Source of the DNA: Shimia sagamensis
Lineage (GTDB): Bacteria > Pseudomonadota > Alphaproteobacteria > Rhodobacterales > Rhodobacteraceae
Direction of reading: 5' to 3'
DNA length: 64,000 bases
Assembly: GCF_900182745.1 (NCBI RefSeq)
Contig: NZ_FXTY01000002.1
Coordinates: 372,001-436,000, forward strand
Under the pieces are notes generated by a model. The model worked only from the letters and a program-made list of their open reading frames with translations. It made no database searches and had not been told where the DNA came from. Position numbers and translations under genes: made by a program. How positions within the stretch are numbered: the first letter of the stretch is position 1; every line of letters begins with the position of its first letter. Positions 1-64,000 of the stretch are shown piece by piece.

Positions 1-1
1 T

Positions 2-880
2 GGCGGTCAATCAGCCTTATTTGCAGCACATGTTGCCACCTGTTCCCCCGGGGATCGCGCGCTTTACATCGATCCCTATTATGCCACCTACCCCGGCACC
101 ATTCGTGGCGTTGGGGCAGAGCCGGTGCCAATCCGCACCCACGCCGCTAATGCGTTTAAGCCTAAAGCGGAAGAGATTGCTGTTGAAGCCACCAAAGGCG
201 CCGCGTCCCTGCTGGTCAATACACCCAACAACCCAACCGGCACTGTCTATGGCCGGGACACGCTCAACGGCATCGCACAGGTCTGTAAAGAGCACGATCT
301 CTGGCTGATCTCTGATGAGGTCTATGACACGCAGGTTTGGGAGGGCGAACATATCAGCCCACGCTCTTTGCCTGATATGGCAGAGCGCACCCTTGTTGTC
401 GGCTCTATGTCCAAGTCCCACGCCATGACAGGCTCTCGGATTGGCTGGATCGCAGCCCCAAAAGAGGTCATCACGCATCTGATCAACCTCGCAACACACA
501 CCACTTACGGCGTGCCCGGCTTTATTCAGGACGCCGCAGTGTTTGCTCTGGCACAAGGAGAAGAGCTGGAAGCAGAAATCGCCGCGCCTTTTGAACGCCG
601 CCGCGACATTGCCAAAGACATTCTGGCCAATCAAAACACAGTAGGCCTCGTTCCGGCTCAGGGCGCGATGTATATCATGCTCGATGTACGTGCGACGGGC
701 CTATCTGGCGAGGCCTTTGCCAACTCGCTGCTCGACACCCACAACATCGCAACCATGCCCGGCGAAAGTTTTGGCCACTCGGCCCACGGCCACATACGCG
801 TGGCGATGACAGTGGATGACAAGCGGTTCAAGTCCGCCCTGCAAACGCTGGTCGATCACGCCGAGCACCTCGCCGCATAA
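2..880 (+). CDS. PLP-dependent class I/II aminotransferase, 5' end outside window
   Basis: The reading frame is open from base 2 and has no start here, so the N-terminus lies upstream of the window. The remaining 292 residues cover most of a fold-type I aminotransferase: the NTPNNPTGTVY loop, the SDEVYDTQVW segment with the PLP-contacting Asp and Tyr, and SMSKSHAMTGSRIGW, whose lysine (codon at 413-415) should form the Schiff base. The enzyme would move an amino group between an amino acid and a 2-oxo acid in the cytoplasm. It lies 227 bases upstream of an MttB-family gene on the same strand, which hints at a link with amine or betaine catabolism. The donor substrate cannot be read from sequence. 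Confidence 0.9.
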   Translation, partial: GGQSALFAAHVATCSPGDRALYIDPYYATYPGTIRGVGAEPVPIRTHAANAFKPKAEEIAVEATKGAASLLVNTPNNPTGTVYGRDTLNGIAQVCKEHDLWLISDEVYDTQVWEGEHISPRSLPDMAERTLVVGSMSKSHAMTGSRIGWIAAPKEVITHLINLATHTTYGVPGFIQDAAVFALAQGEELEAEIAAPFERRRDIAKDILANQNTVGLVPAQGAMYIMLDVRATGLSGEAFANSLLDTHNIATMPGESFGHSAHGHIRVAMTVDDKRFKSALQTLVDHAEHLAA

Positions 881-891
881 TTTCAAAGCCG

Positions 892-937
892 CGTTTTGTC
901 CAAAAACGACATCTGTCGCAATTGGACATGACGCGGC
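892..937 (+). promoter_or_regulatory. Candidate operator or leader element upstream of the first mttB-family gene
   Basis: The segment contains TGTCCAAAAACGAC, then TGTCGC, then TTGGACATGACGC. It has nested inverted repeats: GTCCAA/TTGGAC outside and CGAC/GTCG inside. The leader of the other mttB-family gene, on the opposite strand at 7783-7810, repeats TGTCC(C)AAAACGAC and TGTCGCA with a different spacing. Sharing between two paralogue leaders suggests a common regulator. TGTCGC half-sites are known for some AraC-family regulators such as ArgR of Pseudomonas. The identity of the regulator here is inference, and an RNA structure is an alternative. Confidence 0.45.
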
Positions 938-976
938 GCTTTGAGATTCGCAAACTCCTTGTAAGAGGAGAGGCAA

Positions 977-1060
977 ATGCAAGGCGTGCGCTGTAAAATC
1001 AAACTTGTGAGCCGCACCATTGGTGCGGATCGCGGTCGCGCCGCCCGAGGCCGCCCGTAA
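977..1060 (+). CDS. Possible 27-codon upstream ORF in the mttB leader
   Basis: An ATG at 977 follows GAGGAGAGGCAA, a strong ribosome binding site, and opens a frame of 27 codons ending in TAA at 1058-1060. The peptide starts MQGVRCKIKL and ends RGRAARGRP; it is basic, with seven arginines and one cysteine. It lies between the shared leader motif and the mttB start at 1108. A short stem (ATCAAA/TTTGAT, about 1067-1083) lies between its stop and mttB. It could be a regulatory leader peptide or chance. The ribosome binding site is the main support, and no relative is known to me. Confidence 0.35.
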   Translation: MQGVRCKIKLVSRTIGADRGRAARGRP

Positions 1061-1107
1061 GCGCCATCAAATTCGTTTTTGATAACTCTTACAGGACCTT
1101 ACATCAT

Positions 1108-2646
1108 ATGAATGCACAATCTCCCCGCCGCTCCGGCGGCCGCTCCGCCCGTCGTGCTGCCCGCGCAGCCCCCCTAGCACAAGACATCCGCCCGATCCGC
1201 GCAGGCATGGAAGGTGGCCAGTATAAACCACTGACAGATAGCGATATGATGCGCATTCATGAAACGGCGCTGGACGCTTTGGAGCAAATTGGCCTCGCAG
1301 ACGCCCCACAATCCGGCATCGACATCCTGACCGCCGCCGGTGCCCTTTTGGGCGAAGATGGACGGCTACGGTTCCCCCGTGCCTTGGTCGAAGACATGTT
1401 GGCCAAAGCTTGCAAGACCATCTCCCTGGCAAGCCGGGACGGCACCCATGATCTGCAACTCTCCGGCAATCGCGTGCATTTTGGCACCGCGGGCGCCGCA
1501 GTGCATATGGTGGACATTGACACAGAAGACTACCGCGACAGCACGATCCAAGACCTGCACGACGCCGCCCGCATTGCTGATCAGCTCGACAACATCCATT
1601 TCCTGCAGCGCCCAATGGTGGCGCGCGACATCAAAGACAACAAAGAAATGGACCTCAACACCATCTACGCGTGCTGCTCCGGCACCACCAAACATGTCGG
1701 CGTGTCGTTCACGGAACCCAGTTTTGTCCCAGATGCACTTGAGATGCTGCACATGATTGCCGGTGGTGAAGACGCCTGGCGCGCACGCCCTTTTGTCAGC
1801 AACACCAACTGTTTTGTGGTGCCGCCGATGAAGTTTGCCACCGAAAGCTGCGAGGTCATGGAAGCCTGCATTCAGGGTGGCATGCCAATCCTTCTGCTCT
1901 CTGCTGGCATGGCAGGCGCCACCGCGCCATCCACCATTGCCGGCGCCATAGTGCAGGCCACCGCCGAATGTCTGGCTGGCATCGTTTATGTGAACGCCAT
2001 CTCTCCGGGTCATCCCGCCATCTGCGGCACCTGGCCTTTTGGTCTCGATCTGCGCAGCGGCGCAATGAGCGTCGGCTCAGGCGAACAGGCCCTGCTCTCT
2101 GCCGGCTGTGCCCAAATGCACAAATTCTATGGGTTACCTGGCGGTGCTGCCGCCGGGGCCAGCGACTCCAAACTGCCAGACATGCAGGCTGGCTGGGAAC
2201 AAATGTGCTCCAATGTCATGGCGGGGCTCTCAGGTCTCAATATGGTCTATGAGGCTGCTGGAATGCACGCCTCTTTGTTGGGCTTCTGCCACGAAAGCCT
2301 GATCCTCGGCGACGACCTGATTGGCCAGGCACTGCGCTCTGTGCGCGGCATTGAGGTGGACGAGGAAACCTTGGCATTGGAACAAATTCGCGACGTTTGC
2401 CTCAACGGTCCCGGCCATTACCTCGGCACAGATTCCACCTTAAGCCGCATGCAAAAAGATCATGTATATCCGACACTTGGAGACCGAACCTCCCCTAAAG
2501 AATGGGCCGAGTTGGGCAAGCCAAATCTGCTTGAGAAAGCCAAGTCTCGCAAAGAGCAAATTCTGTCGCAAGCGTCCGCCGCTCGCTTTTCCCCCGATCT
2601 GGATCAAGCACTGCGCGCCCGCTTCAAGATACACTTACCGCACTAA
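1108..2646 (+). CDS. MttB-family (trimethylamine methyltransferase-like) protein, non-pyrrolysine type
   Basis: The 512-residue product matches the length and motifs of the COG5598 methyltransferase family. Examples are HFGTAGAAVHMVD near residue 125, NTNCFVVPPMKF in the middle and LNGPGHYLGTDSTL near the C-terminus. Family members transfer a methyl group from a quaternary or tertiary amine to a corrinoid protein. The frame has no internal TAG, so it is not a pyrrolysine MttB; non-pyl members include glycine-betaine and related methyltransferases. The first 30 residues are Arg/Ala-rich (RRSGGRSARRAARAAP) and lie outside the barrel. The ATG at 1108 follows ACAGGA. No corrinoid-protein gene is visible in the window, so the substrate is open. 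Confidence 0.85.
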   Translation: MNAQSPRRSGGRSARRAARAAPLAQDIRPIRAGMEGGQYKPLTDSDMMRIHETALDALEQIGLADAPQSGIDILTAAGALLGEDGRLRFPRALVEDMLAKACKTISLASRDGTHDLQLSGNRVHFGTAGAAVHMVDIDTEDYRDSTIQDLHDAARIADQLDNIHFLQRPMVARDIKDNKEMDLNTIYACCSGTTKHVGVSFTEPSFVPDALEMLHMIAGGEDAWRARPFVSNTNCFVVPPMKFATESCEVMEACIQGGMPILLLSAGMAGATAPSTIAGAIVQATAECLAGIVYVNAISPGHPAICGTWPFGLDLRSGAMSVGSGEQALLSAGCAQMHKFYGLPGGAAAGASDSKLPDMQAGWEQMCSNVMAGLSGLNMVYEAAGMHASLLGFCHESLILGDDLIGQALRSVRGIEVDEETLALEQIRDVCLNGPGHYLGTDSTLSRMQKDHVYPTLGDRTSPKEWAELGKPNLLEKAKSRKEQILSQASAARFSPDLDQALRARFKIHLPH

Positions 2647-2682
2647 AAAAGGCGCCGCTTATTCCGCGGCGCCTGTCTTCAT
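2645..2682 (+). terminator. Rho-independent terminator after mttB
   Basis: GGCGCCGC (2651-2658) pairs with GCGGCGCC (2666-2673) across a seven-base loop, and TGTCTTCATTT follows. It begins just after the mttB stop, and the A-run before the stem would also serve the opposite strand, on which lipA converges. Confidence 0.8.
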
Positions 2683-2689
2683 TTGGCTC

Positions 2690-2726
2690 AAAATATCCCG
2701 GGGGTCTGGGGGCAGCGCCCCCATGC
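2690..2726. repeat. Dispersed intergenic repeat, copy 1 (GGATATTT family)
   Basis: AAAATATCCCGGGGG is followed by an inverted repeat GGGGGCAGCGCCCCC. Related copies lie at 17345-17407, 21679-21742, 30031-30088 and 51531-51594, always between genes. This copy separates convergent mttB and lipA. Confidence 0.6.
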
Positions 2727-2739
2727 CATTTAAGCGTCC

Positions 2740-3732
2740 TCAGCCCTTAGCCAGTTGCGCCTCCCGCGCATCGCGCAGCTTCGCAAAATCATCACCGGCG
2801 TGGTAAGACGAGCGTGTGAGGGGCGTCGCCGACACCATCAAGAATCCTTTGCCAAATGCAGCCGTCTCATAGCTCTTGAATTCTTCCGGCGTCACAAAGC
2901 GGTCCACACCGTGGTGTTTTGGTGTGGGCTGCAAATACTGGCCAATGGTCAGGAAATCGATGTCTGCTGCGCGCATATCTTCCATAACCTGGTGAACAGA
3001 CTGCTTGTCCTCTCCCAGCCCAACCATGATGCCGGATTTGGTGAAGATCGACGGATCCATCTCTTTCACCCGCTGCAACAAGCGCAGGGAGTGGAAGTAA
3101 CGCGCGCCAGGACGCACCTGAGGATACAGGCCCGGAACGGTTTCGAGATTGTGGTTGAACACGTCGGGACGCGCCTCAACCACCACTTCCAAAACTTCAG
3201 GCTTACACTTCAGAAAATCCGGAGTCAGAATTTCAATAGTGGTCTTGGGCGAACGATGCCGCACCGCACGGATGGTCTGGGCAAAATGCTCCGCGCCACC
3301 ATCTTCCAGATCATCACGGTCGACGGAGGTGATCACCACGTGGTTCAGATCCAGCTTCTTCACAGCTTCCGCCACACGGCCCGGCTCAAACACATCCAAC
3401 GTGTCCGGCTTACCGGTTGCGATGTTACAGAATGTACAGCCACGGGTACAAATCTCGCCCATGATCATCATGGTCGCGTGACCCTGGCTCCAGCACTCTC
3501 CTGCGTTGGGGCACGCAGCCTCTTCGCACACTGTGGTCAGATTGTTTTCCCGCATGATTTTGCGGGTGGCGTTGTAGCCATCCCCTGTTGGCGCTTTGAC
3601 GCGAATCCACTTGGGCTTTCTGGGCTGAGCATTGTCCTTACGGTGCGCCTTTTCAGGGTGGCGCTGCTCTGGCAACTTCAAATCACGCAACTGATGGTCC
3701 TCCGGCCAACTTGGGTTTGGGCTGTGTAACAT
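2740..3732 (-). CDS. lipA: Lipoyl synthase
   Basis: This radical-SAM enzyme inserts two sulfurs into octanoyl groups on lipoyl domains of 2-oxoacid dehydrogenases and the glycine cleavage system. Both iron-sulfur clusters are readable. The radical-SAM motif CTRGCTFC (Cys95, 99, 102) binds the reducing cluster, and Cys69, 74 and 80 in [16 protein letters not shown] bind the auxiliary cluster. The C-terminal [10 protein letters not shown] supplies the conserved arginine-serine pair. At 330 residues the length is normal. The gene stands alone, convergent with mttB and divergent from the peroxiredoxin. Confidence 0.97.
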
Positions 3733-3910
3733 AAGAGTTCCCGCCCGCCACTACCAGAAATGCAAGGCAGCTATGCAAAAGCGGTCAAATCCGGAATAGA
3801 TCAGCGGTTTCCCGCACCCTCAAAAGATGTTTCGACTTTGCAGCATTGCGTCAGTTTTTAGAATCGTTATAGATCACGTCCAGTACAAAATCTGACCGAG
3901 GAAATCTTCA

Positions 3911-4459
3911 ATGCAAGTTGGCGTCAAAGTCCCAAATGTTGTCTTCAAAACCCGTGTGCGGGACGAAGCAGTGGGCGGCCCGAACCCTTTCCGCTGGCAG
4001 GACATGACCAGCGATGATTATTTCAAAGGCAAGCGTGTGATTCTGTTCTCGCTGCCCGGCGCCTTCACCCCAACCTGCTCCACGTACCAGTTGCCTGGGT
4101 TTGAAGAAAACTTCGCCAAATTCCAAGAGCTTGGCGTTGACGGCATCTACTGCATGTCTGTGAACGACAGCTTTGTGATGAACAAATGGGCCGAAGCGCA
4201 GGGCGTAAAAAACGTAAACGTCATCCCTGACGGCTCCGGCGAATTCACCCGCAAAGTTGGCATGCTGGTGCGCAAAGACAACCTCGGCTTTGGTCTGCGC
4301 TCCTGGCGTTATGCCGCCATCATCAATGACGGTGTTGTTGAGGCCTGGTTTGAAGAGCCAGGCCTGGAAGACAACCACGGCGAAGACCCTTATGGCGAGA
4401 GTGCCCCAGAGAACCTGCTGAAGTTCTTGGAAAAAGCCAACGTCGAATCCGCAGCCTAA
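3911..4459 (+). CDS. Prx5-type peroxiredoxin
   Basis: This is a 182-residue thiol peroxidase of the Prx5 (AhpC/TSA redoxin) class. The peroxidatic site LPGAFTPTCSTYQLPGFE near residue 50 contains the Pro-X3-Thr-X2-Cys signature, and SVNDSFVMNKWAE is the usual following helix. It would reduce peroxides in the cytoplasm using glutathione/glutaredoxin or thioredoxin. There is no fused glutaredoxin domain, unlike hybrid Prx5-Grx proteins. The gene is monocistronic: a 178-base divergent region separates it from lipA and a strong terminator follows it. The start follows GAGGAAATC. Confidence 0.93.
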   Translation: MQVGVKVPNVVFKTRVRDEAVGGPNPFRWQDMTSDDYFKGKRVILFSLPGAFTPTCSTYQLPGFEENFAKFQELGVDGIYCMSVNDSFVMNKWAEAQGVKNVNVIPDGSGEFTRKVGMLVRKDNLGFGLRSWRYAAIINDGVVEAWFEEPGLEDNHGEDPYGESAPENLLKFLEKANVESAA

Positions 4460-4480
4460 GTTTGGCATGCAAAAATTCGG

Positions 4481-4508
4481 AAAGGCCCGCCACTGGCGGG
4501 CCTTTTGC
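4481..4508 (+). terminator. Bidirectional terminator after the peroxiredoxin gene
   Basis: AAAGGCCCGCC and GGCGGGCCTTTT form an 11-base stem with a three-base loop, followed by a T-rich stretch. The A-run on the far side lets it work for the convergent gene ending at 4511 too. Confidence 0.85.
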
Positions 4509-4510
4509 TT

Positions 4511-5596
4511 TTAGCCGATGTAATCCCCAGCTCCCCCCGCCTCAGCGTGGTAATGATCGCGCAGGTGCATCAAGGCGATCCGTAAGACCACTTTGCCCGA
4601 CCGGGCCGACCACCCAAGATGTTTTTCCGCCGCTTCCAGCCCTTCCAGTTGACAACAGCACCGAAGCGCCACGTCGGTCAATCCTTCCCCCAAGGTCTCC
4701 AGAGCGGCCACAACCCGCGTCCGCGCCGGTTCCGCTCCACTTGTCCCTTCCCCTTCCACCAAATAGACCTTTTCATGCGGGGCTTGCAGATACTGCCGCC
4801 ACGCCTCCTGCTCTGTCCCCATCTGCGCCAGTTCATAATCTTCGCGTAGCCGTTCTCCGGCGTGCACCAGGTCTTCGGACAAAAACCGGTTCCCCTCCCG
4901 GTCACGCCGCCGTGCGAGAATTGTCAAAGGGCTTTCCGAAGCAACAAACCGCGCGGTCTCTGCCATGCCATGCGCGGTTAGGTTGCCCTTCGCCTCAATC
5001 GGCGAGGTCACCCCATACACCGCTTGCGTTTCCGCAAATCCCTGCGCGCGATCCCGCGCCTGATTTTCCGCCGCGGCCACCATTTTGCTCAGATACGTTC
5101 GGCCTTGCGCCGAAATCACATAGCGGCTGACACGCCCAGCCTGCACACATGTGATCCAGCCTTTGAGCGCCATCGCCTGTGCAACTTGGCGCGCAACCAT
5201 CGCCGTGCGCGTGGTTTCATCGCGCATCACCACAGCTGTCTCCATGTCGCTGGCCACTGCTAAGACCGCGCCGGTTTCACACAGGCGCCTCAACACCCGC
5301 ATGCCCTCCGCCTGCACTACAGACTCCTCTGGAAGAACATCCTCGCATTCCCGCAAAGGCGCGCCGTTCCCATTGGCATGAGACTTCTGTCGGAACGTCC
5401 TTAACGCCGCATCCACCAGCGGATCATCCCGCATCGCCTCCAGCTTGCGAATTTGCCGCAACACAGTGGAGGCATGACAGCCATCTCGGCGCGCCAGTTC
5501 CCGGATCGAAATGCCTTGTTCCGTGTGGGCCAGATAGCGCGCCACGCTTAGCGGCAGCCAGGTTGGCAATTGGGGGGCTACTTGTTCCGGTTGCAT
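4511..5596 (-). CDS. DUF6456 helix-turn-helix domain protein
   Basis: This 361-residue protein has two recognisable parts. Residues about 25-55 (ISIRELARRDGCHASTVLRQIRKLE) read as a helix-turn-helix. The C-terminal 150 residues (SPLTILARRRDREGNRFLS through LGWSARSGKVVLRIALMHL) correspond to what is annotated as DUF6456 in Rhodobacterales. That makes it a probable DNA-binding regulator of unknown targets. The adjacent gene on the other strand encodes the DUF6477 protein, a neighbourhood I recall from other Rhodobacterales. Its upstream region carries a consensus DnaA box. The family name is from memory; the molecular role is unknown. Confidence 0.75.
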   Translation of the reverse strand: MQPEQVAPQLPTWLPLSVARYLAHTEQGISIRELARRDGCHASTVLRQIRKLEAMRDDPLVDAALRTFRQKSHANGNGAPLRECEDVLPEESVVQAEGMRVLRRLCETGAVLAVASDMETAVVMRDETTRTAMVARQVAQAMALKGWITCVQAGRVSRYVISAQGRTYLSKMVAAAENQARDRAQGFAETQAVYGVTSPIEAKGNLTAHGMAETARFVASESPLTILARRRDREGNRFLSEDLVHAGERLREDYELAQMGTEQEAWRQYLQAPHEKVYLVEGEGTSGAEPARTRVVAALETLGEGLTDVALRCCCQLEGLEAAEKHLGWSARSGKVVLRIALMHLRDHYHAEAGGAGDYIG

Positions 5597-5643
5597 CTCT
5601 CGTTACTCCTTACAAAGACCTTGGGTCACAACCGCTGCCGGAA

Positions 5644-5664
5644 TTATCCACAGGGTTATCCTAA
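5644..5664 (+). promoter_or_regulatory. DnaA box pair between the DUF6456 and DUF6477 genes
   Basis: TTATCCACA at 5644-5652 is the exact consensus DnaA box, followed three bases later by a half-matching TTATCCTAA. They lie 48-68 bases upstream of the DUF6456 start on the divergent side, where they could tie expression to replication. Binding is not shown by sequence alone. Confidence 0.4.
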
Positions 5665-5840
5665 AAGTTTTGCACAGCGTTTTTTGGCTGTGTAGGCGAG
5701 CGCATCAGGTGTCGCTGCCCTTAAGGATTGTTTTGAAATTGTGAATAGCGCTCTCTTACGGCGAACGCCGAAAGCGGATTCGCGCAACACGAGCAAACCT
5801 GTGCTCCATTGGATGTCCTCAGAGCTGAAGGAGCGATTCT

Positions 5841-6131
5841 ATGCAGGACACTCTAGCCAAACTGGAGCAACTCAACCGCCCACGACTACTTATCCGCGCC
5901 GCAAAGGCCGGCGCGACGGAGTACGCGCGAGATCAAGATCTTAGACGGCACATCTCACATCACAGTCTACCGCAATACAGTGAGGCCTTGTCCTATCTTT
6001 ATGAGTTGGAAAACACAGTCGACCAGCAACGGCGCAATGGCTCTGCCGCTTATTCAATTGTGAAACATGTCGACCTGTTGATCGCCATGTTGGGCGAGGC
6101 CCAGCTGTTGCGGGCCACGCAGTCTTTATGA
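5841..6131 (+). CDS. DUF6477 small protein
   Basis: This 96-residue hydrophilic protein has no signal peptide or membrane segment. The sequence RPRLLIRAAKAGATEYARDQDLRR near residue 14 is the recognisable core of the family I know as DUF6477 in Rhodobacterales. The ATG at 5841 follows GAAGGAGCG with good spacing. An upstream ORF from 5741 in another frame lacks such a site. It is divergent from the DUF6456 gene and ends six bases before the convergent mttB-family gene. No function is known; a role alongside the DUF6456 regulator is inference from proximity. Confidence 0.75.
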   Translation: MQDTLAKLEQLNRPRLLIRAAKAGATEYARDQDLRRHISHHSLPQYSEALSYLYELENTVDQQRRNGSAAYSIVKHVDLLIAMLGEAQLLRATQSL

Positions 6132-6137
6132 ACTATC

Positions 6138-7688
6138 TCACACAAAGCTGTCCGGCATGGAGGCCTTCTTCTCCGCTACATAAGCGCGCAGAGCTTTCTC
6201 GACCTCGGGATCCAGTGCTGGCTGCTCATACGCATCCATCAAAGTCTGAACCCGTGCGGATGCCAATGCTTGCGTGTCACGACCACCTTCATCAGACCAG
6301 GTCTCAAACGGCTTGTAGTCCAGCAGCTCAGAGCGCCAGAAAGCCTCTTTGAAATTGGCCTGCGTATGGGCACAGCCAAGATAATGCCCACCCGGCCCCA
6401 CTTCGCGCACCGCGTCCATGGCTTGTGCATTTTCATCATATGGCACACCCGCGGCCATTTTATGCATCGCACCAAGCTGATCTGCGTCCATCACAAACTT
6501 CTCAAAGCTGGACACAAGCCCACCTTCCAACCAGCCACAGGCGTGCAGCATGAAGTTCACGCCACCGGTCAACGCGGCGTTATGGGTATGAGCTGTTTCA
6601 TAAGCCGCCTGCGCGTCTGGCATCTTGGAGCCACACAGCCCACCACCAGAGCGGAACGGCAGCCCCAACCGACGGGCCAACTGACCCGCCCCCGACAGGA
6701 TTTGACTTGCTTCAGGCGTGCCAAAAGTTGGCGCACCCGAATTCATATCAATCGAGGTCACAAAGGCACCAAAAATTACAGGTGCACCTTTGCGCACCAA
6801 CTGACTGTACGCGATGCCCGCCATAACTTCCGCCAACACCTGGGTCAGCGTGCCCACCACGCTCACCGGCGCCATCGCGCCACCCACGATAAAGGGTGAC
6901 ACAATGCAGGCTTGGTTGTTCTTCGCATACACTTCCAACGCGCCCATCATGATGTCGTCAAACGTCATCGGCGAGTTGATGTTGATCAGCGAGGTCATCA
7001 CCGTGTTGTTCTGCACGAACTCCTTACCAAACAGGATCTCGCACATCTCCACGCTGTCTTGCGCCCGACTTGGCTCAGTAACCGACCCCATAAACGGCTT
7101 GTCAGACAGGGTCATGTGGGCGAGCAACATATCAAGGTGCCGCTTGTTCACCGGAACATCGGTTGGCTCACACACGGTGCCGCCAGAGTGATGCAGCCAC
7201 TTGGACATATAGCCCAGTTTCACAAACTTCTCGAAATCCGCCATCGTTGCGTAGCGACGCCCGCCTTCGGCATCACGCACGAAGGGTGGGCCATAAACCG
7301 GTGCACATACCAGTGTGTTGCCACCAATTTCGACAGTGCGTTCCGGGTTACGCGCATGTTGGGTTATCCGCGACGGCGCCGTTTTACACAGTTCTCGAGC
7401 CAAACCTTTGGGAATGCGAACCCGCTCCGCTTGGTAATCCACGTCTGCGCCCGCATCTTTCCACCGGTCCAACGCCACCTTGTTGTTCACAAAGTTGACA
7501 CCAACCTCTTCGAGAAGAATATCCGCATTGGTCTCAATGATCTGAAGCGCTTCTTCGTTGAGCACCTCAAACAGCGGCATGTTGCGTTCAATGAACTTTG
7601 CGGTTTCGATTTTTACACCGGTGCGTTCTGCGCGTCGTGCCGCCCCGCCGCCGCCGCGTCCTCGACGCCGTGTCGCTGCTTCTGCCAT
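6138..7688 (-). CDS. Second MttB-family methyltransferase, non-pyrrolysine type
   Basis: The 516-residue product is a distant paralogue of the protein encoded at 1108-2646. It shares the family's barrel motifs, including FGTPEASQILSGAGQLARR and EVGPGGHYLGCAHTQANF, the counterpart of LNGPGHYLGTDSTL in the first copy. No in-frame TAG occurs. Like its paralogue it begins with a basic tail (RRRGRGGGGAARRAERTG), so the tails are a shared feature. It should demethylate a methylated amine onto a corrinoid protein, but the substrate is unknown. The start is ATG at 7688 after GAGGACATGAC. Its leader carries the same TGTCC-AAAACGAC/TGTCGC motif as the first copy, which suggests co-regulation. Confidence 0.85.
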   Translation of the reverse strand: MAEAATRRRGRGGGGAARRAERTGVKIETAKFIERNMPLFEVLNEEALQIIETNADILLEEVGVNFVNNKVALDRWKDAGADVDYQAERVRIPKGLARELCKTAPSRITQHARNPERTVEIGGNTLVCAPVYGPPFVRDAEGGRRYATMADFEKFVKLGYMSKWLHHSGGTVCEPTDVPVNKRHLDMLLAHMTLSDKPFMGSVTEPSRAQDSVEMCEILFGKEFVQNNTVMTSLININSPMTFDDIMMGALEVYAKNNQACIVSPFIVGGAMAPVSVVGTLTQVLAEVMAGIAYSQLVRKGAPVIFGAFVTSIDMNSGAPTFGTPEASQILSGAGQLARRLGLPFRSGGGLCGSKMPDAQAAYETAHTHNAALTGGVNFMLHACGWLEGGLVSSFEKFVMDADQLGAMHKMAAGVPYDENAQAMDAVREVGPGGHYLGCAHTQANFKEAFWRSELLDYKPFETWSDEGGRDTQALASARVQTLMDAYEQPALDPEVEKALRAYVAEKKASMPDSFV

Positions 7689-7782
7689 GTCATGTCCTCA
7701 CAGGCTGAGTTGATTTCCTTGTGAAAGGTCTACCCTTCCCACAGGCTGCTCTCCGGTTGGTTAGCGTCCTTTGAAACAAAAA

Positions 7783-7810
7783 TGCGACATTGGCCAGTCG
7801 TTTTGGGACA
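7783..7810 (-). promoter_or_regulatory. Shared mttB-leader motif, second copy
   Basis: Read on the minus strand it is TGTCCCAAAACGAC, a seven-base spacer, then TGTCGCA. It sits about 95-120 bases upstream of the mttB-family start at 7688. The match to the leader of the first mttB gene covers 13 of 14 bases in the first block and 7 of 7 in the second; only the spacing differs (three against seven). Confidence 0.45.
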
Positions 7811-7915
7811 CCTGCGGCACCCCACCCTGCGGTTGTTCGCCACTTCGTACAAAAACCCCGTCAAGAATGTGCGAACGATCTTGCGAAAAACGCCGCTCTT
7901 CTCTATGCGTCCGCC

Positions 7916-9475
7916 ATGACCCAGACATCCCATGACCGCCTTCTTATCATTGACTTCGGCAGCCAGGTCACTCAGCTGATCGCCCGTCGCCTACGCGAGC
8001 TGAACGTCTACTGCGAAATCCACCCCTACCAAAACGTCGACATGGACTTCGTGCGCAGCTTCGCACCCAAGGCCGTGATCTTCTCCGGTGGCCCAGACAG
8101 CGTGACCCGCGAGGGCTCCCCGCGTGCACCACAAGAGATTTTTGACTACGGCGTGCCAATTCTTGGCATCTGCTACGGCCAGCAAACCATGATGGCCCAA
8201 TTGGGGGGGCAAGTGGACAGCGGCCATGGCACAGCCGAATTTGGCCGTGCCTTTGTGACCCCAAACAGCAAACTCGACATTCTCGATGGTTGGTTTGCTG
8301 AAGGCGACGAACAGGTCTGGATGTCTCACGGTGACCACGTCAGCGCAATTGCCCCGGGCTTTGAGGTCTACGGCACCTCGCCCAACGCACCTTACGCCAT
8401 AACCGCTGACACCAAACGTCACTTTTACGCCGTGCAGTTCCACCCCGAAGTGCACCACACACCCAACGGCGCAAAGCTCTATGAGAACTTTGTGAAAATC
8501 GCCGGCTTCTCAGGCGATTGGACCATGGGCGCTTATCGTCAGGAAATGATTGCCAAGATCCGTGAACAGGTTGGCGACAAACAAGTCATCTGTGGCCTCT
8601 CCGGCGGTGTCGACAGCTCTGTCACCGCAATTCTGCTGCACGAGGCCATTGGCGACCAGCTGACATGTGTCTTTGTCGACCACGGCCTGTTGCGCAAAAA
8701 CGAAGCTGAAGAAGTTGTTGCCATGTTCCGCGACAACTACAACATCAAGCTGATCCATGCGGACGAACGCGATTTGTTCCTTGGTGAGCTTGAAGGCCAA
8801 AGTGATCCGGAAACCAAGCGTAAAATCATCGGTAAGCTCTTCATCGATGTGTTCCAGAAACACGCAGACACCATCGAAGGTGCAGAGTTCCTGGCACAAG
8901 GCACGCTCTATCCAGACGTGATCGAAAGCGTAAGCTTCTCCGGCGGTCCTTCCGTGACCATCAAAAGCCACCACAACGTGGGTGGTCTACCAGAGAAAAT
9001 GGGCCTCAAGCTGGTCGAACCTCTGCGCGAACTTTTCAAAGACGAAGTCCGCGCTTTGGGCCGTGAGTTGGGCCTGCCAGCCAGCTTCATCGGCCGCCAC
9101 CCCTTCCCTGGACCAGGGCTTGCGATCCGCTGCCCTGGCGAGATCACACGCGAAAAACTGGACATCCTGCGCGAAGCGGATGCGGTCTACATCGATCAAA
9201 TTCGCAAGCACGGTCTGTACGACGACATCTGGCAAGCCTTTGTGGCAATCCTGCCGGTGCGCACTGTGGGCGTGATGGGCGACGGTCGCACCTACGACTT
9301 CGCCTGCGCCCTGCGCGCGGTGACCTCAGTCGACGGCATGACCGCGGACTACTACCCGTTCAGCCACGAATTTCTTGGTGAGACCGCCACGCGCATCATC
9401 AACGAAGTCAAAGGCATCAACCGCTGTACCTACGACATCACCTCGAAGCCTCCCGGCACCATCGAGTGGGAATAA
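7916..9475 (+). CDS. guaA: GMP synthase (glutamine-hydrolysing)
   Basis: This enzyme aminates XMP to GMP using glutamine and ATP. The N-terminal class I amidotransferase has the catalytic Cys86 in GICYGQQ and the His-Glu pair in QFHPEVHHT. The ATP-pyrophosphatase P-loop [10 protein letters not shown] follows, then the dimerisation domain ending [13 protein letters not shown]. The frame is open further upstream, to 7790. The ATG at 7916 gives the family's usual 519 residues beginning [17 protein letters not shown]; the extra 42 residues would be atypical. A terminator follows directly. Confidence 0.97.
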
Positions 9476-9483
9476 ACATCCAA

Positions 9484-9513
9484 AATGCCGCGCCTTGTGC
9501 GCGGCATTTTTTA
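9484..9513 (+). terminator. Terminator after guaA
   Basis: ATGCCGCGC and GCGCGGCAT pair across a short loop, followed by TTTTTTATT. The convergent methyltransferase gene stops at 9511, so the two 3' ends share it. Confidence 0.85.
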
Positions 9514-10281
9514 TTCAGCGGCCACGCCCAGCGGGATCATCACACTCGTCGCCGTTTCGCTGTTCCTATAGGCGCTGTGCCCGCGCAACAGGTCATGCAG
9601 ATCAGCCAGCTGCGTGTCCAACCTCGCCGGCACCATGGGCACATAGGGACGTAGCTGCGCGCCAAAATCCGACGTCTTAGTCCAGATTGCCAAGCCGGTG
9701 GAGCCAAATTTCATTTCCATGCGCAGGCAATCTAAATTGGCATAAAACAGCTCGCATATGAGTTTCTGCAAAGCGCGGTTGATCATCTCCTTGCGTGCAC
9801 TGTCTTTGCGATTGCCATACATGTAGGGCACCGGATCCACGTCATCGAACACGATCCGTCCACCGCGCCGCACCTTGGGAAACCAGGCCATGATCTCGGC
9901 ATAGACTTGCGCGACCGTGTGCATACTATCCACATACACAAGGTCGATCCCGTCATTGAGCGTCGGTGCCGCCGACAACACAGCATTGGCGTCTTTGCTG
10001 TCAGACTGCACAAACTGCCAGTTCGGCCCATCTCCGGCGCTCGAGCAATCCTCAATGTCCACAGACACCAACAGGCCATCGCCCCCGTGCATTCCATTCA
10101 ACATTGTCTTGGTTGCTTGCCCTTTCCACGTGCCAAGCTCCAGGAACGTCCCATTTGGCTTTGCCCGAACCGCATCGCGCAAATACAAAAGTTGATCCGC
10201 AGCTGAAGCCTCCTCGCTTTGCGCATCACGCAAGTCAGTGAGCCGATCAACGTAATCTTGGTACGGGGCAGTCTGTGTCAT
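9511..10281 (-). CDS. Class I SAM-dependent methyltransferase
   Basis: The 256-residue protein carries SAM-binding motif I as FLELGTWKGQATKTM near residue 47, an acidic residue at the end of strand 2 (LVSVDIED) and DGIDLVYVDSMHT as the motif II region. This matches the Methyltransf_24 type often found near glycan or secondary-metabolite genes. There is no signal peptide. It stands alone between the guaA terminator and a 267-base intergenic stretch. The methyl acceptor is not deducible. The start at 10281 follows AGGAGGACC, a strong ribosome binding site. Confidence 0.85.
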   Translation of the reverse strand: MTQTAPYQDYVDRLTDLRDAQSEEASAADQLLYLRDAVRAKPNGTFLELGTWKGQATKTMLNGMHGGDGLLVSVDIEDCSSAGDGPNWQFVQSDSKDANAVLSAAPTLNDGIDLVYVDSMHTVAQVYAEIMAWFPKVRRGGRIVFDDVDPVPYMYGNRKDSARKEMINRALQKLICELFYANLDCLRMEMKFGSTGLAIWTKTSDFGAQLRPYVPMVPARLDTQLADLHDLLRGHSAYRNSETATSVMIPLGVAAE

Positions 10282-10548
10282 GGTCAGTGGTCCTCCTATG
10301 CCCCTATGAGGGCACGCTCAGTGCCTACGTCAATGCACGCGCCCTCCAGCTCACGCAAAGGTGCCTGTTCCCTCACATGAAGTTCAATCTCCGTGTAAAA
10401 ATCTGCCTGCAATCAGTCCTACTGAAACATTCCGAGGGCCCCTGTTCCGACAAAAGTTAATTCAAGTTTTCGATTAACCTTTCGCCAGAAATCGAGTTCC
10501 CATTTGCGGTCATCCGCGCGACACTTTCCTGACCTAGGGGATCGGGAC

Positions 10549-10896
10549 ATGCGCACACTCTTCACATCGGCACTTCTCTCGCTAGCGGCTTCTCAGGCCG
10601 TGGCCACCCCCCCGCTGGCCTGTGAAATGCGCAACTCTCCCCTCGTCTTCACGGTCACCGACAACGCCGTCTACATGCGCACCGGCGACAAGTCCCGCAC
10701 CCTACCCGCCAAAGCCCTGCCTCAGGATCACGAAGGCTGGCCGCGTGTGTGGCTACTGCAAGAGCCACCAAGTGCCCACATGCTATTGGTCTCTGAAGGC
10801 ATCTGTAGAACCGATTATGGCACCTTCCCGCTGTCTGTTTCGCTCAACACCCTAGGCCTGGGTCAACGCAGCGGCTGCTGCACAATCGCAGAGTAA
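10549..10896 (+). CDS. Small secreted protein of unknown function
   Basis: The 115-residue product begins with a Sec signal peptide (MRTLFTSALLSLAASQAVA, cleavage after AVA). The mature part has four cysteines, two of them adjacent near the end (RSGCCTIAE). The frame is open from 10504, but the ATG at 10549 starts the signal peptide and follows GGGGATCGGGAC. I recognise no family. The 267 bases upstream contain GTTAAT and ATTAAC arms separated by 11 bases, and no other gene. Confidence 0.65.
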   Translation: MRTLFTSALLSLAASQAVATPPLACEMRNSPLVFTVTDNAVYMRTGDKSRTLPAKALPQDHEGWPRVWLLQEPPSAHMLLVSEGICRTDYGTFPLSVSLNTLGLGQRSGCCTIAE

Positions 10897-10977
10897 CCGC
10901 CAATACCTTCCATTGGTCGTCCTAATTGGTTCACAAATGCACTTGTCCCTTAGGGAAAGACCTGCCACGGTCCGGCC

Positions 10978-11256
10978 ATGATCAAGCTCACTGGATATAT
11001 CGACGTCCCCGCTGACCGGCTAACAACCGTTATGGAGGCCCTGCCACTGCACATCGCGCTGACGCGGGCCGAAACAGGCTGTCTGTCGTTTGAGGTCACC
11101 GAAGACCCAACCGTCCAAGGCCGTTTTCTTGTGGCCGAACGCTTTACCAACCGCGCGTCGTTTGAGGCCCATCAAACCCGCACCAAAGCCTCTGATTGGG
11201 CCACGGTTACTGACGGCATCCCTCGCCACTATCAGATTGAAGACCTAACAGAATGA
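10978..11256 (+). CDS. Antibiotic biosynthesis monooxygenase (ABM) domain protein
   Basis: This is a 92-residue ferredoxin-like ABM domain of the YgiN type: TGCLSFEVTEDP, then FLVAERFTNRASFEAHQ, with the strand-helix-strand order of the family. Such proteins are small dimers acting on quinols or polyaromatic substrates, though many have no known substrate. The stop overlaps the start of the EamA gene by four bases (ATGA), so the two are probably translated together. Confidence 0.85.
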   Translation: MIKLTGYIDVPADRLTTVMEALPLHIALTRAETGCLSFEVTEDPTVQGRFLVAERFTNRASFEAHQTRTKASDWATVTDGIPRHYQIEDLTE

Positions 11257-12125
11257 ACGACACTTTTAGGGCCGCCCTCTGGATGAGCGGCGCAATTGTG
11301 TCTTTCACCAGCATGGCGGTTGCAGGCCGGGCTGTGTCTCTCGAACTCGATACCTTTGAGATCATGATGTACCGCAGCTTAGTGGGCATTTTCATTGTTG
11401 TGCTTGTCGCGGGGCTAGCTGGCACATTCTCACAAGTCAATCGCCGCAATCTGGGCCTACATTTTGTCCGCAACCTAAGCCATTTTGCCGGGCAGAACCT
11501 CTGGTTTTATGCGCTCACTGTGATCCCTCTGGCTCAAGTCTTTGCCTTGGAATTCACCTCTCCGATCTGGGCCATCTTACTGTCCCCCCTGATCCTGGGC
11601 GAAAAGCTGCGCCCCATCGGCCTTCTGGCCGCGCTGATTGGTTTCTTTGGCATCTTGCTTGTCGCCCGCCCCAATCCGCAAGCGTTGGACGTGGGACAAA
11701 TTTCCGCTGCCTGTGCCGCAATTGGTTTTGCCCTGTCCGCGCTCTTCACACGCAAACTCACCCGCACTGAAAGCATCACCTGCATCCTGTTCTACCTCAC
11801 GGTTATGCAGGCTGGATTTGGCGTGATCTTCGCAGGCTTTGATGGCGACATAGCACTGCCTTCAGCGGAAAGCGCCCCATGGATCGTCCTAATCGCATGC
11901 GCCGGTCTTGTGGCCCATTACTGCCTGACCACTGCCCTGCGACTCGCACCCGCATCGGTTGTTATGCCCATCGACTTCATCCGATTGCCGCTCATAGCTG
12001 TTGTAGGAATGACACTATACGGTGAACAAATCGACATTTGGGTACTGGTTGGGGCTGCAGTGATTTTTGCGGGCAATTACTTGAACATATTGTCCCAACT
12101 GCGCCTAAAACCTGCGCCAAAGTGA
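11253..12125 (+). CDS. DMT-superfamily (EamA) transporter
   Basis: The 290-residue protein is hydrophobic throughout and fits the ten-helix EamA plan with two repeats. The first repeat ends with QVFALEFTSPIWAILLSPLILGEKL and the second with VVMPIDFIRLPLIAVVGMTLYGEQ, the paired motifs of the family. It probably exports a metabolite across the inner membrane; the substrate is unknown. It is coupled to the upstream ABM gene by an ATGA overlap. Confidence 0.9.
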   Translation: MNDTFRAALWMSGAIVSFTSMAVAGRAVSLELDTFEIMMYRSLVGIFIVVLVAGLAGTFSQVNRRNLGLHFVRNLSHFAGQNLWFYALTVIPLAQVFALEFTSPIWAILLSPLILGEKLRPIGLLAALIGFFGILLVARPNPQALDVGQISAACAAIGFALSALFTRKLTRTESITCILFYLTVMQAGFGVIFAGFDGDIALPSAESAPWIVLIACAGLVAHYCLTTALRLAPASVVMPIDFIRLPLIAVVGMTLYGEQIDIWVLVGAAVIFAGNYLNILSQLRLKPAPK

Positions 12126-12237
12126 CGCAAAGTCATGGCCAATCTCGGCTTACCTTAACGTTGACTTAAACAAAGTTGCGCGACTAGCCTGATGGTCACA
12201 AATAAAAAAACACTCATAAAACCACGGGACACATCAC

Positions 12238-13317
12238 ATGAAAAAAGCGCTATGGGGAGCCACTGCACTAACATTGGCCGCTAGCACGTCTTTTGCAGGC
12301 GGTATCGACCGCTCCGGACAAGGGGTCAACATCCTCTTTGAAGAAGGCAACTACGCACAGTTTACTTGGTCACACGCGAGCCCAAGTGTTGACGGTAAGA
12401 GCGCGATCATCGGCGACTCCAATGATGTAGCAAAATCCTACAACAACCTGTCCTTTGGCTACAAACACGAGATCAACGAAAATTGGGACCTTGCCCTGAT
12501 TTACGATCAGCCGTTTGGCGCGCATATCCTGTATGACAATGGCCCGTTTTCCGCCGCAGGTGGTCGTCCATTCGATGGAACCGCAGAAATTAACAGCGAT
12601 GCCCTGACTGCTTTGGTACAGTACAACTTTGGCAACGGCTTTAGCGTTCACGGTGGTGCCCGTGCGCTCAAAGTACGCGGGACAATTCAATCGGGTAACG
12701 GCATTCTGAATGCCAGCAGCAGTTACGATTTTGGCGGAGTTGTCGGCGTTGCCTACGAGAAACCGGAAATCGCCCTGCGTGTGGCTTTGACCTATGCAAG
12801 CGCAATTGAGAGCGGTTTTGAGGGTTCCAACGCAGCGTTCCCAGCGGGCATGCAAGATCGCACCTTTGATGTGGACTTTCCTGAAAGCGTAAACCTTGAT
12901 TTCCAAACCGGCGTTGCCAAGAACACTTTGGTGTTTGGTTCGGTACGCTGGGCTGGTTGGGGCGGGTTTAGCCTCGACACAACACCTGAAGGGTCTTGGG
13001 TCGACTTTGATGACGACACCATCAACTACACACTCGGCGTCGGTCAGCGCATCAACGATAAACTGTCGCTCGCCTTGCAGTTTGGCTATGAGAAGTCGGG
13101 CAATCGCCCAACCACAACACTTCTGGCTCCAACCACTGGCTCCAAGAGCATCGGCCTCGGCGCGACATATCAAGTCAATGATCAGCTTTCGGTTTCCGGT
13201 GGCCTGACTTATGCCCTTCCAGGCGACCAGTACTACGAGGCTGCGCCGGGCGTAAATGTAGACTTTGAAGACAGTTCCGCATGGGGCGCCGGCATCCGCA
13301 TCGGTTACCGTTTCTAA
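12238..13317 (+). CDS. FadL/OmpP1-type outer-membrane transporter
   Basis: The 359-residue protein has a signal peptide (MKKALWGATALTLAASTSFA) and a long run of alternating amphipathic strands. It ends in GAGIRIGYRF, with the terminal aromatic residue that marks outer-membrane barrels. The family imports long-chain fatty acids or other hydrophobic compounds. It is shorter than E. coli FadL but typical of alphaproteobacterial members. A TTGACT box lies about 75 bases upstream, and a strong terminator follows, so it appears monocistronic. Confidence 0.88.
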   Translation: MKKALWGATALTLAASTSFAGGIDRSGQGVNILFEEGNYAQFTWSHASPSVDGKSAIIGDSNDVAKSYNNLSFGYKHEINENWDLALIYDQPFGAHILYDNGPFSAAGGRPFDGTAEINSDALTALVQYNFGNGFSVHGGARALKVRGTIQSGNGILNASSSYDFGGVVGVAYEKPEIALRVALTYASAIESGFEGSNAAFPAGMQDRTFDVDFPESVNLDFQTGVAKNTLVFGSVRWAGWGGFSLDTTPEGSWVDFDDDTINYTLGVGQRINDKLSLALQFGYEKSGNRPTTTLLAPTTGSKSIGLGATYQVNDQLSVSGGLTYALPGDQYYEAAPGVNVDFEDSSAWGAGIRIGYRF

Positions 13318-13338
13318 ATCGCTCACTTCGTGAACACC

Positions 13339-13371
13339 AAAGCCCCGCCTTTTCAGGCGGGGCTTTTTTCT
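13339..13371 (+). terminator. Terminator after the FadL-type gene
   Basis: AGCCCCGCC (13341-13349) pairs with GGCGGGGCT (13356-13364), followed by TTTTTTC. Confidence 0.9.
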
Positions 13372-13422
13372 TTGCGCAGGTTTCGGAGTGATTGCCTCTT
13401 CGCATCCCGCTAAACCAATCCC

Positions 13423-14340
13423 ATGAGCACACAAAAACACCTCACGCCCCGTGTCTGGGCCGAACTCTTCCTGCTGGCACTCCTCTGGGGCGCGGTCTTT
13501 TTCGCCAACCGCATTGCGCTTGACGAAATCGGCCCCATCACTCTGGTCGCCCATAGAACCCTCTGGGCGGCGCTCCTGTTGTGGCTGATGATCTTGGCAA
13601 CCAGAACTGCCCTCCCACGCAGTCCGCGTCTCTGGGGGGCGTTTCTGGTCATGGGGCTGCTCAACAACCTGATCCCTTTCAGCCTGCTGAATTTTGCCCA
13701 ACTCACCATCGAAAGCGGCCTCGCCTCGATCTTCAATGCAGCCACCGCTTTCTGGGGCGTTCTGCTCGCTGCGCTCTTCCTACCTGATGAACGCTTGACG
13801 CTCGCCAAGACCCTCGGCATCACCCTTGGCTTCATTGGCGTCGCCACCGCCATCGGCCTCAGCCACCTGACCGCGCTTGATCCGCACTCCCTTGCGCAAA
13901 TCGCCGCCTTGCTGGCCACCCTGTCTTACGGCTTAGCCGGCGTCTGGGCCCGCAAACACCTCGCGGGGTGCTCCCCTATGGTTGCGTCCGCAGGCATGCT
14001 CACCTGCACAACCATCCTAGCCCTTCCCCTCGCCCACGTCACCGAAGGCCCCATTTCGCTGTCCCTATCCGCCTCCACCTGGGCTGCCATCGCCTATGCA
14101 TCCATTCTCGGCACCGCTGTCGCCTACCTGCTCTACTACCGTGTCCTCGCCGCCGCAGGCTCCGGCAATCTGCTTGTGGTCACATTGCTGATACCGCCCG
14201 TTGCCATTCTGCTTGGCACCATTTTCCTAAATGAATCGATCCCGCCACGCGCCTACGCAGGCTTTGCCTTCCTCACACTGGGCTTGATCGTGCTTGACGG
14301 GCGACTGCTCGCCCGGCTCCGGTTCAAAAAACCGACCTGA
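13423..14340 (+). CDS. DMT-superfamily (EamA) transporter
   Basis: The 305-residue product is a second EamA exporter, only distantly similar to the one at 11253. It shows two five-helix halves, with LWGAVFFANRIALDEIGP in the first and YASILGTAVAYLLYYRVLAAAG in the second. The last loop, LLIPPVAILLGTIFLNE, is the usual second-repeat signature. The substrate is unknown. It starts 106 bases after the FadL-type stop, past the terminator, and is followed by a separate ribosome binding site for the DUF1330 gene. Confidence 0.9.
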   Translation: MSTQKHLTPRVWAELFLLALLWGAVFFANRIALDEIGPITLVAHRTLWAALLLWLMILATRTALPRSPRLWGAFLVMGLLNNLIPFSLLNFAQLTIESGLASIFNAATAFWGVLLAALFLPDERLTLAKTLGITLGFIGVATAIGLSHLTALDPHSLAQIAALLATLSYGLAGVWARKHLAGCSPMVASAGMLTCTTILALPLAHVTEGPISLSLSASTWAAIAYASILGTAVAYLLYYRVLAAAGSGNLLVVTLLIPPVAILLGTIFLNESIPPRAYAGFAFLTLGLIVLDGRLLARLRFKKPT

Positions 14341-14407
14341 CTCCGCTTGCCAACAGGCCTCCCGCTTGGCACCCTGCCAAAAAACAATTTCTTCAAGGGA
14401 GGCCAGA

Positions 14408-14701
14408 ATGGCCAAAGGCTACTGGATCGGACGCGTGGATGTAGATGACATCGACGGCTACCAAAAATACGTACAGGCCAACGCCAAACCATTTGCGAAC
14501 TTCGGCGCCAAATTCCTGATCCGGGGAGGTCAATTCGAAAACCCCGAAGGCTCTTCGCGCAGCCGCAATGTGGTCATCGAGTTCCCCAGCTACCAAGCCG
14601 CGCTCGATTGCTACAACTCCGCAGACTACCAAGCGGCCAAAGCCCTGCGTGATCCGGTCAGCACCGGCGACATTGTTATCATCGAGGGGTATGATCCATG
14701 A
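14408..14701 (+). CDS. DUF1330 protein
   Basis: This 97-residue protein belongs to the dimeric alpha-beta barrel family DUF1330. The motifs GRVDVDDIDGYQKYV at the N-terminus, SSRSRNVVIEFPSYQAALDCYNS in the middle and IIEGYDP at the end are typical. The start at 14408 is fixed by AAGGGAGGCCAGA just before it; the frame is open further upstream, but that part has no site. It overlaps the TerB gene by four bases. The biochemical role of the family is not established. Confidence 0.88.
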   Translation: MAKGYWIGRVDVDDIDGYQKYVQANAKPFANFGAKFLIRGGQFENPEGSSRSRNVVIEFPSYQAALDCYNSADYQAAKALRDPVSTGDIVIIEGYDP

Positions 14702-15129
14702 TCTGGGACCAGCTGCTCGACCGCCTGCGCGGCACGTCCAACACGCCACCCTTGCCCGAACCAGACGAAAAACTCGCGCTTGGGGCATTGCTTGTGCGCG
14801 TCGCCAAATCGGACGACAATTACCACGCGCTGGAGATCAGCGAGATCGACCGCATCCTGGGCACCACTTTTGACCTCAATCCTATTGAGGCCGCCAAACT
14901 GCGGGCCACCTGCGAGAAGCTGGAACACAACGCCCCGGGCACGCCGGATTTCGCGCTCTTGATCCGCGAAAACGTGGACTACCCCCACCGTTTGGAGGTG
15001 GCACAAAAAATGGTGGATGTGATTGAAGCGGATGGCAAACACGTCCCCGCCGAAGACGCCAGCTTGCTCGAAATTTCCAAGCTGATGGGCATCAAACCCG
15101 AAGACACTCCCATCGGCCCCGCCACTTAG
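14698..15129 (+). CDS. TerB-family protein, copy 1
   Basis: The 143-residue, all-helical acidic protein has the TerB core: LALGALLVRVAKSDDNYHALEISEIDRIL early and KMVDVIEADGKHVPAEDASLLE late, with paired acidic clusters that could bind divalent metal. The tellurite-resistance name comes from the ter operon, but stand-alone copies have no proven function. A paralogue lies at 21785-22225. The start is coupled to DUF1330 by ATGA, and the gene converges with dctM. Confidence 0.82.
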   Translation: MIWDQLLDRLRGTSNTPPLPEPDEKLALGALLVRVAKSDDNYHALEISEIDRILGTTFDLNPIEAAKLRATCEKLEHNAPGTPDFALLIRENVDYPHRLEVAQKMVDVIEADGKHVPAEDASLLEISKLMGIKPEDTPIGPAT

Positions 15130-15150
15130 GCAGGGCCGACAGGCTTTCTC

Positions 15151-16551
15151 TTAGGCTAGGCTTGGCAGCCAAAGCACAATGGCAGGGAAAGCCACCAAAA
15201 GCGCGATGGTGATGGCGTCAGCGATGAAAAACGGTGTCACACCTTTGAAAACGTCTTGCACGCTCAGATCATCACGCACACCGGCCACAACAAAACAGTT
15301 CAAGCCGATCGGCGGTGTGATCAGACAAAACTCCGCCATTTTCACCACCAAAATGCCAAACCAGATCGCGCACATCGGCCCACTCATACCAAAGGTGCTG
15401 TCGGCTGCGGAGACAAACTCGCCACCGTTCAGGGCCATGACAGCCGGATACACCACTGGCAGCGTCAACAGCAGCATGCCAATTGCGTCCATGAACATGC
15501 CCAACACAGCGTAGGCCAAAAGGATGCAAACAAGGATCAGCATGGGCGACATGGTCAGCGAAACAATCCAATCAGAAAACGCACTTGGCAAATCCGCAAA
15601 GCCCAAGAAGCGCACATAGATCAACACGCCCCAAATGATGGTGAAGATCATCACCGTCAATTTGGCAGTCTCCAACAGCGCATCCTTGAGCTGCGACCAA
15701 CGCATGCCCTGAAACAGCGCCATCAGGAAGACCACAAAAGCCCCTATCGCGCCGCCTTCTGTGGGGGTTCCCCAAGCATCGCCGCCAAACGGGTTGTAGA
15801 CAAAGAAGATGATGGTCACGACCACAAACACAATGGGCAAAGCCGGTGGCAGAGACATAAACCGCTCTTTCCAGGTGAACCCTGACACGGGGGGACCAAA
15901 GCCCTTGATGGTCACCGCCATACCAACAATCAACAACCCATAGATCACCGCCGAAAACGCGCCGGGAATGAAGCCGGCCAAAAGCAGCTTGCCCACGTCC
16001 TGCTCCACAATGATCGCATAGATCACCAAAATCGCCGACGGTGGGATCAAAGAGGCCAACGTGCCACCGGCCGCCACAACACCCGCTGCAAAGCGTTTGT
16101 CATAGCCAATCGCCAACATCTCCGGGATCGCAATACGTGCAAACACAGCTGAGGTGGCCACCGACGCGCCTGACACGGCCGCAAAGCCCGCGGTGGCAAA
16201 CACCGTGGACACCGCCAAGCCGCCCGGCACCCAGGCCAACCAGCGTTTGGCCGCTTCAAACAGCGCTTTGGTGAGACCTGCATAATAGGCCAGATAGCCA
16301 ATCAGGATAAACGTCGGGATCAGGCTCAACGCCTGGCTCGACACCTTGGAGTGTGGCACCTGTCCGGCAGTTTTGACCGCAATGGTCAACGCTTTGCCAA
16401 ACCGCTCCGGCTCATAGCCAAACTTGGCCCAGAAAATCCAGATCAAGCCAATCATGCCTGCCAGTCCAGCAGCAAAGGCCACACGCATCCCCAGCACCAC
16501 AAGCAACAACATGCCGCCTGAGACCGCCAATCCAATATCAATCGGTTCCAT
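15151..16551 (-). CDS. dctM: TRAP transporter large permease (DctM)
   Basis: The 466-residue, highly hydrophobic protein is the 12-helix ion-translocating subunit of a tripartite ATP-independent periplasmic (TRAP) transporter. Readable motifs are FAAVSGASVATSAVFARIAIPEM and GTLASLIPPSAILVIYAIIVEQD in the first half and LMLLTLPVVYP-like MLLLTLPVVYPAVM in the second. It couples sodium import to uptake of a carboxylate delivered by the periplasmic protein. It lies 14 bases downstream of dctQ and is the last gene of dctP-dctQ-dctM. Confidence 0.95.
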   Translation of the reverse strand: MEPIDIGLAVSGGMLLLVVLGMRVAFAAGLAGMIGLIWIFWAKFGYEPERFGKALTIAVKTAGQVPHSKVSSQALSLIPTFILIGYLAYYAGLTKALFEAAKRWLAWVPGGLAVSTVFATAGFAAVSGASVATSAVFARIAIPEMLAIGYDKRFAAGVVAAGGTLASLIPPSAILVIYAIIVEQDVGKLLLAGFIPGAFSAVIYGLLIVGMAVTIKGFGPPVSGFTWKERFMSLPPALPIVFVVVTIIFFVYNPFGGDAWGTPTEGGAIGAFVVFLMALFQGMRWSQLKDALLETAKLTVMIFTIIWGVLIYVRFLGFADLPSAFSDWIVSLTMSPMLILVCILLAYAVLGMFMDAIGMLLLTLPVVYPAVMALNGGEFVSAADSTFGMSGPMCAIWFGILVVKMAEFCLITPPIGLNCFVVAGVRDDLSVQDVFKGVTPFFIADAITIALLVAFPAIVLWLPSLA

Positions 16552-16565
16552 ATTCTTGGTCTTCC

Positions 16566-17198
16566 TTAGGAATCGTGGCCGGAGACATGTTCTGCCTCCA
16601 TCGCCGCTTGCGTGGCCGCATCAATGACCAGCGGCACGGCCACTGGAGTTGCAGCATTTGTGACAAACGCTTTGGCATAGGCACAAAGCTGTAAGACCAG
16701 CCGTAGGCACAGAACCGAAAACGCCACTGGCGCCAACAGTTTTGCGGGCCACAGAGGCAAAGCAATGTCCATCGAACTGTCGCGGCTCCACATCGGCGCC
16801 CCAAAATCAAAGCTGCGATCAAAATGCGCCCAGGTGCCCCACACCAACAGGACCATCAGGGTAAGCACCGCGGTCGTAGTGATAAACTCCACTAGGTAAA
16901 GCGCACGCCCTTTGAGCTGCCCCACCAGAATATCCATGCGGATGTGCCCGCCATCGCGCATCACGTAAGAGGCGCCCATGAACGCAATGAGCGGCATCGC
17001 CTGCTCGATCCAATCCACATAGCCCGGCAAAGGCGCGTTGAAGAAGTTGCGCCCGGCGACGGAAAAGACCGCCATGAGCATGAGCGAAAACACCGCCAAA
17101 CCACTCACCAAAGCCAAGGCTTTTTCGAGTTTGTAGAGCTGGGTGTCAATTTTGCTGAGGGTGCTGTTGTCCGTCAGCACCGAAGTTGCGCTGGCCAT
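16566..17198 (-). CDS. dctQ: TRAP transporter small permease (DctQ)
   Basis: The 210-residue protein has four hydrophobic segments and the DctQ signatures GYVDWIEQAMPLIAFMGASY and MRDGGHIRMDILV. It is the small membrane subunit that partners DctM. The frame is open to 17252, but the ATG at 17198 follows GGGAGGTCCC, so the shorter form is preferred. Between dctP and this gene lie 220 bases containing a dispersed repeat with strong stem-loops, which may lower dctQM expression relative to dctP. Confidence 0.92.
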   Translation of the reverse strand: MASATSVLTDNSTLSKIDTQLYKLEKALALVSGLAVFSLMLMAVFSVAGRNFFNAPLPGYVDWIEQAMPLIAFMGASYVMRDGGHIRMDILVGQLKGRALYLVEFITTTAVLTLMVLLVWGTWAHFDRSFDFGAPMWSRDSSMDIALPLWPAKLLAPVAFSVLCLRLVLQLCAYAKAFVTNAATPVAVPLVIDAATQAAMEAEHVSGHDS

Positions 17199-17344
17199 GG
17201 GACCTCCCGCTGTTTTTATGGTGAGCGCCTGTGGCGCACTAGTTTTGCGCATCTTTAGATACGCCCTAGGCGAGGCGCTGCCTCGCGCTGCGGGATAGTG
17301 TGAGAATATGAATGAAGGCCGCTCTGCGCTGCCTATTCACATTT

Positions 17345-17407
17345 ACAAAATATCCCGGGGGAGTTTCACACCCAAATAGGTGTGAGACGGGGGCAGAGCC
17401 CCCGCCT
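17345..17407. repeat. Dispersed intergenic repeat, copy 2, with stem-loops
   Basis: ACAAAATATCCCGGGGG is followed by TTTCACACC/GGTGTGAGA arms around CAAATA and then GGGGGCAGAGCCCCC. It lies inside the TRAP operon between dctP and dctQ. It is related to the copies near 2.7, 21.7, 30.0 and 51.5 kb. Confidence 0.6.
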
Positions 17408-17418
17408 TATTGGACAGC

Positions 17419-18429
17419 TTAGCTGCCGTTTGCGATCATGCCAGTTACCAGATCATAGAGCTCTTGCGCAGGCAGGCCACGCGCAGTGTTCTCTTCGATC
17501 CAAGCTTTGGCCGCGGGGGCAGCTGCAGCTTCTTTGAACGCTGCGATCTCTGCGTCGGAGAAGGCCACTTTAGCAATGCCGCGCTCTTCCAAAGCTGGAC
17601 CCCATGCATCCATGGTTTTGCCATTGTAGGTGGTCACATAGTGATCCAGAGATTCTTCAACAGAGCCCAACAGCGCCTCACGGTGATCGTCAGACAGATC
17701 CGCCAGCGCGTCGGTATTCACCACAACCGGGCAGTTCACGGTGCCTGGGTTCAGGTTGGTGGTCCACCAGGTGGCGTTCTCGATGGTGCCATAAGACATG
17801 TGCGCGTGTGGTGCAAAAGCCACGGCTTTTACAACACCGCTGTCCATCGCCTGACGCACTTCAGTCGCAGACATGGAGGTTGGCACAGCGCCCACAGTTT
17901 CCATGGCTTTGCCGATACCGCCGGTGGCACGTACGCTCAGGCCGGCAAAGTCGTCCAGCTTGGCGGGTGCGTCACCCATACCTACGAGGTTGTATTGCGG
18001 CAGCGGAGACGGCATCAGCAGTGTCGCGTTCCAGCGGCCCAGATCTTCGATCGCGGCCGGGTGCTGATACACCGCCATGGACAGCTCAATTTCCTGCTCC
18101 AGCGAGCTCACGCCCAGGAATGGCAGCTCCATCACAGTGATGGATGGATTTTTGTCACGGTGATAACCGGCGCAGAACTGCGCCATTTCAAACGCACCGA
18201 TGGAGATGCCATCGAGGTTTTCACGGTTTTTGGACAGGCCGCCGTAGCTGATGTTCAAGGTGAACTCGCCGCCGGTTTTCTCAGACACCAGTTCCGCCAT
18301 CTTTTCAACGTGCTCGGTAAAGGCACGGCGCTTGCCCCACAGGGACACATTCCATTCCGTTGCCATCGCCTCTGTTACAAAGGCCATCGACAAAGCAGCC
18401 ACAGCCGTCCGGCTCAAAATCTTACGCAT
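17419..18429 (-). CDS. dctP: TRAP transporter substrate-binding protein (DctP family)
   Basis: The 336-residue periplasmic protein has a signal peptide (MRKILSRTAVAALSMAFVTEAMA). It also has the DctP features EHVEKMAELVSEKTGGEFTLNISY and GLSVRATGGIGKAMETVGAVP, whose arginine normally binds the substrate carboxylate. The start at 18429 follows GGGAGGATATT; a longer open frame lacks a site. It is the first gene of the transporter operon, downstream of dctBD on the same strand, so the sensor pair probably controls it. The ligand class is a carboxylate by family knowledge; the exact ligand is unknown. Confidence 0.93.
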   Translation of the reverse strand: MRKILSRTAVAALSMAFVTEAMATEWNVSLWGKRRAFTEHVEKMAELVSEKTGGEFTLNISYGGLSKNRENLDGISIGAFEMAQFCAGYHRDKNPSITVMELPFLGVSSLEQEIELSMAVYQHPAAIEDLGRWNATLLMPSPLPQYNLVGMGDAPAKLDDFAGLSVRATGGIGKAMETVGAVPTSMSATEVRQAMDSGVVKAVAFAPHAHMSYGTIENATWWTTNLNPGTVNCPVVVNTDALADLSDDHREALLGSVEESLDHYVTTYNGKTMDAWGPALEERGIAKVAFSDAEIAAFKEAAAAPAAKAWIEENTARGLPAQELYDLVTGMIANGS

Positions 18430-18518
18430 AATATCCTCCCATTGCGTTTTTCTGACCACAGCATGCCGCAAAGGCGCGACAGATGCCAATGAGAGAAATT
18501 GCGCAGGCCAAGCGCCCT

Positions 18519-18540
18519 GCTCTGCGGATTTCCGCAGAGC
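18519..18540. promoter_or_regulatory. Perfect inverted repeat between dctD and dctP
   Basis: GCTCTGCGGA and TCCGCAGAGC form a 10-base stem with a two-base centre at the very end of dctD. No T-run follows on the minus strand, so it is not a standard terminator. It may be an operator in front of dctP or an RNA processing hairpin. Confidence 0.4.
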
Positions 18541-19880
18541 TACAAAAGCGCGTCTTTGTTAAGGCCCAGTTTCACAATTTTCTCGTTCAAAGTCCGTCGC
18601 CCAATGCCCAATGCCTCGGCCGCGGCGTCCATGCGCCCGGCGTGGGCCTTGATCGCTTTGCCAATCAGTTCCCGCTCAAACGCTGCCACGGCCTCGCGCA
18701 GCGTGTCCGGCACATCTTCTGCGCCGAGGTCCCCGGCCAAGGCGCTGGCGAAAGAGCCACCGCCCCGCCGCGCCGCCATCACCCGACGGGCGCACACATT
18801 GCGCAACTCCCGCACGTTGCCGGGCCAGTCATGCGCCAGAAGCGCCGCCATATCCTCATGTCTCAGCTCAGGCCCGTCGACCTCATGCATCCGCGCATAT
18901 TCATTCAGGAAATGGCTCGCCAGCAGCGACAGATCATCTCGGCGTTGCCGCAACGGCGGCAATTGCACCACAAACGTGTTGAGGCGAAACAACAGATCGG
19001 CTCGCAACCTGTCCTCAGACACGGCCTGATCGACGTCTTCATTGGTCGCGGATAAAATCCGCAAATCCACGTTCACTGGCACGCCCGATCCAACCGGATA
19101 GACCCTTTGATCTTCGATCACCCGCAACAGCTTGGCCTGAACGGCTGGCGGGCAACTGCCGACCTCATCCAAAAACAACGTGCCGCCCGAGGCCGTTTGC
19201 AAGCGCCCCTCAGGACCACCCGACACACCAAACATCTCTGCTTCAAAGCTGTCTGGGTGCAACGCCGCGCAGTTCACCGCCAGAAACGGCCGATCCGAAC
19301 GGGCGCTCAAATCGTGCAACGCGCGCGCCACCAGCTCTTTTCCGGTGCCGGTTTCCCCAAGAATCAGCACCGCTGCATCCAATCCGGACAGATCCAACAC
19401 TTCTTCGCGCAACGCTGTTACCGAGGGCGTTTGCCCCAACAACACACGATCAAGACCAGACAGAGCAAACAGCCGTTCTTTAAGCCGCACATTGCTGGCT
19501 TTCATCCGGCTTTGCTCCGCTGCATGGGTCAAGATCGTCAGCAGTCGGCGCGGCTCATAAGGCTTTTCCACAAAACTATAGGCCCCAGCCTGCATCGCTT
19601 CTACTGCCATGGGGATGTCACCATGCGCCGAGATCAAAACCAAAGGTGGCGCAAAATCCCGATCCAACTGCGCCAACAACTCCAGCCCGCTCATCCCCGG
19701 CATGCGCACATCCGACAGGATAACATCCGGCTGCATCTCACCCAGCTTTTCCAGTGCCTTATCCGCGCGCGGCACCGCCTCCGCTTGCCAACCCGCAGCC
19801 TGCATCAGCGCCAACAACGACTGCCGCATAGACTTGTCGTCATCCACAATCAAAAGGCCAAACGGCTGCGCGTCACTCAT
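18540..19880 (-). CDS. dctD: DctD-like response regulator lacking the GAFTGA loop
   Basis: The 446-residue protein has three parts. They are a receiver domain with phospho-acceptor Asp57 (ILSDVRMPG), an AAA+ domain with Walker A GETGTGKE (175-182) and Walker B GGTLFLDEVG, and a Fis-type helix-turn-helix at the end (AAEALGIGRRTLNEKI). The loop that contacts sigma-54 (GAFTGA) should follow EMFG. Here EMFG (215-218) is followed by VSGGPEGRLQTASGGTLF, so GAFTGA is absent. NtrC of Rhodobacter capsulatus is a known case that works without sigma-54. The start overlaps dctB by four bases, and the target is probably the adjacent dctPQM. Confidence 0.9.
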   Translation of the reverse strand: MSDAQPFGLLIVDDDKSMRQSLLALMQAAGWQAEAVPRADKALEKLGEMQPDVILSDVRMPGMSGLELLAQLDRDFAPPLVLISAHGDIPMAVEAMQAGAYSFVEKPYEPRRLLTILTHAAEQSRMKASNVRLKERLFALSGLDRVLLGQTPSVTALREEVLDLSGLDAAVLILGETGTGKELVARALHDLSARSDRPFLAVNCAALHPDSFEAEMFGVSGGPEGRLQTASGGTLFLDEVGSCPPAVQAKLLRVIEDQRVYPVGSGVPVNVDLRILSATNEDVDQAVSEDRLRADLLFRLNTFVVQLPPLRQRRDDLSLLASHFLNEYARMHEVDGPELRHEDMAALLAHDWPGNVRELRNVCARRVMAARRGGGSFASALAGDLGAEDVPDTLREAVAAFERELIGKAIKAHAGRMDAAAEALGIGRRTLNEKIVKLGLNKDALL

Positions 19881-21613
19881 GGTATCTGCTCATCTTCCAT
19901 ATCCGTCACCAAGGGCATCATCACCCGGAAAACCGCGCCCCCCTCGGCGCGCGCGCGGGCGCTCATGGTGCCATCGTGATCCTTGATAATACTGGCCGAA
20001 ATCGCAAGCCCCAACCCCATGCCACGCCCACTTTCCCGAGTGGTCACAAAGGGTTCCTGTAAGTCTGCCAAACTGGCGGTGCCCAGGCCGTGCCCTGTGT
20101 CCAACACCTCAAAGAAGGCCTGCGCATCAGACTGCCCAACATAGACCGACAGTTGGGAGTCCGCAGGCTCTTCTTCCATGGCATCACACGCATTGCGCAG
20201 CACATTGGTGATCACCTGCTCCAGTCGCAACCGATTACCACGGACCCAAACCGCTGCCTCAGGCATTTGCAAATCCACCAAGATTGCACCCTTTTCGATG
20301 TTTGGCGCCAACAGGCTGAGCCCAGCCTGCATTGCTTCTCGCAAATCAAACACTTCAAACGCATCTCCACCACTGGTGGCAAAAAACTTAAGCTGGCGGG
20401 TGATGCCTTCCATACGCCCAACAAGACCGCCGATCTCAGGCCCCAGCCGCGCGGCGTTCTTTGGATTGATCTCGGCCGCCGCCAAATGGTTGCGCATCGC
20501 GGCAATGGGCTGCCCCAACTCATGTGTGACAGAGGCCGACAACTGGCCCAAGGCCGCCAACCGGCTGGCTTGTTCCAACTCTTTCTGGGTTTTCTGCAAC
20601 CGTTCCTCTGTGGCTTTGCGCTCCGCCACTTCCTTTGCCAGCTGCAAGTTGGATGTGCGCAGCTGTGCCTCTTCTTTCACCGCCCGTTTGAGCGCACGTC
20701 CAACCCGTCGCGCCCGTTGCACCTGAAACACAATCATCAACGAGCCCGCCAAAAACACCACCGCTGCAGTGGCCAACCAGCTGCGGGCCACCGCGCGGTC
20801 GTCATCTGCAAAATAGTGCAGCTGCCAGCCATCCGGCAGATCATCCGCCACCAGATGCATGCGCTCATCACCACCGATCACCGCACGATTGTTGGCCTTC
20901 ACCCGCCATTGCAGTGGATTAAGGGGTTGACCGGAGAATTGCCGCACAGCGCCAATCTTTTCTTTCTGCACCTCAGTCAGAGGCCGCAAAGCCCGATACC
21001 GCCAGGTTGGGTCAGACGCCAAAAGCACAACACCATCATTGTTGGTTAGGATGACTTGTTCACCCGCGCGCCGCCAACTGTCTTCCAACACGGAAAACCC
21101 CTTTTTGATCGCGATCACGCCGGCCACCTCGTGCCCCTCTACAACCACGCCATCGGCCAAAAACAACCCCGGCAACCCTGTGGTCATGCCAATGGCATAA
21201 AACCGGCCGTGTTTGCCTTGCAGCGCATCTTTGAAATAGGGGCGAAAGCCGTAGTTATGTCCGACGAAACTTGTGTCTGTTGCATGATTGGACGCGGCAA
21301 TGGTGACGCCATTGGCGTCCATCAAATAAATCGATTCCAGCCCCGCTTGTTTGGCAAAATCCTCTAACCGCTGGTTGAGCGCGCCTGTGCCAGCCCCTGC
21401 CACCGCCTCAGTCACAAAAGTATCGCGAGCCAAAATATGGGTCAGATGGCTATGTTGCTCCAATTCCGCGACAACCGTGCTGCGATAGAGCGACAGTTGC
21501 CCTTGGGCTTTGCTCCACTCCTCCTGAGAAAAATAATCAAACGCCGCGCGTTGTACCACGAACCCAACAAGCAGGGTCAGAAGAGCGGAGAGGATCAGGG
21601 GGAGTCGTGACAT
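19877..21613 (-). CDS. dctB: DctB-like sensor histidine kinase
   Basis: The 578-residue kinase has two membrane segments (about 5-25 and 279-298) bracketing a periplasmic double-Cache sensor, the usual fold for carboxylate detection by DctB. A coiled coil (about 310-350) leads to the HisKA helix with His364 in SASVTHELGQP, and the HATPase domain has the G-boxes DTGHGLG and GRGMGLGLAIS. It should phosphorylate the DctD-like regulator encoded immediately downstream, with which it overlaps. By analogy it senses the TRAP substrate in the periplasm. Confidence 0.93.
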   Translation of the reverse strand: MSRLPLILSALLTLLVGFVVQRAAFDYFSQEEWSKAQGQLSLYRSTVVAELEQHSHLTHILARDTFVTEAVAGAGTGALNQRLEDFAKQAGLESIYLMDANGVTIAASNHATDTSFVGHNYGFRPYFKDALQGKHGRFYAIGMTTGLPGLFLADGVVVEGHEVAGVIAIKKGFSVLEDSWRRAGEQVILTNNDGVVLLASDPTWRYRALRPLTEVQKEKIGAVRQFSGQPLNPLQWRVKANNRAVIGGDERMHLVADDLPDGWQLHYFADDDRAVARSWLATAAVVFLAGSLMIVFQVQRARRVGRALKRAVKEEAQLRTSNLQLAKEVAERKATEERLQKTQKELEQASRLAALGQLSASVTHELGQPIAAMRNHLAAAEINPKNAARLGPEIGGLVGRMEGITRQLKFFATSGGDAFEVFDLREAMQAGLSLLAPNIEKGAILVDLQMPEAAVWVRGNRLRLEQVITNVLRNACDAMEEEPADSQLSVYVGQSDAQAFFEVLDTGHGLGTASLADLQEPFVTTRESGRGMGLGLAISASIIKDHDGTMSARARAEGGAVFRVMMPLVTDMEDEQIP

Positions 21614-21678
21614 TGGGGCCGTCAGAGTTGCAAAAGTTGGCGCAGGCTAGGCCAATGCCGCACGTATGGAAACGAGAT

Positions 21679-21742
21679 TCTGGGGGCGTTGCCCCCGCCG
21701 CCGCATACGGCGCCTCCCCCAGGATATTTCAGGAATGAGAAT
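21679..21742. repeat. Dispersed intergenic repeat, copy 3
   Basis: Stem-forming GGGGGCGTTGCCCCC and GCCGCATACGGC are followed by CTCCCCCAGGATATTT and then GGAATGAGAATGA. It lies just upstream of the second TerB gene. The 3' part matches the copies near 30.07 and 51.58 kb. Confidence 0.6.
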
Positions 21743-21784
21743 GATTGGTTGCGCGATCCGATAGTGCAACCTAAATCCTATGCC

Positions 21785-22225
21785 ATGTTTGCAGACTTCC
21801 TCAAACGCCTGACGGCGCCCGCCCCTGATACTTTGAACACCACTGACGCCCGTTTGGCGCTGACCGCCTTATTGGTGCGCATCGCCCGTGCAGACGGAGT
21901 ATTTGACCCGACTGAAGCCGCACGCATCGAGCGCATTGTGACCGGTCGCTATGATCTTAGTCCCTTTGAAGCCACCGCCCTGCGCAAAGAGGCTGAAACA
22001 CTAGAGGCTGAGGCACCCGACACTGTGCGCTTCACCCGTGCCATCAAAGACGCCGTGCCTCTGGACGCGCGCATCGAGGTGATCGAAGCCATGTGGCAAG
22101 TGGTCCAAGCAGACGGGGAACGCGACGCAGAAGAAGACAGCGTCATTCGCTTGGCCGCCAATTTGCTTGGCATCTCTGATCGGGACAGTGCCTTGGCGCG
22201 CCAACGCATGGCTGCGCAGGCATGA
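21785..22225 (+). CDS. TerB-family protein, copy 2
   Basis: The 146-residue, all-helical protein is a paralogue of the one at 14698-15129: LALTALLVRIARADGVFDPTEAARIERI aligns with LALGALLVRVAKSDDNY and so on, and the late acidic segment QADGERDAEEDS is kept. The frame is open from 21689 through the intergenic repeat; the ATG at 21785 gives the same N-terminal layout as copy 1. Its stop overlaps the next start (ATGA), coupling it to a PhnD-like protein. Function unknown beyond possible metal binding. Confidence 0.82.
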   Translation: MFADFLKRLTAPAPDTLNTTDARLALTALLVRIARADGVFDPTEAARIERIVTGRYDLSPFEATALRKEAETLEAEAPDTVRFTRAIKDAVPLDARIEVIEAMWQVVQADGERDAEEDSVIRLAANLLGISDRDSALARQRMAAQA

Positions 22226-22956
22226 TCGCTGCCTTTCCCATGTATGACCGTCCCGAACTGGCGGCTACATGGGATCATTTGTGGCTGCTCTTTTGTGAGG
22301 CTTACGGAGATGGGCCAAGGCAGCTGACACGCGATCGCGATGTCTGGGATGTCTGGCAAAGCCCCGACCTGTTGTTGGCCCAAACCTGCGGTTTTCCATA
22401 CCGTTCGCGGCTAAAAGACAAGGTTGCGTTGATAGGCGCGCCGGATCACGGCATTGAGGAAGCCCCGGCCGGCCATTACCGTTCGGTCATTGTTGCCAGC
22501 AAACGTTACGAAGGCGCAAAACTGGACACATTGCACGACGCAACTCTGGCGTTCAACGAGCCGCTTTCGCAATCAGGTTGGGCCGCAATCTGGCGTCATT
22601 TCGAGGACAATGGATTTCGAATCGGCCCTCGGCAGCTAAGCGGCGCCCATCGGGAATCAGCCCGTATGGTGGCGCGAGGTGACGCTGACTTTGCCGCCCT
22701 CGACATCATCAGTTGGAAAATGATGACGCGCTATGATGATTTCACCTCGGATCTGATTGTGGTTGACATGACAAGGCCAACACCGGCTTTGCCGTTCATT
22801 TCCGCACGTTACCAAGACGCAGCTCGCATCCAAAATGCGTTACAGGATGGCCTTCAGTCTTTGACGTTTGGACAGCGCGAAGAATTGTTTCTGCATGGTC
22901 TGGTGCACCTTCCGCAAAGCTCTTATGAGGCGGTGCCAAACCCGCCGTCACCCTGA
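22222..22956 (+). CDS. PhnD-like substrate-binding fold protein without signal peptide
   Basis: The 244-residue protein resembles the PhnD family of phosphate/phosphonate-binding proteins: FPMYDRPELAATWDHLW at the start, YRSVIVASKRYEG in the first lobe and FAALDIISWKMM, where the bound ligand is usually contacted. It has no signal peptide or lipobox and no transporter partner next to it, so it probably stays in the cytoplasm. It is translationally coupled to TerB copy 2. Its role is unknown; a ligand-sensing or enzyme use of the fold is possible. Confidence 0.7.
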   Translation: MIAAFPMYDRPELAATWDHLWLLFCEAYGDGPRQLTRDRDVWDVWQSPDLLLAQTCGFPYRSRLKDKVALIGAPDHGIEEAPAGHYRSVIVASKRYEGAKLDTLHDATLAFNEPLSQSGWAAIWRHFEDNGFRIGPRQLSGAHRESARMVARGDADFAALDIISWKMMTRYDDFTSDLIVVDMTRPTPALPFISARYQDAARIQNALQDGLQSLTFGQREELFLHGLVHLPQSSYEAVPNPPSP

Positions 22957-23084
22957 CCTTTTGGAACTTTACTTGGACAAAACGTCACATCAGGTGCCTC
23001 AGCCGCCCTTTTGAAAGTTGCAATTGCGCAAATTTTCATTCCTATTGGGCAACCAATGATTAACCCAATACTGATGGGGACACT

Positions 23085-23858
23085 GTGAGCGAAGCCACGC
23101 CCGTTCTGCAAATCCGCGACCTGCACAAGGCCTATGCCAACCTAGAAGTCATCAAGGGCGTGGATATCACCGCGCACCGCGGCGATGTGGTTTCTTTGAT
23201 TGGCTCGTCCGGTTCCGGCAAATCCACAATCCTGCGCTGTGCCAACCTTTTGGAGCACAGCCAACAGGGCGACATCCTGTTCAAAGGGGAGCCTGTGACT
23301 TGGAAAGGCTCCGGTCACGCCCGCGAGCCCGCTGACCCCAAGCAAATCCTGCGCATCCGCACCAACCTGTCGATGGTGTTTCAGCAGTTCAACCTCTGGT
23401 CGCACATGACCATCCTGCAAAACGTGATGGAAGCACCGGTGACCGTGCTGGGCCGCGACAAGGCTGAGGCCGAAGCATCTGCCCACGCCTACCTCAACAA
23501 AGTTGGGATTGCGGACAAACACGATGCCTACCCGGCGCAGCTCTCCGGTGGTCAACAACAGCGCGCCGCCATTGCACGTGCTTTGGCGATGGAGCCTGAA
23601 GCGCTGCTGTTTGACGAACCGACGTCTGCACTGGACCCAGAGTTGGAGCAAGAAGTGGTGCGCGTGATCAAGGCACTGGCCGAGGAAGGCCGCACCATGA
23701 TGATTGTCACCCACGACATGAAAATGGCCCGCGACGTCTCAGATCACGTGGTGTTTCTGCACCAAGGCCTAATCGAAGAACAAGGCACGCCGGACGAGCT
23801 GTTCGGCAATCCTAAATCGGAACGGTTGAAACAGTTTCTGTCTTCAACCGCCGCGTAA
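23085..23858 (+). CDS. Amino-acid ABC transporter ATP-binding protein (HisP/OccP type)
   Basis: The 257-residue ATPase has Walker A GSSGSGKST, the Q-loop, signature LSGGQQQRAAIARALA and Walker B LLFDEPTSALDPE, with the HisP-type insertion after the first strands. It drives uptake through the two permeases encoded downstream. The start is GTG at 23085 behind GATGGGGA. It is followed 38 bases later by the binding protein. The 128 bases upstream include CGTTTTGTCCAA on the minus strand, identical to 12 bases in the leader of the first mttB gene. Confidence 0.94.
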   Translation: MSEATPVLQIRDLHKAYANLEVIKGVDITAHRGDVVSLIGSSGSGKSTILRCANLLEHSQQGDILFKGEPVTWKGSGHAREPADPKQILRIRTNLSMVFQQFNLWSHMTILQNVMEAPVTVLGRDKAEAEASAHAYLNKVGIADKHDAYPAQLSGGQQQRAAIARALAMEPEALLFDEPTSALDPELEQEVVRVIKALAEEGRTMMIVTHDMKMARDVSDHVVFLHQGLIEEQGTPDELFGNPKSERLKQFLSSTAA

Positions 23859-23896
23859 CAACAAGAACAAACAACCAATCCATAGGGAGCAAAACT

Positions 23897-24604
23897 ATGA
23901 AAAACCTGATCCTGAGCACTGCCGCTCTGGCACTGACCGCTGGCTTCGCCATGGCCGACACAGTTCGTCTGGGCACCGAGGGCGCCTACCCTCCATACAA
24001 CTTCATCAACGACGCTGGCGAAGTGGACGGCTTTGAGCGCGAACTGGGCGATGAGCTCTGCAAACGTGCCTCCCTGACCTGTGAGTGGGTCACCAACGAC
24101 TGGGACAGCATCATCACCAACCTGCAGTCCAGCAACTACGATGCCATCATCGCTGGCATGTCGATCACCGAAGAGCGTGAAGCCACCATGGACTTCACTC
24201 AGGGCTATACCCGTCCGTCGCCATCCGCATACGCTGCGATGTCTGCAGACATCGACGTGAACACCGCAGTTGTTGCGGCGCAAACCGGCACCATCCAGTC
24301 CAGCCACGTGGCCACAACCGGCGCCACTCTCGTGGAATTCACTACACCGGATGAAACCATCGCAGCCGTGAACGGCGGCGAAGTTGACGCCGTCATGGCG
24401 GACAAAGACTTCCTGGCTCCATTTGTTGCAGAAACAGATCTGACATTTGTAGCAGAAGTCTTCCTTGGTGGTGGTATCGGCATGGCGTTCCGCGAATCTG
24501 ACGATGAGCTGCGCGGCAAATTTGACGCGGCCATCGCCTCCATGAAAGCAGACGGCACGCTGAACGACCTGTTGGACAAGTGGGAAATCGAAGGCAAATT
24601 CTAA
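23897..24604 (+). CDS. Amino-acid ABC transporter periplasmic binding protein
   Basis: The 235-residue protein has a signal peptide (MKNLILSTAALALTAGFAMA) followed by a cluster-3 solute-binding fold. The family N-terminal signature GTEGAYPPYNFINDAGEVDGFE is present, with CKRASLTCEWV supplying the disulfide typical of lysine/arginine/ornithine-binding proteins. The C-terminus ends WEIEGKF. It delivers a cationic amino acid or related amine to the two permeases; the ligand is inference. A strong stem-loop right after the stop probably protects this abundant transcript. Confidence 0.93.
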   Translation: MKNLILSTAALALTAGFAMADTVRLGTEGAYPPYNFINDAGEVDGFERELGDELCKRASLTCEWVTNDWDSIITNLQSSNYDAIIAGMSITEEREATMDFTQGYTRPSPSAYAAMSADIDVNTAVVAAQTGTIQSSHVATTGATLVEFTTPDETIAAVNGGEVDAVMADKDFLAPFVAETDLTFVAEVFLGGGIGMAFRESDDELRGKFDAAIASMKADGTLNDLLDKWEIEGKF

Positions 24605-24629
24605 GCCTTCCCCATTTGATGACTAACAA

Positions 24630-24657
24630 AGGGGGAGCACTTGCTCCCCCTTTTTCC
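24630..24657 (+). terminator. Stem-loop after the ABC binding-protein gene
   Basis: AGGGGGAGC and GCTCCCCCT pair around ACTT, followed by TTTTCCC. It lies inside the transporter gene cluster and is likely a partial terminator that keeps binding-protein mRNA above permease mRNA. Confidence 0.75.
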
Positions 24658-24797
24658 CACCTGGCGGGCCATATACCGGCATCTCATCCGCCCTTAAGAC
24701 GACACGAAAGAGGCCAGCCATTTTTGCCTATTGCTCAGATCCTTCTGTCTTAGACAGTCTGCCCTGGCTTAGCTGCTATCTCACAACTGGGAAGCAC

Positions 24798-25613
24798 ATG
24801 GCCTTTTATGCCTCTTTTGGCACCGTGCTTCTTCTGCTCGCAGTCACGGCCCCCACAGCGCTTCTGTTTGGCCTTGGCGGCGCAATGGCCGCGCGTGCCC
24901 GCTTTGCCCTCCTGCGCTGGTTTGGCAAAGGCTACATCGCCATTGTGCGCGGCGTACCCGACATCGCGTTTTTCCTCTTCTTTGTGATCGCCTTGGATCA
25001 GGGCATCGAATGGCTGCGTCACAAGGTCAAGTGTCCAGATTGGACGGAGCCTGTCCGCCAGGGCAGTGAGTTCCTCGTCTGTGACATCGCCAAAATGCCA
25101 CTCAGTTCCTCGCCGCAATGGGTGCATGAAATCTATGGCTTCTGGGTGGCCGTGTTCACCTTTGCCATCGTGTTTGGCGCCTTTGCCGCCAACGTTCTCT
25201 ATGGCGCCATGCAGGCTGTGCCACGCCCTCAACTGGAGACCGCCGAAGCCTATGGCATGTCCCCCCGCCAGACCTTCTGGCGTGTCCTGATGCCACAAAT
25301 GTGGATCTATGCCCTGCCCGGCCTGTCCAATCTCTGGATGGTGCTGATCAAAGCCACACCACTGTTGTTCTTGCTGGGTGTCGAAGACATCGTCTACTGG
25401 GCACGAGACCTAGGTGCATCTAAAACCGCACGGTTTACCGCCTACCCGCATGGGGATTGGCGCATGTGGTATTTCCTTGCGTTGCTTGTCTTCTATCTGC
25501 TGTTCACACGGGTGTCCGAAATCGCCCTGACGCGCATCACCAAACGCCTGTCTCACGGTCAGGCCACGCTGGACGGCGAGTCCCAACGCAAAAATGCGGG
25601 GAGCACAGCATGA
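24798..25613 (+). CDS. ABC transporter permease (HisQ/OccQ type)
   Basis: The 271-residue membrane protein has the EAA motif as LETAEAYGMSPRQTFWRVLMPQM and five or so hydrophobic segments. It is larger than HisQ because of an insertion rich in charged residues (WLRHKVKCPDWTEPVRQG, near residue 75) between the first helices. It pairs with the permease encoded directly downstream, whose start overlaps its stop. A 193-base region with a terminator-like hairpin precedes it. Confidence 0.92.
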   Translation: MAFYASFGTVLLLLAVTAPTALLFGLGGAMAARARFALLRWFGKGYIAIVRGVPDIAFFLFFVIALDQGIEWLRHKVKCPDWTEPVRQGSEFLVCDIAKMPLSSSPQWVHEIYGFWVAVFTFAIVFGAFAANVLYGAMQAVPRPQLETAEAYGMSPRQTFWRVLMPQMWIYALPGLSNLWMVLIKATPLLFLLGVEDIVYWARDLGASKTARFTAYPHGDWRMWYFLALLVFYLLFTRVSEIALTRITKRLSHGQATLDGESQRKNAGSTA

Positions 25614-26416
25614 GCTGTATCGACACCATTCAAAACTATGCTTTCCGGTCTCTGGGCTTTGGCGAGCGCATGTTGCCACGCACTGACTTCACTCTGTGTG
25701 AGCACTTCACGCTGATCGGATCTGGCATGATCTGGAACGTCTACTATGGCGTGCTGGCGATCCTGACCGGATTCCTGTTTGCCAACCTTCTGGCAGTGGC
25801 TAAAAACTCCAACAGCCGCTGGGCGCGCAAACCGGCAGAGTGGTTCATATTCCTCTTCCGTGGCAGCCCGTTGTTCATCCAGTTTTTCTTTGGTTACTTC
25901 CTGTTTTTGTCCCTCAAGGGCGTGTCGCCCATGTTCAACCCGCTGACCTCTGCGGCCCTTGGAGCGCTGATTGTTCTGTTCTTGAACACCTCGGCCTACT
26001 CTGCGGAAATCTTCTATGGTGCGCTACGTTCGATCCCCAAAGGCGACGTAGAGGCGGCAGACGCTTATGGTTTCACCGGCTGGTTCCGCTATCGTCGCAT
26101 CATGTTCCCAACGATGATGCGCCTCGCGTGGCCTGCCTACACCAACGAAGCGATCTTTTTGTTTCACGCCACAACACTGGTGTTCTTCTCTGGTTTCCCG
26201 GCATGGCGGCAAAAAGGCGACGCGCTTTATTATGCCAACTACTTTGCGGACAAAACCTTCAATCCGTTTGTGCCCTACCCGATCCTGGCCTTCTATTTTA
26301 TTCTGCTGACACTGATCATCATTTGGATTTTTGGCGTGATCAACAAACGCCTGAACAAACACCTGCCGCAAGCTGCCATCAAGAAACTGAAGGTGCGCCC
26401 AAATCTGATCCGCTGA
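25610..26416 (+). CDS. ABC transporter permease (HisM/OccM type)
   Basis: The 268-residue membrane protein contains VEAADAYGFTGWFRYRRIMFPTM, the EAA loop that docks with the ATPase, and the FRGSPLFIQFFFGYF segment typical of amino-acid permeases. The longer open frame starts at 25457, but the ATG at 25610 overlaps the upstream stop (ATGA). Together the four proteins form one importer. A terminator ends the unit before the glutamine-synthetase-like genes begin. Confidence 0.93.
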   Translation: MSCIDTIQNYAFRSLGFGERMLPRTDFTLCEHFTLIGSGMIWNVYYGVLAILTGFLFANLLAVAKNSNSRWARKPAEWFIFLFRGSPLFIQFFFGYFLFLSLKGVSPMFNPLTSAALGALIVLFLNTSAYSAEIFYGALRSIPKGDVEAADAYGFTGWFRYRRIMFPTMMRLAWPAYTNEAIFLFHATTLVFFSGFPAWRQKGDALYYANYFADKTFNPFVPYPILAFYFILLTLIIIWIFGVINKRLNKHLPQAAIKKLKVRPNLIR

Positions 26417-26440
26417 TCTCAGCCAACCAAGTGAACTTTT

Positions 26441-26478
26441 GCAAAACACCCGCCCCAATTTGGCGGGTGTTTTGGCTT
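26441..26478 (+). terminator. Terminator after the ABC transporter cluster
   Basis: AAAACACCCGCC (26443-26454) pairs with GGCGGGTGTTTT (26462-26473) across seven bases, followed by GGCTTTTA. Confidence 0.85.
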
Positions 26479-26489
26479 TTACCCACCTC

Positions 26490-26527
26490 CGCAAAACAGC
26501 CGCGATACAGACGCAATACCGACACGC
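26490..26527 (+). repeat. 38-base element, copy A
   Basis: CGCAAAACAGCCGCGATACA begins a 38-base segment that is repeated with about 29 identical positions at 62100-62137. The shared blocks are CGCAAAACAG, GATACAGAC and TACCGAC. Both copies lie in intergenic DNA. Nature unknown. Confidence 0.45.
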
Positions 26528-26576
26528 CCGCAAATGCCCTAAATTTTCTTCTGGACAATTGATCTGACGCCCTCGA

Positions 26577-26592
26577 TAATTTGATCAAATTA
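26577..26592. promoter_or_regulatory. Palindromic operator upstream of the first GS-like gene
   Basis: TAATTTGATCAAATTA is a perfect 16-base palindrome ending 15 bases before the ATG at 26608. Its 14-base core recurs exactly at 27960-27973, ahead of the next transcription unit. The size and symmetry fit a dimeric repressor of the GntR or LacI type, which is inference. Confidence 0.65.
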
Positions 26593-26607
26593 CAAATGTG
26601 GTGACCC

Positions 26608-27924
26608 ATGGACCCGGCACATAGCGCAACTTTCCGGATTGGCGCAGTAGATCTGAACGGCCAATTGCGCGGCAAACGACTGCCGTCTGAACATCTCGCA
26701 AAACTCGACAAAGGCGGCGCGCGACTGCCTCTCTCGGCTCTCAATCTCGATATCTGGGGCTGTGATATCGAAAACAGCCCCCTGGTGTTTGAAAGCGGCG
26801 ATGAAGACGGTGTGCTTGTACCGTCCCCGCGCGGTGCCGTGCCAATGCCGTGGCTCAAAACCCCATCGCAACTGGTGCTGATGGGCATGACCAACGAAGA
26901 CGGCAGCCCCTTTATGGGCGACCCAATTCAGGCCTTAGCCACCGTGCTAGAACGCTACGCCGCACGCGGCTGGACCGTGGTGGCCGCCACTGAGATGGAG
27001 TTCACATTGGTGGACGACAATGGCGCGCAGCTTATCCCGCCAAAGCACCCACGCAATAGCCGCCAACTCGACGCTTCCGAAATTTTGAGCGTGTCTGAAC
27101 TGGATGCCTTTGACGCGTTTTTCACCGACATCTACGACGGCGCTGCCGCAATGGGCATCCCACTGCAAACCATGACCTGCGAAGGTGGCGTTGGACAGTT
27201 TGAGGTCACGCTCAACCACCAGACTGCCATGAAGGCCGCTGACGATGCTTTGCTGATCAAACAATTGTTGCGTGAAACAGCGCGCAATCACGGCTTTGCC
27301 GCCACCTTCATGGCCAAACCGTACAGCGATGACGCGGGTAATGGCATGCACGTGCATTTCTCTGTGGTGGATGAAACCGACAAAAACATCTTTGACGATG
27401 GCACCGGCGAAGGCTCCGACCTGCTCAAGTCCGCCGTGGCGGGCTGCTTGGAGGCCATGCGCGCCTCCACGTTGATCTTTGCACCGCATGGCCCGTCTTA
27501 TGACCGCTTTGCGCCCGGTGCGCATGCGCCCACAACCGTCTGCTGGGGCTATGAAAACCGCACCGCTGCCATCCGTATTCCGGGCGGCCCAAATGCCGCA
27601 CGTCGGATTGAGCACCGTGTTGCCGGCGGTGACGTGAACCCCTATCTGATGCTCGCCGCCATCCTTGGTGCTGCGGTCGAAGGCATCTCCGAAGGCTTGA
27701 CGCCCCCTGTCCCAACAACCGGCAACGCCTATGCTCAGAACTTGCCCGAACTGGCCAAAAGCTGGGAAGAGGCCATCGATCTGTTTGAAAGCGACACCTT
27801 CATCGCCCGCTGCCTGCCACAGCAGTTGATCAGCAATCTGGTGATGACCAAACGGCAAGAGGCGCAAAAACTCGCCGACATTGTGCCAGAGGCCCGATGG
27901 AAAACCTATCTGGAGCGTGTATGA
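26608..27924 (+). CDS. Glutamine-synthetase-family ligase (gamma-glutamylamine synthetase type)
   Basis: The 438-residue protein has the GS catalytic domain: the metal-binding VVAATEMEFTL, GGVGQFEVTLNH, the GMHVHFSV histidine motif and the ATP loop WGYENRTAAIRIPGG. It belongs with the short GlnA-like proteins such as PuuA, which join glutamate to amines, rather than with GlnA of nitrogen assimilation. With the FAD oxidase and amidotransferase downstream, it probably activates a polyamine or other amine. The palindromic operator lies just before the start. Confidence 0.85.
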   Translation: MDPAHSATFRIGAVDLNGQLRGKRLPSEHLAKLDKGGARLPLSALNLDIWGCDIENSPLVFESGDEDGVLVPSPRGAVPMPWLKTPSQLVLMGMTNEDGSPFMGDPIQALATVLERYAARGWTVVAATEMEFTLVDDNGAQLIPPKHPRNSRQLDASEILSVSELDAFDAFFTDIYDGAAAMGIPLQTMTCEGGVGQFEVTLNHQTAMKAADDALLIKQLLRETARNHGFAATFMAKPYSDDAGNGMHVHFSVVDETDKNIFDDGTGEGSDLLKSAVAGCLEAMRASTLIFAPHGPSYDRFAPGAHAPTTVCWGYENRTAAIRIPGGPNAARRIEHRVAGGDVNPYLMLAAILGAAVEGISEGLTPPVPTTGNAYAQNLPELAKSWEEAIDLFESDTFIARCLPQQLISNLVMTKRQEAQKLADIVPEARWKTYLERV

Positions 27925-27959
27925 CACGCTTGCACGACGGCTAGTCACTCGCTACCGTA

Positions 27960-27973
27960 AATTTGATCAAATT
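27960..27973. promoter_or_regulatory. Palindromic operator upstream of the amidotransferase gene
   Basis: AATTTGATCAAATT is a perfect palindrome, identical to the core of the one at 26577-26592, and ends ten bases before the ATG at 27984. That places it over or next to the ribosome binding region. Confidence 0.65.
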
Positions 27974-27983
27974 CTGGTGAACT

Positions 27984-28667
27984 ATGAAAATCGGCATTCT
28001 CCTGACCGGCCACGCCCCGGATGAGCTTGAACCGCACTACGGCAACTACATCGAAATGTTTAAGTCCTTGCTTTCCGGCCAGGATTTTGAATTCGCAGGC
28101 TACAAAGTGGTCGACGGCGAGTTCCCCGAAGCGGTGACCGACGCCGACGGCTGGCTTATCACTGGCTCCAAACACGGCGTCTACGAAGACCACGCTTGGA
28201 TCCCTCCTTTGGAAGACTTCATCCGCGCGGCCGTGACGCAGAGCATCCCATTGGTTGGTGTGTGCTTTGGCCATCAAATCATCGCGCAAGCTCTTGGTGG
28301 AACTGTTGAAAAATACAACGGTGGCTGGGCTGTTGGCCGTCAATCTTATGATTTCTCCGGCACGGAAATCGCCATGAACGCCTGGCATCAGGATCAAGTC
28401 ACCGAACTGCCACCTGGTGCAGTGGCCATCGCCTCCAATGATTTCTGCAAGAACGCAGCAATTCTTTATGGCGACCGTGCGATCACGGTGCAGGCCCACC
28501 CGGAGTTCTCCGCCGACTTTGTCGACGGCCTGATCAACACGCGCGGCCGCGGCGTTGTTCCCGACGAGGTACTGGACGCCGCAATCGACGAACTTGATGA
28601 ACCGACAAACAGTCAAACCATTGCAGATCAATTTGCAGACTTCTTCCGACAGGAGCGCCCCCGATGA
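27984..28667 (+). CDS. Class I glutamine amidotransferase
   Basis: The 227-residue stand-alone amidotransferase has the nucleophile elbow GVCFGHQ (Cys94), the oxyanion region ITGSKHGVYED and the VQAHPEFS histidine. It resembles GMP-synthase-like amidotransferases of COG0518. Next to two GS-like ligases and an amine oxidase, it may hydrolyse gamma-glutamyl products, the job PuuD does in E. coli, or deliver ammonia. PuuD itself is a related class I fold. Its stop overlaps the next GS-like gene (ATGA), so the two are coupled. Confidence 0.85.
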   Translation: MKIGILLTGHAPDELEPHYGNYIEMFKSLLSGQDFEFAGYKVVDGEFPEAVTDADGWLITGSKHGVYEDHAWIPPLEDFIRAAVTQSIPLVGVCFGHQIIAQALGGTVEKYNGGWAVGRQSYDFSGTEIAMNAWHQDQVTELPPGAVAIASNDFCKNAAILYGDRAITVQAHPEFSADFVDGLINTRGRGVVPDEVLDAAIDELDEPTNSQTIADQFADFFRQERPR

Positions 28668-30022
28668 CCGATTGGCTTTCAAAGACCCCAGACGCCGCCC
28701 GCGCCTATTTGGAGGGCCACCGTCTCGACGAAGTAGAGTGCATCATCTCCGACCTTCCGGGGATTGCCCGCGGCAAAGCTGTACCGGCCAGCAAATTTGC
28801 CCGCCAAGAGTATTTCCACCTCCCCGATTCCATTTTTTACCAAACACTGACAGGTGGTTGGGGTGAAGCGGCAGGTGACGAAGGCTTTATCGAAAAAGAC
28901 ATGATCCTGCGCCCGGACTGGAGCACGGCAACCGCCGCGCCTTGGACCGCAGATTGGACGCTTCAGGTCATTCACGACGCCTACAACCTTGATGGCACGC
29001 CGGTCGAGTTTTCCCCGCGAAATGTACTGAAACGTGTGATTCAGTTATATCATGACAAGGGTTGGGAGCCGATTGTGGCCCCGGAAATTGAGTTCTTCCT
29101 AGTCGCGCGCAACACAGACCCACGCCAAGAAATCAAACCGATGATGGGCCGTTCCGGCCGCCCTGCCGCCGCGCGTCAAGCTTACTCCATGACCGCCGTG
29201 GATGAGTTTGGCCCGGTGATTGACGACATCTATGATTTTGCCGAAGCCCAAGGTTTTGAGATTGACGGCATCACCCAAGAAGGTGGCGCTGGTCAGCTTG
29301 AAATCAACATGGTGCATGGCGATCCGCTCAAACTGGCCGATGAAGTTTTCTACTTCAAACGCTTTATCCGCGAGGCAGCGCTGCGCCACGATTGCTACGC
29401 CACTTTCATGGCCAAACCAATCGAGGACGAACCGGGATCTGCTATGCACATCCACCATTCGATCCTCGACATCGAAACTGGACAGAACATCTTCTCCGGC
29501 CCACAAGGTGGTGAAACAGATGCGTTTTTCCACTTTATTGCTGGCCTGCAAAACCACCTGCCCGCCGCAATTGCGGTGATGGCGCCCTATGTGAACTCTT
29601 ACCGCCGCTACGTGCGCGATCATGCGGCACCAATCAATTTGGAATGGGCGCGCGACAACCGCACCACCGGCATTCGTATACCCATCTCGTCCCCGCAAGC
29701 GCGCCGGGTTGAAAACCGCATCGGGGGCATGGACTGCAACCCCTACCTCGGTATCGCGGCCTCTTTGGCCTGTGGCTATCTGGGTCTTCTGGAGCAAGAA
29801 CGCCCCGACAAGCAGTTCAAAGGCGACGCCTATGATGGCGAGGAAGCCATTCCTCGTATCCTGGGTGGCGCGCTGGATCTGTTTGATGAGGCCAAAGACC
29901 TGCACGACGTGCTTGGGCCAGAGTTTGCCCGGGTCTATTCCATTGTGAAACGCGCCGAATACGAAGAGTTCCTATCCGTGATTTCTCCATGGGAACGTGA
30001 GCATCTGCTGCTGAACGTCTGA
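28664..30022 (+). CDS. Second glutamine-synthetase-family ligase
   Basis: This 452-residue GS-like protein differs clearly from the one encoded at 26608. Catalytic motifs are APEIEFFLVARN, EGGAGQLEINMVHGDP, GSAMHIHHS and WARDNRTTGIRIPISSP. The N-terminal domain (EVECIISDLPGIARGKAVP) is the shortened beta-grasp type found in gamma-glutamylpolyamine synthetases. Two divergent copies in one locus suggest two amine substrates or two steps. It is coupled to the amidotransferase and followed by a repeat and the FAD oxidase. Confidence 0.87.
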   Translation: MTDWLSKTPDAARAYLEGHRLDEVECIISDLPGIARGKAVPASKFARQEYFHLPDSIFYQTLTGGWGEAAGDEGFIEKDMILRPDWSTATAAPWTADWTLQVIHDAYNLDGTPVEFSPRNVLKRVIQLYHDKGWEPIVAPEIEFFLVARNTDPRQEIKPMMGRSGRPAAARQAYSMTAVDEFGPVIDDIYDFAEAQGFEIDGITQEGGAGQLEINMVHGDPLKLADEVFYFKRFIREAALRHDCYATFMAKPIEDEPGSAMHIHHSILDIETGQNIFSGPQGGETDAFFHFIAGLQNHLPAAIAVMAPYVNSYRRYVRDHAAPINLEWARDNRTTGIRIPISSPQARRVENRIGGMDCNPYLGIAASLACGYLGLLEQERPDKQFKGDAYDGEEAIPRILGGALDLFDEAKDLHDVLGPEFARVYSIVKRAEYEEFLSVISPWEREHLLLNV

Positions 30023-30030
30023 CAATCAAG

Positions 30031-30088
30031 GGATTGGCCATTGGCCAATCCGAAGCCTCCGGCGGGGATATTTGAAGAATGAGAAAAC
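30031..30088. repeat. Dispersed intergenic repeat, copy 4
   Basis: A stem GGATTGGCC/GGCCAATCC around ATT precedes CCTCCGGCGGGGATATTTGA, then AGAATGAGAAA. It lies between the second GS-like gene and the FAD oxidase and may supply part of that gene's leader. Confidence 0.6.
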
Positions 30089-30098
30089 GAGGCGCGTC

Positions 30099-31403
30099 AT
30101 GAACCTGCTCGATGCCAATGATCGCAAGGGGAACTACCCAGACAGCTGGTACGCGGCAACAGTGGAACCGCTGGCGCCTTTTGCCCCACTGGAAGGCGTA
30201 CGGAAGGCAGACGTCTGTGTGGTTGGCGGTGGTTTCACCGGCCTGTCGACCGCGCTGCATCTGGCAGAACGCGGCTTTGATGTGGTTCTGCTGGAAGCGC
30301 ATCGCGTTGGCTTTGGTGCTTCCGGGCGGAACGGCGGACAGTTGGGATCCGGCCAGCGTATGGAACAGGACGGGCTTGAGAAATTGGTTGGGCAGGACGA
30401 CGCAACCAAGCTTTGGAAACTGGCCGAAGACTCCAAAGATCTGGTCAAAGGGTTGATCTCAAAACACAACATCAATTGTCACTACACGCCCGGCATCGCG
30501 CATGCCTGTTTCTCTGCCAAAGAGGTGCGTGAGGAACACGACTACACGCGGCACCTGCAAGACCGATACGGTTACGCGCAGATCGAAACTTTGGACCACG
30601 ACGCACTTCAGGCCATCTGCCCCTCGCCTAAGTATGTCGGCGGCTCCTTGGATATGGGCGCGGGCCATCTGCACCCGCTTTCGTTTGCCCTTGGCCTCGC
30701 CAAAGCGGCCTCTGGAGCTGGCGCAACTATCCACGAAACATCTCGCGTGACCAGTATTGAACGTGGGACCAAAGTCACCGTCAAAACAGAATCCGGACAG
30801 ATTTCAGCCGACCACCTTGTTCTGGCCTGTAATGGCTATCTTGGGGATCTGGAGCCCAAAGTCGCCGGCCGCGTCATGCCGATCAACAACTTCATCGCCG
30901 CCACGGAACCTTTGGGCGCAGAAGTGGCCAAGGTTCTGGCACAGGATGTGGCTGTCGCGGACTCCAAATTTGTGATCAACTACTTCCGCCTTAGCCACGA
31001 CAACCGCCTGTTGTTTGGTGGCGGAGAAAGCTACGGCTACAGGTTCCCATCTGACATCGCCGCAACCGTGCGCAAGCCAATGGTGGAAATTTTCCCTCAC
31101 CTTCAGGACATCGGCATCGACTATGCATGGGGGGGCACCCTGGCGATCACAATGAAGCGCATGCCTTATTTGCGCCGCCTCGCACCCAATGTGATCTCCG
31201 CCTCAGGCTACTCCGGCCACGGTGTCGGCACTGCAACCCATGCAGGGCAGTTGGTCGCAATGGCACTGGCTGGGGAAGCAGAAGGCTTTGACACGATGAC
31301 GCGCGTGCCGGCATCGCCCTTCCCCGGCGGCTCCCGCATGCGCAGCCCGCTGCTTGCGCTTGCAATGACATGGTTCGCCTTGCGCGACCGGCTTGGCGTC
31401 TAA
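30099..31403 (+). CDS. FAD-dependent amine oxidoreductase (PuuB-like)
   Basis: The 434-residue DAO-family flavoprotein has the dinucleotide fold ADVCVVGGGFTGLSTALHLAE near residue 35, GFGASGRNGGQ binding FAD, and a C-terminal GYSGHGVGTATHAG. It matches gamma-glutamylputrescine oxidase, which oxidises the amine end of glutamylated polyamines to an aldehyde with release of ammonia and peroxide. The frame is open from 30072; the ATG at 30099 follows GAGGCGCGTC. No aldehyde dehydrogenase is present nearby, so the next step must be encoded elsewhere. Confidence 0.88.
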   Translation: MNLLDANDRKGNYPDSWYAATVEPLAPFAPLEGVRKADVCVVGGGFTGLSTALHLAERGFDVVLLEAHRVGFGASGRNGGQLGSGQRMEQDGLEKLVGQDDATKLWKLAEDSKDLVKGLISKHNINCHYTPGIAHACFSAKEVREEHDYTRHLQDRYGYAQIETLDHDALQAICPSPKYVGGSLDMGAGHLHPLSFALGLAKAASGAGATIHETSRVTSIERGTKVTVKTESGQISADHLVLACNGYLGDLEPKVAGRVMPINNFIAATEPLGAEVAKVLAQDVAVADSKFVINYFRLSHDNRLLFGGGESYGYRFPSDIAATVRKPMVEIFPHLQDIGIDYAWGGTLAITMKRMPYLRRLAPNVISASGYSGHGVGTATHAGQLVAMALAGEAEGFDTMTRVPASPFPGGSRMRSPLLALAMTWFALRDRLGV

Positions 31404-31481
31404 GCAAACCGCGACACTTTTTCCGCGACGTTACACACACAAACCCGTGTTTCCACTTCCCTGTGCTGGCGCATTGTTTTA

Positions 31482-31495
31482 TGTTTTCGAAAACA
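31482..31495. promoter_or_regulatory. Palindrome upstream of the DegT-type aminotransferase gene
   Basis: TGTTTTCGAAAACA is a perfect 14-base palindrome ending 22 bases before the ATG at 31518. It differs from the AATTTGATCAAATT operators earlier in this cluster, so it implies another regulator or a separate promoter. Confidence 0.5.
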
Positions 31496-31517
31496 CAACT
31501 TAAGAAAGTTGAAAACT

Positions 31518-32735
31518 ATGGCATTGCCTCCCAATGTGTATGACGCGGAACCCATTCCCGCCACCGCCCGCGAAGAGATCGAGCGCCTGCTGCACTCCGG
31601 CGACCTGTTCCGCTACACAGCGGCCGAAAATGCGCCGGTTGCCCTGCTGGAGTCGGAATTTGCGGCGATGTTGGGCAGCAAATACGCGCTGGCTGTGTCG
31701 TCCTGCTCCGCAGCATTGTTCCTGTCCCTAAAAGCTCTGGACCTGCCGCGTGACGCTCGCGTTTTGCTGCCCGCTTTCACCTTCGCTGCGGTGCCGTCCT
31801 CTGTGGTGCACGCCGACCTGGTGCCGGTCCTCTGTGAAGTTGGGGACAACTACCGCATCGATCTGGCAGACTTTGAAGCGCGACTGGATGACAACATCTC
31901 CGCCGTGATCATCAGCCACATGCGCGGGCATACCTCAGACATGGACGCCATTATGGCGCTTTGCGAGGCCCGTAATATCCCGGTGATTGAAGACGCCGCC
32001 CATAGCCTTGGCACCACGTGGCATGGCCGCAACATCGGCACCATTGGCAAGGTTGGCTGCTTCTCGTTCCAGTCTTACAAGCTGATCAATGCGGGTGAAG
32101 GTGGTATCATGGTGTCTGACGACGCCAACTTGATTGCCCGTGCGGTGATCATGTCTGGCGCCTATGAGCACAACTGGAAGAAGCACAAAGCCCCGGAAGG
32201 CGACAACACCGGCGAACTGGCGGCGGCCTTTGCCCGTTGGCAAAACCTCCTGCCGCTGTACAATCTCCGCCTCTCCAACCTCTCTGCAGCAATCATCCGC
32301 CCGCAATTGGACGAAGTCCCACGTCGCGTGCGTGACGGCCGCGCCAACCACGACTATGTGGCGGGCCTGCTCAACGCCTCTGCTTGGCTGCAAGTTCCGG
32401 AGAAACTGCCAGCAGAAGAGCGTGCGCCAGATTCCATCCAGTTCAACCTCGAAGGTTTGAACAACCCGCAAATCCTTGCATTCCAAGACGCCGCCAATGC
32501 CCGTGGCGTGAAAGTGCAAGTTTTTGGTCAATCCACCGACAACGCCCGCGCCTTTTGGAATTGGCAGTTTGTGCCTGAAAAACAAGAGCTTCCCAAAACT
32601 CGCACAATGCTGATGTCGGCCTGTGACGTGCGCCTGCCTGCCCGTTTGAAGACCGAGGAGCTGGATTTGATTGCGGGGGCTTTGACCGGTGCTGCCCAAG
32701 ATGTCATGGGCGCAGTCAAATCTTACGGCACTTAA
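31518..32735 (+). CDS. DegT/DnrJ/EryC1/StrS-family aminotransferase
   Basis: The 405-residue PLP enzyme shows the sugar-aminotransferase layout: [31 protein letters not shown] and the Schiff-base lysine in [17 protein letters not shown]. Members usually aminate keto sugars, but some act on other oxo compounds. There are no sugar genes nearby; the setting is amine catabolism, so an amino-aldehyde or oxo-acid substrate is possible. A TTG nine bases upstream is in frame, but the ATG at 31518 is the better start. A terminator follows. Confidence 0.85.
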
Positions 32736-32756
32736 CGGCTAGTTACAATTTTACGG

Positions 32757-32791
32757 AGAAGCGGGTCACAACAGCCCGCTTTTCTTTTTCT
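32757..32791 (+). terminator. Terminator after the DegT-type gene
   Basis: AAGCGGG and CCCGCTT pair across about ten bases, followed by TTCTTTTTC. It closes the amine-catabolism cluster. Confidence 0.8.
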
Positions 32792-32866
32792 AACCGGCAC
32801 CACAGCTCTAGCTTTGCACGGAAAGCACTCTATATGGTGAACTCCTTTAAGTGCCCGGAGCGCGCC

Positions 32867-33856
32867 ATGATCCCTTACTCACTGCTCGACCTGTCGCCCG
32901 TTCCACAAGGCGCCACAGCCGCAGACGCGTTGCGCAATTCGCTCGACTTGGCACAACACGCGGAACGCTGGGGATACACGCGTTATTGGATCGCCGAGCA
33001 TCACAACATGCCGGGCATCGCGTCATCCGCCACAGCAGTATTGATTGGTCAAATCCTTGCGGCGACGCAAACTATGCGCGTCGGGGCTGGTGGCATCATG
33101 TTGCCCAATCATCCGCCACTGATCGTCGCGGAACAATTTGGGACTCTCGCGTCACTTTACCCTGACCGTGTTGACCTTGGTTTAGGGCGGGCACCTGGCA
33201 CTGACATGAAAACAGCCTCCGCTCTCCGGCGCGGTTTGGCTGGCGCAGACCACTTTCCACAGGATGTCGTTGACCTCATTGGGCTATTTCAGACCTCAGA
33301 GAGAGGACAAACGGTTCGCGCTATTCCCGGCGAAGGCACCAACGTGCCGATTTGGATCCTGGGATCCAGCCTATTTGGCGCACAGCTCGCTGCACAGCTG
33401 GGACTACCTTATGCTTTTGCCTCTCACTTTGCCCCAGATTCTCTGGAAGAAGCCGCGGACCTCTATCGCCATCGGTTTACGGTCGGTAAAACGCCAAAGC
33501 CGCATTTCATGATCGCCGTGAATGTTTTTGTGGCTGAAACCGAAGCAGAGGCACGCCGTCTGCGCACGTCCCCGCAACAAGGTTTTCTGAATCTGCGCAA
33601 AGGCATCCCCGGGCCATTGCCCACGCCCGTCGACCGTTTTGAAGATGTGGCAACTGACGCCGAAGCCCGATTGGTCAACCATGCCTTGCGGGTCACAGCG
33701 GTTGGCACCAAAGCCATGGTCAAAGAGCAAATACGTGCTTTGATCGACAGCCATCAACCTGATGAAATTATGCTCACCGGCATGATCCATGACCACACGG
33801 CTCGGCTCAAGTCCTTTGGGTTGGCTGCTGAGATCGTGCAGGAACTGGAAGCCTAG
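32867..33856 (+). CDS. LLM-class flavin-dependent oxidoreductase
   Basis: The 329-residue luciferase-like protein opens with the conserved [15 protein letters not shown] and has [22 protein letters not shown] and [11 protein letters not shown], typical of the MsnO8 group. It would use reduced FMN to oxygenate an unknown substrate. The start at 32867 follows CCGGAGCGCGCC; an in-frame ATG at 32834 gives 11 extra residues and lacks such a site. It is convergent with the small membrane protein gene at 33860, three bases away. Confidence 0.9.
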
Positions 33857-33859
33857 TCA

Positions 33860-34090
33860 TCAACGGCCAAACATCTTGGCCAGCTTGCTCTTTATCCACT
33901 TGATGTCCATGGCCGCAACCGCAACGCCCAACGGCAGCATCCAAAATCCCAACACCGGCAAGAACCCAAACACACCAAAAACCATCAACGTCACGCCAAG
34001 CAGAAAACGCATGCCTGGCGGCACTTTCAACCGCACCCAAGCTTTGGCACGGCGGATTTTTCGCTTTGTTTGGTCTGATAGCATCCTCAT
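33860..34090 (-). CDS. Small membrane protein of unknown function
   Basis: The 76-residue protein has a basic N-terminus (DQTKRKIRRAKAWVRLK) and one long hydrophobic region (FLLGVTLMVFGVFGFLPVLGF and on), long enough for a hairpin of two short helices. A basic tail, DIKWIKSKLAKMFGR, follows. The ATG at 34090 overlaps the stop of the upstream hydrolase (ATGA), which favours it over the ATGs at 34084 and the in-frame start at 34117. It is coupled to the hydrolase; no family recognised. Confidence 0.6.
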   Translation of the reverse strand: MRMLSDQTKRKIRRAKAWVRLKVPPGMRFLLGVTLMVFGVFGFLPVLGFWMLPLGVAVAAMDIKWIKSKLAKMFGR

Positions 34091-34797
34091 CTGAGGATCA
34101 AAGGTTGCTCTAACCACTTACGCAAGGCCAGTGTTGTGGCTTCCGGCTGCTCCAAGGTTGGCAAATGCCCGGCATCTGCAATGATTTCGAGCTCCGCATA
34201 AGGGATTAGCTCCGCCATAAAGCTGTGCCGCTTCACTGGCGTGAGGCCATCATGTTCGCCACACAGCACCAGTGCGGGACATTTGCACCGCCGCAATGCG
34301 CCCTGTTGATCCGGTCTTCGCTGCAAGGCGCGCGCTTGCCGCACAAGCGTTTCCGCCCCCAAACTGCGCCCCATATCAAGCACCTGTGTCAAAACCTCAT
34401 TCCGCTGAGGTCCCGGTGCCAAATACTCTGGTCGCATAAACTCCGCCAAAACCTCATCCAAGCGCCCGGCGCGTGCGCCAACAATTAAGGGCTCATAACT
34501 CGCTGCACTCGCTGGGGTTTCCGCCAATGGGTTGGTATCCATAAAGGCAATACGGGTGATGCGATCCGGTATTTTGCGCAGCAACTCCATGGCAACAATG
34601 CCACCCATGCTGAGACCAGCCAGAGCAAACTTCGGTGGCAAATGCGGGATCAAAGACGAGGCAATTTCGCTGATCCGCTCTCCCTGCGTCATCGGCGCCA
34701 CCGTCACCAAATGATCTTTCGACAAATCCGCGACCTGATGCGCAAACAAACGCGCATCACACATCATGCCCGGCAGCAGAACGATAGGCTCCTGCAT
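34087..34797 (-). CDS. Alpha/beta-fold hydrolase
   Basis: The 236-residue hydrolase has the oxyanion segment LLPGMMCDARLF, the nucleophile elbow GLSMGG (Ser near residue 73) and the histidine in DAGHLPTLEQPE near the end. It is of the esterase or carboxylesterase type acting on small molecules in the cytoplasm; there is no signal peptide. It is followed by an overlapping small membrane protein gene. The substrate cannot be inferred. Confidence 0.88.
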   Translation of the reverse strand: MQEPIVLLPGMMCDARLFAHQVADLSKDHLVTVAPMTQGERISEIASSLIPHLPPKFALAGLSMGGIVAMELLRKIPDRITRIAFMDTNPLAETPASAASYEPLIVGARAGRLDEVLAEFMRPEYLAPGPQRNEVLTQVLDMGRSLGAETLVRQARALQRRPDQQGALRRCKCPALVLCGEHDGLTPVKRHSFMAELIPYAELEIIADAGHLPTLEQPEATTLALRKWLEQPLILR

Positions 34798-34879
34798 GCT
34801 CTACCCCTTATATACTCTTTTTGTTGTGGGTAACTGTGACAGAGAGAGCCTCTAGGTCAAGCCATCCTGTGTGAAACGT

Positions 34880-35338
34880 TCAATATCCACCCCATCGGAA
34901 TGCGCCATCTTTGTCCAACGGCGAGAATGGGTTATGGGCAACTTCCCAAACGTGACCGTCCGGATCACAGAAGTACCCGATGTAGCCCCCCCAAAAGATC
35001 TCACTTGCGGGTTTCAAGATACGCCCTCCTGCCCGCACGACCAGATCCAGCACCGGTGCGACCTCGTTTTTTGATCGCACATTGTACGACAGTGTCACGC
35101 CCGAAAAGCCACCAATGGCCTCTTCGGGAATGCCCAAATCCTTGGCCAGCATCGATTTTGAATAGAGCCCCAAGGTTTGACCTGGCAGATTGTAGGCCAC
35201 AACCTCGTCTGGGTCGTCCGGCCCCGTTGCGCGCTGCCAGCCCAAGCCATCGTAAAACCGCGCCGAGGCCTGCACATCTTTTACGGCCAAAGTGATCAAA
35301 CTGACTCGCTGCTCCATCGTCAAATCGGTCGAATTCAT
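34880..35338 (-). CDS. VOC-family (glyoxalase/bleomycin-resistance fold) protein
   Basis: The 152-residue protein has the paired beta-alpha-beta-beta-beta modules of the VOC fold: VSLITLAVKDVQASARFYDGLGW and, in the second half, GGYIGYFCDPDGHVWEVAHNP. The metal-binding Glu in VWEVAHN is present, but the first-module ligand is not obvious. Such single-domain proteins bind or modify small molecules. A start at residue 8 (MEQRVSL) is equally plausible. It stands alone. Confidence 0.85.
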   Translation of the reverse strand: MNSTDLTMEQRVSLITLAVKDVQASARFYDGLGWQRATGPDDPDEVVAYNLPGQTLGLYSKSMLAKDLGIPEEAIGGFSGVTLSYNVRSKNEVAPVLDLVVRAGGRILKPASEIFWGGYIGYFCDPDGHVWEVAHNPFSPLDKDGAFRWGGY

Positions 35339-35432
35339 CTGTCAAAACCTTTCACACACGCCGCAATTCTTGACACCCACGATGCGCCCTGACGAGGATA
35401 CTTATTATCGCACCCAAATCGCCGGAATGTCG

Positions 35433-36194
35433 TCATTGTGAAAATTGAGATGCCCCAATCACCTCCTCAACCTTCAATTCGATCAATTTTAGACAAATTG
35501 AATCGGAGAAGCGATGATCCTTTCCTTTGACCATTTGCAGCTGGATGTCGTCTCCTTCCACGTGATCCAACAACTGGTAGGCAACCGAGCTGTTCACCGC
35601 GGTATCTTCCGTCCCTTGCAGGAACCGTGTCGGGAAAGGCAACGCCAATGGCGCGCGCAGAACCAACCGGTCTCGCCCATCTACAATCATGCGCTTGGTG
35701 ATGATGTAGGGCTCCATGTAATCAGACGGCAAAGCCACCTGCCCCTCCGCCTCAAGCTGCGCTTTCTGTTCAGGTGAGAACCCCGCCCAATAGCTGTCCT
35801 CGGTGAAATCCGGCGCGGCAGCGATGGTCACCATGCCTTGAATGCGCTCTGGCATGGCTTTGGCCAATAGCAACGCTTGCCAACCGCCCATCGACGATCC
35901 AACCACGATCAACGGCCCATCTGTCAAAGCATGGATCGCCGCGACCGTGTCCTCGTGCCAATCCCCAATGCAGCCGTCTTCAAACGCGCCATCACTCTCT
36001 CCGTGCCCGGAATAGTCAAACCGCAAAAACTTCTGTCCACGTGCCTGCGCCCACGCCTCAAGCTGCACCGCTTTGGTGCCTTCCATGTCAGACTTCAGCC
36101 CGCCCAGGAACACAACCGTTGGCCCTTTGGTGCCGCTCTTGTGATAAGCTATGCGCCGTCCCTGCGGCGTGTCAAAAAACTGCGTGACGGTCAT
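35433..36194 (-). CDS. Alpha/beta hydrolase, BEM46/palmitoyl-thioesterase-like
   Basis: The 253-residue hydrolase contains VVFLGGLKSDMEGTKA, the elbow VVGSSMGGWQALL and KDHRFS supplying the histidine, in the layout of ABHD10-like thioesterases. The start at 36194 follows AAGGAGAGAATTCGGGCC; the open frame to 36332 is longer but has no site. It is divergent from thrS, and 160 bases lie between the two. No operon partner is visible. Confidence 0.87.
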   Translation of the reverse strand: MTVTQFFDTPQGRRIAYHKSGTKGPTVVFLGGLKSDMEGTKAVQLEAWAQARGQKFLRFDYSGHGESDGAFEDGCIGDWHEDTVAAIHALTDGPLIVVGSSMGGWQALLLAKAMPERIQGMVTIAAAPDFTEDSYWAGFSPEQKAQLEAEGQVALPSDYMEPYIITKRMIVDGRDRLVLRAPLALPFPTRFLQGTEDTAVNSSVAYQLLDHVEGDDIQLQMVKGKDHRFSDSICLKLIELKVEEVIGASQFSQ

Positions 36195-36354
36195 GGCCCG
36201 AATTCTCTCCTTGATTTGACCTGACCTTAACCCTCTGCGCAGAAGGGATAAACCCCGCTTGACTTGCCCCTTTCTAAGGTTCATGAAAGCGCCGAACCAT
36301 ATACTTGCAACCGGGCGTTCCGTGGGCGCCAAACTGACGAGGAGCTTGAGGCTA

Positions 36355-38304
36355 ATGGCCGATATTTCCCTTACTTTTCCTGATGGTAACGCACGTTCTT
36401 ACGAGAGCGGCACAACCCCTCTTGAGGTCGCATCGTCGATCTCAACCTCCCTTGGCAAAAAGGCCATTTCCGCAACTGTGGATGGCCAGCATTGGGACCT
36501 GCAATGGCCAATTGAAGCTGACGCAACCATTGCGATCAACACCCTCAAGGACAGCGACGTCGAAGCACTGGAACTGATCCGGCACGACTGCGCCCACATC
36601 ATGGCCCGCGCTGTGCAAGAACTCTGGCCTGACGTGAAAGTCACCATTGGTCCTGTGATTCAAAACGGCTGGTACTACGACTTTGACCGCGAGGAGCCGT
36701 TTACCCCCGAAGATCTCAGCCGCATCGAAAAGAAGATGAAAGAGATCATCAACAAACGTGAGCCTGTGACCACCGAAATCTGGGACCGTGATCGCGCCGT
36801 TAAGTTCTACGAGGCCAACAACGAGCCGTACAAAGTAGAACTGATCGAGTCCATTCCCGGCGACGAGCCGCTGCGCATGTACTGGCATGGCCACTGGCAG
36901 GACCTCTGCCGCGGCCCACACCTGCAACACACCGGTCAGGTGCCTGCCGACGCCTTCAAACTTATGTCCGTGGCAGGTGCCTATTGGCGTGGCGACAGCG
37001 ACCGCGCGATGCTGCAGCGAATTTACGGCGTTGCCTTCAAAAACAAAGAAGACCTCAAAGCCCACCTGCACATGCTGGAAGAGGCCGAAAAACGCGACCA
37101 CCGCAAGCTGGGGCGCGAAATGAACCTGTTCCACATGCAGGAAGAGGCCCCTGGTCAAATCTTCTGGCACCCCAACGGCTGGCGCATCTACACCACTTTG
37201 CAAGACTACATGCGTCGTAAGCAGGAAGCTGGCGGCTATGTTGAGGTGAACACGCCTCAGGTGGTTGACCGCAAACTCTGGGAAGCCTCAGGCCACTGGG
37301 ACAAGTACCAGGAAAACATGTTCATTGTGGAAGTGGACGAAGACCACGCCCGTGAAAAGGCTGTGAACGCGCTTAAGCCTATGAACTGTCCTTGCCACGT
37401 GCAGGTGTTCAACCAAGGTCTGAAGTCATACCGTGACCTGCCCCTGCGCATGGCTGAGTTTGGCTCCTGCGCCCGTTATGAACCCTCCGGCGCGCTTCAT
37501 GGCATCATGCGTGTGCGCGGCTTTACTCAAGACGATGGTCACATCTTCTGTGCCGGCGATCAGATCACCTCGGAAACCAAGAAGTTCATCGACTTCCTAT
37601 CCGAAATCTATTCTGATCTGGGCTTCAACGACTGGACCATCAAACTGTCCACCCGCCCGGAAAAGCGTATCGGAACGGACGAAAGCTGGGACTACGCAGA
37701 GAAAGCTCTGGGCGACGCTTGTAATGCAGCTGGCCACGAGTTTGAAATTCTTGAAGGTGAAGGCGCGTTTTACGGCCCGAAACTTGAGTTCACCCTGACC
37801 GACGCCATTGGCCGGAATTGGCAGTGCGGCACGCTCCAGGTGGATCCAAACCTGCCGGAACGTCTGGACGCCAGCTACATTGGTGCGGATGGCGACAAAC
37901 ACCGCCCCATCATGTTGCACCGCGCCACCCTCGGCTCTTTTGAACGCTTCATCGGCATCCTGATCGAGGAACACGCGGGCAAACTGCCGTTCTGGATCGC
38001 CCCACGTCAGGTAGTTGTGGCCGCAATTGTGTCTGATGCCGATGAGTACTGCCTTGAAGTGGTCGAAGCATTGAAAGCCGTTGGCGTGCGTGCCGAGGCT
38101 GACCTGCGCAATGAAAAGATCAACTACAAAGTCCGCGAACACTCCGTGGGCAAAGTGCCGGTGATCTTGGCGATTGGTAAGAAAGAGATCGAGGAACGCA
38201 CGGTCTCCACCCGCCGCCTTGGCGAAAAGCAAAGCAAAGTCCAGTCTTTGGACGAAATCGTGAGCCAATTGTCACAAGAGGCAACGCCACCCGATTTGGC
38301 CTAA
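36355..38304 (+). CDS. thrS: Threonyl-tRNA synthetase
   Basis: The 649-residue class II synthetase charges tRNA-Thr. In order it has the TGS domain ([20 protein letters not shown]), the editing domain with [17 protein letters not shown] and the class II motifs, including [35 protein letters not shown] and [15 protein letters not shown]. The anticodon-binding domain is at the end. The open frame begins at 36259, but the ATG at 36355 gives the standard N-terminus and follows GAGGAGCTTGAGGCTA. A terminator follows the gene. Confidence 0.97.
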
Positions 38305-38321
38305 CAGCTTTTGCAACATTT

Positions 38322-38360
38322 CAGCAGGCGCGTTACGGGAAACCGGGCGCGCCTGTTTCA
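38322..38360 (+). terminator. Terminator after thrS
   Basis: CAGGCGCG (38325-38332) and CGCGCCTG (38348-38355) pair across a 15-base loop, followed by TTTCAATTTT. Confidence 0.7.
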
Positions 38361-38380
38361 ATTTTGAAGGAAAATCAACC

Positions 38381-38394
38381 TTCCAGCGCTGGAA
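38381..38394. promoter_or_regulatory. Palindrome upstream of the bufferin operon
   Basis: TTCCAGCGCTGGAA is a perfect 14-base palindrome, 166 bases before the first precursor start at 38560. It is a candidate operator; the regulator is unknown and no sigma/anti-sigma gene is next to the operon in this window. Confidence 0.4.
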
Positions 38395-38559
38395 TCTTCA
38401 CGAAACCGTCACGCCATCTAACGCGTCTGTGACACACAGCCCCGTGATTGGCCTTTGAAGCGCGCTCCGACCTAATCTCTACTCATGCCACCGAGCAAAC
38501 GATCACACACAGATCAGCAAGGCGGCCGAGTTTTAGACATTCACAAGGGAAGAGAACCA

Positions 38560-38865
38560 ATGTCCAACACCGTAAAAACCCTCGCAGTAGCAAGCGCCGT
38601 AGCCGCAGCCCTGTCCGCACACGCCACCACCGCTGTGGCCGCTGAAAAAGAGAAGTGCTACGGCGTTTCCCTCGCAGGTCAGAACGACTGCGCCGCCGGC
38701 CCAGGCACAACATGCGCCGGTACATCCACTTCCGACTACCAAGGCAACGCTTGGAAACTCGTTGATGCGGGCACCTGCGCCTCTATGGAACTGCCAGCCA
38801 TGGCAGACGGCAAAGCCCGCATGGGCTCTTTGGAAGCGCTGGAGCGCGACCTGCCAAAGTCCTAA
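38560..38865 (+). CDS. bufA1: Bufferin precursor peptide, DUF2282 (first copy)
   Basis: The 101-residue precursor has a Sec signal peptide ending about residue 28 (TTAVAAEK) and the core [20 protein letters not shown]. Its cysteines are Cys33, 44, 52 and 73. This is the DUF2282 (BufA1) signature. In characterised bufferins an MNIO enzyme converts core cysteines to thiooxazole-type rings, and the exported product binds copper. The start at 38560 follows GGGAAGAGAACC; an open frame to 38485 is ignored. A stem-loop separates this gene from the second precursor. Confidence 0.9.
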
Positions 38866-38876
38866 GTCAGACTTTC

Positions 38877-38900
38877 GAAGCCCCGGTGCGCCGGGGCTTC
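38877..38900 (+). promoter_or_regulatory. Stem-loop between the two bufferin precursor genes
   Basis: GAAGCCCCGG and CCGGGGCTTC form a 10-base stem around TGCG. No T-run follows (ACCCAAAC), so it may stabilise a short bufA1 transcript or act as a partial terminator rather than a full stop. Confidence 0.6.
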
Positions 38901-38991
38901 ACCCAAACACCCCAAATCACACAAAAAATGCCATACTGCCCCTGAGTTTATGTTCGTTTTTGCCAACGCTTCTGTTTCAGGATCCAAAGTC

Positions 38992-39294
38992 ATGACCCAT
39001 TCCATCAAAACACTCCCTCTCTTTAGCGCCGTTGCGACCGCGCTGGCCTTACAGGCTGCACCTGCCGACGCAGCTAAAAAGGAGAAGTGCTACGGTGTAG
39101 CCAAAGCTGGTGAAAATGGATGTGCCGCAGGCCCCGGCACCACTTGCGCCGGCACTTCGACTGTCGATTACCAAGGAAATGCTTGGACCCTTGTGGAGTC
39201 TGGCACCTGCCTCGACATACCTTTGCCCGCCATGGCGGACGGCGCCCCTCGCACGCCCTCACTTGAGGCCTTGCCTCGTGACCTACCCTCTTAA
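38992..39294 (+). CDS. bufA1: Bufferin precursor peptide, DUF2282 (second copy)
   Basis: The 100-residue paralogue of the preceding gene product has a signal peptide ending near residue 28 and the same core: Cys33, 44, 52 and 73, giving C-X10-C-X7-C-X20-C in both copies. The block [14 protein letters not shown] is invariant, whereas the signal peptide and C-terminal tail differ. The start at 38992 follows AGGATCCAAAGTC; the longer open frame from 38950 spoils the signal peptide. It is followed 11 bases later by the modifying enzyme gene. Confidence 0.9.
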
Positions 39295-39305
39295 GGATTT
39301 ACCTG

Positions 39306-40163
39306 ATGTATGATGCGCCACACCCACCCAAAGGCCTGCCCAACTTGCCTGGTGTCGGCTATAAGCCGCAGCATTATAATGACTTGATCGCCAATCCTGG
39401 CTCAGTCGGTTGGCTCGAAGTCCATGCAGAAAACTACATGGGAGACGGGGGGCGCCCCATTGCGCAACTGCGGGAACTCACCAAACGCTTCCCCATCTCG
39501 GTGCATGGTGTCGGGCTCTCAATTGGTGGCGAAGGCCCATTGGATTCTGCACACCTTGCCCGTCTGAAACACCTGGTCGATTGGCTCAATCCCACTGTCT
39601 TCTCTGAGCACCTGGCCTGGAGCACCCACGATGGGGCCTTCCTCAATGACCTGCTCCCCCTGCCTTACACAGAAGACACACTCACCCGCGTTTGCGATCA
39701 CATCGACGAATTACAAACCACTATTGGGCGGCAGATGATGCTGGAAAACCCCTCCAGCTATCTGGCCTTTGACGAAAGCACTTTGTCTGAGCCGGATTTC
39801 CTGCGTGAGGTGGCAAAGCGTACAGGTTGCGGCCTGTTGCTGGACGTGAACAACGTCTTTGTCTCCGCAACCAACCTGAACTACGACCCAAAGCAATACA
39901 TCTCCGACTATCCGCTTGAACATGTGAGGGAAATTCACCTCGGCGGCCACGACGAGGACGAAGACGACCACGGCAAACCGCTGCTGATTGACAGCCACGG
40001 TGCGCCTATTGTTGATCCGGTTTGGGCATTGCTCGACCACACGCTGGCATTGTCTGGTCCGCGCCCCATCCTGATCGAATGGGACACCGATGTGCCTGAG
40101 TGGCCGATCTTGCACGCCGAAGCCGAACGTGCGGAAACCGCCCTATCAAAGGTGACGGCATGA
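39306..40163 (+). CDS. bufB: MNIO-family (DUF692) bufferin-modifying enzyme
   Basis: The 285-residue multinuclear non-heme iron oxygenase has a TIM-barrel fold. Likely iron ligands are all present: [10 protein letters not shown] (Glu38, His40, Asn43), SVHGVG (His67), SEHLAW (Glu101, His102), LENPSSY (Glu147, Asn148), LLDVNNV (Asp180, Asn182), HLGGH (His211, His215), DSHG (Asp229, His231) and IEWD (Glu258). Family enzymes oxidatively rearrange cysteine residues of the precursor in the cytoplasm before export. It is coupled to bufC by an ATGA overlap. Confidence 0.93.
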
Positions 40164-40912
40164 CTGTCACGCAAACCACTTTTCGGAGCGCCATTTTGGA
40201 CAGCCAACAGGACCGACCACTTGGTTTGTCCGACGCCGAAGGCCAACCTGCGGGACGCCGGTTTGACGTCTACCGCAACAATGTGGCGGTCTCCCTCACC
40301 GACGCGTTGGCAACCGGTTTTCCAACCATTGCGAAACTCATCGGCGATGAGAACTTCAACGCCATAGCAGGTATTTTCCTGCGCCAATCCCCCCCGGCTT
40401 CACCTTTGATGATGCACTATGGGGCGGGTTTCCCGGACTTCCTACGCGACTTCGAACCCCTCGCGCATCTCGGCTACCTCGGTGACGTGGCAGACCTCGA
40501 ACTCGCACTGCGCCAAAGCTATCACGCCGCCGACACGCCGCCGATCGAGCCCGATGCGCTGGCCGCGATACCGCCGGAACAGCTTGGTGATGTCACTTTC
40601 ACCTTTGCACCGGCAGTCTTGGCCTTTCAATCACCATGGCCTTTGCACGCTATTTGGGCTTTCAACATGCAGGATGGCCCCAAACCCGAAGCTATCGCGC
40701 AAGACGTGATCATCCTGCGTCCGGAGTTTGATCCGGAACCACATGCCCTGCCGCCTGGCGGCTATGTATGCCTGACCAGTTTGCGTGCGGGTGACACGCT
40801 TGGCGTCGCAGCTACCAAAGCCACCGAAGCAGCCGCCACCTTTGATCTTGGCGCGCTCCTCACTTTACTTATGTCGGGCAACGCCCTGACTTCCATTACT
40901 ATTTCGACATAA
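40160..40912 (+). CDS. bufC: DUF2063 bufferin partner protein
   Basis: The 250-residue protein has the DUF2063 N-terminal domain: [18 protein letters not shown], then [20 protein letters not shown] and [18 protein letters not shown] beta-rich C-terminal part follows. In bufferin and related MNIO systems this partner helps the enzyme recognise the precursor, as a RRE-like subunit. The old label of putative DNA-binding domain is not supported by anything I see. It starts inside the stop of bufB, so the two are made together; doxX follows 12 bases later. Confidence 0.9.
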
Positions 40913-40924
40913 CCGGAGGTCTCT

Positions 40925-41449
40925 ATGTCCAATCTCATCACCCTCTATCAAGACCTCATTGACCGCTTAAGTCGCCTCGACTGGCTGGTTCCGACTTTGG
41001 CGCGCCTGACCTTCCTGATGGTGCTGTTTTTCTACTTCTGGAACTCTGCGATGCTGAAAATCGATGGTTCGATCTTTTCTCCGTCCGCTGGTGCCTTTGG
41101 CCAGATCTTCCCGAAAGCCGCCGAAGCTGTGGTCTGGGATGTCTCTCAAATGAACCTTTTCCAACGCCTGGTGATCTTCGCCGGCACAGTTGCGGAGTTT
41201 GTGCTTCCAGTACTGATCCTGCTCGGTTTGCTCACACGACTCGCTGCCATCGGCATGATTGGTTTTATTGCCGTGCAGACGATTGTTGATGTGACAGGCC
41301 ACGGGGTTGCGCTTGGTTCCCTCTTTGACAGCGCGCAAGCCCTGATTGACCAGCGCATGATGTGGGTGTTCCTCTTTGCGGTCCTGGTCCTAAAAGGCGC
41401 AGGCCCGCTTTCACTGGACGCACTGTTTAAACGCCGCGACCCCGCTTAA
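40925..41449 (+). CDS. DoxX-family membrane protein of the bufferin operon
   Basis: The 174-residue inner-membrane protein has four hydrophobic segments with the DoxX features LARLTFLMVLFFYFWNSAML and FAGTVAEFVLPVLILLGLLTRLAA. Its ribosome binding site is CCGGAGGTCTCT. DoxX-like genes accompany many bufferin clusters, where a redox or quinone-linked role has been suggested but not shown. It is the last gene of the operon, ahead of a bidirectional terminator. Confidence 0.9.
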   Translation: MSNLITLYQDLIDRLSRLDWLVPTLARLTFLMVLFFYFWNSAMLKIDGSIFSPSAGAFGQIFPKAAEAVVWDVSQMNLFQRLVIFAGTVAEFVLPVLILLGLLTRLAAIGMIGFIAVQTIVDVTGHGVALGSLFDSAQALIDQRMMWVFLFAVLVLKGAGPLSLDALFKRRDPA

Positions 41450-41466
41450 AGTTTCCGCCAACAAAT

Positions 41467-41498
41467 GAAAAGCCCGCGCTGTTGGCGCGGGCTTTTGA
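41467..41498. terminator. Bidirectional terminator after the bufferin operon
   Basis: AAAAGCCCGCGC and GCGCGGGCTTTT pair across GTTG-like centre bases, with A- and T-runs on both sides. It serves the operon and the convergent gene ending at 41501. Confidence 0.88.
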
Positions 41499-41500
41499 GC

Positions 41501-41815
41501 TTAGATCAAGGCGGCTTGGGTGGCTTTGTCCCACCCCAAATAGAGCACTCCACCCTGCTCAATCAGCGGTCGTTTCATCAGCGCTGGATGCTCAACCAAA
41601 AGCTCCAACACCGGTTTTGCCCGCTCTTCGTCACTCAAATTTCGCCATGTGGTTGAGCGCGTGTTCGCCAAAGCGGCTCCAAACTGTTCAAAAGCCGCCT
41701 TCAGTGTCTCTTCCGGCACTCCTTCGCTCCGCACGTCAATAAAATTCGCATTTTCCAATAACTTCAAAACCTTGCGGCACGTATCGCAATTTTTTAGCCC
41801 ATATAGCGTGATCAT
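41501..41815 (-). CDS. ArsC/Spx-family thioredoxin-fold protein
   Basis: The 104-residue protein begins MITLYGLKNCDTCRKVLKLL, with a CxxC pair (Cys10, Cys13), and continues with the ArsC/Spx helices and LIEQGGVLYLGWDK near the end. It is a stand-alone YffB/Spx-like protein, not a proven arsenate reductase, because the RxxR set of ArsC is not obvious. The start at 41815 follows GAGGGCCAAAA; the open frame to 41872 is ignored. It converges on the bufferin operon. Confidence 0.87.
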   Translation of the reverse strand: MITLYGLKNCDTCRKVLKLLENANFIDVRSEGVPEETLKAAFEQFGAALANTRSTTWRNLSDEERAKPVLELLVEHPALMKRPLIEQGGVLYLGWDKATQAALI

Positions 41816-41936
41816 TTTTGGCCCTCTATTCGGTTCCCCAAAAGACTTAAAGCAACTGATTTCAAAATTCACTGCGGTTTTTCTTGATTTTTGCGGGAGC
41901 CGTGCAATCCTCTAGGTGGTGCAGTTTTTTCGTGCC

Positions 41937-41956
41937 TCTGAAAGCGTGCTTTCAGA
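41937..41956 (+). promoter_or_regulatory. Leader hairpin of the cold-shock gene
   Basis: TCTGAAAGC and GCTTTCAGA form an inverted repeat 68 bases before the cold-shock start. In RNA it could fold as CTGAAA/TTTCAG around GCGTGC. Cold-shock genes often carry structured leaders; this one is only a candidate. Confidence 0.35.
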
Positions 41957-42023
41957 TCTAGTAATTTTTGCACCATCGGGCCCCAGCCCGGATTGACTAA
42001 AAGTGAATATAGAGGAGAACGGT

Positions 42024-42230
42024 ATGCCACGCGGTACCGTAAAGTGGTTTAACACCACAAAAGGCTTTGGGTTCATCGAACCGGAAGAAGGCGGAAAGGA
42101 TGTTTTTGTCCATATTTCCGTTGTTGAACGGTCTGGACTAAAAGGCCTGACTGACAATCAAAAAGTTGAATTTGAAATGACCCAAGGTCGAGACGGCCGC
42201 GATATGGCGGGTGAGCTCAAAGTTCTATAA
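42024..42230 (+). CDS. Cold-shock domain protein
   Basis: The 68-residue CspA-type protein has the RNA-binding motifs [15 protein letters not shown] (RNP1) and DVFVHIS (RNP2). It would melt RNA secondary structure at low temperature or during growth shifts. The start at 42024 follows GAGGAGAACGGT; a GTG 21 bases upstream is less likely. It has its own promoter region and two terminators and is monocistronic. Confidence 0.95.
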
Positions 42231-42234
42231 TAAG

Positions 42235-42300
42235 ATTGGGGCGCCATTTCGCGCCCCTTTCTGCAACAGACGCGCGCCCCATCGGCGCGCGTTTTGTTTT
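42235..42300 (+). terminator. Tandem terminators after the cold-shock gene
   Basis: GGGGCGC/GCGCCCC followed by TTTCTG, and then CGCGCGC/GCGCGCG around CCCATCG followed by TTTTGTTTT, form two successive hairpins. Confidence 0.75.
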
Positions 42301-42311
42301 GCGATGCTGAC

Positions 42312-42611
42312 TTAGGAACAGCCCTTAGTGCCCGGCGGGCAGCTCATGCTGTAGCTGCGCTTACGGGAACCACCGGCGTTGTAATACACTTCACCGGTAT
42401 TTGGGTTGCCACAACAAATCACGCCGCCCATGGTCACTGGCTGCAAGCCATTGGGGCAAAAATTTGTGGACGCGGGGTACGGGTGCATCAACATACCCTC
42501 AGGTTGGTTCACGGGACCGATCACCGGCGCATTGCTGCTCCAGGTTTGCGCCGAAATGGGCGCGGCCACGGTCAAAGTTAATGCGGCAACAAGAATGGAA
42601 AAACGCTTCAT
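42312..42611 (-). CDS. Small secreted cysteine-containing protein of unknown function
   Basis: The 99-residue product has a signal peptide (MKRFSILVAALTLTVAAPISAQ) and a short mature domain with six cysteines, including CCGNPNTGEVYYN and MSCPPGTKGCS near the end. The pattern suggests disulfide bonds in the periplasm. The start is ATG at 42611 behind GGAGCTTGGGCCCT; an in-frame TTG at 42620 is rejected. A GGTTAAC/GTTAACC inverted repeat lies 32 bases upstream of the start. No family recognised. Confidence 0.6.
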   Translation of the reverse strand: MKRFSILVAALTLTVAAPISAQTWSSNAPVIGPVNQPEGMLMHPYPASTNFCPNGLQPVTMGGVICCGNPNTGEVYYNAGGSRKRSYSMSCPPGTKGCS

Positions 42612-42642
42612 AGGGCCCAAGCTCCAATGGCTGAAACAACGT

Positions 42643-42660
42643 GGTTAACTTCTGTTAACC
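42643..42660. promoter_or_regulatory. Inverted repeat upstream of the small secreted protein gene
   Basis: GGTTAAC and GTTAACC are separated by TTCT, making a symmetric 18-base site between folA and the secreted protein gene. TTAA pairs recall CtrA sites, but the spacing here is six, not the usual seven. Confidence 0.4.
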
Positions 42661-42730
42661 TACTGCCTAGACGTGGAAACTGTCAATTTGGTCCTGCAGA
42701 ACAATGTGTTTCGCTCATTTCTGGATTGCA

Positions 42731-43207
42731 TCAACGCCGCAGATACTCGCGAACCTCGCACGTCGGACCATCCCCAGGCAACACCCGAGAGGAGCCCAGC
42801 CGCCACTCAGCAAGATCCACTTCCGGGAAAAACGTATCCGCATCCGGTACCTCCATAGCCACCTCTGAAATCAACAACCGATCCGCCAAAGGCAGCATCT
42901 CGGAATAGATGCCAAATCCGCCAATGCCATAGACCCGATGATAGCCCTCCGCATAGGCCAGCTTCACTGCCTCGGCCACGCTTGGCACCACCACATCCGC
43001 CGCATCGTTTTGAGAAGACACAACAATATTAAACCGTCGCGGCAAAGGCTTCTTCGGCAGACTCACCCAGGTTGCCCGCCCCATGATGATCGCGCCCCCA
43101 AGTGTTTCGCGTTGAAACGTCTTCAAATCTTCCGGCAAGAACCAGGGAATGTCCCCATCCCGACCAATCGCCCCATTGCGCGCACGTCCGACAACCAATG
43201 AAATCAT
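42731..43207 (-). CDS. folA: Dihydrofolate reductase
   Basis: The 158-residue enzyme reduces dihydrofolate with NADPH. It shows MISLVVGRARNGAIGRDGDIPWFLPEDL with the active-site Trp and Pro, GRATWVSLPKKPLPRRFNIVVSS for NADPH, and YGIGGFGIYSEMLPLADRLLISEV. It lies two bases downstream of thyA, whose product makes its substrate, so the two are an operon. Confidence 0.96.
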   Translation of the reverse strand: MISLVVGRARNGAIGRDGDIPWFLPEDLKTFQRETLGGAIIMGRATWVSLPKKPLPRRFNIVVSSQNDAADVVVPSVAEAVKLAYAEGYHRVYGIGGFGIYSEMLPLADRLLISEVAMEVPDADTFFPEVDLAEWRLGSSRVLPGDGPTCEVREYLRR

Positions 43208-43209
43208 GA

Positions 43210-44043
43210 TTACACCGCCACCGGCGCTTTGATGCCTGGGTCAGGCTCATACCCGACAAACTCAAAGTCATCATATTCGAAGTCAAAAATCGAACTCACA
43301 TCGCGTTTCAAGAGCAACTGCGGCAAGGCTTTTGGCGTGCGAGACAACTGCAAATTCACCTGATCCAAGTGGTTGGAATAAATATGCGCATCGCCAATTG
43401 AATGCACAAAATCGCCCACTTCATAGCCGGTTACATGTGCCAGCATCACCTGCAACAACGCGTAAGACGCAATATTGAACGGCACACCAAGGAACATATC
43501 GGCACTGCGCTGATACAGCTGCAAATGCAACTTGCCGTTGATAATGCGCACCTGCCACATCGTATGACACGGCGGCAACGCCATCTGTGGCACATCACCG
43601 GGGTTCCAGGCAGACACAATCAACCGTCGGCTATCGGGTGAGATTTTGATCATCTCCACCAGATTGGCAATCTGATCCACGCCTTTTTTCACAAATAGCG
43701 GTTCCCCTTCATGCGCAATACCAGATGCCTGCAATGTGGGAAACGCCCGCCACTGGTACCCATAAACAGGCCCAAGGTCGCCGTTCTCGTCTGCCCATTC
43801 GTCCCAAATGGAAACACCGTTGTCTTTCAGGTATTTGATGTTGGTGTCACCCGATAAAAACCACAGCAGTTCATGGATGATTGAGCGCAGATGCAGCTTC
43901 TTGGTGGTCACTAGGGGAAAGCCATCTGACAGACGGTAGCGCGACTGCATGCCAAAGTGGGAAATGGTGCCGGTGCCGGTTCGGTCGGTGGACTCTTCAC
44001 CATGGTCCAAAATGGTGCGAAGTGCGTCGTGATACTGCTGCAA
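43210..44043 (-). CDS. thyA: Thymidylate synthase
   Basis: The 277-residue enzyme methylates dUMP to dTMP using methylene-tetrahydrofolate. The catalytic cysteine is in [24 protein letters not shown] holds the phosphate-binding arginine, and [20 protein letters not shown] and [11 protein letters not shown] are the dUMP and folate regions. At 277 residues it is a standard bacterial ThyA. folA follows on the same strand. Confidence 0.97.
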
Positions 44044-44258
44044 AATTTGCCCGCCCTACATTCAGAAAGTGAGCCTCCATCGTGCAGCACTTGGCGCCAA
44101 GTTTCAATGCGATAGGACTACCAAAAAGCGCGGCACGTGTTCCGTTGTTCCATCTACAACACGCCTTCAAACGGAGAGAAAAATCACGTTGACTATTCAA
44201 CCATAGTGCGAAAATGTGCGAAAAATAGGCCCAAAAGGCATTCTTCATAGGCAGACAA

Positions 44259-45116
44259 ATGAAACAGATTTTCGGCACACTGGCATTATCGGCTCTGGCG
44301 GCTTGCAGCGGAAACGTAAGTTTGAACGGCACGGGGACCGGAGGCGATTCTGGCAACAGTGGAGACACAACAGTTGCCGTCAATGAAGTGTTTTTGGAAA
44401 GTGACTCTGACCAGCTGACTTTGAACGCCGTTGACTACAACGAAAAAACCAGCGAACTCAAATTGACCAACCTGCCCTTTGATGCCGCCGACGACACCTA
44501 TACCTTGATTTCCGGCGCAGCACTCTCCAACGGTTTTGCCGCTTATGAAAGCAATCCGGCAACTTCCGATGCTGAAATGCACTACTTTGCTGTGTTTCGC
44601 CGCTCAGACAGCGGCAACAGCCAAGTTGTAGCTGCAGGTACCAACGGCTTTAGAGACACGGGCTTTGCCGGCGCAGCAACCCAACGGTTCAGCGCCGATG
44701 TCACCCTGCCCAATGACGGAAACTACGTGTATTCCGGCGAATATGCAGGGGTCCGCATTACCACTTCGGAAGATTCAAACACTGTGGCCCAATTTGTCAC
44801 TGGCGACACACGGATAGTTCTGGACTTTGACGACGCTGGCACAGGTACCGCGGTTGGCGCGATTTACAATCGAGACACTTACGACTCTGCCGGTGTCAGC
44901 GATGGCGGCACACTGCCCAACCTTTCTCTGGTTTTGACATCAATTGATCACGAAAATGCCTCCCTCAAACAAGGCAGCGTCAATATTTCCGGCGGCGCGG
45001 ACAATGCCGGCACTTGGGATGCGCTTTTTGCAGGTCCAAACGGCGAAGAGCTGGCGGGCATTGTTTTGTTGACAGAGGATAATTCGCGTGAAACAGGCGG
45101 CTTCATCATCGACTAA
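44259..45116 (+). CDS. TbpB-like surface lipoprotein, probable Slam substrate
   Basis: The 285-residue lipoprotein has a lipobox (LSALAACSG, Cys16) followed by a Gly/Ser/Asp-rich linker (GTGTGGDSGNSGDT). The C-terminal 100 residues read as the small beta-barrel of transferrin-binding-protein-like proteins, with GTWDALFAGPNGEELAGI and the ending TGGFIID. It overlaps the region of the next gene, a Slam outer-membrane translocator, which is the usual pairing. The ligand is unknown, and haem, iron or another metal complex is a guess from relatives. Confidence 0.78.
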   Translation: MKQIFGTLALSALAACSGNVSLNGTGTGGDSGNSGDTTVAVNEVFLESDSDQLTLNAVDYNEKTSELKLTNLPFDAADDTYTLISGAALSNGFAAYESNPATSDAEMHYFAVFRRSDSGNSQVVAAGTNGFRDTGFAGAATQRFSADVTLPNDGNYVYSGEYAGVRITTSEDSNTVAQFVTGDTRIVLDFDDAGTGTAVGAIYNRDTYDSAGVSDGGTLPNLSLVLTSIDHENASLKQGSVNISGGADNAGTWDALFAGPNGEELAGIVLLTEDNSRETGGFIID

Positions 45117-45120
45117 TTTG

Positions 45121-46485
45121 ATGCGTCATTTTCTTCTTAACGCAGCAGCAGTCCTTCTGACGTGCGTTGGGATGACTGAAGCCCAAACAGTCGATATTCC
45201 CAAGGAAGACGCACGCCAATTGGCCGCCAAGCATATGCTGTCTGGCAATAGCGAGGCGGCCCTGAGTATTGCAACTGCTCTCATTGCGTCTGACAGTTCC
45301 GACGCACAAGCCCATTTGATCGCCGCGCAAACTTTACGGTCCAAAGGGGACTACAAGGGGGCTCAAACCCATGCGTCAATGGCCTTTGAGTCTGCAACGT
45401 CTGCAAAAATGCGCTACGTCACAGCGATGGTCATGGCGCAATCCCTCAGCGCTAACGGCCAAAAGTCGGCAAGCCAGCTCTGGCTGCGACGCGCAGCAGA
45501 GGTTGCCCCAGACGAGCAATCGCGGCTGCGCGCAATCCGTGACTTCCGCTACGTACGCGACACAAACCCTTGGCAATATGCCTTGTCTATTGGCATTCGG
45601 CCCTCCTCCAACATAAACAACGGCTCCCGAGACAATCGCCTTTATTGGGGCGGATTGGTTTTTGTGAATCCCGAAGCGGAACCCCTTTCTGGATTAGAAA
45701 TCGAAACGGGCTTCAAAGCATTTTACCGCCCGCTCGCTGAGAACCGTGAGCGGCTGACTTTTGGGATTAGCTTTGAAACCCGCCAATACGTGTTGTCTGA
45801 GCACGCAAAAGAAACCAATCCAAATGCACGGGCCAGTGATTTTGCCTATACGCGGTTAGAAGGCCACGTCATTCAAACCTGGCGCGGAGAGCGGCAACCC
45901 AACACAATGCAAAGAATCTCGCGGCTGGGCTTCACTGCAGGTGCAAACACCTATGGCGGTGATCACCTTTCAAACTATCTCCGTCTATGGGGATCCAACC
46001 GGTTTGGCCTGTCAGAGCGCTCCTACATCACCGCATTGGGAAGCTTTGAACGCACCTGGCGCAAAGATGCGTCGATCAGGGATTCTGATTTGATCGAATT
46101 GGGCGGCACCTACGGATATCATTTCAAACGCGGCGGGCAGATCAACGTTTATGGTCGGCTTGGTGATAAAAAATCCGAGTCCAACGCCATTGCACACGAC
46201 AATCTCCGGCTTGGAGTGGTTTACAGCAGCGACACCCGCATTGCCGGCGGCTTGCCTAGATTGTCCTTCGAATACGAAGGGCGGTGGTATGATTATCCCC
46301 GTGAGATCCCGGATCCCCGCAGAGACAATCAGTACACTGCAGCGCTCAGTTTGGTGATGGATCAATGGGACCTCTATGGCTTCGCACCTGAAATCAGATT
46401 GAACTACAAACGTAATCACAGCAACGTGACCCAATATGAAACCCTGCAATATGGTCTGGATTTTGGTATCCGCTCTGTGTTTTGA
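45121..46485 (+). CDS. Slam-type (DUF560) outer-membrane lipoprotein translocator
   Basis: The 454-residue protein has a signal peptide (MRHFLLNAAAVLLTCVGMTEA) and an N-terminal TPR-like helical region (about 25-150). A C-terminal beta-barrel begins at WQYALSIGIRPSSNINNGSR, the DUF560 entry, and ends in FGIRSVF with a terminal Phe. Slam proteins move lipoproteins of the TbpB type to the cell surface. A GTG at 45088 is in frame but would precede the signal peptide. The start is four bases after the lipoprotein stop, so the pair is an operon. Confidence 0.87.
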   Translation: MRHFLLNAAAVLLTCVGMTEAQTVDIPKEDARQLAAKHMLSGNSEAALSIATALIASDSSDAQAHLIAAQTLRSKGDYKGAQTHASMAFESATSAKMRYVTAMVMAQSLSANGQKSASQLWLRRAAEVAPDEQSRLRAIRDFRYVRDTNPWQYALSIGIRPSSNINNGSRDNRLYWGGLVFVNPEAEPLSGLEIETGFKAFYRPLAENRERLTFGISFETRQYVLSEHAKETNPNARASDFAYTRLEGHVIQTWRGERQPNTMQRISRLGFTAGANTYGGDHLSNYLRLWGSNRFGLSERSYITALGSFERTWRKDASIRDSDLIELGGTYGYHFKRGGQINVYGRLGDKKSESNAIAHDNLRLGVVYSSDTRIAGGLPRLSFEYEGRWYDYPREIPDPRRDNQYTAALSLVMDQWDLYGFAPEIRLNYKRNHSNVTQYETLQYGLDFGIRSVF

Positions 46486-46515
46486 TAGCGCCAACACCAA
46501 CCAAGGAATACTTAG

Positions 46516-46944
46516 ATGCATGTGAAATACCTGCACACAATGGTCCGCGTCGCGGATCTGGAGGCCTCCATGGCGTTTTATGCGCTGTTTGGCCTCAAAG
46601 AAATCAAACGCTACGACAGCGAAGAAGGCCGTTTCTCGCTGGTCTATTTGGCCGCAGATGGCGACCATGATGCACCTTTGGAGCTCACCCACAACTGGGA
46701 CGGCGACGAGGGCCTGCCGTCTGACAGTCGCCATTTTGGTCACCTCGCCTATGAGGTCGGCAACATCTACGAGATGTGCCAACACCTCGCCGACAATGGC
46801 GTTGTGATCAATCGCCCTCCGCGTGACGGGCGCATGGCTTTTGTGCGGTCGCCTGACAACATTTCAATTGAGCTGCTTCAGCAGGGTGATGCCCTGCCTC
46901 CGGCTGAGCCTTGGGCCAGCATGGAGAGCTCCGGTCACTGGTGA
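46516..46944 (+). CDS. gloA: Lactoylglutathione lyase-type glyoxalase I
   Basis: The 142-residue VOC protein has the glyoxalase I ligands: His near MHVKYLHTMVRV, Glu in PLELTHNWD, His in SRHFGHLAYEV and Glu in ISIELLQQG. It should convert the methylglyoxal-glutathione adduct to S-lactoylglutathione. The start follows AAGGAATACTTAG. Its stop overlaps a GTG start for the first DUF1194 gene. Confidence 0.9.
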   Translation: MHVKYLHTMVRVADLEASMAFYALFGLKEIKRYDSEEGRFSLVYLAADGDHDAPLELTHNWDGDEGLPSDSRHFGHLAYEVGNIYEMCQHLADNGVVINRPPRDGRMAFVRSPDNISIELLQQGDALPPAEPWASMESSGHW

Positions 46945-47681
46945 TACGCCGCGCGGCATATGTCGCGCTTTTGGGGATGGCCCTCACGGCCTCCCCTCCT
47001 CCTTCTGCGGCCACCACGCCACCTGTGTGCCGTATCGCGTTGCTGCTTGCGCTGGATGTCAGCTCTTCCGTGGATGCCCAAGAGGACATGCTGCAACGTC
47101 GTGGATTGGCCGCAGCGCTCACCGCGCCAGAAGTGCAAGCCGCCTTCCTAAACGCTCCTCATTCGGTGGCCTTTTCTGTCTATGAATGGAGCGGCCGCAC
47201 GCAACACCACACACTGCTGGACTGGACCGTCATCGACAGCCGCCAGACCCTTTTGGAAAGCGCAGCCCAATTGGCCCTCTCCAAACGGTCCACCACCGAA
47301 TTCCCAACTGCTTTGGGCCACGCCGTTGGCCATGCAGCCCGGCTGTTTCGGGAGGCTCCTCCCTGTGACGTTCAGGTTTTGGATGTGAGCGGAGATGGGG
47401 AAAACAACGACGGCTTCACCCCAAAACAAGCCTACAACGCCTTCCCTCTTGACGGTGTCACGGTCAACGCGTTGGCGATTGAAACTTTTGGCGAAAAAGC
47501 CGCCGACCTTGGTGCGCAACCCGGCGATATGGTGACCTATTACAAACGCGAGTTGATTCGTGGCCCTGCCGCTTTTGTTGAAGTGGCAGACGGGTTTGAC
47601 GATTTTGAGAACGCCATGCGTCGCAAACTTTCCCGTGAACTTTCCGTAACAGTACTGGGTCAGTTGGACTTGCACCCTTGA
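46941..47681 (+). CDS. DUF1194 secreted von Willebrand-type A protein, first copy
   Basis: The 246-residue protein begins with GTG at 46941, overlapping the glyoxalase stop (GTGA), and a signal peptide (IRRAAYVALLGMALTAS). The VWA fold shows a MIDAS motif DVSSSVD near residue 45 and DVSGDGENN further on. DUF1194 proteins are exported and of unknown function. The second copy follows through a TTGA overlap, so the pair is one transcript. A longer open frame begins at TTG 46911 but leaves no signal peptide at the N-terminus. Confidence 0.82.
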   Translation: MIRRAAYVALLGMALTASPPPSAATTPPVCRIALLLALDVSSSVDAQEDMLQRRGLAAALTAPEVQAAFLNAPHSVAFSVYEWSGRTQHHTLLDWTVIDSRQTLLESAAQLALSKRSTTEFPTALGHAVGHAARLFREAPPCDVQVLDVSGDGENNDGFTPKQAYNAFPLDGVTVNALAIETFGEKAADLGAQPGDMVTYYKRELIRGPAAFVEVADGFDDFENAMRRKLSRELSVTVLGQLDLHP

Positions 47682-48433
47682 ACTTTCGATTTGCTTTCAC
47701 CACCGCCTTTACCGTGTTTTCTCTGTGCCTGTCTCAAGCTGCCCAGGCCCAATGCCGGCAAGCCCTCGCGCTTGGTTTGGACGTGTCCGGGTCCGTAGAT
47801 GACGCCGAATATCGCATGCAAATCAATGGTTTGGCCGCCGCTTTTGAGAACGCAAGCGTGGCTAAGGCGCTGCTGCAACCCGGCACCCCACCTGTGGCGT
47901 TATCAGTTTTTGAATGGAGTGGGCCAGACCACCAGAACTTGATTGTTCCATGGACAGACATCACCTCGCCTAGTGTTTTGTCTGATGTAACCACCACATT
48001 GCGCAAAACGGGTCGCCCTAAAATGGATGTCTCCACCGGATTGGGACCTGCCATTGCCTTTGGTGCTGACTTGTTGCAAGCGCAGCCTGCGTGCTGGCGT
48101 TGGACTTTGGACATCTCCGGTGATGGCAAAGCCAACACAGGCCCCCTGCCTCGCGACATCCTCATGTCCGAGCAAATAACTGTGAATGCGTTGGTGATTG
48201 GTCCCGGTTCAACACGTCCCAGTGGTGAATCCCGAGAGGAAACCGCCAGTTTGGTGGCCTACTTTGACGCTTGGGTCACACGTGGCCCAGATGCCTTTGT
48301 TGAAGTTGCATATGGGTTTGCGGATTACGAGGCGGCAATGACGCGCAAACTTCTGCGCGAATTGGAAGGTTTGTCTCTGGCGCTGGTCGACACGCCGCTG
48401 ATGAACAGCATCACCGTACAGAACCGGCCTTAG
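47678..48433 (+). CDS. DUF1194 secreted von Willebrand-type A protein, second copy
   Basis: The 251-residue paralogue starts with TTG at 47678, overlapping the upstream stop (TTGA), and has a signal peptide (FAFTTAFTVFSLCLSQAAQA). The MIDAS motif is DVSGSVD and the later DISGDGKANTG matches the first copy. FEWSGPDHQN corresponds to YEWSGRTQHH. Two similar MIDAS proteins may form a pair or act on the same target, which is inference. The unusual start codon makes sense as translation coupled to termination. Confidence 0.82.
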   Translation: MNFRFAFTTAFTVFSLCLSQAAQAQCRQALALGLDVSGSVDDAEYRMQINGLAAAFENASVAKALLQPGTPPVALSVFEWSGPDHQNLIVPWTDITSPSVLSDVTTTLRKTGRPKMDVSTGLGPAIAFGADLLQAQPACWRWTLDISGDGKANTGPLPRDILMSEQITVNALVIGPGSTRPSGESREETASLVAYFDAWVTRGPDAFVEVAYGFADYEAAMTRKLLRELEGLSLALVDTPLMNSITVQNRP

Positions 48434-48444
48434 TTGGACACCCG

Positions 48445-48500
48445 AAATAGGAAAAGCGCGCCGTGCCTTTCTAGGCGGGCGCGCAAAAGCCGCGGATTCC
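48445..48500 (+). terminator. Possible terminator after the DUF1194 pair
   Basis: GCGCGCC and GGCGGGCGCGC form an imperfect G/C-rich stem with a CTTTCTA loop, but there is no clear T-run. It lies between the DUF1194 pair and the convergent MarR gene. Confidence 0.35.
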
Positions 48501-48522
48501 CCGTTCTAGGGTGTCCGGGAAT

Positions 48523-49020
48523 TTAGTAGATGTAGCGGATCTGGTCGGTCCAATACCGCTCCACACGACGCAGCGCGTGGGTGATCTGCTCGATTCCGTC
48601 TTCGCCCAGTACACCTTTGGCCTGAAGGCCTTCGGCATGACGCGCAAACAGCTTTGAAATCACGTCGCGGATTTCACGGCCTTTGTCGGTTAGGCGCACC
48701 CGCACAGAGCGGCGGTCGATCTCGCAACGCTGATGATGCATGTAACCCGCATCAACCAGCTTCTTCAGGTTGTAGCTCACATTGGAGCCTTGGTAATATC
48801 CGCGTGTCTTGAGTTCGCCCGCGGTCACCTCGTTGTCGCCAATATTGAAAAGCAACAGCGCCTGTACCGCGTTAATTTCGATAACCCCAACACGCTCAAA
48901 CTCGTCTTTGATCACATCCAGCAACAGCCGGTGCAGGCGCTCAACAAGCGCCAGCGAGTCCAAATAATCAGTCATAAACGACTGCTCTGGCCCGCTTTCC
49001 ATTGATGAATGAAAGCTCAT
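48523..49020 (-). CDS. MarR-family winged-helix regulator (LdtR-like)
   Basis: The 165-residue regulator has the winged helix at about 50-120: LLLFNIGDNEVTAGELKTRGYYQGSNVSYNLKKLVDAG, then the wing RCEIDRRSVRVRLTDKG. The whole resembles LdtR of alphaproteobacteria, which controls cell-wall transpeptidases and stress genes; that identification is from memory. It would act as a dimer on DNA, and the targets here are unknown. The start at 49020 follows GGAGAACTAG. Confidence 0.8.
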   Translation of the reverse strand: MSFHSSMESGPEQSFMTDYLDSLALVERLHRLLLDVIKDEFERVGVIEINAVQALLLFNIGDNEVTAGELKTRGYYQGSNVSYNLKKLVDAGYMHHQRCEIDRRSVRVRLTDKGREIRDVISKLFARHAEGLQAKGVLGEDGIEQITHALRRVERYWTDQIRYIY

Positions 49021-49111
49021 TCTAGTTCTCCGTCAGCTTTGTCTGACAACAAGACTGACGGATAAAGCCCAACAAGTGGTTAAACCGTCCAAAAGACGTC
49101 ACAAATTCGCG

Positions 49112-49408
49112 TCAGTTACGGCCACTGATGGCTTTGGAAATGTCCAAAATCATCGCAGAAAACTGCGCCGGAGCCGGTTTTTGCCCCGTAACCCATTGAT
49201 ATAAGTCCTGATCATTCTCGTGTAGCAAAGAATCGTACAGATCCAGCGTCGCCGCATCCATGGAGGACAAATTGTCCGCCGCATAGCGCTCCAGAATAAT
49301 GTCCATCTCTTTGATCCCGCGCCGCATCGAGCGCATCTGCATGCGTTTCAGGCGATTCTCATGGGTTTCATTTGCCGGATTCGGGGTCCTTGTGGGCACG
49401 TCGATCAT
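49112..49408 (-). CDS. sdhE: Succinate dehydrogenase assembly factor SdhE
   Basis: The 98-residue helical protein has the RGxxE motif in MRSMRRGIKEMDIILERY that attaches FAD to SdhA. It also has the LLHENDQDLYQWVTGQKPAP segment typical of DUF339/SdhE. It promotes covalent flavinylation of succinate dehydrogenase in the cytoplasm. The ATG at 49408 lies two bases after the stop of the XRE gene and is preceded by AAGGTG, so the two are coupled. Confidence 0.93.
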   Translation of the reverse strand: MIDVPTRTPNPANETHENRLKRMQMRSMRRGIKEMDIILERYAADNLSSMDAATLDLYDSLLHENDQDLYQWVTGQKPAPAQFSAMILDISKAISGRN

Positions 49409-49410
49409 CG

Positions 49411-49812
49411 TCACACCTTATTGCGCAGCGCTTTTTCCAAACGCGCAAGCTTCTCTAGATCATTTTTCATGCGGCTGCGGATCACACGGATTTCCTGCAC
49501 AATCGCCAATAGGTCCGTATCCGCGGTTTCTTCGTCGCCGGGCATCTCCACGCCGTCCCCGTCGCCGGTCAGCAACCAGCCCACAGAGACATTCAACAAG
49601 CCCGCCATCATCGACAGCCGGTTGGCACGTGGCTCGCTCAGGTCGCCTTCCCAATTGGACAGAGTGCTGCGTTTGATGCCCAAACGTTTTGCCAGCTCGC
49701 CTTGTTTCAGACCCGCCGCGTCCCGCGCGGCGGCCAAGCGATCACCAAAGGTTGCCACGTCCTCACCATACCAACCTTCGTCGGTCAGCGGTTCCACTTG
49801 GTCCTGTGACAT
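49411..49812 (-). CDS. XRE-family helix-turn-helix regulator
   Basis: The 133-residue protein has the Cro/C1-type DNA-binding domain at about 25-80 (FGDRLAAARDAAGLKQGELAKRLG and STLSNWEGDLSEPRANRL). An acidic linker and a short coiled-coil follow (IRVIRSRMKNDLEKLARLEKAL). The start at 49812 has AAAGGA six bases upstream; an ATG six bases earlier has none. The stop is two bases before sdhE, so they form an operon. Its targets are unknown. Confidence 0.85.
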   Translation of the reverse strand: MSQDQVEPLTDEGWYGEDVATFGDRLAAARDAAGLKQGELAKRLGIKRSTLSNWEGDLSEPRANRLSMMAGLLNVSVGWLLTGDGDGVEMPGDEETADTDLLAIVQEIRVIRSRMKNDLEKLARLEKALRNKV

Positions 49813-49860
49813 ATACATTCCTTTGGTTTCTGCCTTGAACGGCATTCCTGCGCACCCTAA

Positions 49861-51096
<1,236 letters not shown>

Positions 51097-51123
51097 ACAC
51101 GGATAGAGCTACAGAGGTGGCCC

Positions 51124-51531
51124 ATGAGCAGTGACCTGCCAGACTACTATTTCCGCGTCCGTGAAAACGGCGCCATGGTTTTCCGTGTCGATACGGAAAA
51201 CCGCCAACGGCGGATTGAGATGGACCAGATTGCCGTCATCAACATCAAAAATGGCGAGGTGAAACCGCATGGCAACACCAAGCTGACCAAAGACGACAAG
51301 GCAGAGATTGATGCATGGATGCAGGATCGCCGCGCCCTGCTCGCGGAGCGAGACATCGACGACATCTTGCGCTCCGTGGATCATCTCAACTTGACCTCAC
51401 AGTGGGCGCAATCCAAGGCCACGCCGGATCAGCTCGAGCAGATCACCGACACGCTGTTGTTGGCCATGCATGACCTGCGCTCTGTCTTGGTGCGCAAAAA
51501 GGCAGATCGCCTGCTCAAAGGCAAAAAGTAG
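51124..51531 (+). CDS. Conserved hypothetical protein
   Basis: The 135-residue protein has no signal peptide or membrane helix. It starts with a compact beta-rich part (DYYFRVRENGAMVFRVDTENRQRRIEMDQIAVINIKNGEV) followed by charged helices (LTKDDKAEIDAWMQDRRALLAERD) and a lysine-rich tail. I recognise no named domain. The ATG follows GAGGTGGCCC, and it lies 27 bases after the aminotransferase gene, so the two may be co-transcribed. Confidence 0.7.
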   Translation: MSSDLPDYYFRVRENGAMVFRVDTENRQRRIEMDQIAVINIKNGEVKPHGNTKLTKDDKAEIDAWMQDRRALLAERDIDDILRSVDHLNLTSQWAQSKATPDQLEQITDTLLLAMHDLRSVLVRKKADRLLKGKK

Positions 51532-51594
51532 GAGGGGCGTTGCCCCGCCCCATCACAGATGGGACTCCCCAGGATATTTGTGGAATGAGAATTT
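51531..51594. repeat. Dispersed intergenic repeat, copy 5
   Basis: GGAGGGGCGTTGCCCCGCCCC and CATCACAGATG form stems, followed by GACTCCCCAGGATATTTGTG and GAATGAGAA. It lies between the hypothetical gene and convergent MATE gene. Confidence 0.6.
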
Positions 51595-51606
51595 GGGGCG
51601 TCGGTG

Positions 51607-53004
51607 TTAGGCCGACGCCTTTTTCTCAGAGAACCGCTTACGCAGGCGGGTCAGATCGGTTACCCAGAAGCGATACATCAACAGGATACCAGCTGCCGTG
51701 AGGCCGCAGACCAGCCCAAGCCAGACACCCTCGCCGCCCAAGTTAAATGTGAAACCCAGCACGTAGGCACTTGGCACGCCAATGCCCCAATAGCTGATCG
51801 CAGCGATCACCATTGGGCCCCGGGTGTCCTGCACGCCGCGCAACAATCCGAGTGCCATCACTTGTGCACCATCCATCACCTGAAACAGCGCCGCCACGTA
51901 GAGCAAGCTTACACCTGTTGCGATGATCACCTCGCGTTGAGGCTCTTGCGGGTCAATAAAGGCGCCAAGCAGCTGCTCCGGGAAAATCAAGAAGATCGCG
52001 ACCGCAACGAAGGCAATCAGCAGCGAGGCGACGATTGCCACCCAAGCGCCACGGGCCATGTGATCCGCATCTTTTCGCCCCATGGCGTTGCCCGCCCGCA
52101 CCGTGGCAGCATTGGACAACCCCAGATGAACCATGAAGGCCAGGCTGGCCAATTGCAGCGCAATACCATGTGCCGCCAACGTCACGGTGCCCAACCAGCC
52201 CATCATGATTGAGGACGCAGAGAAAAGCCCAACCTCGGCCAGATTTGTCACGCCAATGGGCAAACCAAGACGGAACACTTTGGCAAACACTTCCCAATCT
52301 GGCCGCCAGACGCGGGCAAACAGCGTGTGTTGTGGCAAGGCTTTGATGGCATAGAGGATCACACCAACCAGGGACACAAACTGCACAATGATCGAGGCAA
52401 TTGCTGCGCCTTTGACACCCATTTCCGGCAGGCCCCAATTGCCAAAAATCAACCCGTAGTTCACCACCGCGTTCACTGGTACGGCGGCCACCGTGACCCA
52501 GAACACCACGCGGGTGTGCTCCAAAGCTGCGAGGTAAGATTTGAGCACCATCACCAACAGCGCAGGCACCAGTCCTAGCCCGGCAATCCGCAAATAGTCC
52601 TGCGCCAATTCGGCCACGTCAGGCGCTTGTTTAAGCGCCAGCAAAAGTGGGCCGGACATCAGGAACAGTGGTTGCACCACAACGCCAAAGATCACCGACA
52701 ACCACAGCCCCATGCGCGTCACACGCCGCAGCGCTTGCTCATCCCCTTCCGCGTCCGCCTCTGCAACCAGCGGCATCACCGCGATGGCAAAGCCTGACCC
52801 CAGAATGAAAATGACAAAGAAGAACATGCTGCCCAGCACCACAGAGGCCAGGGCCTCAACCGAGTACCAGCCCAACATGACCGTGTCGGTCAAACCGATT
52901 CCAAACTGCGCCACATGCCCGCCAATGAGTGGCAGGCCAATACGCATAAGGGCGCGAACGTGATCAGACGTCCGCATGGGGGAGGTCGCTGGTGATGTTG
53001 TCAT
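51607..53004 (-). CDS. MATE-family multidrug efflux transporter (NorM type)
   Basis: The 465-residue, 12-helix membrane protein has the two MATE repeats. The first opens with LPLIGGHVAQFGIGLTDTVMLGW, and the second contains IGVTNLAEVGLFSASSIMMGWLG. It exports cationic drugs in exchange for sodium or protons. ATG at 53004 is taken as the start; a TTG two codons earlier is less likely. It is monocistronic, with a repeat at the 3' side. Confidence 0.93.
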   Translation of the reverse strand: MTTSPATSPMRTSDHVRALMRIGLPLIGGHVAQFGIGLTDTVMLGWYSVEALASVVLGSMFFFVIFILGSGFAIAVMPLVAEADAEGDEQALRRVTRMGLWLSVIFGVVVQPLFLMSGPLLLALKQAPDVAELAQDYLRIAGLGLVPALLVMVLKSYLAALEHTRVVFWVTVAAVPVNAVVNYGLIFGNWGLPEMGVKGAAIASIIVQFVSLVGVILYAIKALPQHTLFARVWRPDWEVFAKVFRLGLPIGVTNLAEVGLFSASSIMMGWLGTVTLAAHGIALQLASLAFMVHLGLSNAATVRAGNAMGRKDADHMARGAWVAIVASLLIAFVAVAIFLIFPEQLLGAFIDPQEPQREVIIATGVSLLYVAALFQVMDGAQVMALGLLRGVQDTRGPMVIAAISYWGIGVPSAYVLGFTFNLGGEGVWLGLVCGLTAAGILLMYRFWVTDLTRLRKRFSEKKASA

Positions 53005-53112
53005 GCCCAAGCAGTAAGCTTGTTAATTAGACAGAGCAAGAGCCGCCTTTGCGTTGATCAAACTTCCGTCCTCTGCCACCATGACGCGGATATTTTGTTA
53101 GAAGGTCCTCCC

Positions 53113-53757
53113 ATGTCTGCTGATCCCTTTGCCTCGTTGATTTCCGACAGCCGCGCCTTTTTGAACGACCTTGCTGACAACAATTCCAAAGAGTGGTTTG
53201 CGGGAAACAAGGCAGTTTACGAGACAAACCTGAAATCTCCCGCTTTGGCCCTGCTCGACACTGTGGCGGCCTCACTTGAAAAGCAAACCGGCCAAGTGCC
53301 CAGCACTAAACTCTTCCGCCCCCACCGCGACGTGCGGTTTTCCAAAGACAAAACACCCTATCACCTGCATTTGCACATGTTGTGGTCCACCCCGCCCACC
53401 GGGTTCTTCTTTGGCATTGGCCGCGACTATCTCTCGGTGGGCGGTGGCATCATGGGGTTGGACAAAGACAAGCTCACCCGATGGCGTGCGGCTGTCGATG
53501 GCAGAAGCGGCGCAAAAATCGCCGCTGCTTTGGTTGATCTACAAGCCAGCGGCGCGCGCATGGACGAGGCCGAACTCAAACGGGTGCCCGCCCCCTTTGA
53601 CAAAGACCACCCACAAGCAGCGCTGCTAAAACGCAAAAGCTGCACGGTCTGGTTTGACTTTGACGAAAGCGACATCACAAAAGGCGGCCTCGTGTCGCAA
53701 ATCGAGACCGCCTTTCAAAAACTGCAGCCGCTAACGCAACTGCTCCGCACACTTTAA
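53113..53757 (+). CDS. DUF2461 protein
   Basis: The 214-residue cytoplasmic protein belongs to DUF2461 (TIGR02453). It has FLNDLADNNSKEWFAGNKAVYE near the N-terminus, KLFRPHRDVRFSKDKTPYHLHL and GIGRDYLSVGGGIM in the middle, all family landmarks. The biochemical role is unknown. The start at 53113 follows GAAGGTCCTCCC; the longer open frame upstream is ignored. Its stop overlaps by four bases the end of ppk2 on the opposite strand. Confidence 0.9.
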   Translation: MSADPFASLISDSRAFLNDLADNNSKEWFAGNKAVYETNLKSPALALLDTVAASLEKQTGQVPSTKLFRPHRDVRFSKDKTPYHLHLHMLWSTPPTGFFFGIGRDYLSVGGGIMGLDKDKLTRWRAAVDGRSGAKIAAALVDLQASGARMDEAELKRVPAPFDKDHPQAALLKRKSCTVWFDFDESDITKGGLVSQIETAFQKLQPLTQLLRTL

Positions 53758-54731
53758 CGCGGCTTACGTGTATTTGGATGCAACGCCGCGCCCAGAATGT
53801 GATCAGATTGGTGGATCACATGGCTCGCGGTGTTCACAATCAGCGGGTCGGCCTGTTCCACAATACTGTGATCCTTACCCGGATAGTCCAGCGACGCCAG
53901 GAAGTGCCGCATACAGTTCAAACGCGCGCGTTTCTTGTCGTTGGATTTCACCACCGTCCACGGCGCATCCGCCGTATCGGTATAGAAGAACATCGCTTCT
54001 TTGGCTTCGGTGTAGTCGTTCCATTTGGACAGAGAGGCTTTGTCAATTGGGCTCAGTTTCCACTGTTTGAGCGGATCGGTCTCCCGGCTCTCAAACCGGC
54101 GCTTCTGCTCGTCCTGGGTGACCGAAAACCAGTATTTGTAGAGCCGAATGCCCGAACGCACCAACATCCGCTCCAAGTCCGGGGTCTGGCGCATGAATTC
54201 AAGATATTCGCCCGGCTCACAGAAGCCCATCACCCGCTCCACACCGGCGCGGTTATACCAGCTGCGGTCATAAAGCACCATTTCACCGGCGGTCGGGAGG
54301 TGATCAATATAGCGTTGAAAGTACCACTGGCCGCGCTCTTCATCGGTGGGTTTGTTCAGCGCCACCACCCGTGCAGACCGTGGGTTCAAATGCTCTGTGA
54401 AGCGCTTGATTGTGCCCCCTTTACCAGCCGCGTCCCGCCCCTCAAACAACATCACAAACTTCTGGCCAGTTTCCAGAGCCCATAGCTGTACTTTCAGCAA
54501 CTCCGCTTGCAATTGCGCTTTTTGCTTTTCGTACGACCGACGAGACAGTTTGTTTGCGTAAGGATATTCCCCCCGCTCAAACGCGCGGCGCAACTCATCC
54601 GCAGAAGGCTCATTGCTTGCCCGCACATCAAGCGTTGTTTCCTCGGTAGGTGTCACATCATCGGACACCTCCGCCGCGTCTTTGTTCACGCCATTTTTTA
54701 CCTGAGCCACACCATCCAACTGGTCATCCAT
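53754..54731 (-). CDS. ppk2: Polyphosphate kinase 2
   Basis: The 325-residue class I PPK2 has Walker A EGRDAAGKGGTIKRF, Walker B YDRSWYNRAGVE and the lid loop QDEQKRRFESR. It uses polyphosphate to phosphorylate nucleoside diphosphates. The ATG at 54731 has GGAGACGCTT before it; an upstream ATG at 54743 would add METL and has a weaker site. A divergent 225-base region with an FNR-like box separates it from the secreted hydrolase gene. Confidence 0.93.
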   Translation of the reverse strand: MDDQLDGVAQVKNGVNKDAAEVSDDVTPTEETTLDVRASNEPSADELRRAFERGEYPYANKLSRRSYEKQKAQLQAELLKVQLWALETGQKFVMLFEGRDAAGKGGTIKRFTEHLNPRSARVVALNKPTDEERGQWYFQRYIDHLPTAGEMVLYDRSWYNRAGVERVMGFCEPGEYLEFMRQTPDLERMLVRSGIRLYKYWFSVTQDEQKRRFESRETDPLKQWKLSPIDKASLSKWNDYTEAKEAMFFYTDTADAPWTVVKSNDKKRARLNCMRHFLASLDYPGKDHSIVEQADPLIVNTASHVIHQSDHILGAALHPNTRKPR

Positions 54732-54794
54732 AAGCGTCTCCATACGTTTCTTTTAAGATCACAAGTCAGCTAGCATTTTGTCGGCAAAAACTCC

Positions 54795-54808
54795 TTGATA
54801 CACGTCAA
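54795..54808. promoter_or_regulatory. FNR/CRP-family box between ppk2 and a hydrolase gene
   Basis: TTGATACACGTCAA matches TTGAT-N4-ATCAA at nine of ten fixed bases. It lies 64 bases upstream of the ppk2 start and 161 upstream of the hydrolase start, so oxygen control of ppk2 is the likelier reading. Confidence 0.5.
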
Positions 54809-54968
54809 CAAAATTCTCAAATCACCCATATTTTCTTTGCCTTCCCAGCTATTTCAGAGCTGTTCCTCGTACACAACGGCACACAATGACCCAGCGTCTT
54901 TTATTCCCTTCTGAGTAGATTACAGCGAATGTCGCCTCTAGACTTCCTGCAGACATTGGAGGACGTTC

Positions 54969-56270
54969 ATGTTTGTTAAACCCAGATCCTGTTTTTGGAA
55001 GATTGCTGTGTCACTGACCCTCGCTGCCGCACCGCTTGTCGCGCAAGACCGCATTGACTTGATCCGACCCGATGCCCCCGTTCTTGCCCCTTACGGCGCG
55101 CTGCCGATTGGCGTCACAACACGCCACTTTGAACACAAAGACCAAGTCGACGTACTGAACTCAGACGAAGACACACTGGCGCGCTACAACCGTCCGCTCA
55201 CCGTTGAAATCTGGTATCCCGCAGCCGCGGGAACGCCACAAGGCGGCACCTATGAAACCGAGCTTCGCGACCCCTCCATGACCGTCACCCTCACCGGACG
55301 TGCGGCGCGGGATGCTCCCCCTAAGTCGGATGGTGCCTACCCCCTTGTCGTGATCTCACACGGCTATCCCGGCAACCGCTTGTTGCTGTCTCATCTGGGT
55401 GAGAACCTGGCCTCCAAAGGCTATGTGGTTGCCTCAATTGATCACACCGACAGCACCTACCCGGATCAAGCGGCCTTTGGCTCGACTCTCCTTAATCGCC
55501 CTATCGACCAAAGGTTTGTCGTTGACAGCATGGCCACTCTCGACGGGCCCATTGGGGCCATCACCAACGCGGACACCGCCGCGGTGGTCGGTTACTCAAT
55601 GGGCGGCTACGGCGCGTTGATTTTTGGCGGTGCTGGTCTGGCTCAAGGCGTCGAGGCATCCCCGTTTGCACCCCCGCAAGGTACGCTCATCCACAATGTG
55701 GCAGGCACCGACACCCATGAGGCGCTGATCGACGATCGCGTGAAGGCGATCATCTCTATTGGCCCTTGGGGTCGCAACTACGGTTTATGGGATGACGCTG
55801 GCCTCGCAGGTTTGCGCAAACCCACCCTGCTGATGGCAGGAGAAGTTGACGACGTGTCGGTCTATGCAGCCATGCGGGAAATTTTTGAAAACACCACAGG
55901 AACGGACCGCCACCTGCTCACCTTTGAGAACGCCAATCATAATGCCGCCGCGCCTATCCCGGTCCCCATGGCAGGCTGGCAACCCTCCGAAACCCTCGGC
56001 TTCCCGCCATTTGACCACTACGCAGACGCCGTGTGGGACACCGTGCGCATGAACAATATCACCCAGCATTTTGCGACCGCCTTCCTTGATCTGCACCTCA
56101 AAGATGATCAGGACAAAGCCGTCTATCTGGATCTGGTCACCAACGCCAAAGACGGAGTCTACTCTGCCGAGGAGGACGGCACCCTTAAGTCTGATCACAC
56201 GTATTGGCACGGATTTCCGGCTCGTACCGCCGTTGGACTACAATTTGAAACGCGGACACTTGGAGAATAG
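54969..56270 (+). CDS. Secreted alpha/beta hydrolase (dienelactone hydrolase-like)
   Basis: The 433-residue protein has a signal peptide (SCFWKIAVSLTLAAAPLVAQ). Its hydrolase domain contains VVISHGYPGNRLLLSHLGENL, nucleophile VVGYSMGGYGAL and ENANHNAAAP with the likely histidine, and a C-terminal extension of about 100 residues. It resembles platelet-activating-factor acetylhydrolase-type secreted esterases. The start follows TTGGAGGACGTTC. A terminator follows at 56287. Confidence 0.85.
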   Translation: MFVKPRSCFWKIAVSLTLAAAPLVAQDRIDLIRPDAPVLAPYGALPIGVTTRHFEHKDQVDVLNSDEDTLARYNRPLTVEIWYPAAAGTPQGGTYETELRDPSMTVTLTGRAARDAPPKSDGAYPLVVISHGYPGNRLLLSHLGENLASKGYVVASIDHTDSTYPDQAAFGSTLLNRPIDQRFVVDSMATLDGPIGAITNADTAAVVGYSMGGYGALIFGGAGLAQGVEASPFAPPQGTLIHNVAGTDTHEALIDDRVKAIISIGPWGRNYGLWDDAGLAGLRKPTLLMAGEVDDVSVYAAMREIFENTTGTDRHLLTFENANHNAAAPIPVPMAGWQPSETLGFPPFDHYADAVWDTVRMNNITQHFATAFLDLHLKDDQDKAVYLDLVTNAKDGVYSAEEDGTLKSDHTYWHGFPARTAVGLQFETRTLGE

Positions 56271-56286
56271 GTTTGGTGTGTTGAGG

Positions 56287-56315
56287 TATGGCGGGGATCT
56301 CCCGCCATATTTTTG
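56287..56315 (+). terminator. Terminator after the secreted hydrolase gene
   Basis: TATGGCGGG and CCCGCCATA pair around GATCT, followed by TTTTTGT. Confidence 0.88.
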
Positions 56316-56496
56316 TCCAAACGGTACAATTTTAATGAATCCCTCTGAGGGCCGCCTACATAAAGTTCAGAAATTTTCGTTTTAAGTCATGAAATTAGGC
56401 AATTAATTTTCCCCTCAACAAAACCCATCTCTCGCTAAGGTGTCATTAAGAACTCGGCGCCTAGGCTGCGGCAGGGATTGCGAGGAGATTGATCTC

Positions 56497-57273
56497 ATGA
56501 AATTTTTGACTGCCACGGTGTCCGCCATTGCGCTGACCATTTCGACAGGTGCAGCCGTCGCTGACACTGTCACCATTCTAGCCGCTGACCTGCCACCTAT
56601 GGTCTATTCTGACGGCTCCGGCCGCGAAGCAGAAATTGTGACCCAGGTCATGCAGCACTGCGGCCACGACGTGAACTATGTTGTGCAACCTTTCACACGT
56701 CATTGGGCGACCTACGAAGGTGGCACCGGCGACGCGGTTATGACCGTGCCACTTGGTATGCCAATGGATGGAGCGCAAAGCGCACCCTATATCGCGTATC
56801 AAAACGGCGTGTCCTACCTTGCTTCCATCGGCAGCGATTTTGGCGCGCTGGATGATTTGGCAGGATTGAGCATTGCAGCCTTTGAAGGCGCTTCCGGCAT
56901 CCTGCCGGGTCTGTCCGACGCCCAAGGCTCTTTTGGCTCCTACCGCGAGATGGCTGACCAGGAAACCCAGTCCAAACTGCTCTTTGGTGGTCGCGTGGAC
57001 GGTATTCTCGGCGATGGCATGCTCTTTGCTGCCTACGCCGCCAGCCTGCGCGACGCAGGCTCTTCTGCCGGTGTCGACGCCAGCCAGCAACTGGAATTTC
57101 GCGCGATTTTTGAACCGTCAAACTATGCTATGAACTTCCGGGACCCGGACATGTCCGTGGCTTTTGACCGCTGTTTCTCCGAATTGGAAGCGAACGGCAC
57201 CATCGCCGCGATCAACACCAAGTGGATCGACAAGTACCGCGACACGCTGGCAGACAATTATTTGTCTATGTGA
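56497..57273 (+). CDS. Periplasmic solute-binding protein (cluster 3 type), orphan
   Basis: The 258-residue protein has a signal peptide (MKFLTATVSAIALTISTGAAVA) and the two-lobed SBP_bac_3 fold: ILAADLPPMVYSDGSGREAEIVTQVM near the start, and DRCFSELEANGTIAAINTKW near the end. No permease or ATPase gene adjoins it, so it is an orphan receptor or serves a distant transporter. The start at 56497 follows GAGGAGATTGATCTC. Two hairpins lie beyond its stop. Confidence 0.85.
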   Translation: MKFLTATVSAIALTISTGAAVADTVTILAADLPPMVYSDGSGREAEIVTQVMQHCGHDVNYVVQPFTRHWATYEGGTGDAVMTVPLGMPMDGAQSAPYIAYQNGVSYLASIGSDFGALDDLAGLSIAAFEGASGILPGLSDAQGSFGSYREMADQETQSKLLFGGRVDGILGDGMLFAAYAASLRDAGSSAGVDASQQLEFRAIFEPSNYAMNFRDPDMSVAFDRCFSELEANGTIAAINTKWIDKYRDTLADNYLSM

Positions 57274-57311
57274 CCAGCAACTTACGACATCACATCCCCA
57301 TGTGATCTTGT

Positions 57312-57349
57312 GGTGCCCGGGTAAACATTTGTCCCTCCATCCGGGCACC
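57312..57349. repeat. Inverted repeat downstream of the orphan binding protein
   Basis: GGTGCCCGG and CCGGGCACC are separated by 20 bases. It lies between the stop at 57273 and the terminator near 57370; no T-run follows. Confidence 0.4.
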
Positions 57350-57367
57350 GCATTCTACCTCTCTCCA

Positions 57368-57400
57368 ACAAGCCGTCTGTTTTCCAACAGGCGGCTTTAC
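57368..57400 (+). terminator. Terminator between the binding-protein gene and parE
   Basis: AAGCCGTCTGTT and AACAGGCGGCTT pair with one mismatch across TTCC, followed by TACGG. Confidence 0.65.
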
Positions 57401-57483
57401 GGTTCTTGCGTCCTGCCTCTTCCCCCCGCCGCGCCTCCCTGCCATACTGCCCGCCAAACAACACCAACAAGAGCAGCCCGCGA

Positions 57484-59442
57484 ATGCCCAACGACCTTCT
57501 GGCCGATACACAGCCGTCTGATTATGATGCCTCCTCCATTGAAGTCCTTGAGGGGCTGGAACCTGTCCGAAAACGACCGGGCATGTATATTGGCGGCACG
57601 GATGAACGCGCCCTGCACCATCTTGTGGCCGAAGTGCTCGACAACTCGATGGATGAAGCAGTAGCAGGCTTTGCCAATCGGATCGAAGTGGAGTTGCACG
57701 CGGACTACTCCATGTCCATTCGCGACAATGGCCGTGGCATCCCAGTAGACCCACACCCCAAGTTCCCCGACAAATCCGCGCTGGAAGTTATCCTCTGCAC
57801 GCTGCATGCAGGCGGTAAATTCTCGGGCAAAGCGTACCAAACCTCGGGCGGTCTGCACGGTGTGGGCGCCTCGGTTGTGAACGCCCTGTCAGACTCGATG
57901 GTAGTCCAGGTTGCACGCGACAAAAAGCTGTTTGAACAAAGCTTCTCCCGTGGCATCCCTCAAGGTCCAATCGCCCAAATTGGCGCCGCCCCCAATCGGC
58001 GTGGCACCACCGTGACCTTCCACGCAGACGAACAGATTTTTGGGCACCACCGCTTCAAACCGGCCCGCCTATTCAAATCGATCCGCTCCAAAGCCTACTT
58101 GTTCTCCGGCGTTGAAATCCGCTGGAAAACCGCCATCGACGACGGTGAAACGCCAACCGAGGCCACCTTCCACTTTCCGGGCGGGCTTTCGGATTACCTC
58201 AAAGAAACCATGGACAAGGCCACCACCTACGCCGAGCAGCCGTTTGGCGGCACCGTGGATTTCCAGGAGCGCTTCAACGTGCCAGGCAAGGTCGAATGGG
58301 CGATCAACTGGACCCCCTCTCGCGACGGTTTCATCCAGTCCTACTGTAACACCGTGCCCACCCCCGAAGGTGGCACACACGTGGCTGGCTTCTGGTCTGC
58401 CGTGCTCAAAGGCATCAAGGCCTACGGCGAACTGGTGAACAACAAAAAGGCCGCGCAAATCACCCGCGACGACCTGATCACCGGCGGCTGCGCGCTGGTG
58501 TCCTGCTTCATCCGTGAGCCAGAGTTTGTGGGCCAGACCAAAGACCGCCTTGCGACAGTCGAAGCCCAACGACTGGTGGAAAACGCCGTGCGCGACCACT
58601 TTGACAACTGGCTGGCCTCCAACAACAAATCCGCAGGCGCCATCCTCGACTTCCTAATCCTACGCGCCGAAGAACGCCTGCGCCGTCGTCAGGAAAAAGA
58701 GACCGCGCGTAAGACAGCCACCAAGAAACTCCGCCTGCCCGGCAAGCTGGTGGACTGCTCGGCAACCAACCGCGACGGCACCGAGCTGTTCATCGTGGAG
58801 GGGGACTCCGCGGGCGGCTCCGCCAAAATGGCCCGCAACCGCAAGACCCAGGCGCTCCTCCCCCTACGTGGTAAAATCCTCAACGTGCTTGGCGCGGCCG
58901 GCTCCAAAATTGGCACCAACCAGGAAATCAACGACCTGACCCAGGCGCTTGGCGTGGGGCTTGGCACCAAATTTAACGTCGACGATCTGCGCTATGACAA
59001 GATCATCATCATGACCGATGCGGACGTCGACGGTGCCCACATCGCAGCACTCTTGATGACCTTCTTTTACACCCAAATGCGCCCGATGATCGACGCCGGC
59101 CACCTCTACATGGCCTGCCCGCCGCTGTTCCGCCTCACCCAGGGGGCCAAACGCGTTTACTGTGTAGATGAGGCCGAGAAAGACGACTGGCTGGAAAAAG
59201 GCATCGGCGGCAAAGGGCGCATAGACGTGTCCCGCTTTAAGGGGCTTGGGGAAATGGACGCCAAAGACCTGAAAGAGACCACCATGGATCCCGCGAGCCG
59301 CAAGCTCATCCGGATCACCATTGACGAAGACGAGCCGGGCGAGACCGATGGTTTGGTAAATGACCTGATGGGCAAAAAGCCGGAAAAACGCTTCCAGTAC
59401 ATTCAGGAGAATGCCCGGTTTGTGGAGGAGTTGGATGTTTGA
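57484..59442 (+). CDS. parE: DNA topoisomerase IV subunit B
   Basis: The 652-residue ATPase subunit decatenates chromosomes with ParC. It has the GHKL ATPase (DNSMDEAVAGF, RDNGRGIPVD, TSGGLHGVGASVVNALSD), the TOPRIM motifs EGDSAGGSAKMARNRKTQALLPLRGK and MTDADVDGAHI, and the GyrB C-terminal tail KGLGEMDAKDLKETTMDP. Length near 650 rather than 800 marks ParE instead of GyrB. The start ATG at 57484 gives the standard N-terminus; a longer frame begins at 57406. A small membrane protein gene follows 30 bases later. Confidence 0.96.
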   Translation: MPNDLLADTQPSDYDASSIEVLEGLEPVRKRPGMYIGGTDERALHHLVAEVLDNSMDEAVAGFANRIEVELHADYSMSIRDNGRGIPVDPHPKFPDKSALEVILCTLHAGGKFSGKAYQTSGGLHGVGASVVNALSDSMVVQVARDKKLFEQSFSRGIPQGPIAQIGAAPNRRGTTVTFHADEQIFGHHRFKPARLFKSIRSKAYLFSGVEIRWKTAIDDGETPTEATFHFPGGLSDYLKETMDKATTYAEQPFGGTVDFQERFNVPGKVEWAINWTPSRDGFIQSYCNTVPTPEGGTHVAGFWSAVLKGIKAYGELVNNKKAAQITRDDLITGGCALVSCFIREPEFVGQTKDRLATVEAQRLVENAVRDHFDNWLASNNKSAGAILDFLILRAEERLRRRQEKETARKTATKKLRLPGKLVDCSATNRDGTELFIVEGDSAGGSAKMARNRKTQALLPLRGKILNVLGAAGSKIGTNQEINDLTQALGVGLGTKFNVDDLRYDKIIIMTDADVDGAHIAALLMTFFYTQMRPMIDAGHLYMACPPLFRLTQGAKRVYCVDEAEKDDWLEKGIGGKGRIDVSRFKGLGEMDAKDLKETTMDPASRKLIRITIDEDEPGETDGLVNDLMGKKPEKRFQYIQENARFVEELDV

Positions 59443-59472
59443 GGCTTAACGCTTCGCTTCCAAGATACTGAG

Positions 59473-59763
59473 ATGTCCAAACTCCAAGGTTCCGATCCCA
59501 AAGTTTTTTGGGTCTATCAACTCTACAACATCGGCGCATCGGCTCTTCTGAAAGTTTTCCTGCCCCTCACAGTTGGCGGCATCAACCTCGCATATCCGCT
59601 TTTTGCCGCTAAGGTCATTCTGCTCATTTGGATGACTGACTTTCCCCAACGCAGAACTCTAACTGCCTTGGCATTCTATATCGTGGCCTGTTTGGATGTT
59701 TGCGCCATGCTCCTGGCTGGCTCGTTTTCCATCTACAGCTGGGTTTACGCGCTTCTCTTCTAA
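59473..59763 (+). CDS. Small membrane protein of unknown function
   Basis: The 96-residue protein starts MSKLQGSDPKVFWVYQLYN and has three hydrophobic stretches (near 20-40, 45-60 and 65-90), consistent with a three-helix inner-membrane protein. No domain recognised. It may be co-transcribed with parE, 30 bases upstream. No strong ribosome binding site is visible, so the start is less certain. Confidence 0.55.
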   Translation: MSKLQGSDPKVFWVYQLYNIGASALLKVFLPLTVGGINLAYPLFAAKVILLIWMTDFPQRRTLTALAFYIVACLDVCAMLLAGSFSIYSWVYALLF

Positions 59764-59849
59764 CAGCTGAAGAGACAGACCAAGTTAGGCAGCGCCTGAC
59801 CCGAGGGTGGGTGAGGAACGCGTTTTGGGCTCCGCCCGTTCGCAGCTGA

Positions 59850-59876
59850 ACCCGTCCACTGGACGGTTTCTTTTTC
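59850..59876 (+). terminator. Terminator-like hairpin downstream of the small membrane protein gene
   Basis: CCGTCC (59852-59857) pairs with GGACGG (59861-59866) around ACT, followed by TTTCTTTTT. Confidence 0.6.
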
Positions 59877-59961
59877 GCTGCTCACCCCATGGGGGAGGGT
59901 CGGGCGCGGCGGAATGCTCTGCATTCCGCATTGGCTCTCAAACGACACGCGACAATTCCCC

Positions 59962-60044
59962 GTAGGGTGCGCATTCATTGCGCACCTCCCACAATCTGCA
60001 CCTCGCCAACACGCCACGCCGGTGCGCATAAATGCACACCCTAC
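59962..60044. repeat. REP-like inverted repeat (GTAGGGTGCGCA element)
   Basis: GTAGGGTGCGCATTCATTGC (59962 on) continues CGCACC, and its reverse complement, with few changes, stands at 60021-60044, ending in ACACCCTAC. A third, partial copy begins at 60514, overlapping a stop codon. Repeats of this look are common between genes in many proteobacteria. Confidence 0.55.
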
Positions 60045-60082
60045 ATCTTGCCCGCCATCGGACGCCCTGCCAAACTCCCCCC

Positions 60083-60517
60083 ATGCGCCCTGCCCTTGCC
60101 CTGATCCTCATACTCTTCCTGCCCGCCACCGACACCTTGGCCCAAGCCCGCAAGGATTCCGCGCGGCATCAGAACAACTTCATGTCCCCTGAGAGCCAAC
60201 AAGCCCGCCCGCAAAAACGCCAGACGCCAGACCTGCATCAATGGCCGCAAACCCAACAGCGCACGCAACTTTTCTGTGACCAATACGCCCGCGCCGCCAC
60301 CGGCATGCGCGGCACCGATCAAGGCAGCCGCACCGGCACCAGCCTTGGCCAAGGCGCGGGCTACATCGGCACACGAGATCGCACACAGGCCGAAGCTTTT
60401 GGCATGATCGGCGGCGCCATTGGCTCGGCAGCAGGCAACGCGCAAGACCAGCAGTTTTACCAATTCCATTTCCATGAATGCATGAACGGTGGCCGTCTGG
60501 TCACCACCCCCCGGTAG
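60083..60517 (+). CDS. Small secreted protein of unknown function
   Basis: The 144-residue product has a signal peptide (MRPALALILILFLPATDTLA) and a mature region rich in Gln, Arg and Gly, including GAGYIGTRDRTQAEAFGMIGGAIG. The glycine-zipper-like stretch IGGAIGSAAGNA recalls periplasmic or outer-membrane-associated proteins, but no family fits clearly. The stop codon TAG lies within a partial GTAGGGTGCGCA repeat, so the 3' end may have been moved by the repeat. Confidence 0.55.
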   Translation: MRPALALILILFLPATDTLAQARKDSARHQNNFMSPESQQARPQKRQTPDLHQWPQTQQRTQLFCDQYARAATGMRGTDQGSRTGTSLGQGAGYIGTRDRTQAEAFGMIGGAIGSAAGNAQDQQFYQFHFHECMNGGRLVTTPR

Positions 60518-60611
60518 GGTGCGCATTTACTGCGAACCATCCAACATCCCCAACACGCGATCTGACCGACACGTGATACCTGTTTCACCCAATCGTCGCT
60601 AAGCTGCCCCC

Positions 60612-61358
60612 ATGGCCGCGTTTTTACAAACCTACCAACTGCCCCTGATCCTTGTCTGTTTTGTGCTGGGCTGCCTCGCCGCACTCACGCTGTTCAAACG
60701 CACCGAAGACACCCGCGCGTGGCAAATCGCTGACGTCATCTGGGTCGCCTTGGGTGGCGTTGGTGCCGTGGTCGCCATCGCGGCGGGCATCTACCAAGAG
60801 GACAGCACCGCGCTCAATCGCCAGATCACCGTCGCCTACACCGCGTCGCGTGCCTTTGACACGGACGCCGCCCGCTTTCGCCTGCGCTACTGCGCACAAA
60901 CCAACAACGAACACCTGACCACACTCTGTGAGAAGGTCGAATTCCTCTCCGCCAGTTCAGCCGAAAACACCGCCCTGCCCCTGTTCCTCACCATCACAAA
61001 ACGCGCCGCCCCACTCGCAGGGTTCTCGCTGCTTTTTGGCAGCCCCCGTGACCAGGCCCAAATGAGCCAAGCCGCCGCCGAGCTCGAGATGGCCGAATTC
61101 CTCGCCTTTGATACCCGCGACGTGCCCACCATCATGGCCGTGGAAGCCCTCGCACCCACACGTCCCAACATCGCCGCTGACTACCGCGTCTTGGCGCTCA
61201 CTTACGACACGCTGATTGCCGACATCACCGCCCTGCGCGACGCATGGCAGCGCCTGCAATCCGGCCGCGCCCTGCTGATCCTGCAAATCATTGCCCTCTG
61301 CCTTGTGGCATTCGCGGCACCTTTCCGCTTGGGCCGCACAATCGACAGTCTTCTGTGA
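60612..61358 (+). CDS. Membrane protein of unknown function
   Basis: The 248-residue protein has two hydrophobic segments near the N-terminus (LPLILVCFVLGCLAALTLF and IADVIWVALGGVGAVVAIAA), a soluble middle of about 150 residues with three cysteines, and a final hydrophobic helix (ALLILQIIALCLVAFAAPF). That suggests a domain held at the inner membrane. No motif recognised. A GTGATACC-containing 95-base region precedes it. Confidence 0.6.
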   Translation: MAAFLQTYQLPLILVCFVLGCLAALTLFKRTEDTRAWQIADVIWVALGGVGAVVAIAAGIYQEDSTALNRQITVAYTASRAFDTDAARFRLRYCAQTNNEHLTTLCEKVEFLSASSAENTALPLFLTITKRAAPLAGFSLLFGSPRDQAQMSQAAAELEMAEFLAFDTRDVPTIMAVEALAPTRPNIAADYRVLALTYDTLIADITALRDAWQRLQSGRALLILQIIALCLVAFAAPFRLGRTIDSLL

Positions 61359-61402
61359 TTTCCCACCTTGCCACCACAAGGCGCTTTGGTAGTCTTCCCG
61401 TT

Positions 61403-62077
61403 ATGCGCATCTGGCCCGTTTTCCTCTGTTTCGCTTTAATCTCCTGTGGCCGGTCCCTGACCGAAACGGAACAAGCGTTTACCGCTGACATTCTGGGCGA
61501 CACAATTGACACCGCGCCCATCCGCGTCACCAAAAACGCGCCCTTGGGCATTCAGACGTTTGAGTACAAAAAGCGCCCGCGTCTGGCCTGTCGCGAACGC
61601 ATCAATCCGGAACCCGAAGGCGACACAATCACCGCCTCCGCTGCCGGTGTGGTGCTGTATGAGCAGCTTTACACGTCCAAGGACTGGTCGCTGCCCAACT
61701 ACGTGCCCAGCTATCCGGAACAACTGCACTTGACCGCCGCGATGTTCTTTGCACATGAAATGGTGCACGTCTGGCAATGGCAAAACCGCGAGATCACCGG
61801 CTACACCCCGACCCGTGCCGCACGCGAGCACAATAATGGCGCCGACCCGTACCAGTTTGAAAGCGCCTCTGCGGACACGTTCTTGGACTACGGATATGAG
61901 CAACAGGCCGCCGTGGTCGAGGAATACCTATGCTGTTCCCTGCTGGACCCAAAGGCCCCACGCACAGCCCGGCTCAAATCCCTGCTCTCACCACACTTCC
62001 CGGTCGATGATTTGCCCCGCCCTGACGCAGTGGTGCTGCCGTGGAAAGACGCACAGATTAAGAATATCTGCCGCTGA
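61403..62077 (+). CDS. Lipoprotein with HExxH zinc-protease-like motif
   Basis: The 224-residue lipoprotein has the lipobox FALISCG (Cys15). Near residue 118 it has HEMVHVWQW, an HExxH zinc-binding motif of the kind found in DUF4157-like metallopeptidases. Downstream, EYLCCSLLDP and a conserved-looking acidic region could supply a third ligand, perhaps YEQQAAVVEEY. It is exported to the periplasm. The start at 61403 puts the lipobox at a normal distance. Peptidase activity is inference from the motif only. Confidence 0.65.
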   Translation: MRIWPVFLCFALISCGRSLTETEQAFTADILGDTIDTAPIRVTKNAPLGIQTFEYKKRPRLACRERINPEPEGDTITASAAGVVLYEQLYTSKDWSLPNYVPSYPEQLHLTAAMFFAHEMVHVWQWQNREITGYTPTRAAREHNNGADPYQFESASADTFLDYGYEQQAAVVEEYLCCSLLDPKAPRTARLKSLLSPHFPVDDLPRPDAVVLPWKDAQIKNICR

Positions 62078-62099
62078 TTGGTGCAAAAATCGCCACAGT

Positions 62100-62137
62100 C
62101 GCAAAACAGTCGTGATACAGACAGTTTACCGACGCGG
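62100..62137 (+). repeat. 38-base element, copy B
   Basis: CGCAAAACAGTCGTGATACA begins a segment matching copy A at 26490-26527, with the blocks CGCAAAACAG, GATACAGAC and TACCGAC. It lies 23 bases after the lipoprotein stop. Confidence 0.45.
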
Positions 62138-62149
62138 ATTTCACCCACA

Positions 62150-62172
62150 AAAAAGGGGGCCGAAGCCCCCAA
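62150..62172 (-). terminator. Terminator of the PA14-like gene
   Basis: On the minus strand GGGGGC and GCCCCC flank the stable tetraloop TTCG, and TTTTTTG follows. Confidence 0.85.
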
Positions 62173-62193
62173 TTAACTTTGCTGAACAGGCGT

Positions 62194-62770
62194 TTACTTG
62201 TAGCCAAACGCGCTGTTTGGGATCAGCTGACGCTTGCCTCCCGGCGCCTTCCACTCGCTTTCGAGGCACGCCGTTCCCTCTTTCTGCCAGTATAACACCT
62301 TGAAATCATACCATCCTGCCGAGGGCACATTCACCTTCGGCCGCCCCACGCTGGCACAAGGCGTGATCTTGTTCAGCTTGGCCACCGACTTGCCACCAAT
62401 CCAAATCTGAGAGCCATCATTGCTAAAGCAATTCAAGGTCATAGACCCCGGGCTTATCAAACTTGATATAGCCGTTAATGTCCGCAACCACCAAAGTTGC
62501 CTTGCCGGAAGTCAGCACAGGCGCACCCTGTCCTTTGTCTGGAAAATTCAACCCAGGCAATGGCTTACCTGGCTTGGACCATTTGATTTTCGACTTCGCT
62601 TGGGACAGATTTCGCACATTGCGCTCGCCGGTGAAATAGTTGACCTTCAGCCCTCGCTTCACCCCTGTTGGCTGAGGATTGGCCGGGGTCAAATCAATCA
62701 CTTGTGCAGAGACCGCCCCCCCAATCAAAATAGAAACAGCGGCCAAAGCACTGACAATAAAAGATTTCAC
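62194..62770 (-). pseudogene. PA14-like secreted protein, frame interrupted at CTT-TAG
   Basis: Two overlapping frames together give one product. The first part (from GTG at 62770 behind GAGGAG) has a signal peptide (KSFIVSALAAVSILIGGAVSA) and runs to VYDLELL before a TAG at 62423-62425. Skipping one base at CTT-TAG-C joins it to SNDGSQIWIGGKSVAKL, restoring a PA14-type motif (compare SDDGSRLWIDG) without losing a residue. The second part then runs to the stop at 62194. Either one T was inserted, or ribosomes shift +1 here as at the CTT-TGA-C site of prfB. A sequencing error is also possible. Confidence 0.7.
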
Positions 62771-62873
62771 AACCAAACTCCTCGCGTCATGGCGTTTGGG
62801 GATAGCCTAAAACCAACACCCCCCAATGAGCAAGTCACAGTTATGGGGGTGCGACTGAAACGCGATTTTTGGC

Positions 62874-63527
62874 CTATTCTACTTTCTTCGCTTCAACGAC
62901 GCTCAGAAATTCCCGCCACTCAGAAAACCGCATGTCGTGTGGCATGTCTTCAACTGGAGACTTTCTGTACCCCTCTGTAAACAAAGCAAAAGTTACGCCA
63001 GCTCGCCGCGCGGTCTCAGCATCAACTTCGCTGTCCCCAACGTAGAGCACATCCGACAACGATGTCTCACCAATCACTTTCAAAAGCGGCAAAGGGTCAG
63101 GCTTCCGTTTTTCAAACGTGTCGCCGCCAACCACGACGTCAAAATACTGCGTCAGGTCCAAAGCATCCAAAACATGCCGCGCAGGTTCTTCAGGTTTGTT
63201 GGTACACACCCCCAACCGCACCCCTTTCGCATGAAGGATGCTTAGCACTTCCCGTACACCATAATACATCACCGTGTGTTCATAAGTTGACGCATTATAG
63301 ATTGCCAAAACCCGCGCATTGAGACGGGAAAACTGGCTGTCCTCTATACTGAAATGCGCCATGACACGACGCACTAGCGTCGGTAATCCGTTGCCAACAA
63401 AGGATATAACTGTCGGGAGGTTCAGATCTGGCAAGCCCTCCTCCGCCAACATTTTGTTCACAGAGGCGCGGATGTCCGGTGCGCTGTCCACTAAGGTGCC
63501 GTCCAAGTCAAAGATCACAGTCTGCAT
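62874..63527 (-). CDS. gph: HAD-family hydrolase, phosphoglycolate phosphatase type
   Basis: The 217-residue hydrolase has the HAD motifs in order: DLDGTLVDSAPD (nucleophile Asp), VCTNKP (Thr), KPDP (Lys) and VGDSEVD (acidic pair). It matches Gph, which removes phosphate from 2-phosphoglycolate, though related HAD enzymes are possible. ATG at 63527 is preferred; it follows AGAGG, and a GTG three codons earlier is less likely. It is divergent from the LysR gene. Confidence 0.9.
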   Translation of the reverse strand: MQTVIFDLDGTLVDSAPDIRASVNKMLAEEGLPDLNLPTVISFVGNGLPTLVRRVMAHFSIEDSQFSRLNARVLAIYNASTYEHTVMYYGVREVLSILHAKGVRLGVCTNKPEEPARHVLDALDLTQYFDVVVGGDTFEKRKPDPLPLLKVIGETSLSDVLYVGDSEVDAETARRAGVTFALFTEGYRKSPVEDMPHDMRFSEWREFLSVVEAKKVE

Positions 63528-63688
63528 CGCGCCCACCTCTAAAGCCTATGGTTCTGTGGGTTTTCAACCACGCCGCGCCGGCAATGAAAAGCGCGAAATC
63601 GTTTGTCCTCTGGTCCCACTGGTGCCGCCAATCATTTTGGGATACCGTGGAATACAATGTCAGTTTCAAGAAATGCCTGAAGATCGCT

Positions 63689-64000
63689 ATGTCCTACATC
63701 GACAACATTCGCACCTTTGTACGTGTCTATGAGCTTGGCAGCATGTCCGCTGCCGCGCGGGACCAACGCATTTCGGCAGCCGTGGCGTCTTCGCGAATTT
63801 CACAATTGGAAGATTACCTTAGTGTTCGCTTGTTTCACCGCACGACACGGCAGCTCAACCCCACAGAGCAAGGCAACACTTTCTATGAGGGCGCCTGTAA
63901 GATTTTGGCCACCATTGACGAAGCCGAGGCGGCCGTAAACTCGATCACACAAAGCCCGCGCGGCTTGATCCATATTGCTGCACCCTTGGGCGTCGGTCGA
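63689..64000 (+). CDS. LysR-family transcriptional regulator, 3' end outside window
   Basis: The 104 codons present encode the LysR winged helix-turn-helix: IDNIRTFVRVYELGSMSAAARDQRISAAVASSRISQLEDYL, then VRLFHRTTRQLNPTEQGNTFYEG. The linker helix follows and the effector domain begins at GLIHIAAPLGVGR where the window ends. The ATG at 63689 starts the typical N-terminus. LysR regulators usually control a divergent neighbour, which here is gph; the true target may lie beyond the window. Confidence 0.92.
   Translation, partial: MSYIDNIRTFVRVYELGSMSAAARDQRISAAVASSRISQLEDYLSVRLFHRTTRQLNPTEQGNTFYEGACKILATIDEAEAAVNSITQSPRGLIHIAAPLGVGR

Follow-up and report, generated by a model that had tools for sequence, protein, structure and literature searches.

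A Buf1-type bufferin operon of Shimia sagamensis with a divergent second precursor gene and a conserved hairpin between the two precursor genes

Bufferins are a recently described and very widespread class of copper-binding peptides. For the Buf1 clusters, the passages of PMC12452194 that we draw on already describe tandem precursor genes, only suggest that some MNIOs act on several substrates, and report a sigma factor gene with NrsF in part of the clusters, where these genes are not required; fusions of bufferins with MerC, described in the same passages, hint at metals other than copper. The gigPABT genes form one copper-induced operon with a periplasmic four-Cys protein (PMC10304878, in the passages used here), and both Buf1 bufferins and gigPABT respond to or protect against copper, according to the parts of these two papers considered here (PMC12452194, PMC10304878). 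In the EGKCG captophorins, as presented in the passages of PMC13097082 used here, a 5-thiooxazole is formed on Cys and a role in copper detoxification is proposed; for DUF2282 precursors, the same passages state that there is little conservation around the Cys.

Here, we analyzed a window (i.e., the whole stretch of DNA under study, 64,000 nucleotides of Shimia sagamensis contig NZ_FXTY01000002.1) that contains a five-gene operon at window positions 38560-41449, with all genes on the + strand and encoding two DUF2282 precursors, an MNIO, a DUF2063 protein and a DoxX protein. Like the bufABC(D) genes of Buf1 clusters as they appear in the passages of PMC12452194 drawn on here, the operon combines a precursor with a putative signal sequence and four Cys with subsequent MNIO, DUF2063 and DoxX genes; unlike part of those clusters, it has no sigma factor or NrsF genes beside it.

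Gene content and family assignment of the operon

The genes of the operon, in order, and the element that follows them are:
38560-38865, + strand: first precursor gene (bufA), 101 aa, PF10048, with putative signal sequence, Cys33, Cys44, Cys52 and Cys73, and the motif Asn-Asp-Cys44
38992-39294, + strand: second precursor gene (divergent bufA paralogue), 100 aa, PF10048, with putative signal sequence, Cys33, Cys44, Cys52 and Cys73, and the motif Asn-Gly-Cys44
39306-40163, + strand: BufB, the MNIO maturase (PF05114, MNIO_BufB)
40160-40912, + strand: BufC, the DUF2063 partner (PF09836)
40925-41449, + strand: BufD, a DoxX-type membrane protein (PF07681)
41468-41496, no strand assigned: terminator-like hairpin with 12 pairs and a T run on the - strand, between the operon and a convergent arsC-like gene

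Profile searches, which a previous sequence-only reading of this locus had proposed as a check, placed the DUF2282, MNIO and DUF2063 proteins all above the curated cut-offs, i.e., 85.5 bits for the first and 78.5 bits for the second precursor against PF10048 (DUF2282; cut-off 22.4), 349.6 bits for the MNIO gene product against MbnB_TglH_ChrH (PF05114; cut-off 25) and 88 bits for BufC against DUF2063 (PF09836; cut-off 27.2). The match of BufD to DoxX (PF07681) was marginal (26.7 bits; cut-off 23.6), and its match to the HvfX family of NCBIfam fell below the cut-off of that family. The maturase also matched the NCBIfam model MNIO_BufB (NF050167) with a score of 373.9 (cut-off 310), and it could be aligned to the MNIO structure 3BWW (E 1.4e-43) with conservation of the His, Glu and Asp motifs, which we take to be the iron-binding residues. 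These matches and the alignment of the precursors bear out the claims of the sequence-only reading that there are two DUF2282 precursors, each with Cys33, Cys44, Cys52 and Cys73, and that DUF692 (MNIO), DUF2063 and DoxX genes follow in this order (DoxX marginally so); the ATGA that it had assigned to the enzyme gene and its partner gene is indeed shared by the bufB stop and the bufC start, at 40160-40163. The second precursor gene is separated from the MNIO gene by a gap of 11 bases with no hairpin between them. In most relatives within the family, thrS is located upstream of the operon, and an arsC-like gene and csp (cold-shock) are located downstream.

The operon is a Buf1-type bufferin operon. 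Assignment to Buf2 was rejected, as the BufA2 model gave 21.2 bits for the first precursor (cut-off 60) and no match for the second, and as the precursors have four Cys rather than six or twelve; assignment to HvfABC or other EGKCG captophorins was rejected as well, given a maturase score of 241.6 against the HvfB cut-off of 360 and precursors without EGKCG repeats. A search of the PDB gave no relative of the first precursor and, at E 0.1, no solved-structure relative of BufC except two designed proteins. PHROGs searches with the first precursor and the MNIO gave no match, and neither did an Rfam search of 38200-41600. In the whole genome, DUF2282 is matched twice and MNIO once, in each case within the operon; a single enzyme must thus serve both precursors, if both are modified. 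This supports the proposal, also made previously, of a bufferin-type operon with one enzyme for both precursors, and it is very likely, as judged from the gene content, that the single MNIO handles both.

The two precursors aligned with no gap before the last residue, with 67% identity overall and 80% identity from Cys33 to Cys73. An earlier description of their cores as near-identical holds in that they are similar and share the four Cys, but is loosely worded for a stretch that is only 80% identical. The spacing between the cysteines, which had been regarded as notable, is the default of the DUF2282 family and was rejected as a special sign: spacing of 10, 7 and 20 residues was found in 111/111 parsed precursors from loci L032-L141 (with one unparsed row, L136, left out), in 41/41 precursors of the genus set and in 42/55 precursors of a wider class and phylum set, in which the others were off by one residue. 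Loci showing the same place again (L002, L003, L027, L028, L029 and L031) were removed before the counts of the L032-L141 and genus sets. As judged by eye, both precursors start with a putative signal sequence of the Sec type that ends at about residue 28, and neither has a lipoprotein cysteine near this end; the previous suggestion that the products differ in location is therefore not supported. As for a difference in strength, which had been suggested as well, the differences most likely to bear on it are the change of Asp43 to Gly next to Cys44 and the hairpin separating the two genes, both absent from the sequence-only reading.

The residue before Cys44 and the ancestry of the second precursor

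Among distinct sequences obtained from the parses of the Cys-flanking residues, 121 of the 123 that represent first or single precursors had Asp before Cys44 (the other two had Glu and Gly), while 14 of the 16 that represent second precursors had Gly (the other two had His and Asp). These counts left out L059, the duplicate-place loci L002, L003, L027, L028, L029 and L031, the tandem pairs of G031 and G341 (all Asp) and two stand-alone copies (His). A sample of 55 precursors from across the class and phylum, four of which are from the family of the window, showed Asp in 54 and Gly in one. The pattern has exceptions: the second precursor of L013 (the same as that of L103) has Asp, and two single precursors (L088 and L209), each beside its own MNIO, have Gly. 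Gly is thus not strictly a mark of the second copy, and the change is tolerated in L088 and L209; the change alone does not establish that the second precursor has acquired another function.

In thiooxazoles, the ring derives from a cysteine together with the carbonyl of the preceding residue, so that the side chain of residue 43 would adjoin the ring. As the central cysteines are the modified ones in Buf1 (PMC12452194, legend of Fig. 3, part of the source passages), residue 43 directly precedes the first modified cysteine. For this position, the frequency of Asp (121/123, and 54/55 in the wider set) disagrees with the little conservation around Cys stated for DUF2282 precursors in the passages of PMC13097082; this conserved Asp merits testing.

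An adjacent pair of precursor genes was found in 14 of the 25 genomes of the genus and a single gene in the other 11; two of the 14 pair-bearing genomes also have a third copy at a distance. The family sample yielded DUF2282 matches in 211/295 genomes and two matches in five genomes, with the two genes adjacent in four (the genome studied here, G031, G124 and G228) and on separate contigs in G256. G124 and G228, which represent two other genera, share the layout of the window, i.e., a first precursor with Asp and a hairpin after its gene, and a second precursor that has Gly and whose gene ends shortly before bufB. The G031 tandem consists of two like copies, both with Asp and with a hairpin after the second, which group together on the tree (98/95).

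On the tree, the second precursors of the type found in the window group with two stand-alone copies in a single clade (18 rows, as compared to 52 outside it; support 100/99), which spans three genera and retains support of 96/94 when the Asp/Gly column is removed. All four Cys and their flanking residues are kept in the second-precursor clade. The stand-alone copies have His before Cys44 and no match to the MNIO, DUF2063 or DoxX proteins of the window within approx. 10 kb. The second precursors being an old clade, recent duplication was rejected. On trees of bufB and of the thrS end, the presence of the second gene required 5 changes, and well-supported branches forced 4 of these; the thrS tree was not cleanly rooted on the outgroup, and three of its rows were thinly filled. 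One gain followed by several losses is the simplest account of this distribution, and transfer is also conceivable. L013, a genome of the same genus, and Shimia marina CECT 7688 (L103) have the same precursor sequences. Remnants of a second gene in single-precursor relatives were not supported, as the long spacers of L004 and L014 exceeded their shuffles only when the hairpin was included.

Hairpin, synonymous divergence and candidate regulatory elements

The following elements were located upstream of the operon and between the two precursor genes:
38381-38394, no strand assigned: palindrome TTCCAGCGCTGGAA, 14 bases without a mismatch, located 5' of the promoter region
38419-38449, + strand: operator-like block TRACGNNNNYGTGANNCACRNNNNCGTGANT, 31 bases with repeated CGTG/CACG half-sites
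38877-38900, + strand: G+C-rich hairpin with 10 pairs, a 4-base loop and no T run, 11 bases past the stop of the first precursor gene
38929-38937, + strand: candidate extended -10 element TGCCATACT of a possible internal promoter, which would serve the second precursor gene and the enzyme genes

The hairpin in the window has a folding energy of -21.4 kcal/mol (z -2.86; 1/200 shuffles as good). A comparable hairpin, defined as a stem that scores at least 22 (G-C 3, A-T 2, G-T 1; no more than one mismatch) within 70 bases downstream of the stop, was found after 107/109 single precursor genes and 13/14 first genes of tandems, as compared to 0/14 second genes of tandems. This count left out L136, L059, L002, L003, L027, L028, L029 and L031, loci that lack a bufB match, and repeats of the same 70-base stretch. 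The tandem first gene missed by this definition (L015) is followed by a sequence that forms a stem as well, but around a longer loop. At the same score, hairpins occurred in 19/261 windows taken at random from the bufB and bufC coding sequences, and in 3/76 stretches after bufC. Hairpins that beat all 30 of their own shuffles were found after 85/109 single genes and 13/14 first genes of tandems, while 24/109 hairpins of single genes did not reach this level. The stem sequences vary widely among relatives, with the pairing kept. Outside the family, only 17/36 adjacent bufA-bufB pairs have such a hairpin, indicating that it is not needed in general. Since a T run is lacking, the hairpin would act in message processing, in message stability or in partial termination rather than as a plain terminator. 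A literature search on hairpins with MNIO gave no paper on such an element among the matches listed, and the passages of PMC12452194 considered here make no mention of a hairpin, stem-loop, promoter or terminator.

Among seven close relatives, dS averaged 0.37 for the first precursor gene, as compared to 1.00 for the second precursor gene and 1.25 for bufB, and it was lowest for the first precursor gene in 21/21 pairs of these 7 genomes, although the genomes are related and the 21 pairs are thus not independent. The low dS of the first gene fits high expression, and the second gene would fit expression like that of the enzymes. With dN/dS of 0.04 and 0.08, the first and second precursors are both under purifying selection; decay of the second gene was rejected on the basis of the latter value.

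When 16 tandem spacers were compared to TGNTATAAT, they showed 32 mismatches in all (shuffle mean 45.2; 0/300 shuffles as low); these spacers are related, several of them being near-copies, and some have their best match at another place (L021, L015). A scan of 38300-41600 for consensus promoters of the sigma-70 type found 0, with 0.9 expected. We thus treat an internal promoter before the second precursor as a possible lead only.

The operator-like block was present with up to 4 mismatches in 100/125 distinct upstream regions, as compared to 0 in 2500 base shuffles, match counts that are partly a matter of construction because the pattern was drawn from these sequences; L140 and repeated upstream ends were left out. 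Regions with thrS in the locus had the block in 96/101 cases, as compared to 4/24 of those without. Within the genome studied here, the block occurs exactly at this locus and once elsewhere with 3 mismatches, and the backwards control also gave one match. The block at 38419-38449 is likely to represent a regulator or promoter site. The palindrome, on which the start position given by the sequence-only reading (38381) falls, is common to many, but not all, of 26 aligned upstream regions, and the 23-base stretch that contains it has one match in its own genome at 3 or fewer mismatches. A CueR-type box was sought and not found at the operon; four sites with 3 mismatches each were present elsewhere in the genome (control, 2 strand matches). 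NrsF (PF06532) had no match in this genome.

Proposed working of the operon and comparison with known systems

Overall, we favor a reading, with a probability of about 0.62, in which the first precursor would be a bulk copper buffer and the second a lower-dose variant handled by the same enzyme. The genes with their families and synteny, the clade of second precursors, the Asp/Gly split, the position of the hairpin and the synonymous divergence are seen directly in the sequences; we infer the modification, export and copper binding of the products from the family, as well as their dosage and the effect of the Gly. Induction would be mediated by the upstream block. The first precursor would be the ancestral bulk product, and the hairpin probably stabilizes the bufA message or stops most transcripts there, either of which would bring the first precursor far above the enzymes in amount. 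The second precursor, an old paralogue whose gene lies on the same side of the hairpin as the enzyme genes, would probably be made at an enzyme-like level, i.e., it and BufB, BufC and BufD would all be at a lower level than the first precursor. BufB and BufC would convert Cys44 and Cys52 of both precursors to thiooxazoles in the cytoplasm, both peptides would be exported via Sec, a disulphide between Cys33 and Cys73 would form after export, and the peptides would hold copper in the periplasm. With Gly for Asp before Cys44, the first modified site of the second precursor should differ, be it in substrate fit or in metal surroundings. It is tempting to hypothesize that one MNIO here makes two copper buffers that differ in both dose and metal site, with the minor one tuned for a different copper level, hand-over or sensing, an extension that we consider conceivable but doubtful. 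If it were true, the message of the bulk peptide would be set apart by a conserved hairpin, and the first thiooxazole of the minor paralogue would have no neighboring carboxylate.

The second gene might also be a plain spare that only adds the same product, with neutral sequence differences, as one could expect from the 80% identity of the core and the four shared Cys, from the independent G031 tandem of two like copies that both have Asp, and from the absence of the second gene in 11/25 genomes of the genus (5 changes on the bufB tree, 4 forced). However, the second precursors constitute a single old clade and have in common a substitution at an otherwise almost invariant position, their dN/dS of 0.08 indicates purifying selection, and their genes are without the hairpin, which one would expect a dose booster to retain; we regard such redundancy as rather unlikely. 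Loss of the Asp before Cys44 could, alternatively, mean that the second precursor carries a modification on Cys52 alone, or none, and serves as a regulator, as a decoy or as a partner bound to the enzyme instead of a metal buffer. While the position of its gene next to bufB, with an 11-base gap, and the existence of stand-alone relatives with His and with no MNIO, DUF2063 or DoxX match within approx. 10 kb would agree with such a role, the clade keeps all four Cys and their flanking residues, and the Gly single precursors L088 and L209 beside their own MNIO suggest that Gly is accepted, so that we consider this role very unlikely.

The ligand or stress, finally, could be another metal or thiol stress rather than copper. 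No copper gene is among the conserved neighbors followed (thrS, arsC-like, csp), the upstream block is not of the CueR type and CueR-like sites occur only elsewhere with 3 mismatches, the genome has no NrsF anti-sigma gene, and the existence of bufferins fused to MerC hints at metals other than copper (PMC12452194, in the passages used here). This is unlikely in view of the response to, or protection against, copper described for Buf1 bufferins and gigPABT in the parts of PMC12452194 and PMC10304878 considered here.

Under the favored reading of a bulk copper buffer and a lower-dose variant, the two precursors represent a natural pair, found in three genera, in which the enzyme and the four Cys are the same and the residue beside the first modified Cys is either kept or replaced, and hence a natural test of a conserved residue next to a modified cysteine. 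The hairpin, in turn, provides a testable answer to the question of how a bulk peptide and its enzymes share an operon.

When compared to the gigPABT operon of Cupriavidus metallidurans, as described in the passages of PMC10304878 used here, the Shimia operon is similar in that a small four-Cys protein is combined with two cytoplasmic proteins and a DoxX-like protein, whereas gigPABT differs in having one precursor and a divergent ECF sigma factor gene. The combination of an MNIO with a DUF2063 partner is shared with the EGKCG captophorins (fontiphorin, HvfABC; PMC13097082, in part), whose substrates are of the repeat type, while the Shimia precursors are without such a repeat and the maturase is below the HvfB cut-off. 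Compared to Buf1 as described in the passages of PMC12452194 drawn on here, the Shimia operon is distinguished by a divergent second precursor with Gly before Cys44 and by a conserved hairpin between the precursor genes; the Buf1 operon type and tandem precursors were thus already known, and what is added here is that the second precursor is altered and where its gene lies with respect to the hairpin.

Precursors outside the operon

Two loci fetched from the genomes of relatives, L142 and L143, each carry on the - strand (near 6381 and near 5409, respectively) a stand-alone DUF2282 precursor. Both are members of the second-precursor clade, i.e., the divergent bufA paralogues, most of which have Gly before the second Cys. 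In both stand-alone precursors the residue at this position is His, and searches of the two fetched stretches for the proteins of the window's operon gave 0 matches. An integrase-like ORF, judged by eye, is located near the L142 precursor. The single precursors of two other fetched loci, L088 and L209, have Gly before the second Cys, yet fall outside the clade. A search of a plasmid collection found 251 plasmid records matching DUF2282-like precursors, and 60 of these are filed under Escherichia.

A small open frame

One further frame may or may not represent a real gene:

on the - strand, positions 42312-42620 of the window form an open frame whose product would be a small protein (102 aa) that contains cysteine and begins in a signal-like way

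Sequence elements upstream of the operon

An operator-like block with repeated CGTG/CACG half-sites (38419-38449) also occurs in the upstream regions of relatives; it is common to 96 of 101 bufferin operons with thrS in the same locus, and in a sequence search this was the single exact copy in the organism's own genome. A perfect palindrome, TTCCAGCGCTGGAA (38381-38394), also lies upstream of the operon, in a stretch that is unique in the genome (sequence search). Its TTCC and GGAA are separated by a 6-base gap, one base shorter than that of CueR boxes.
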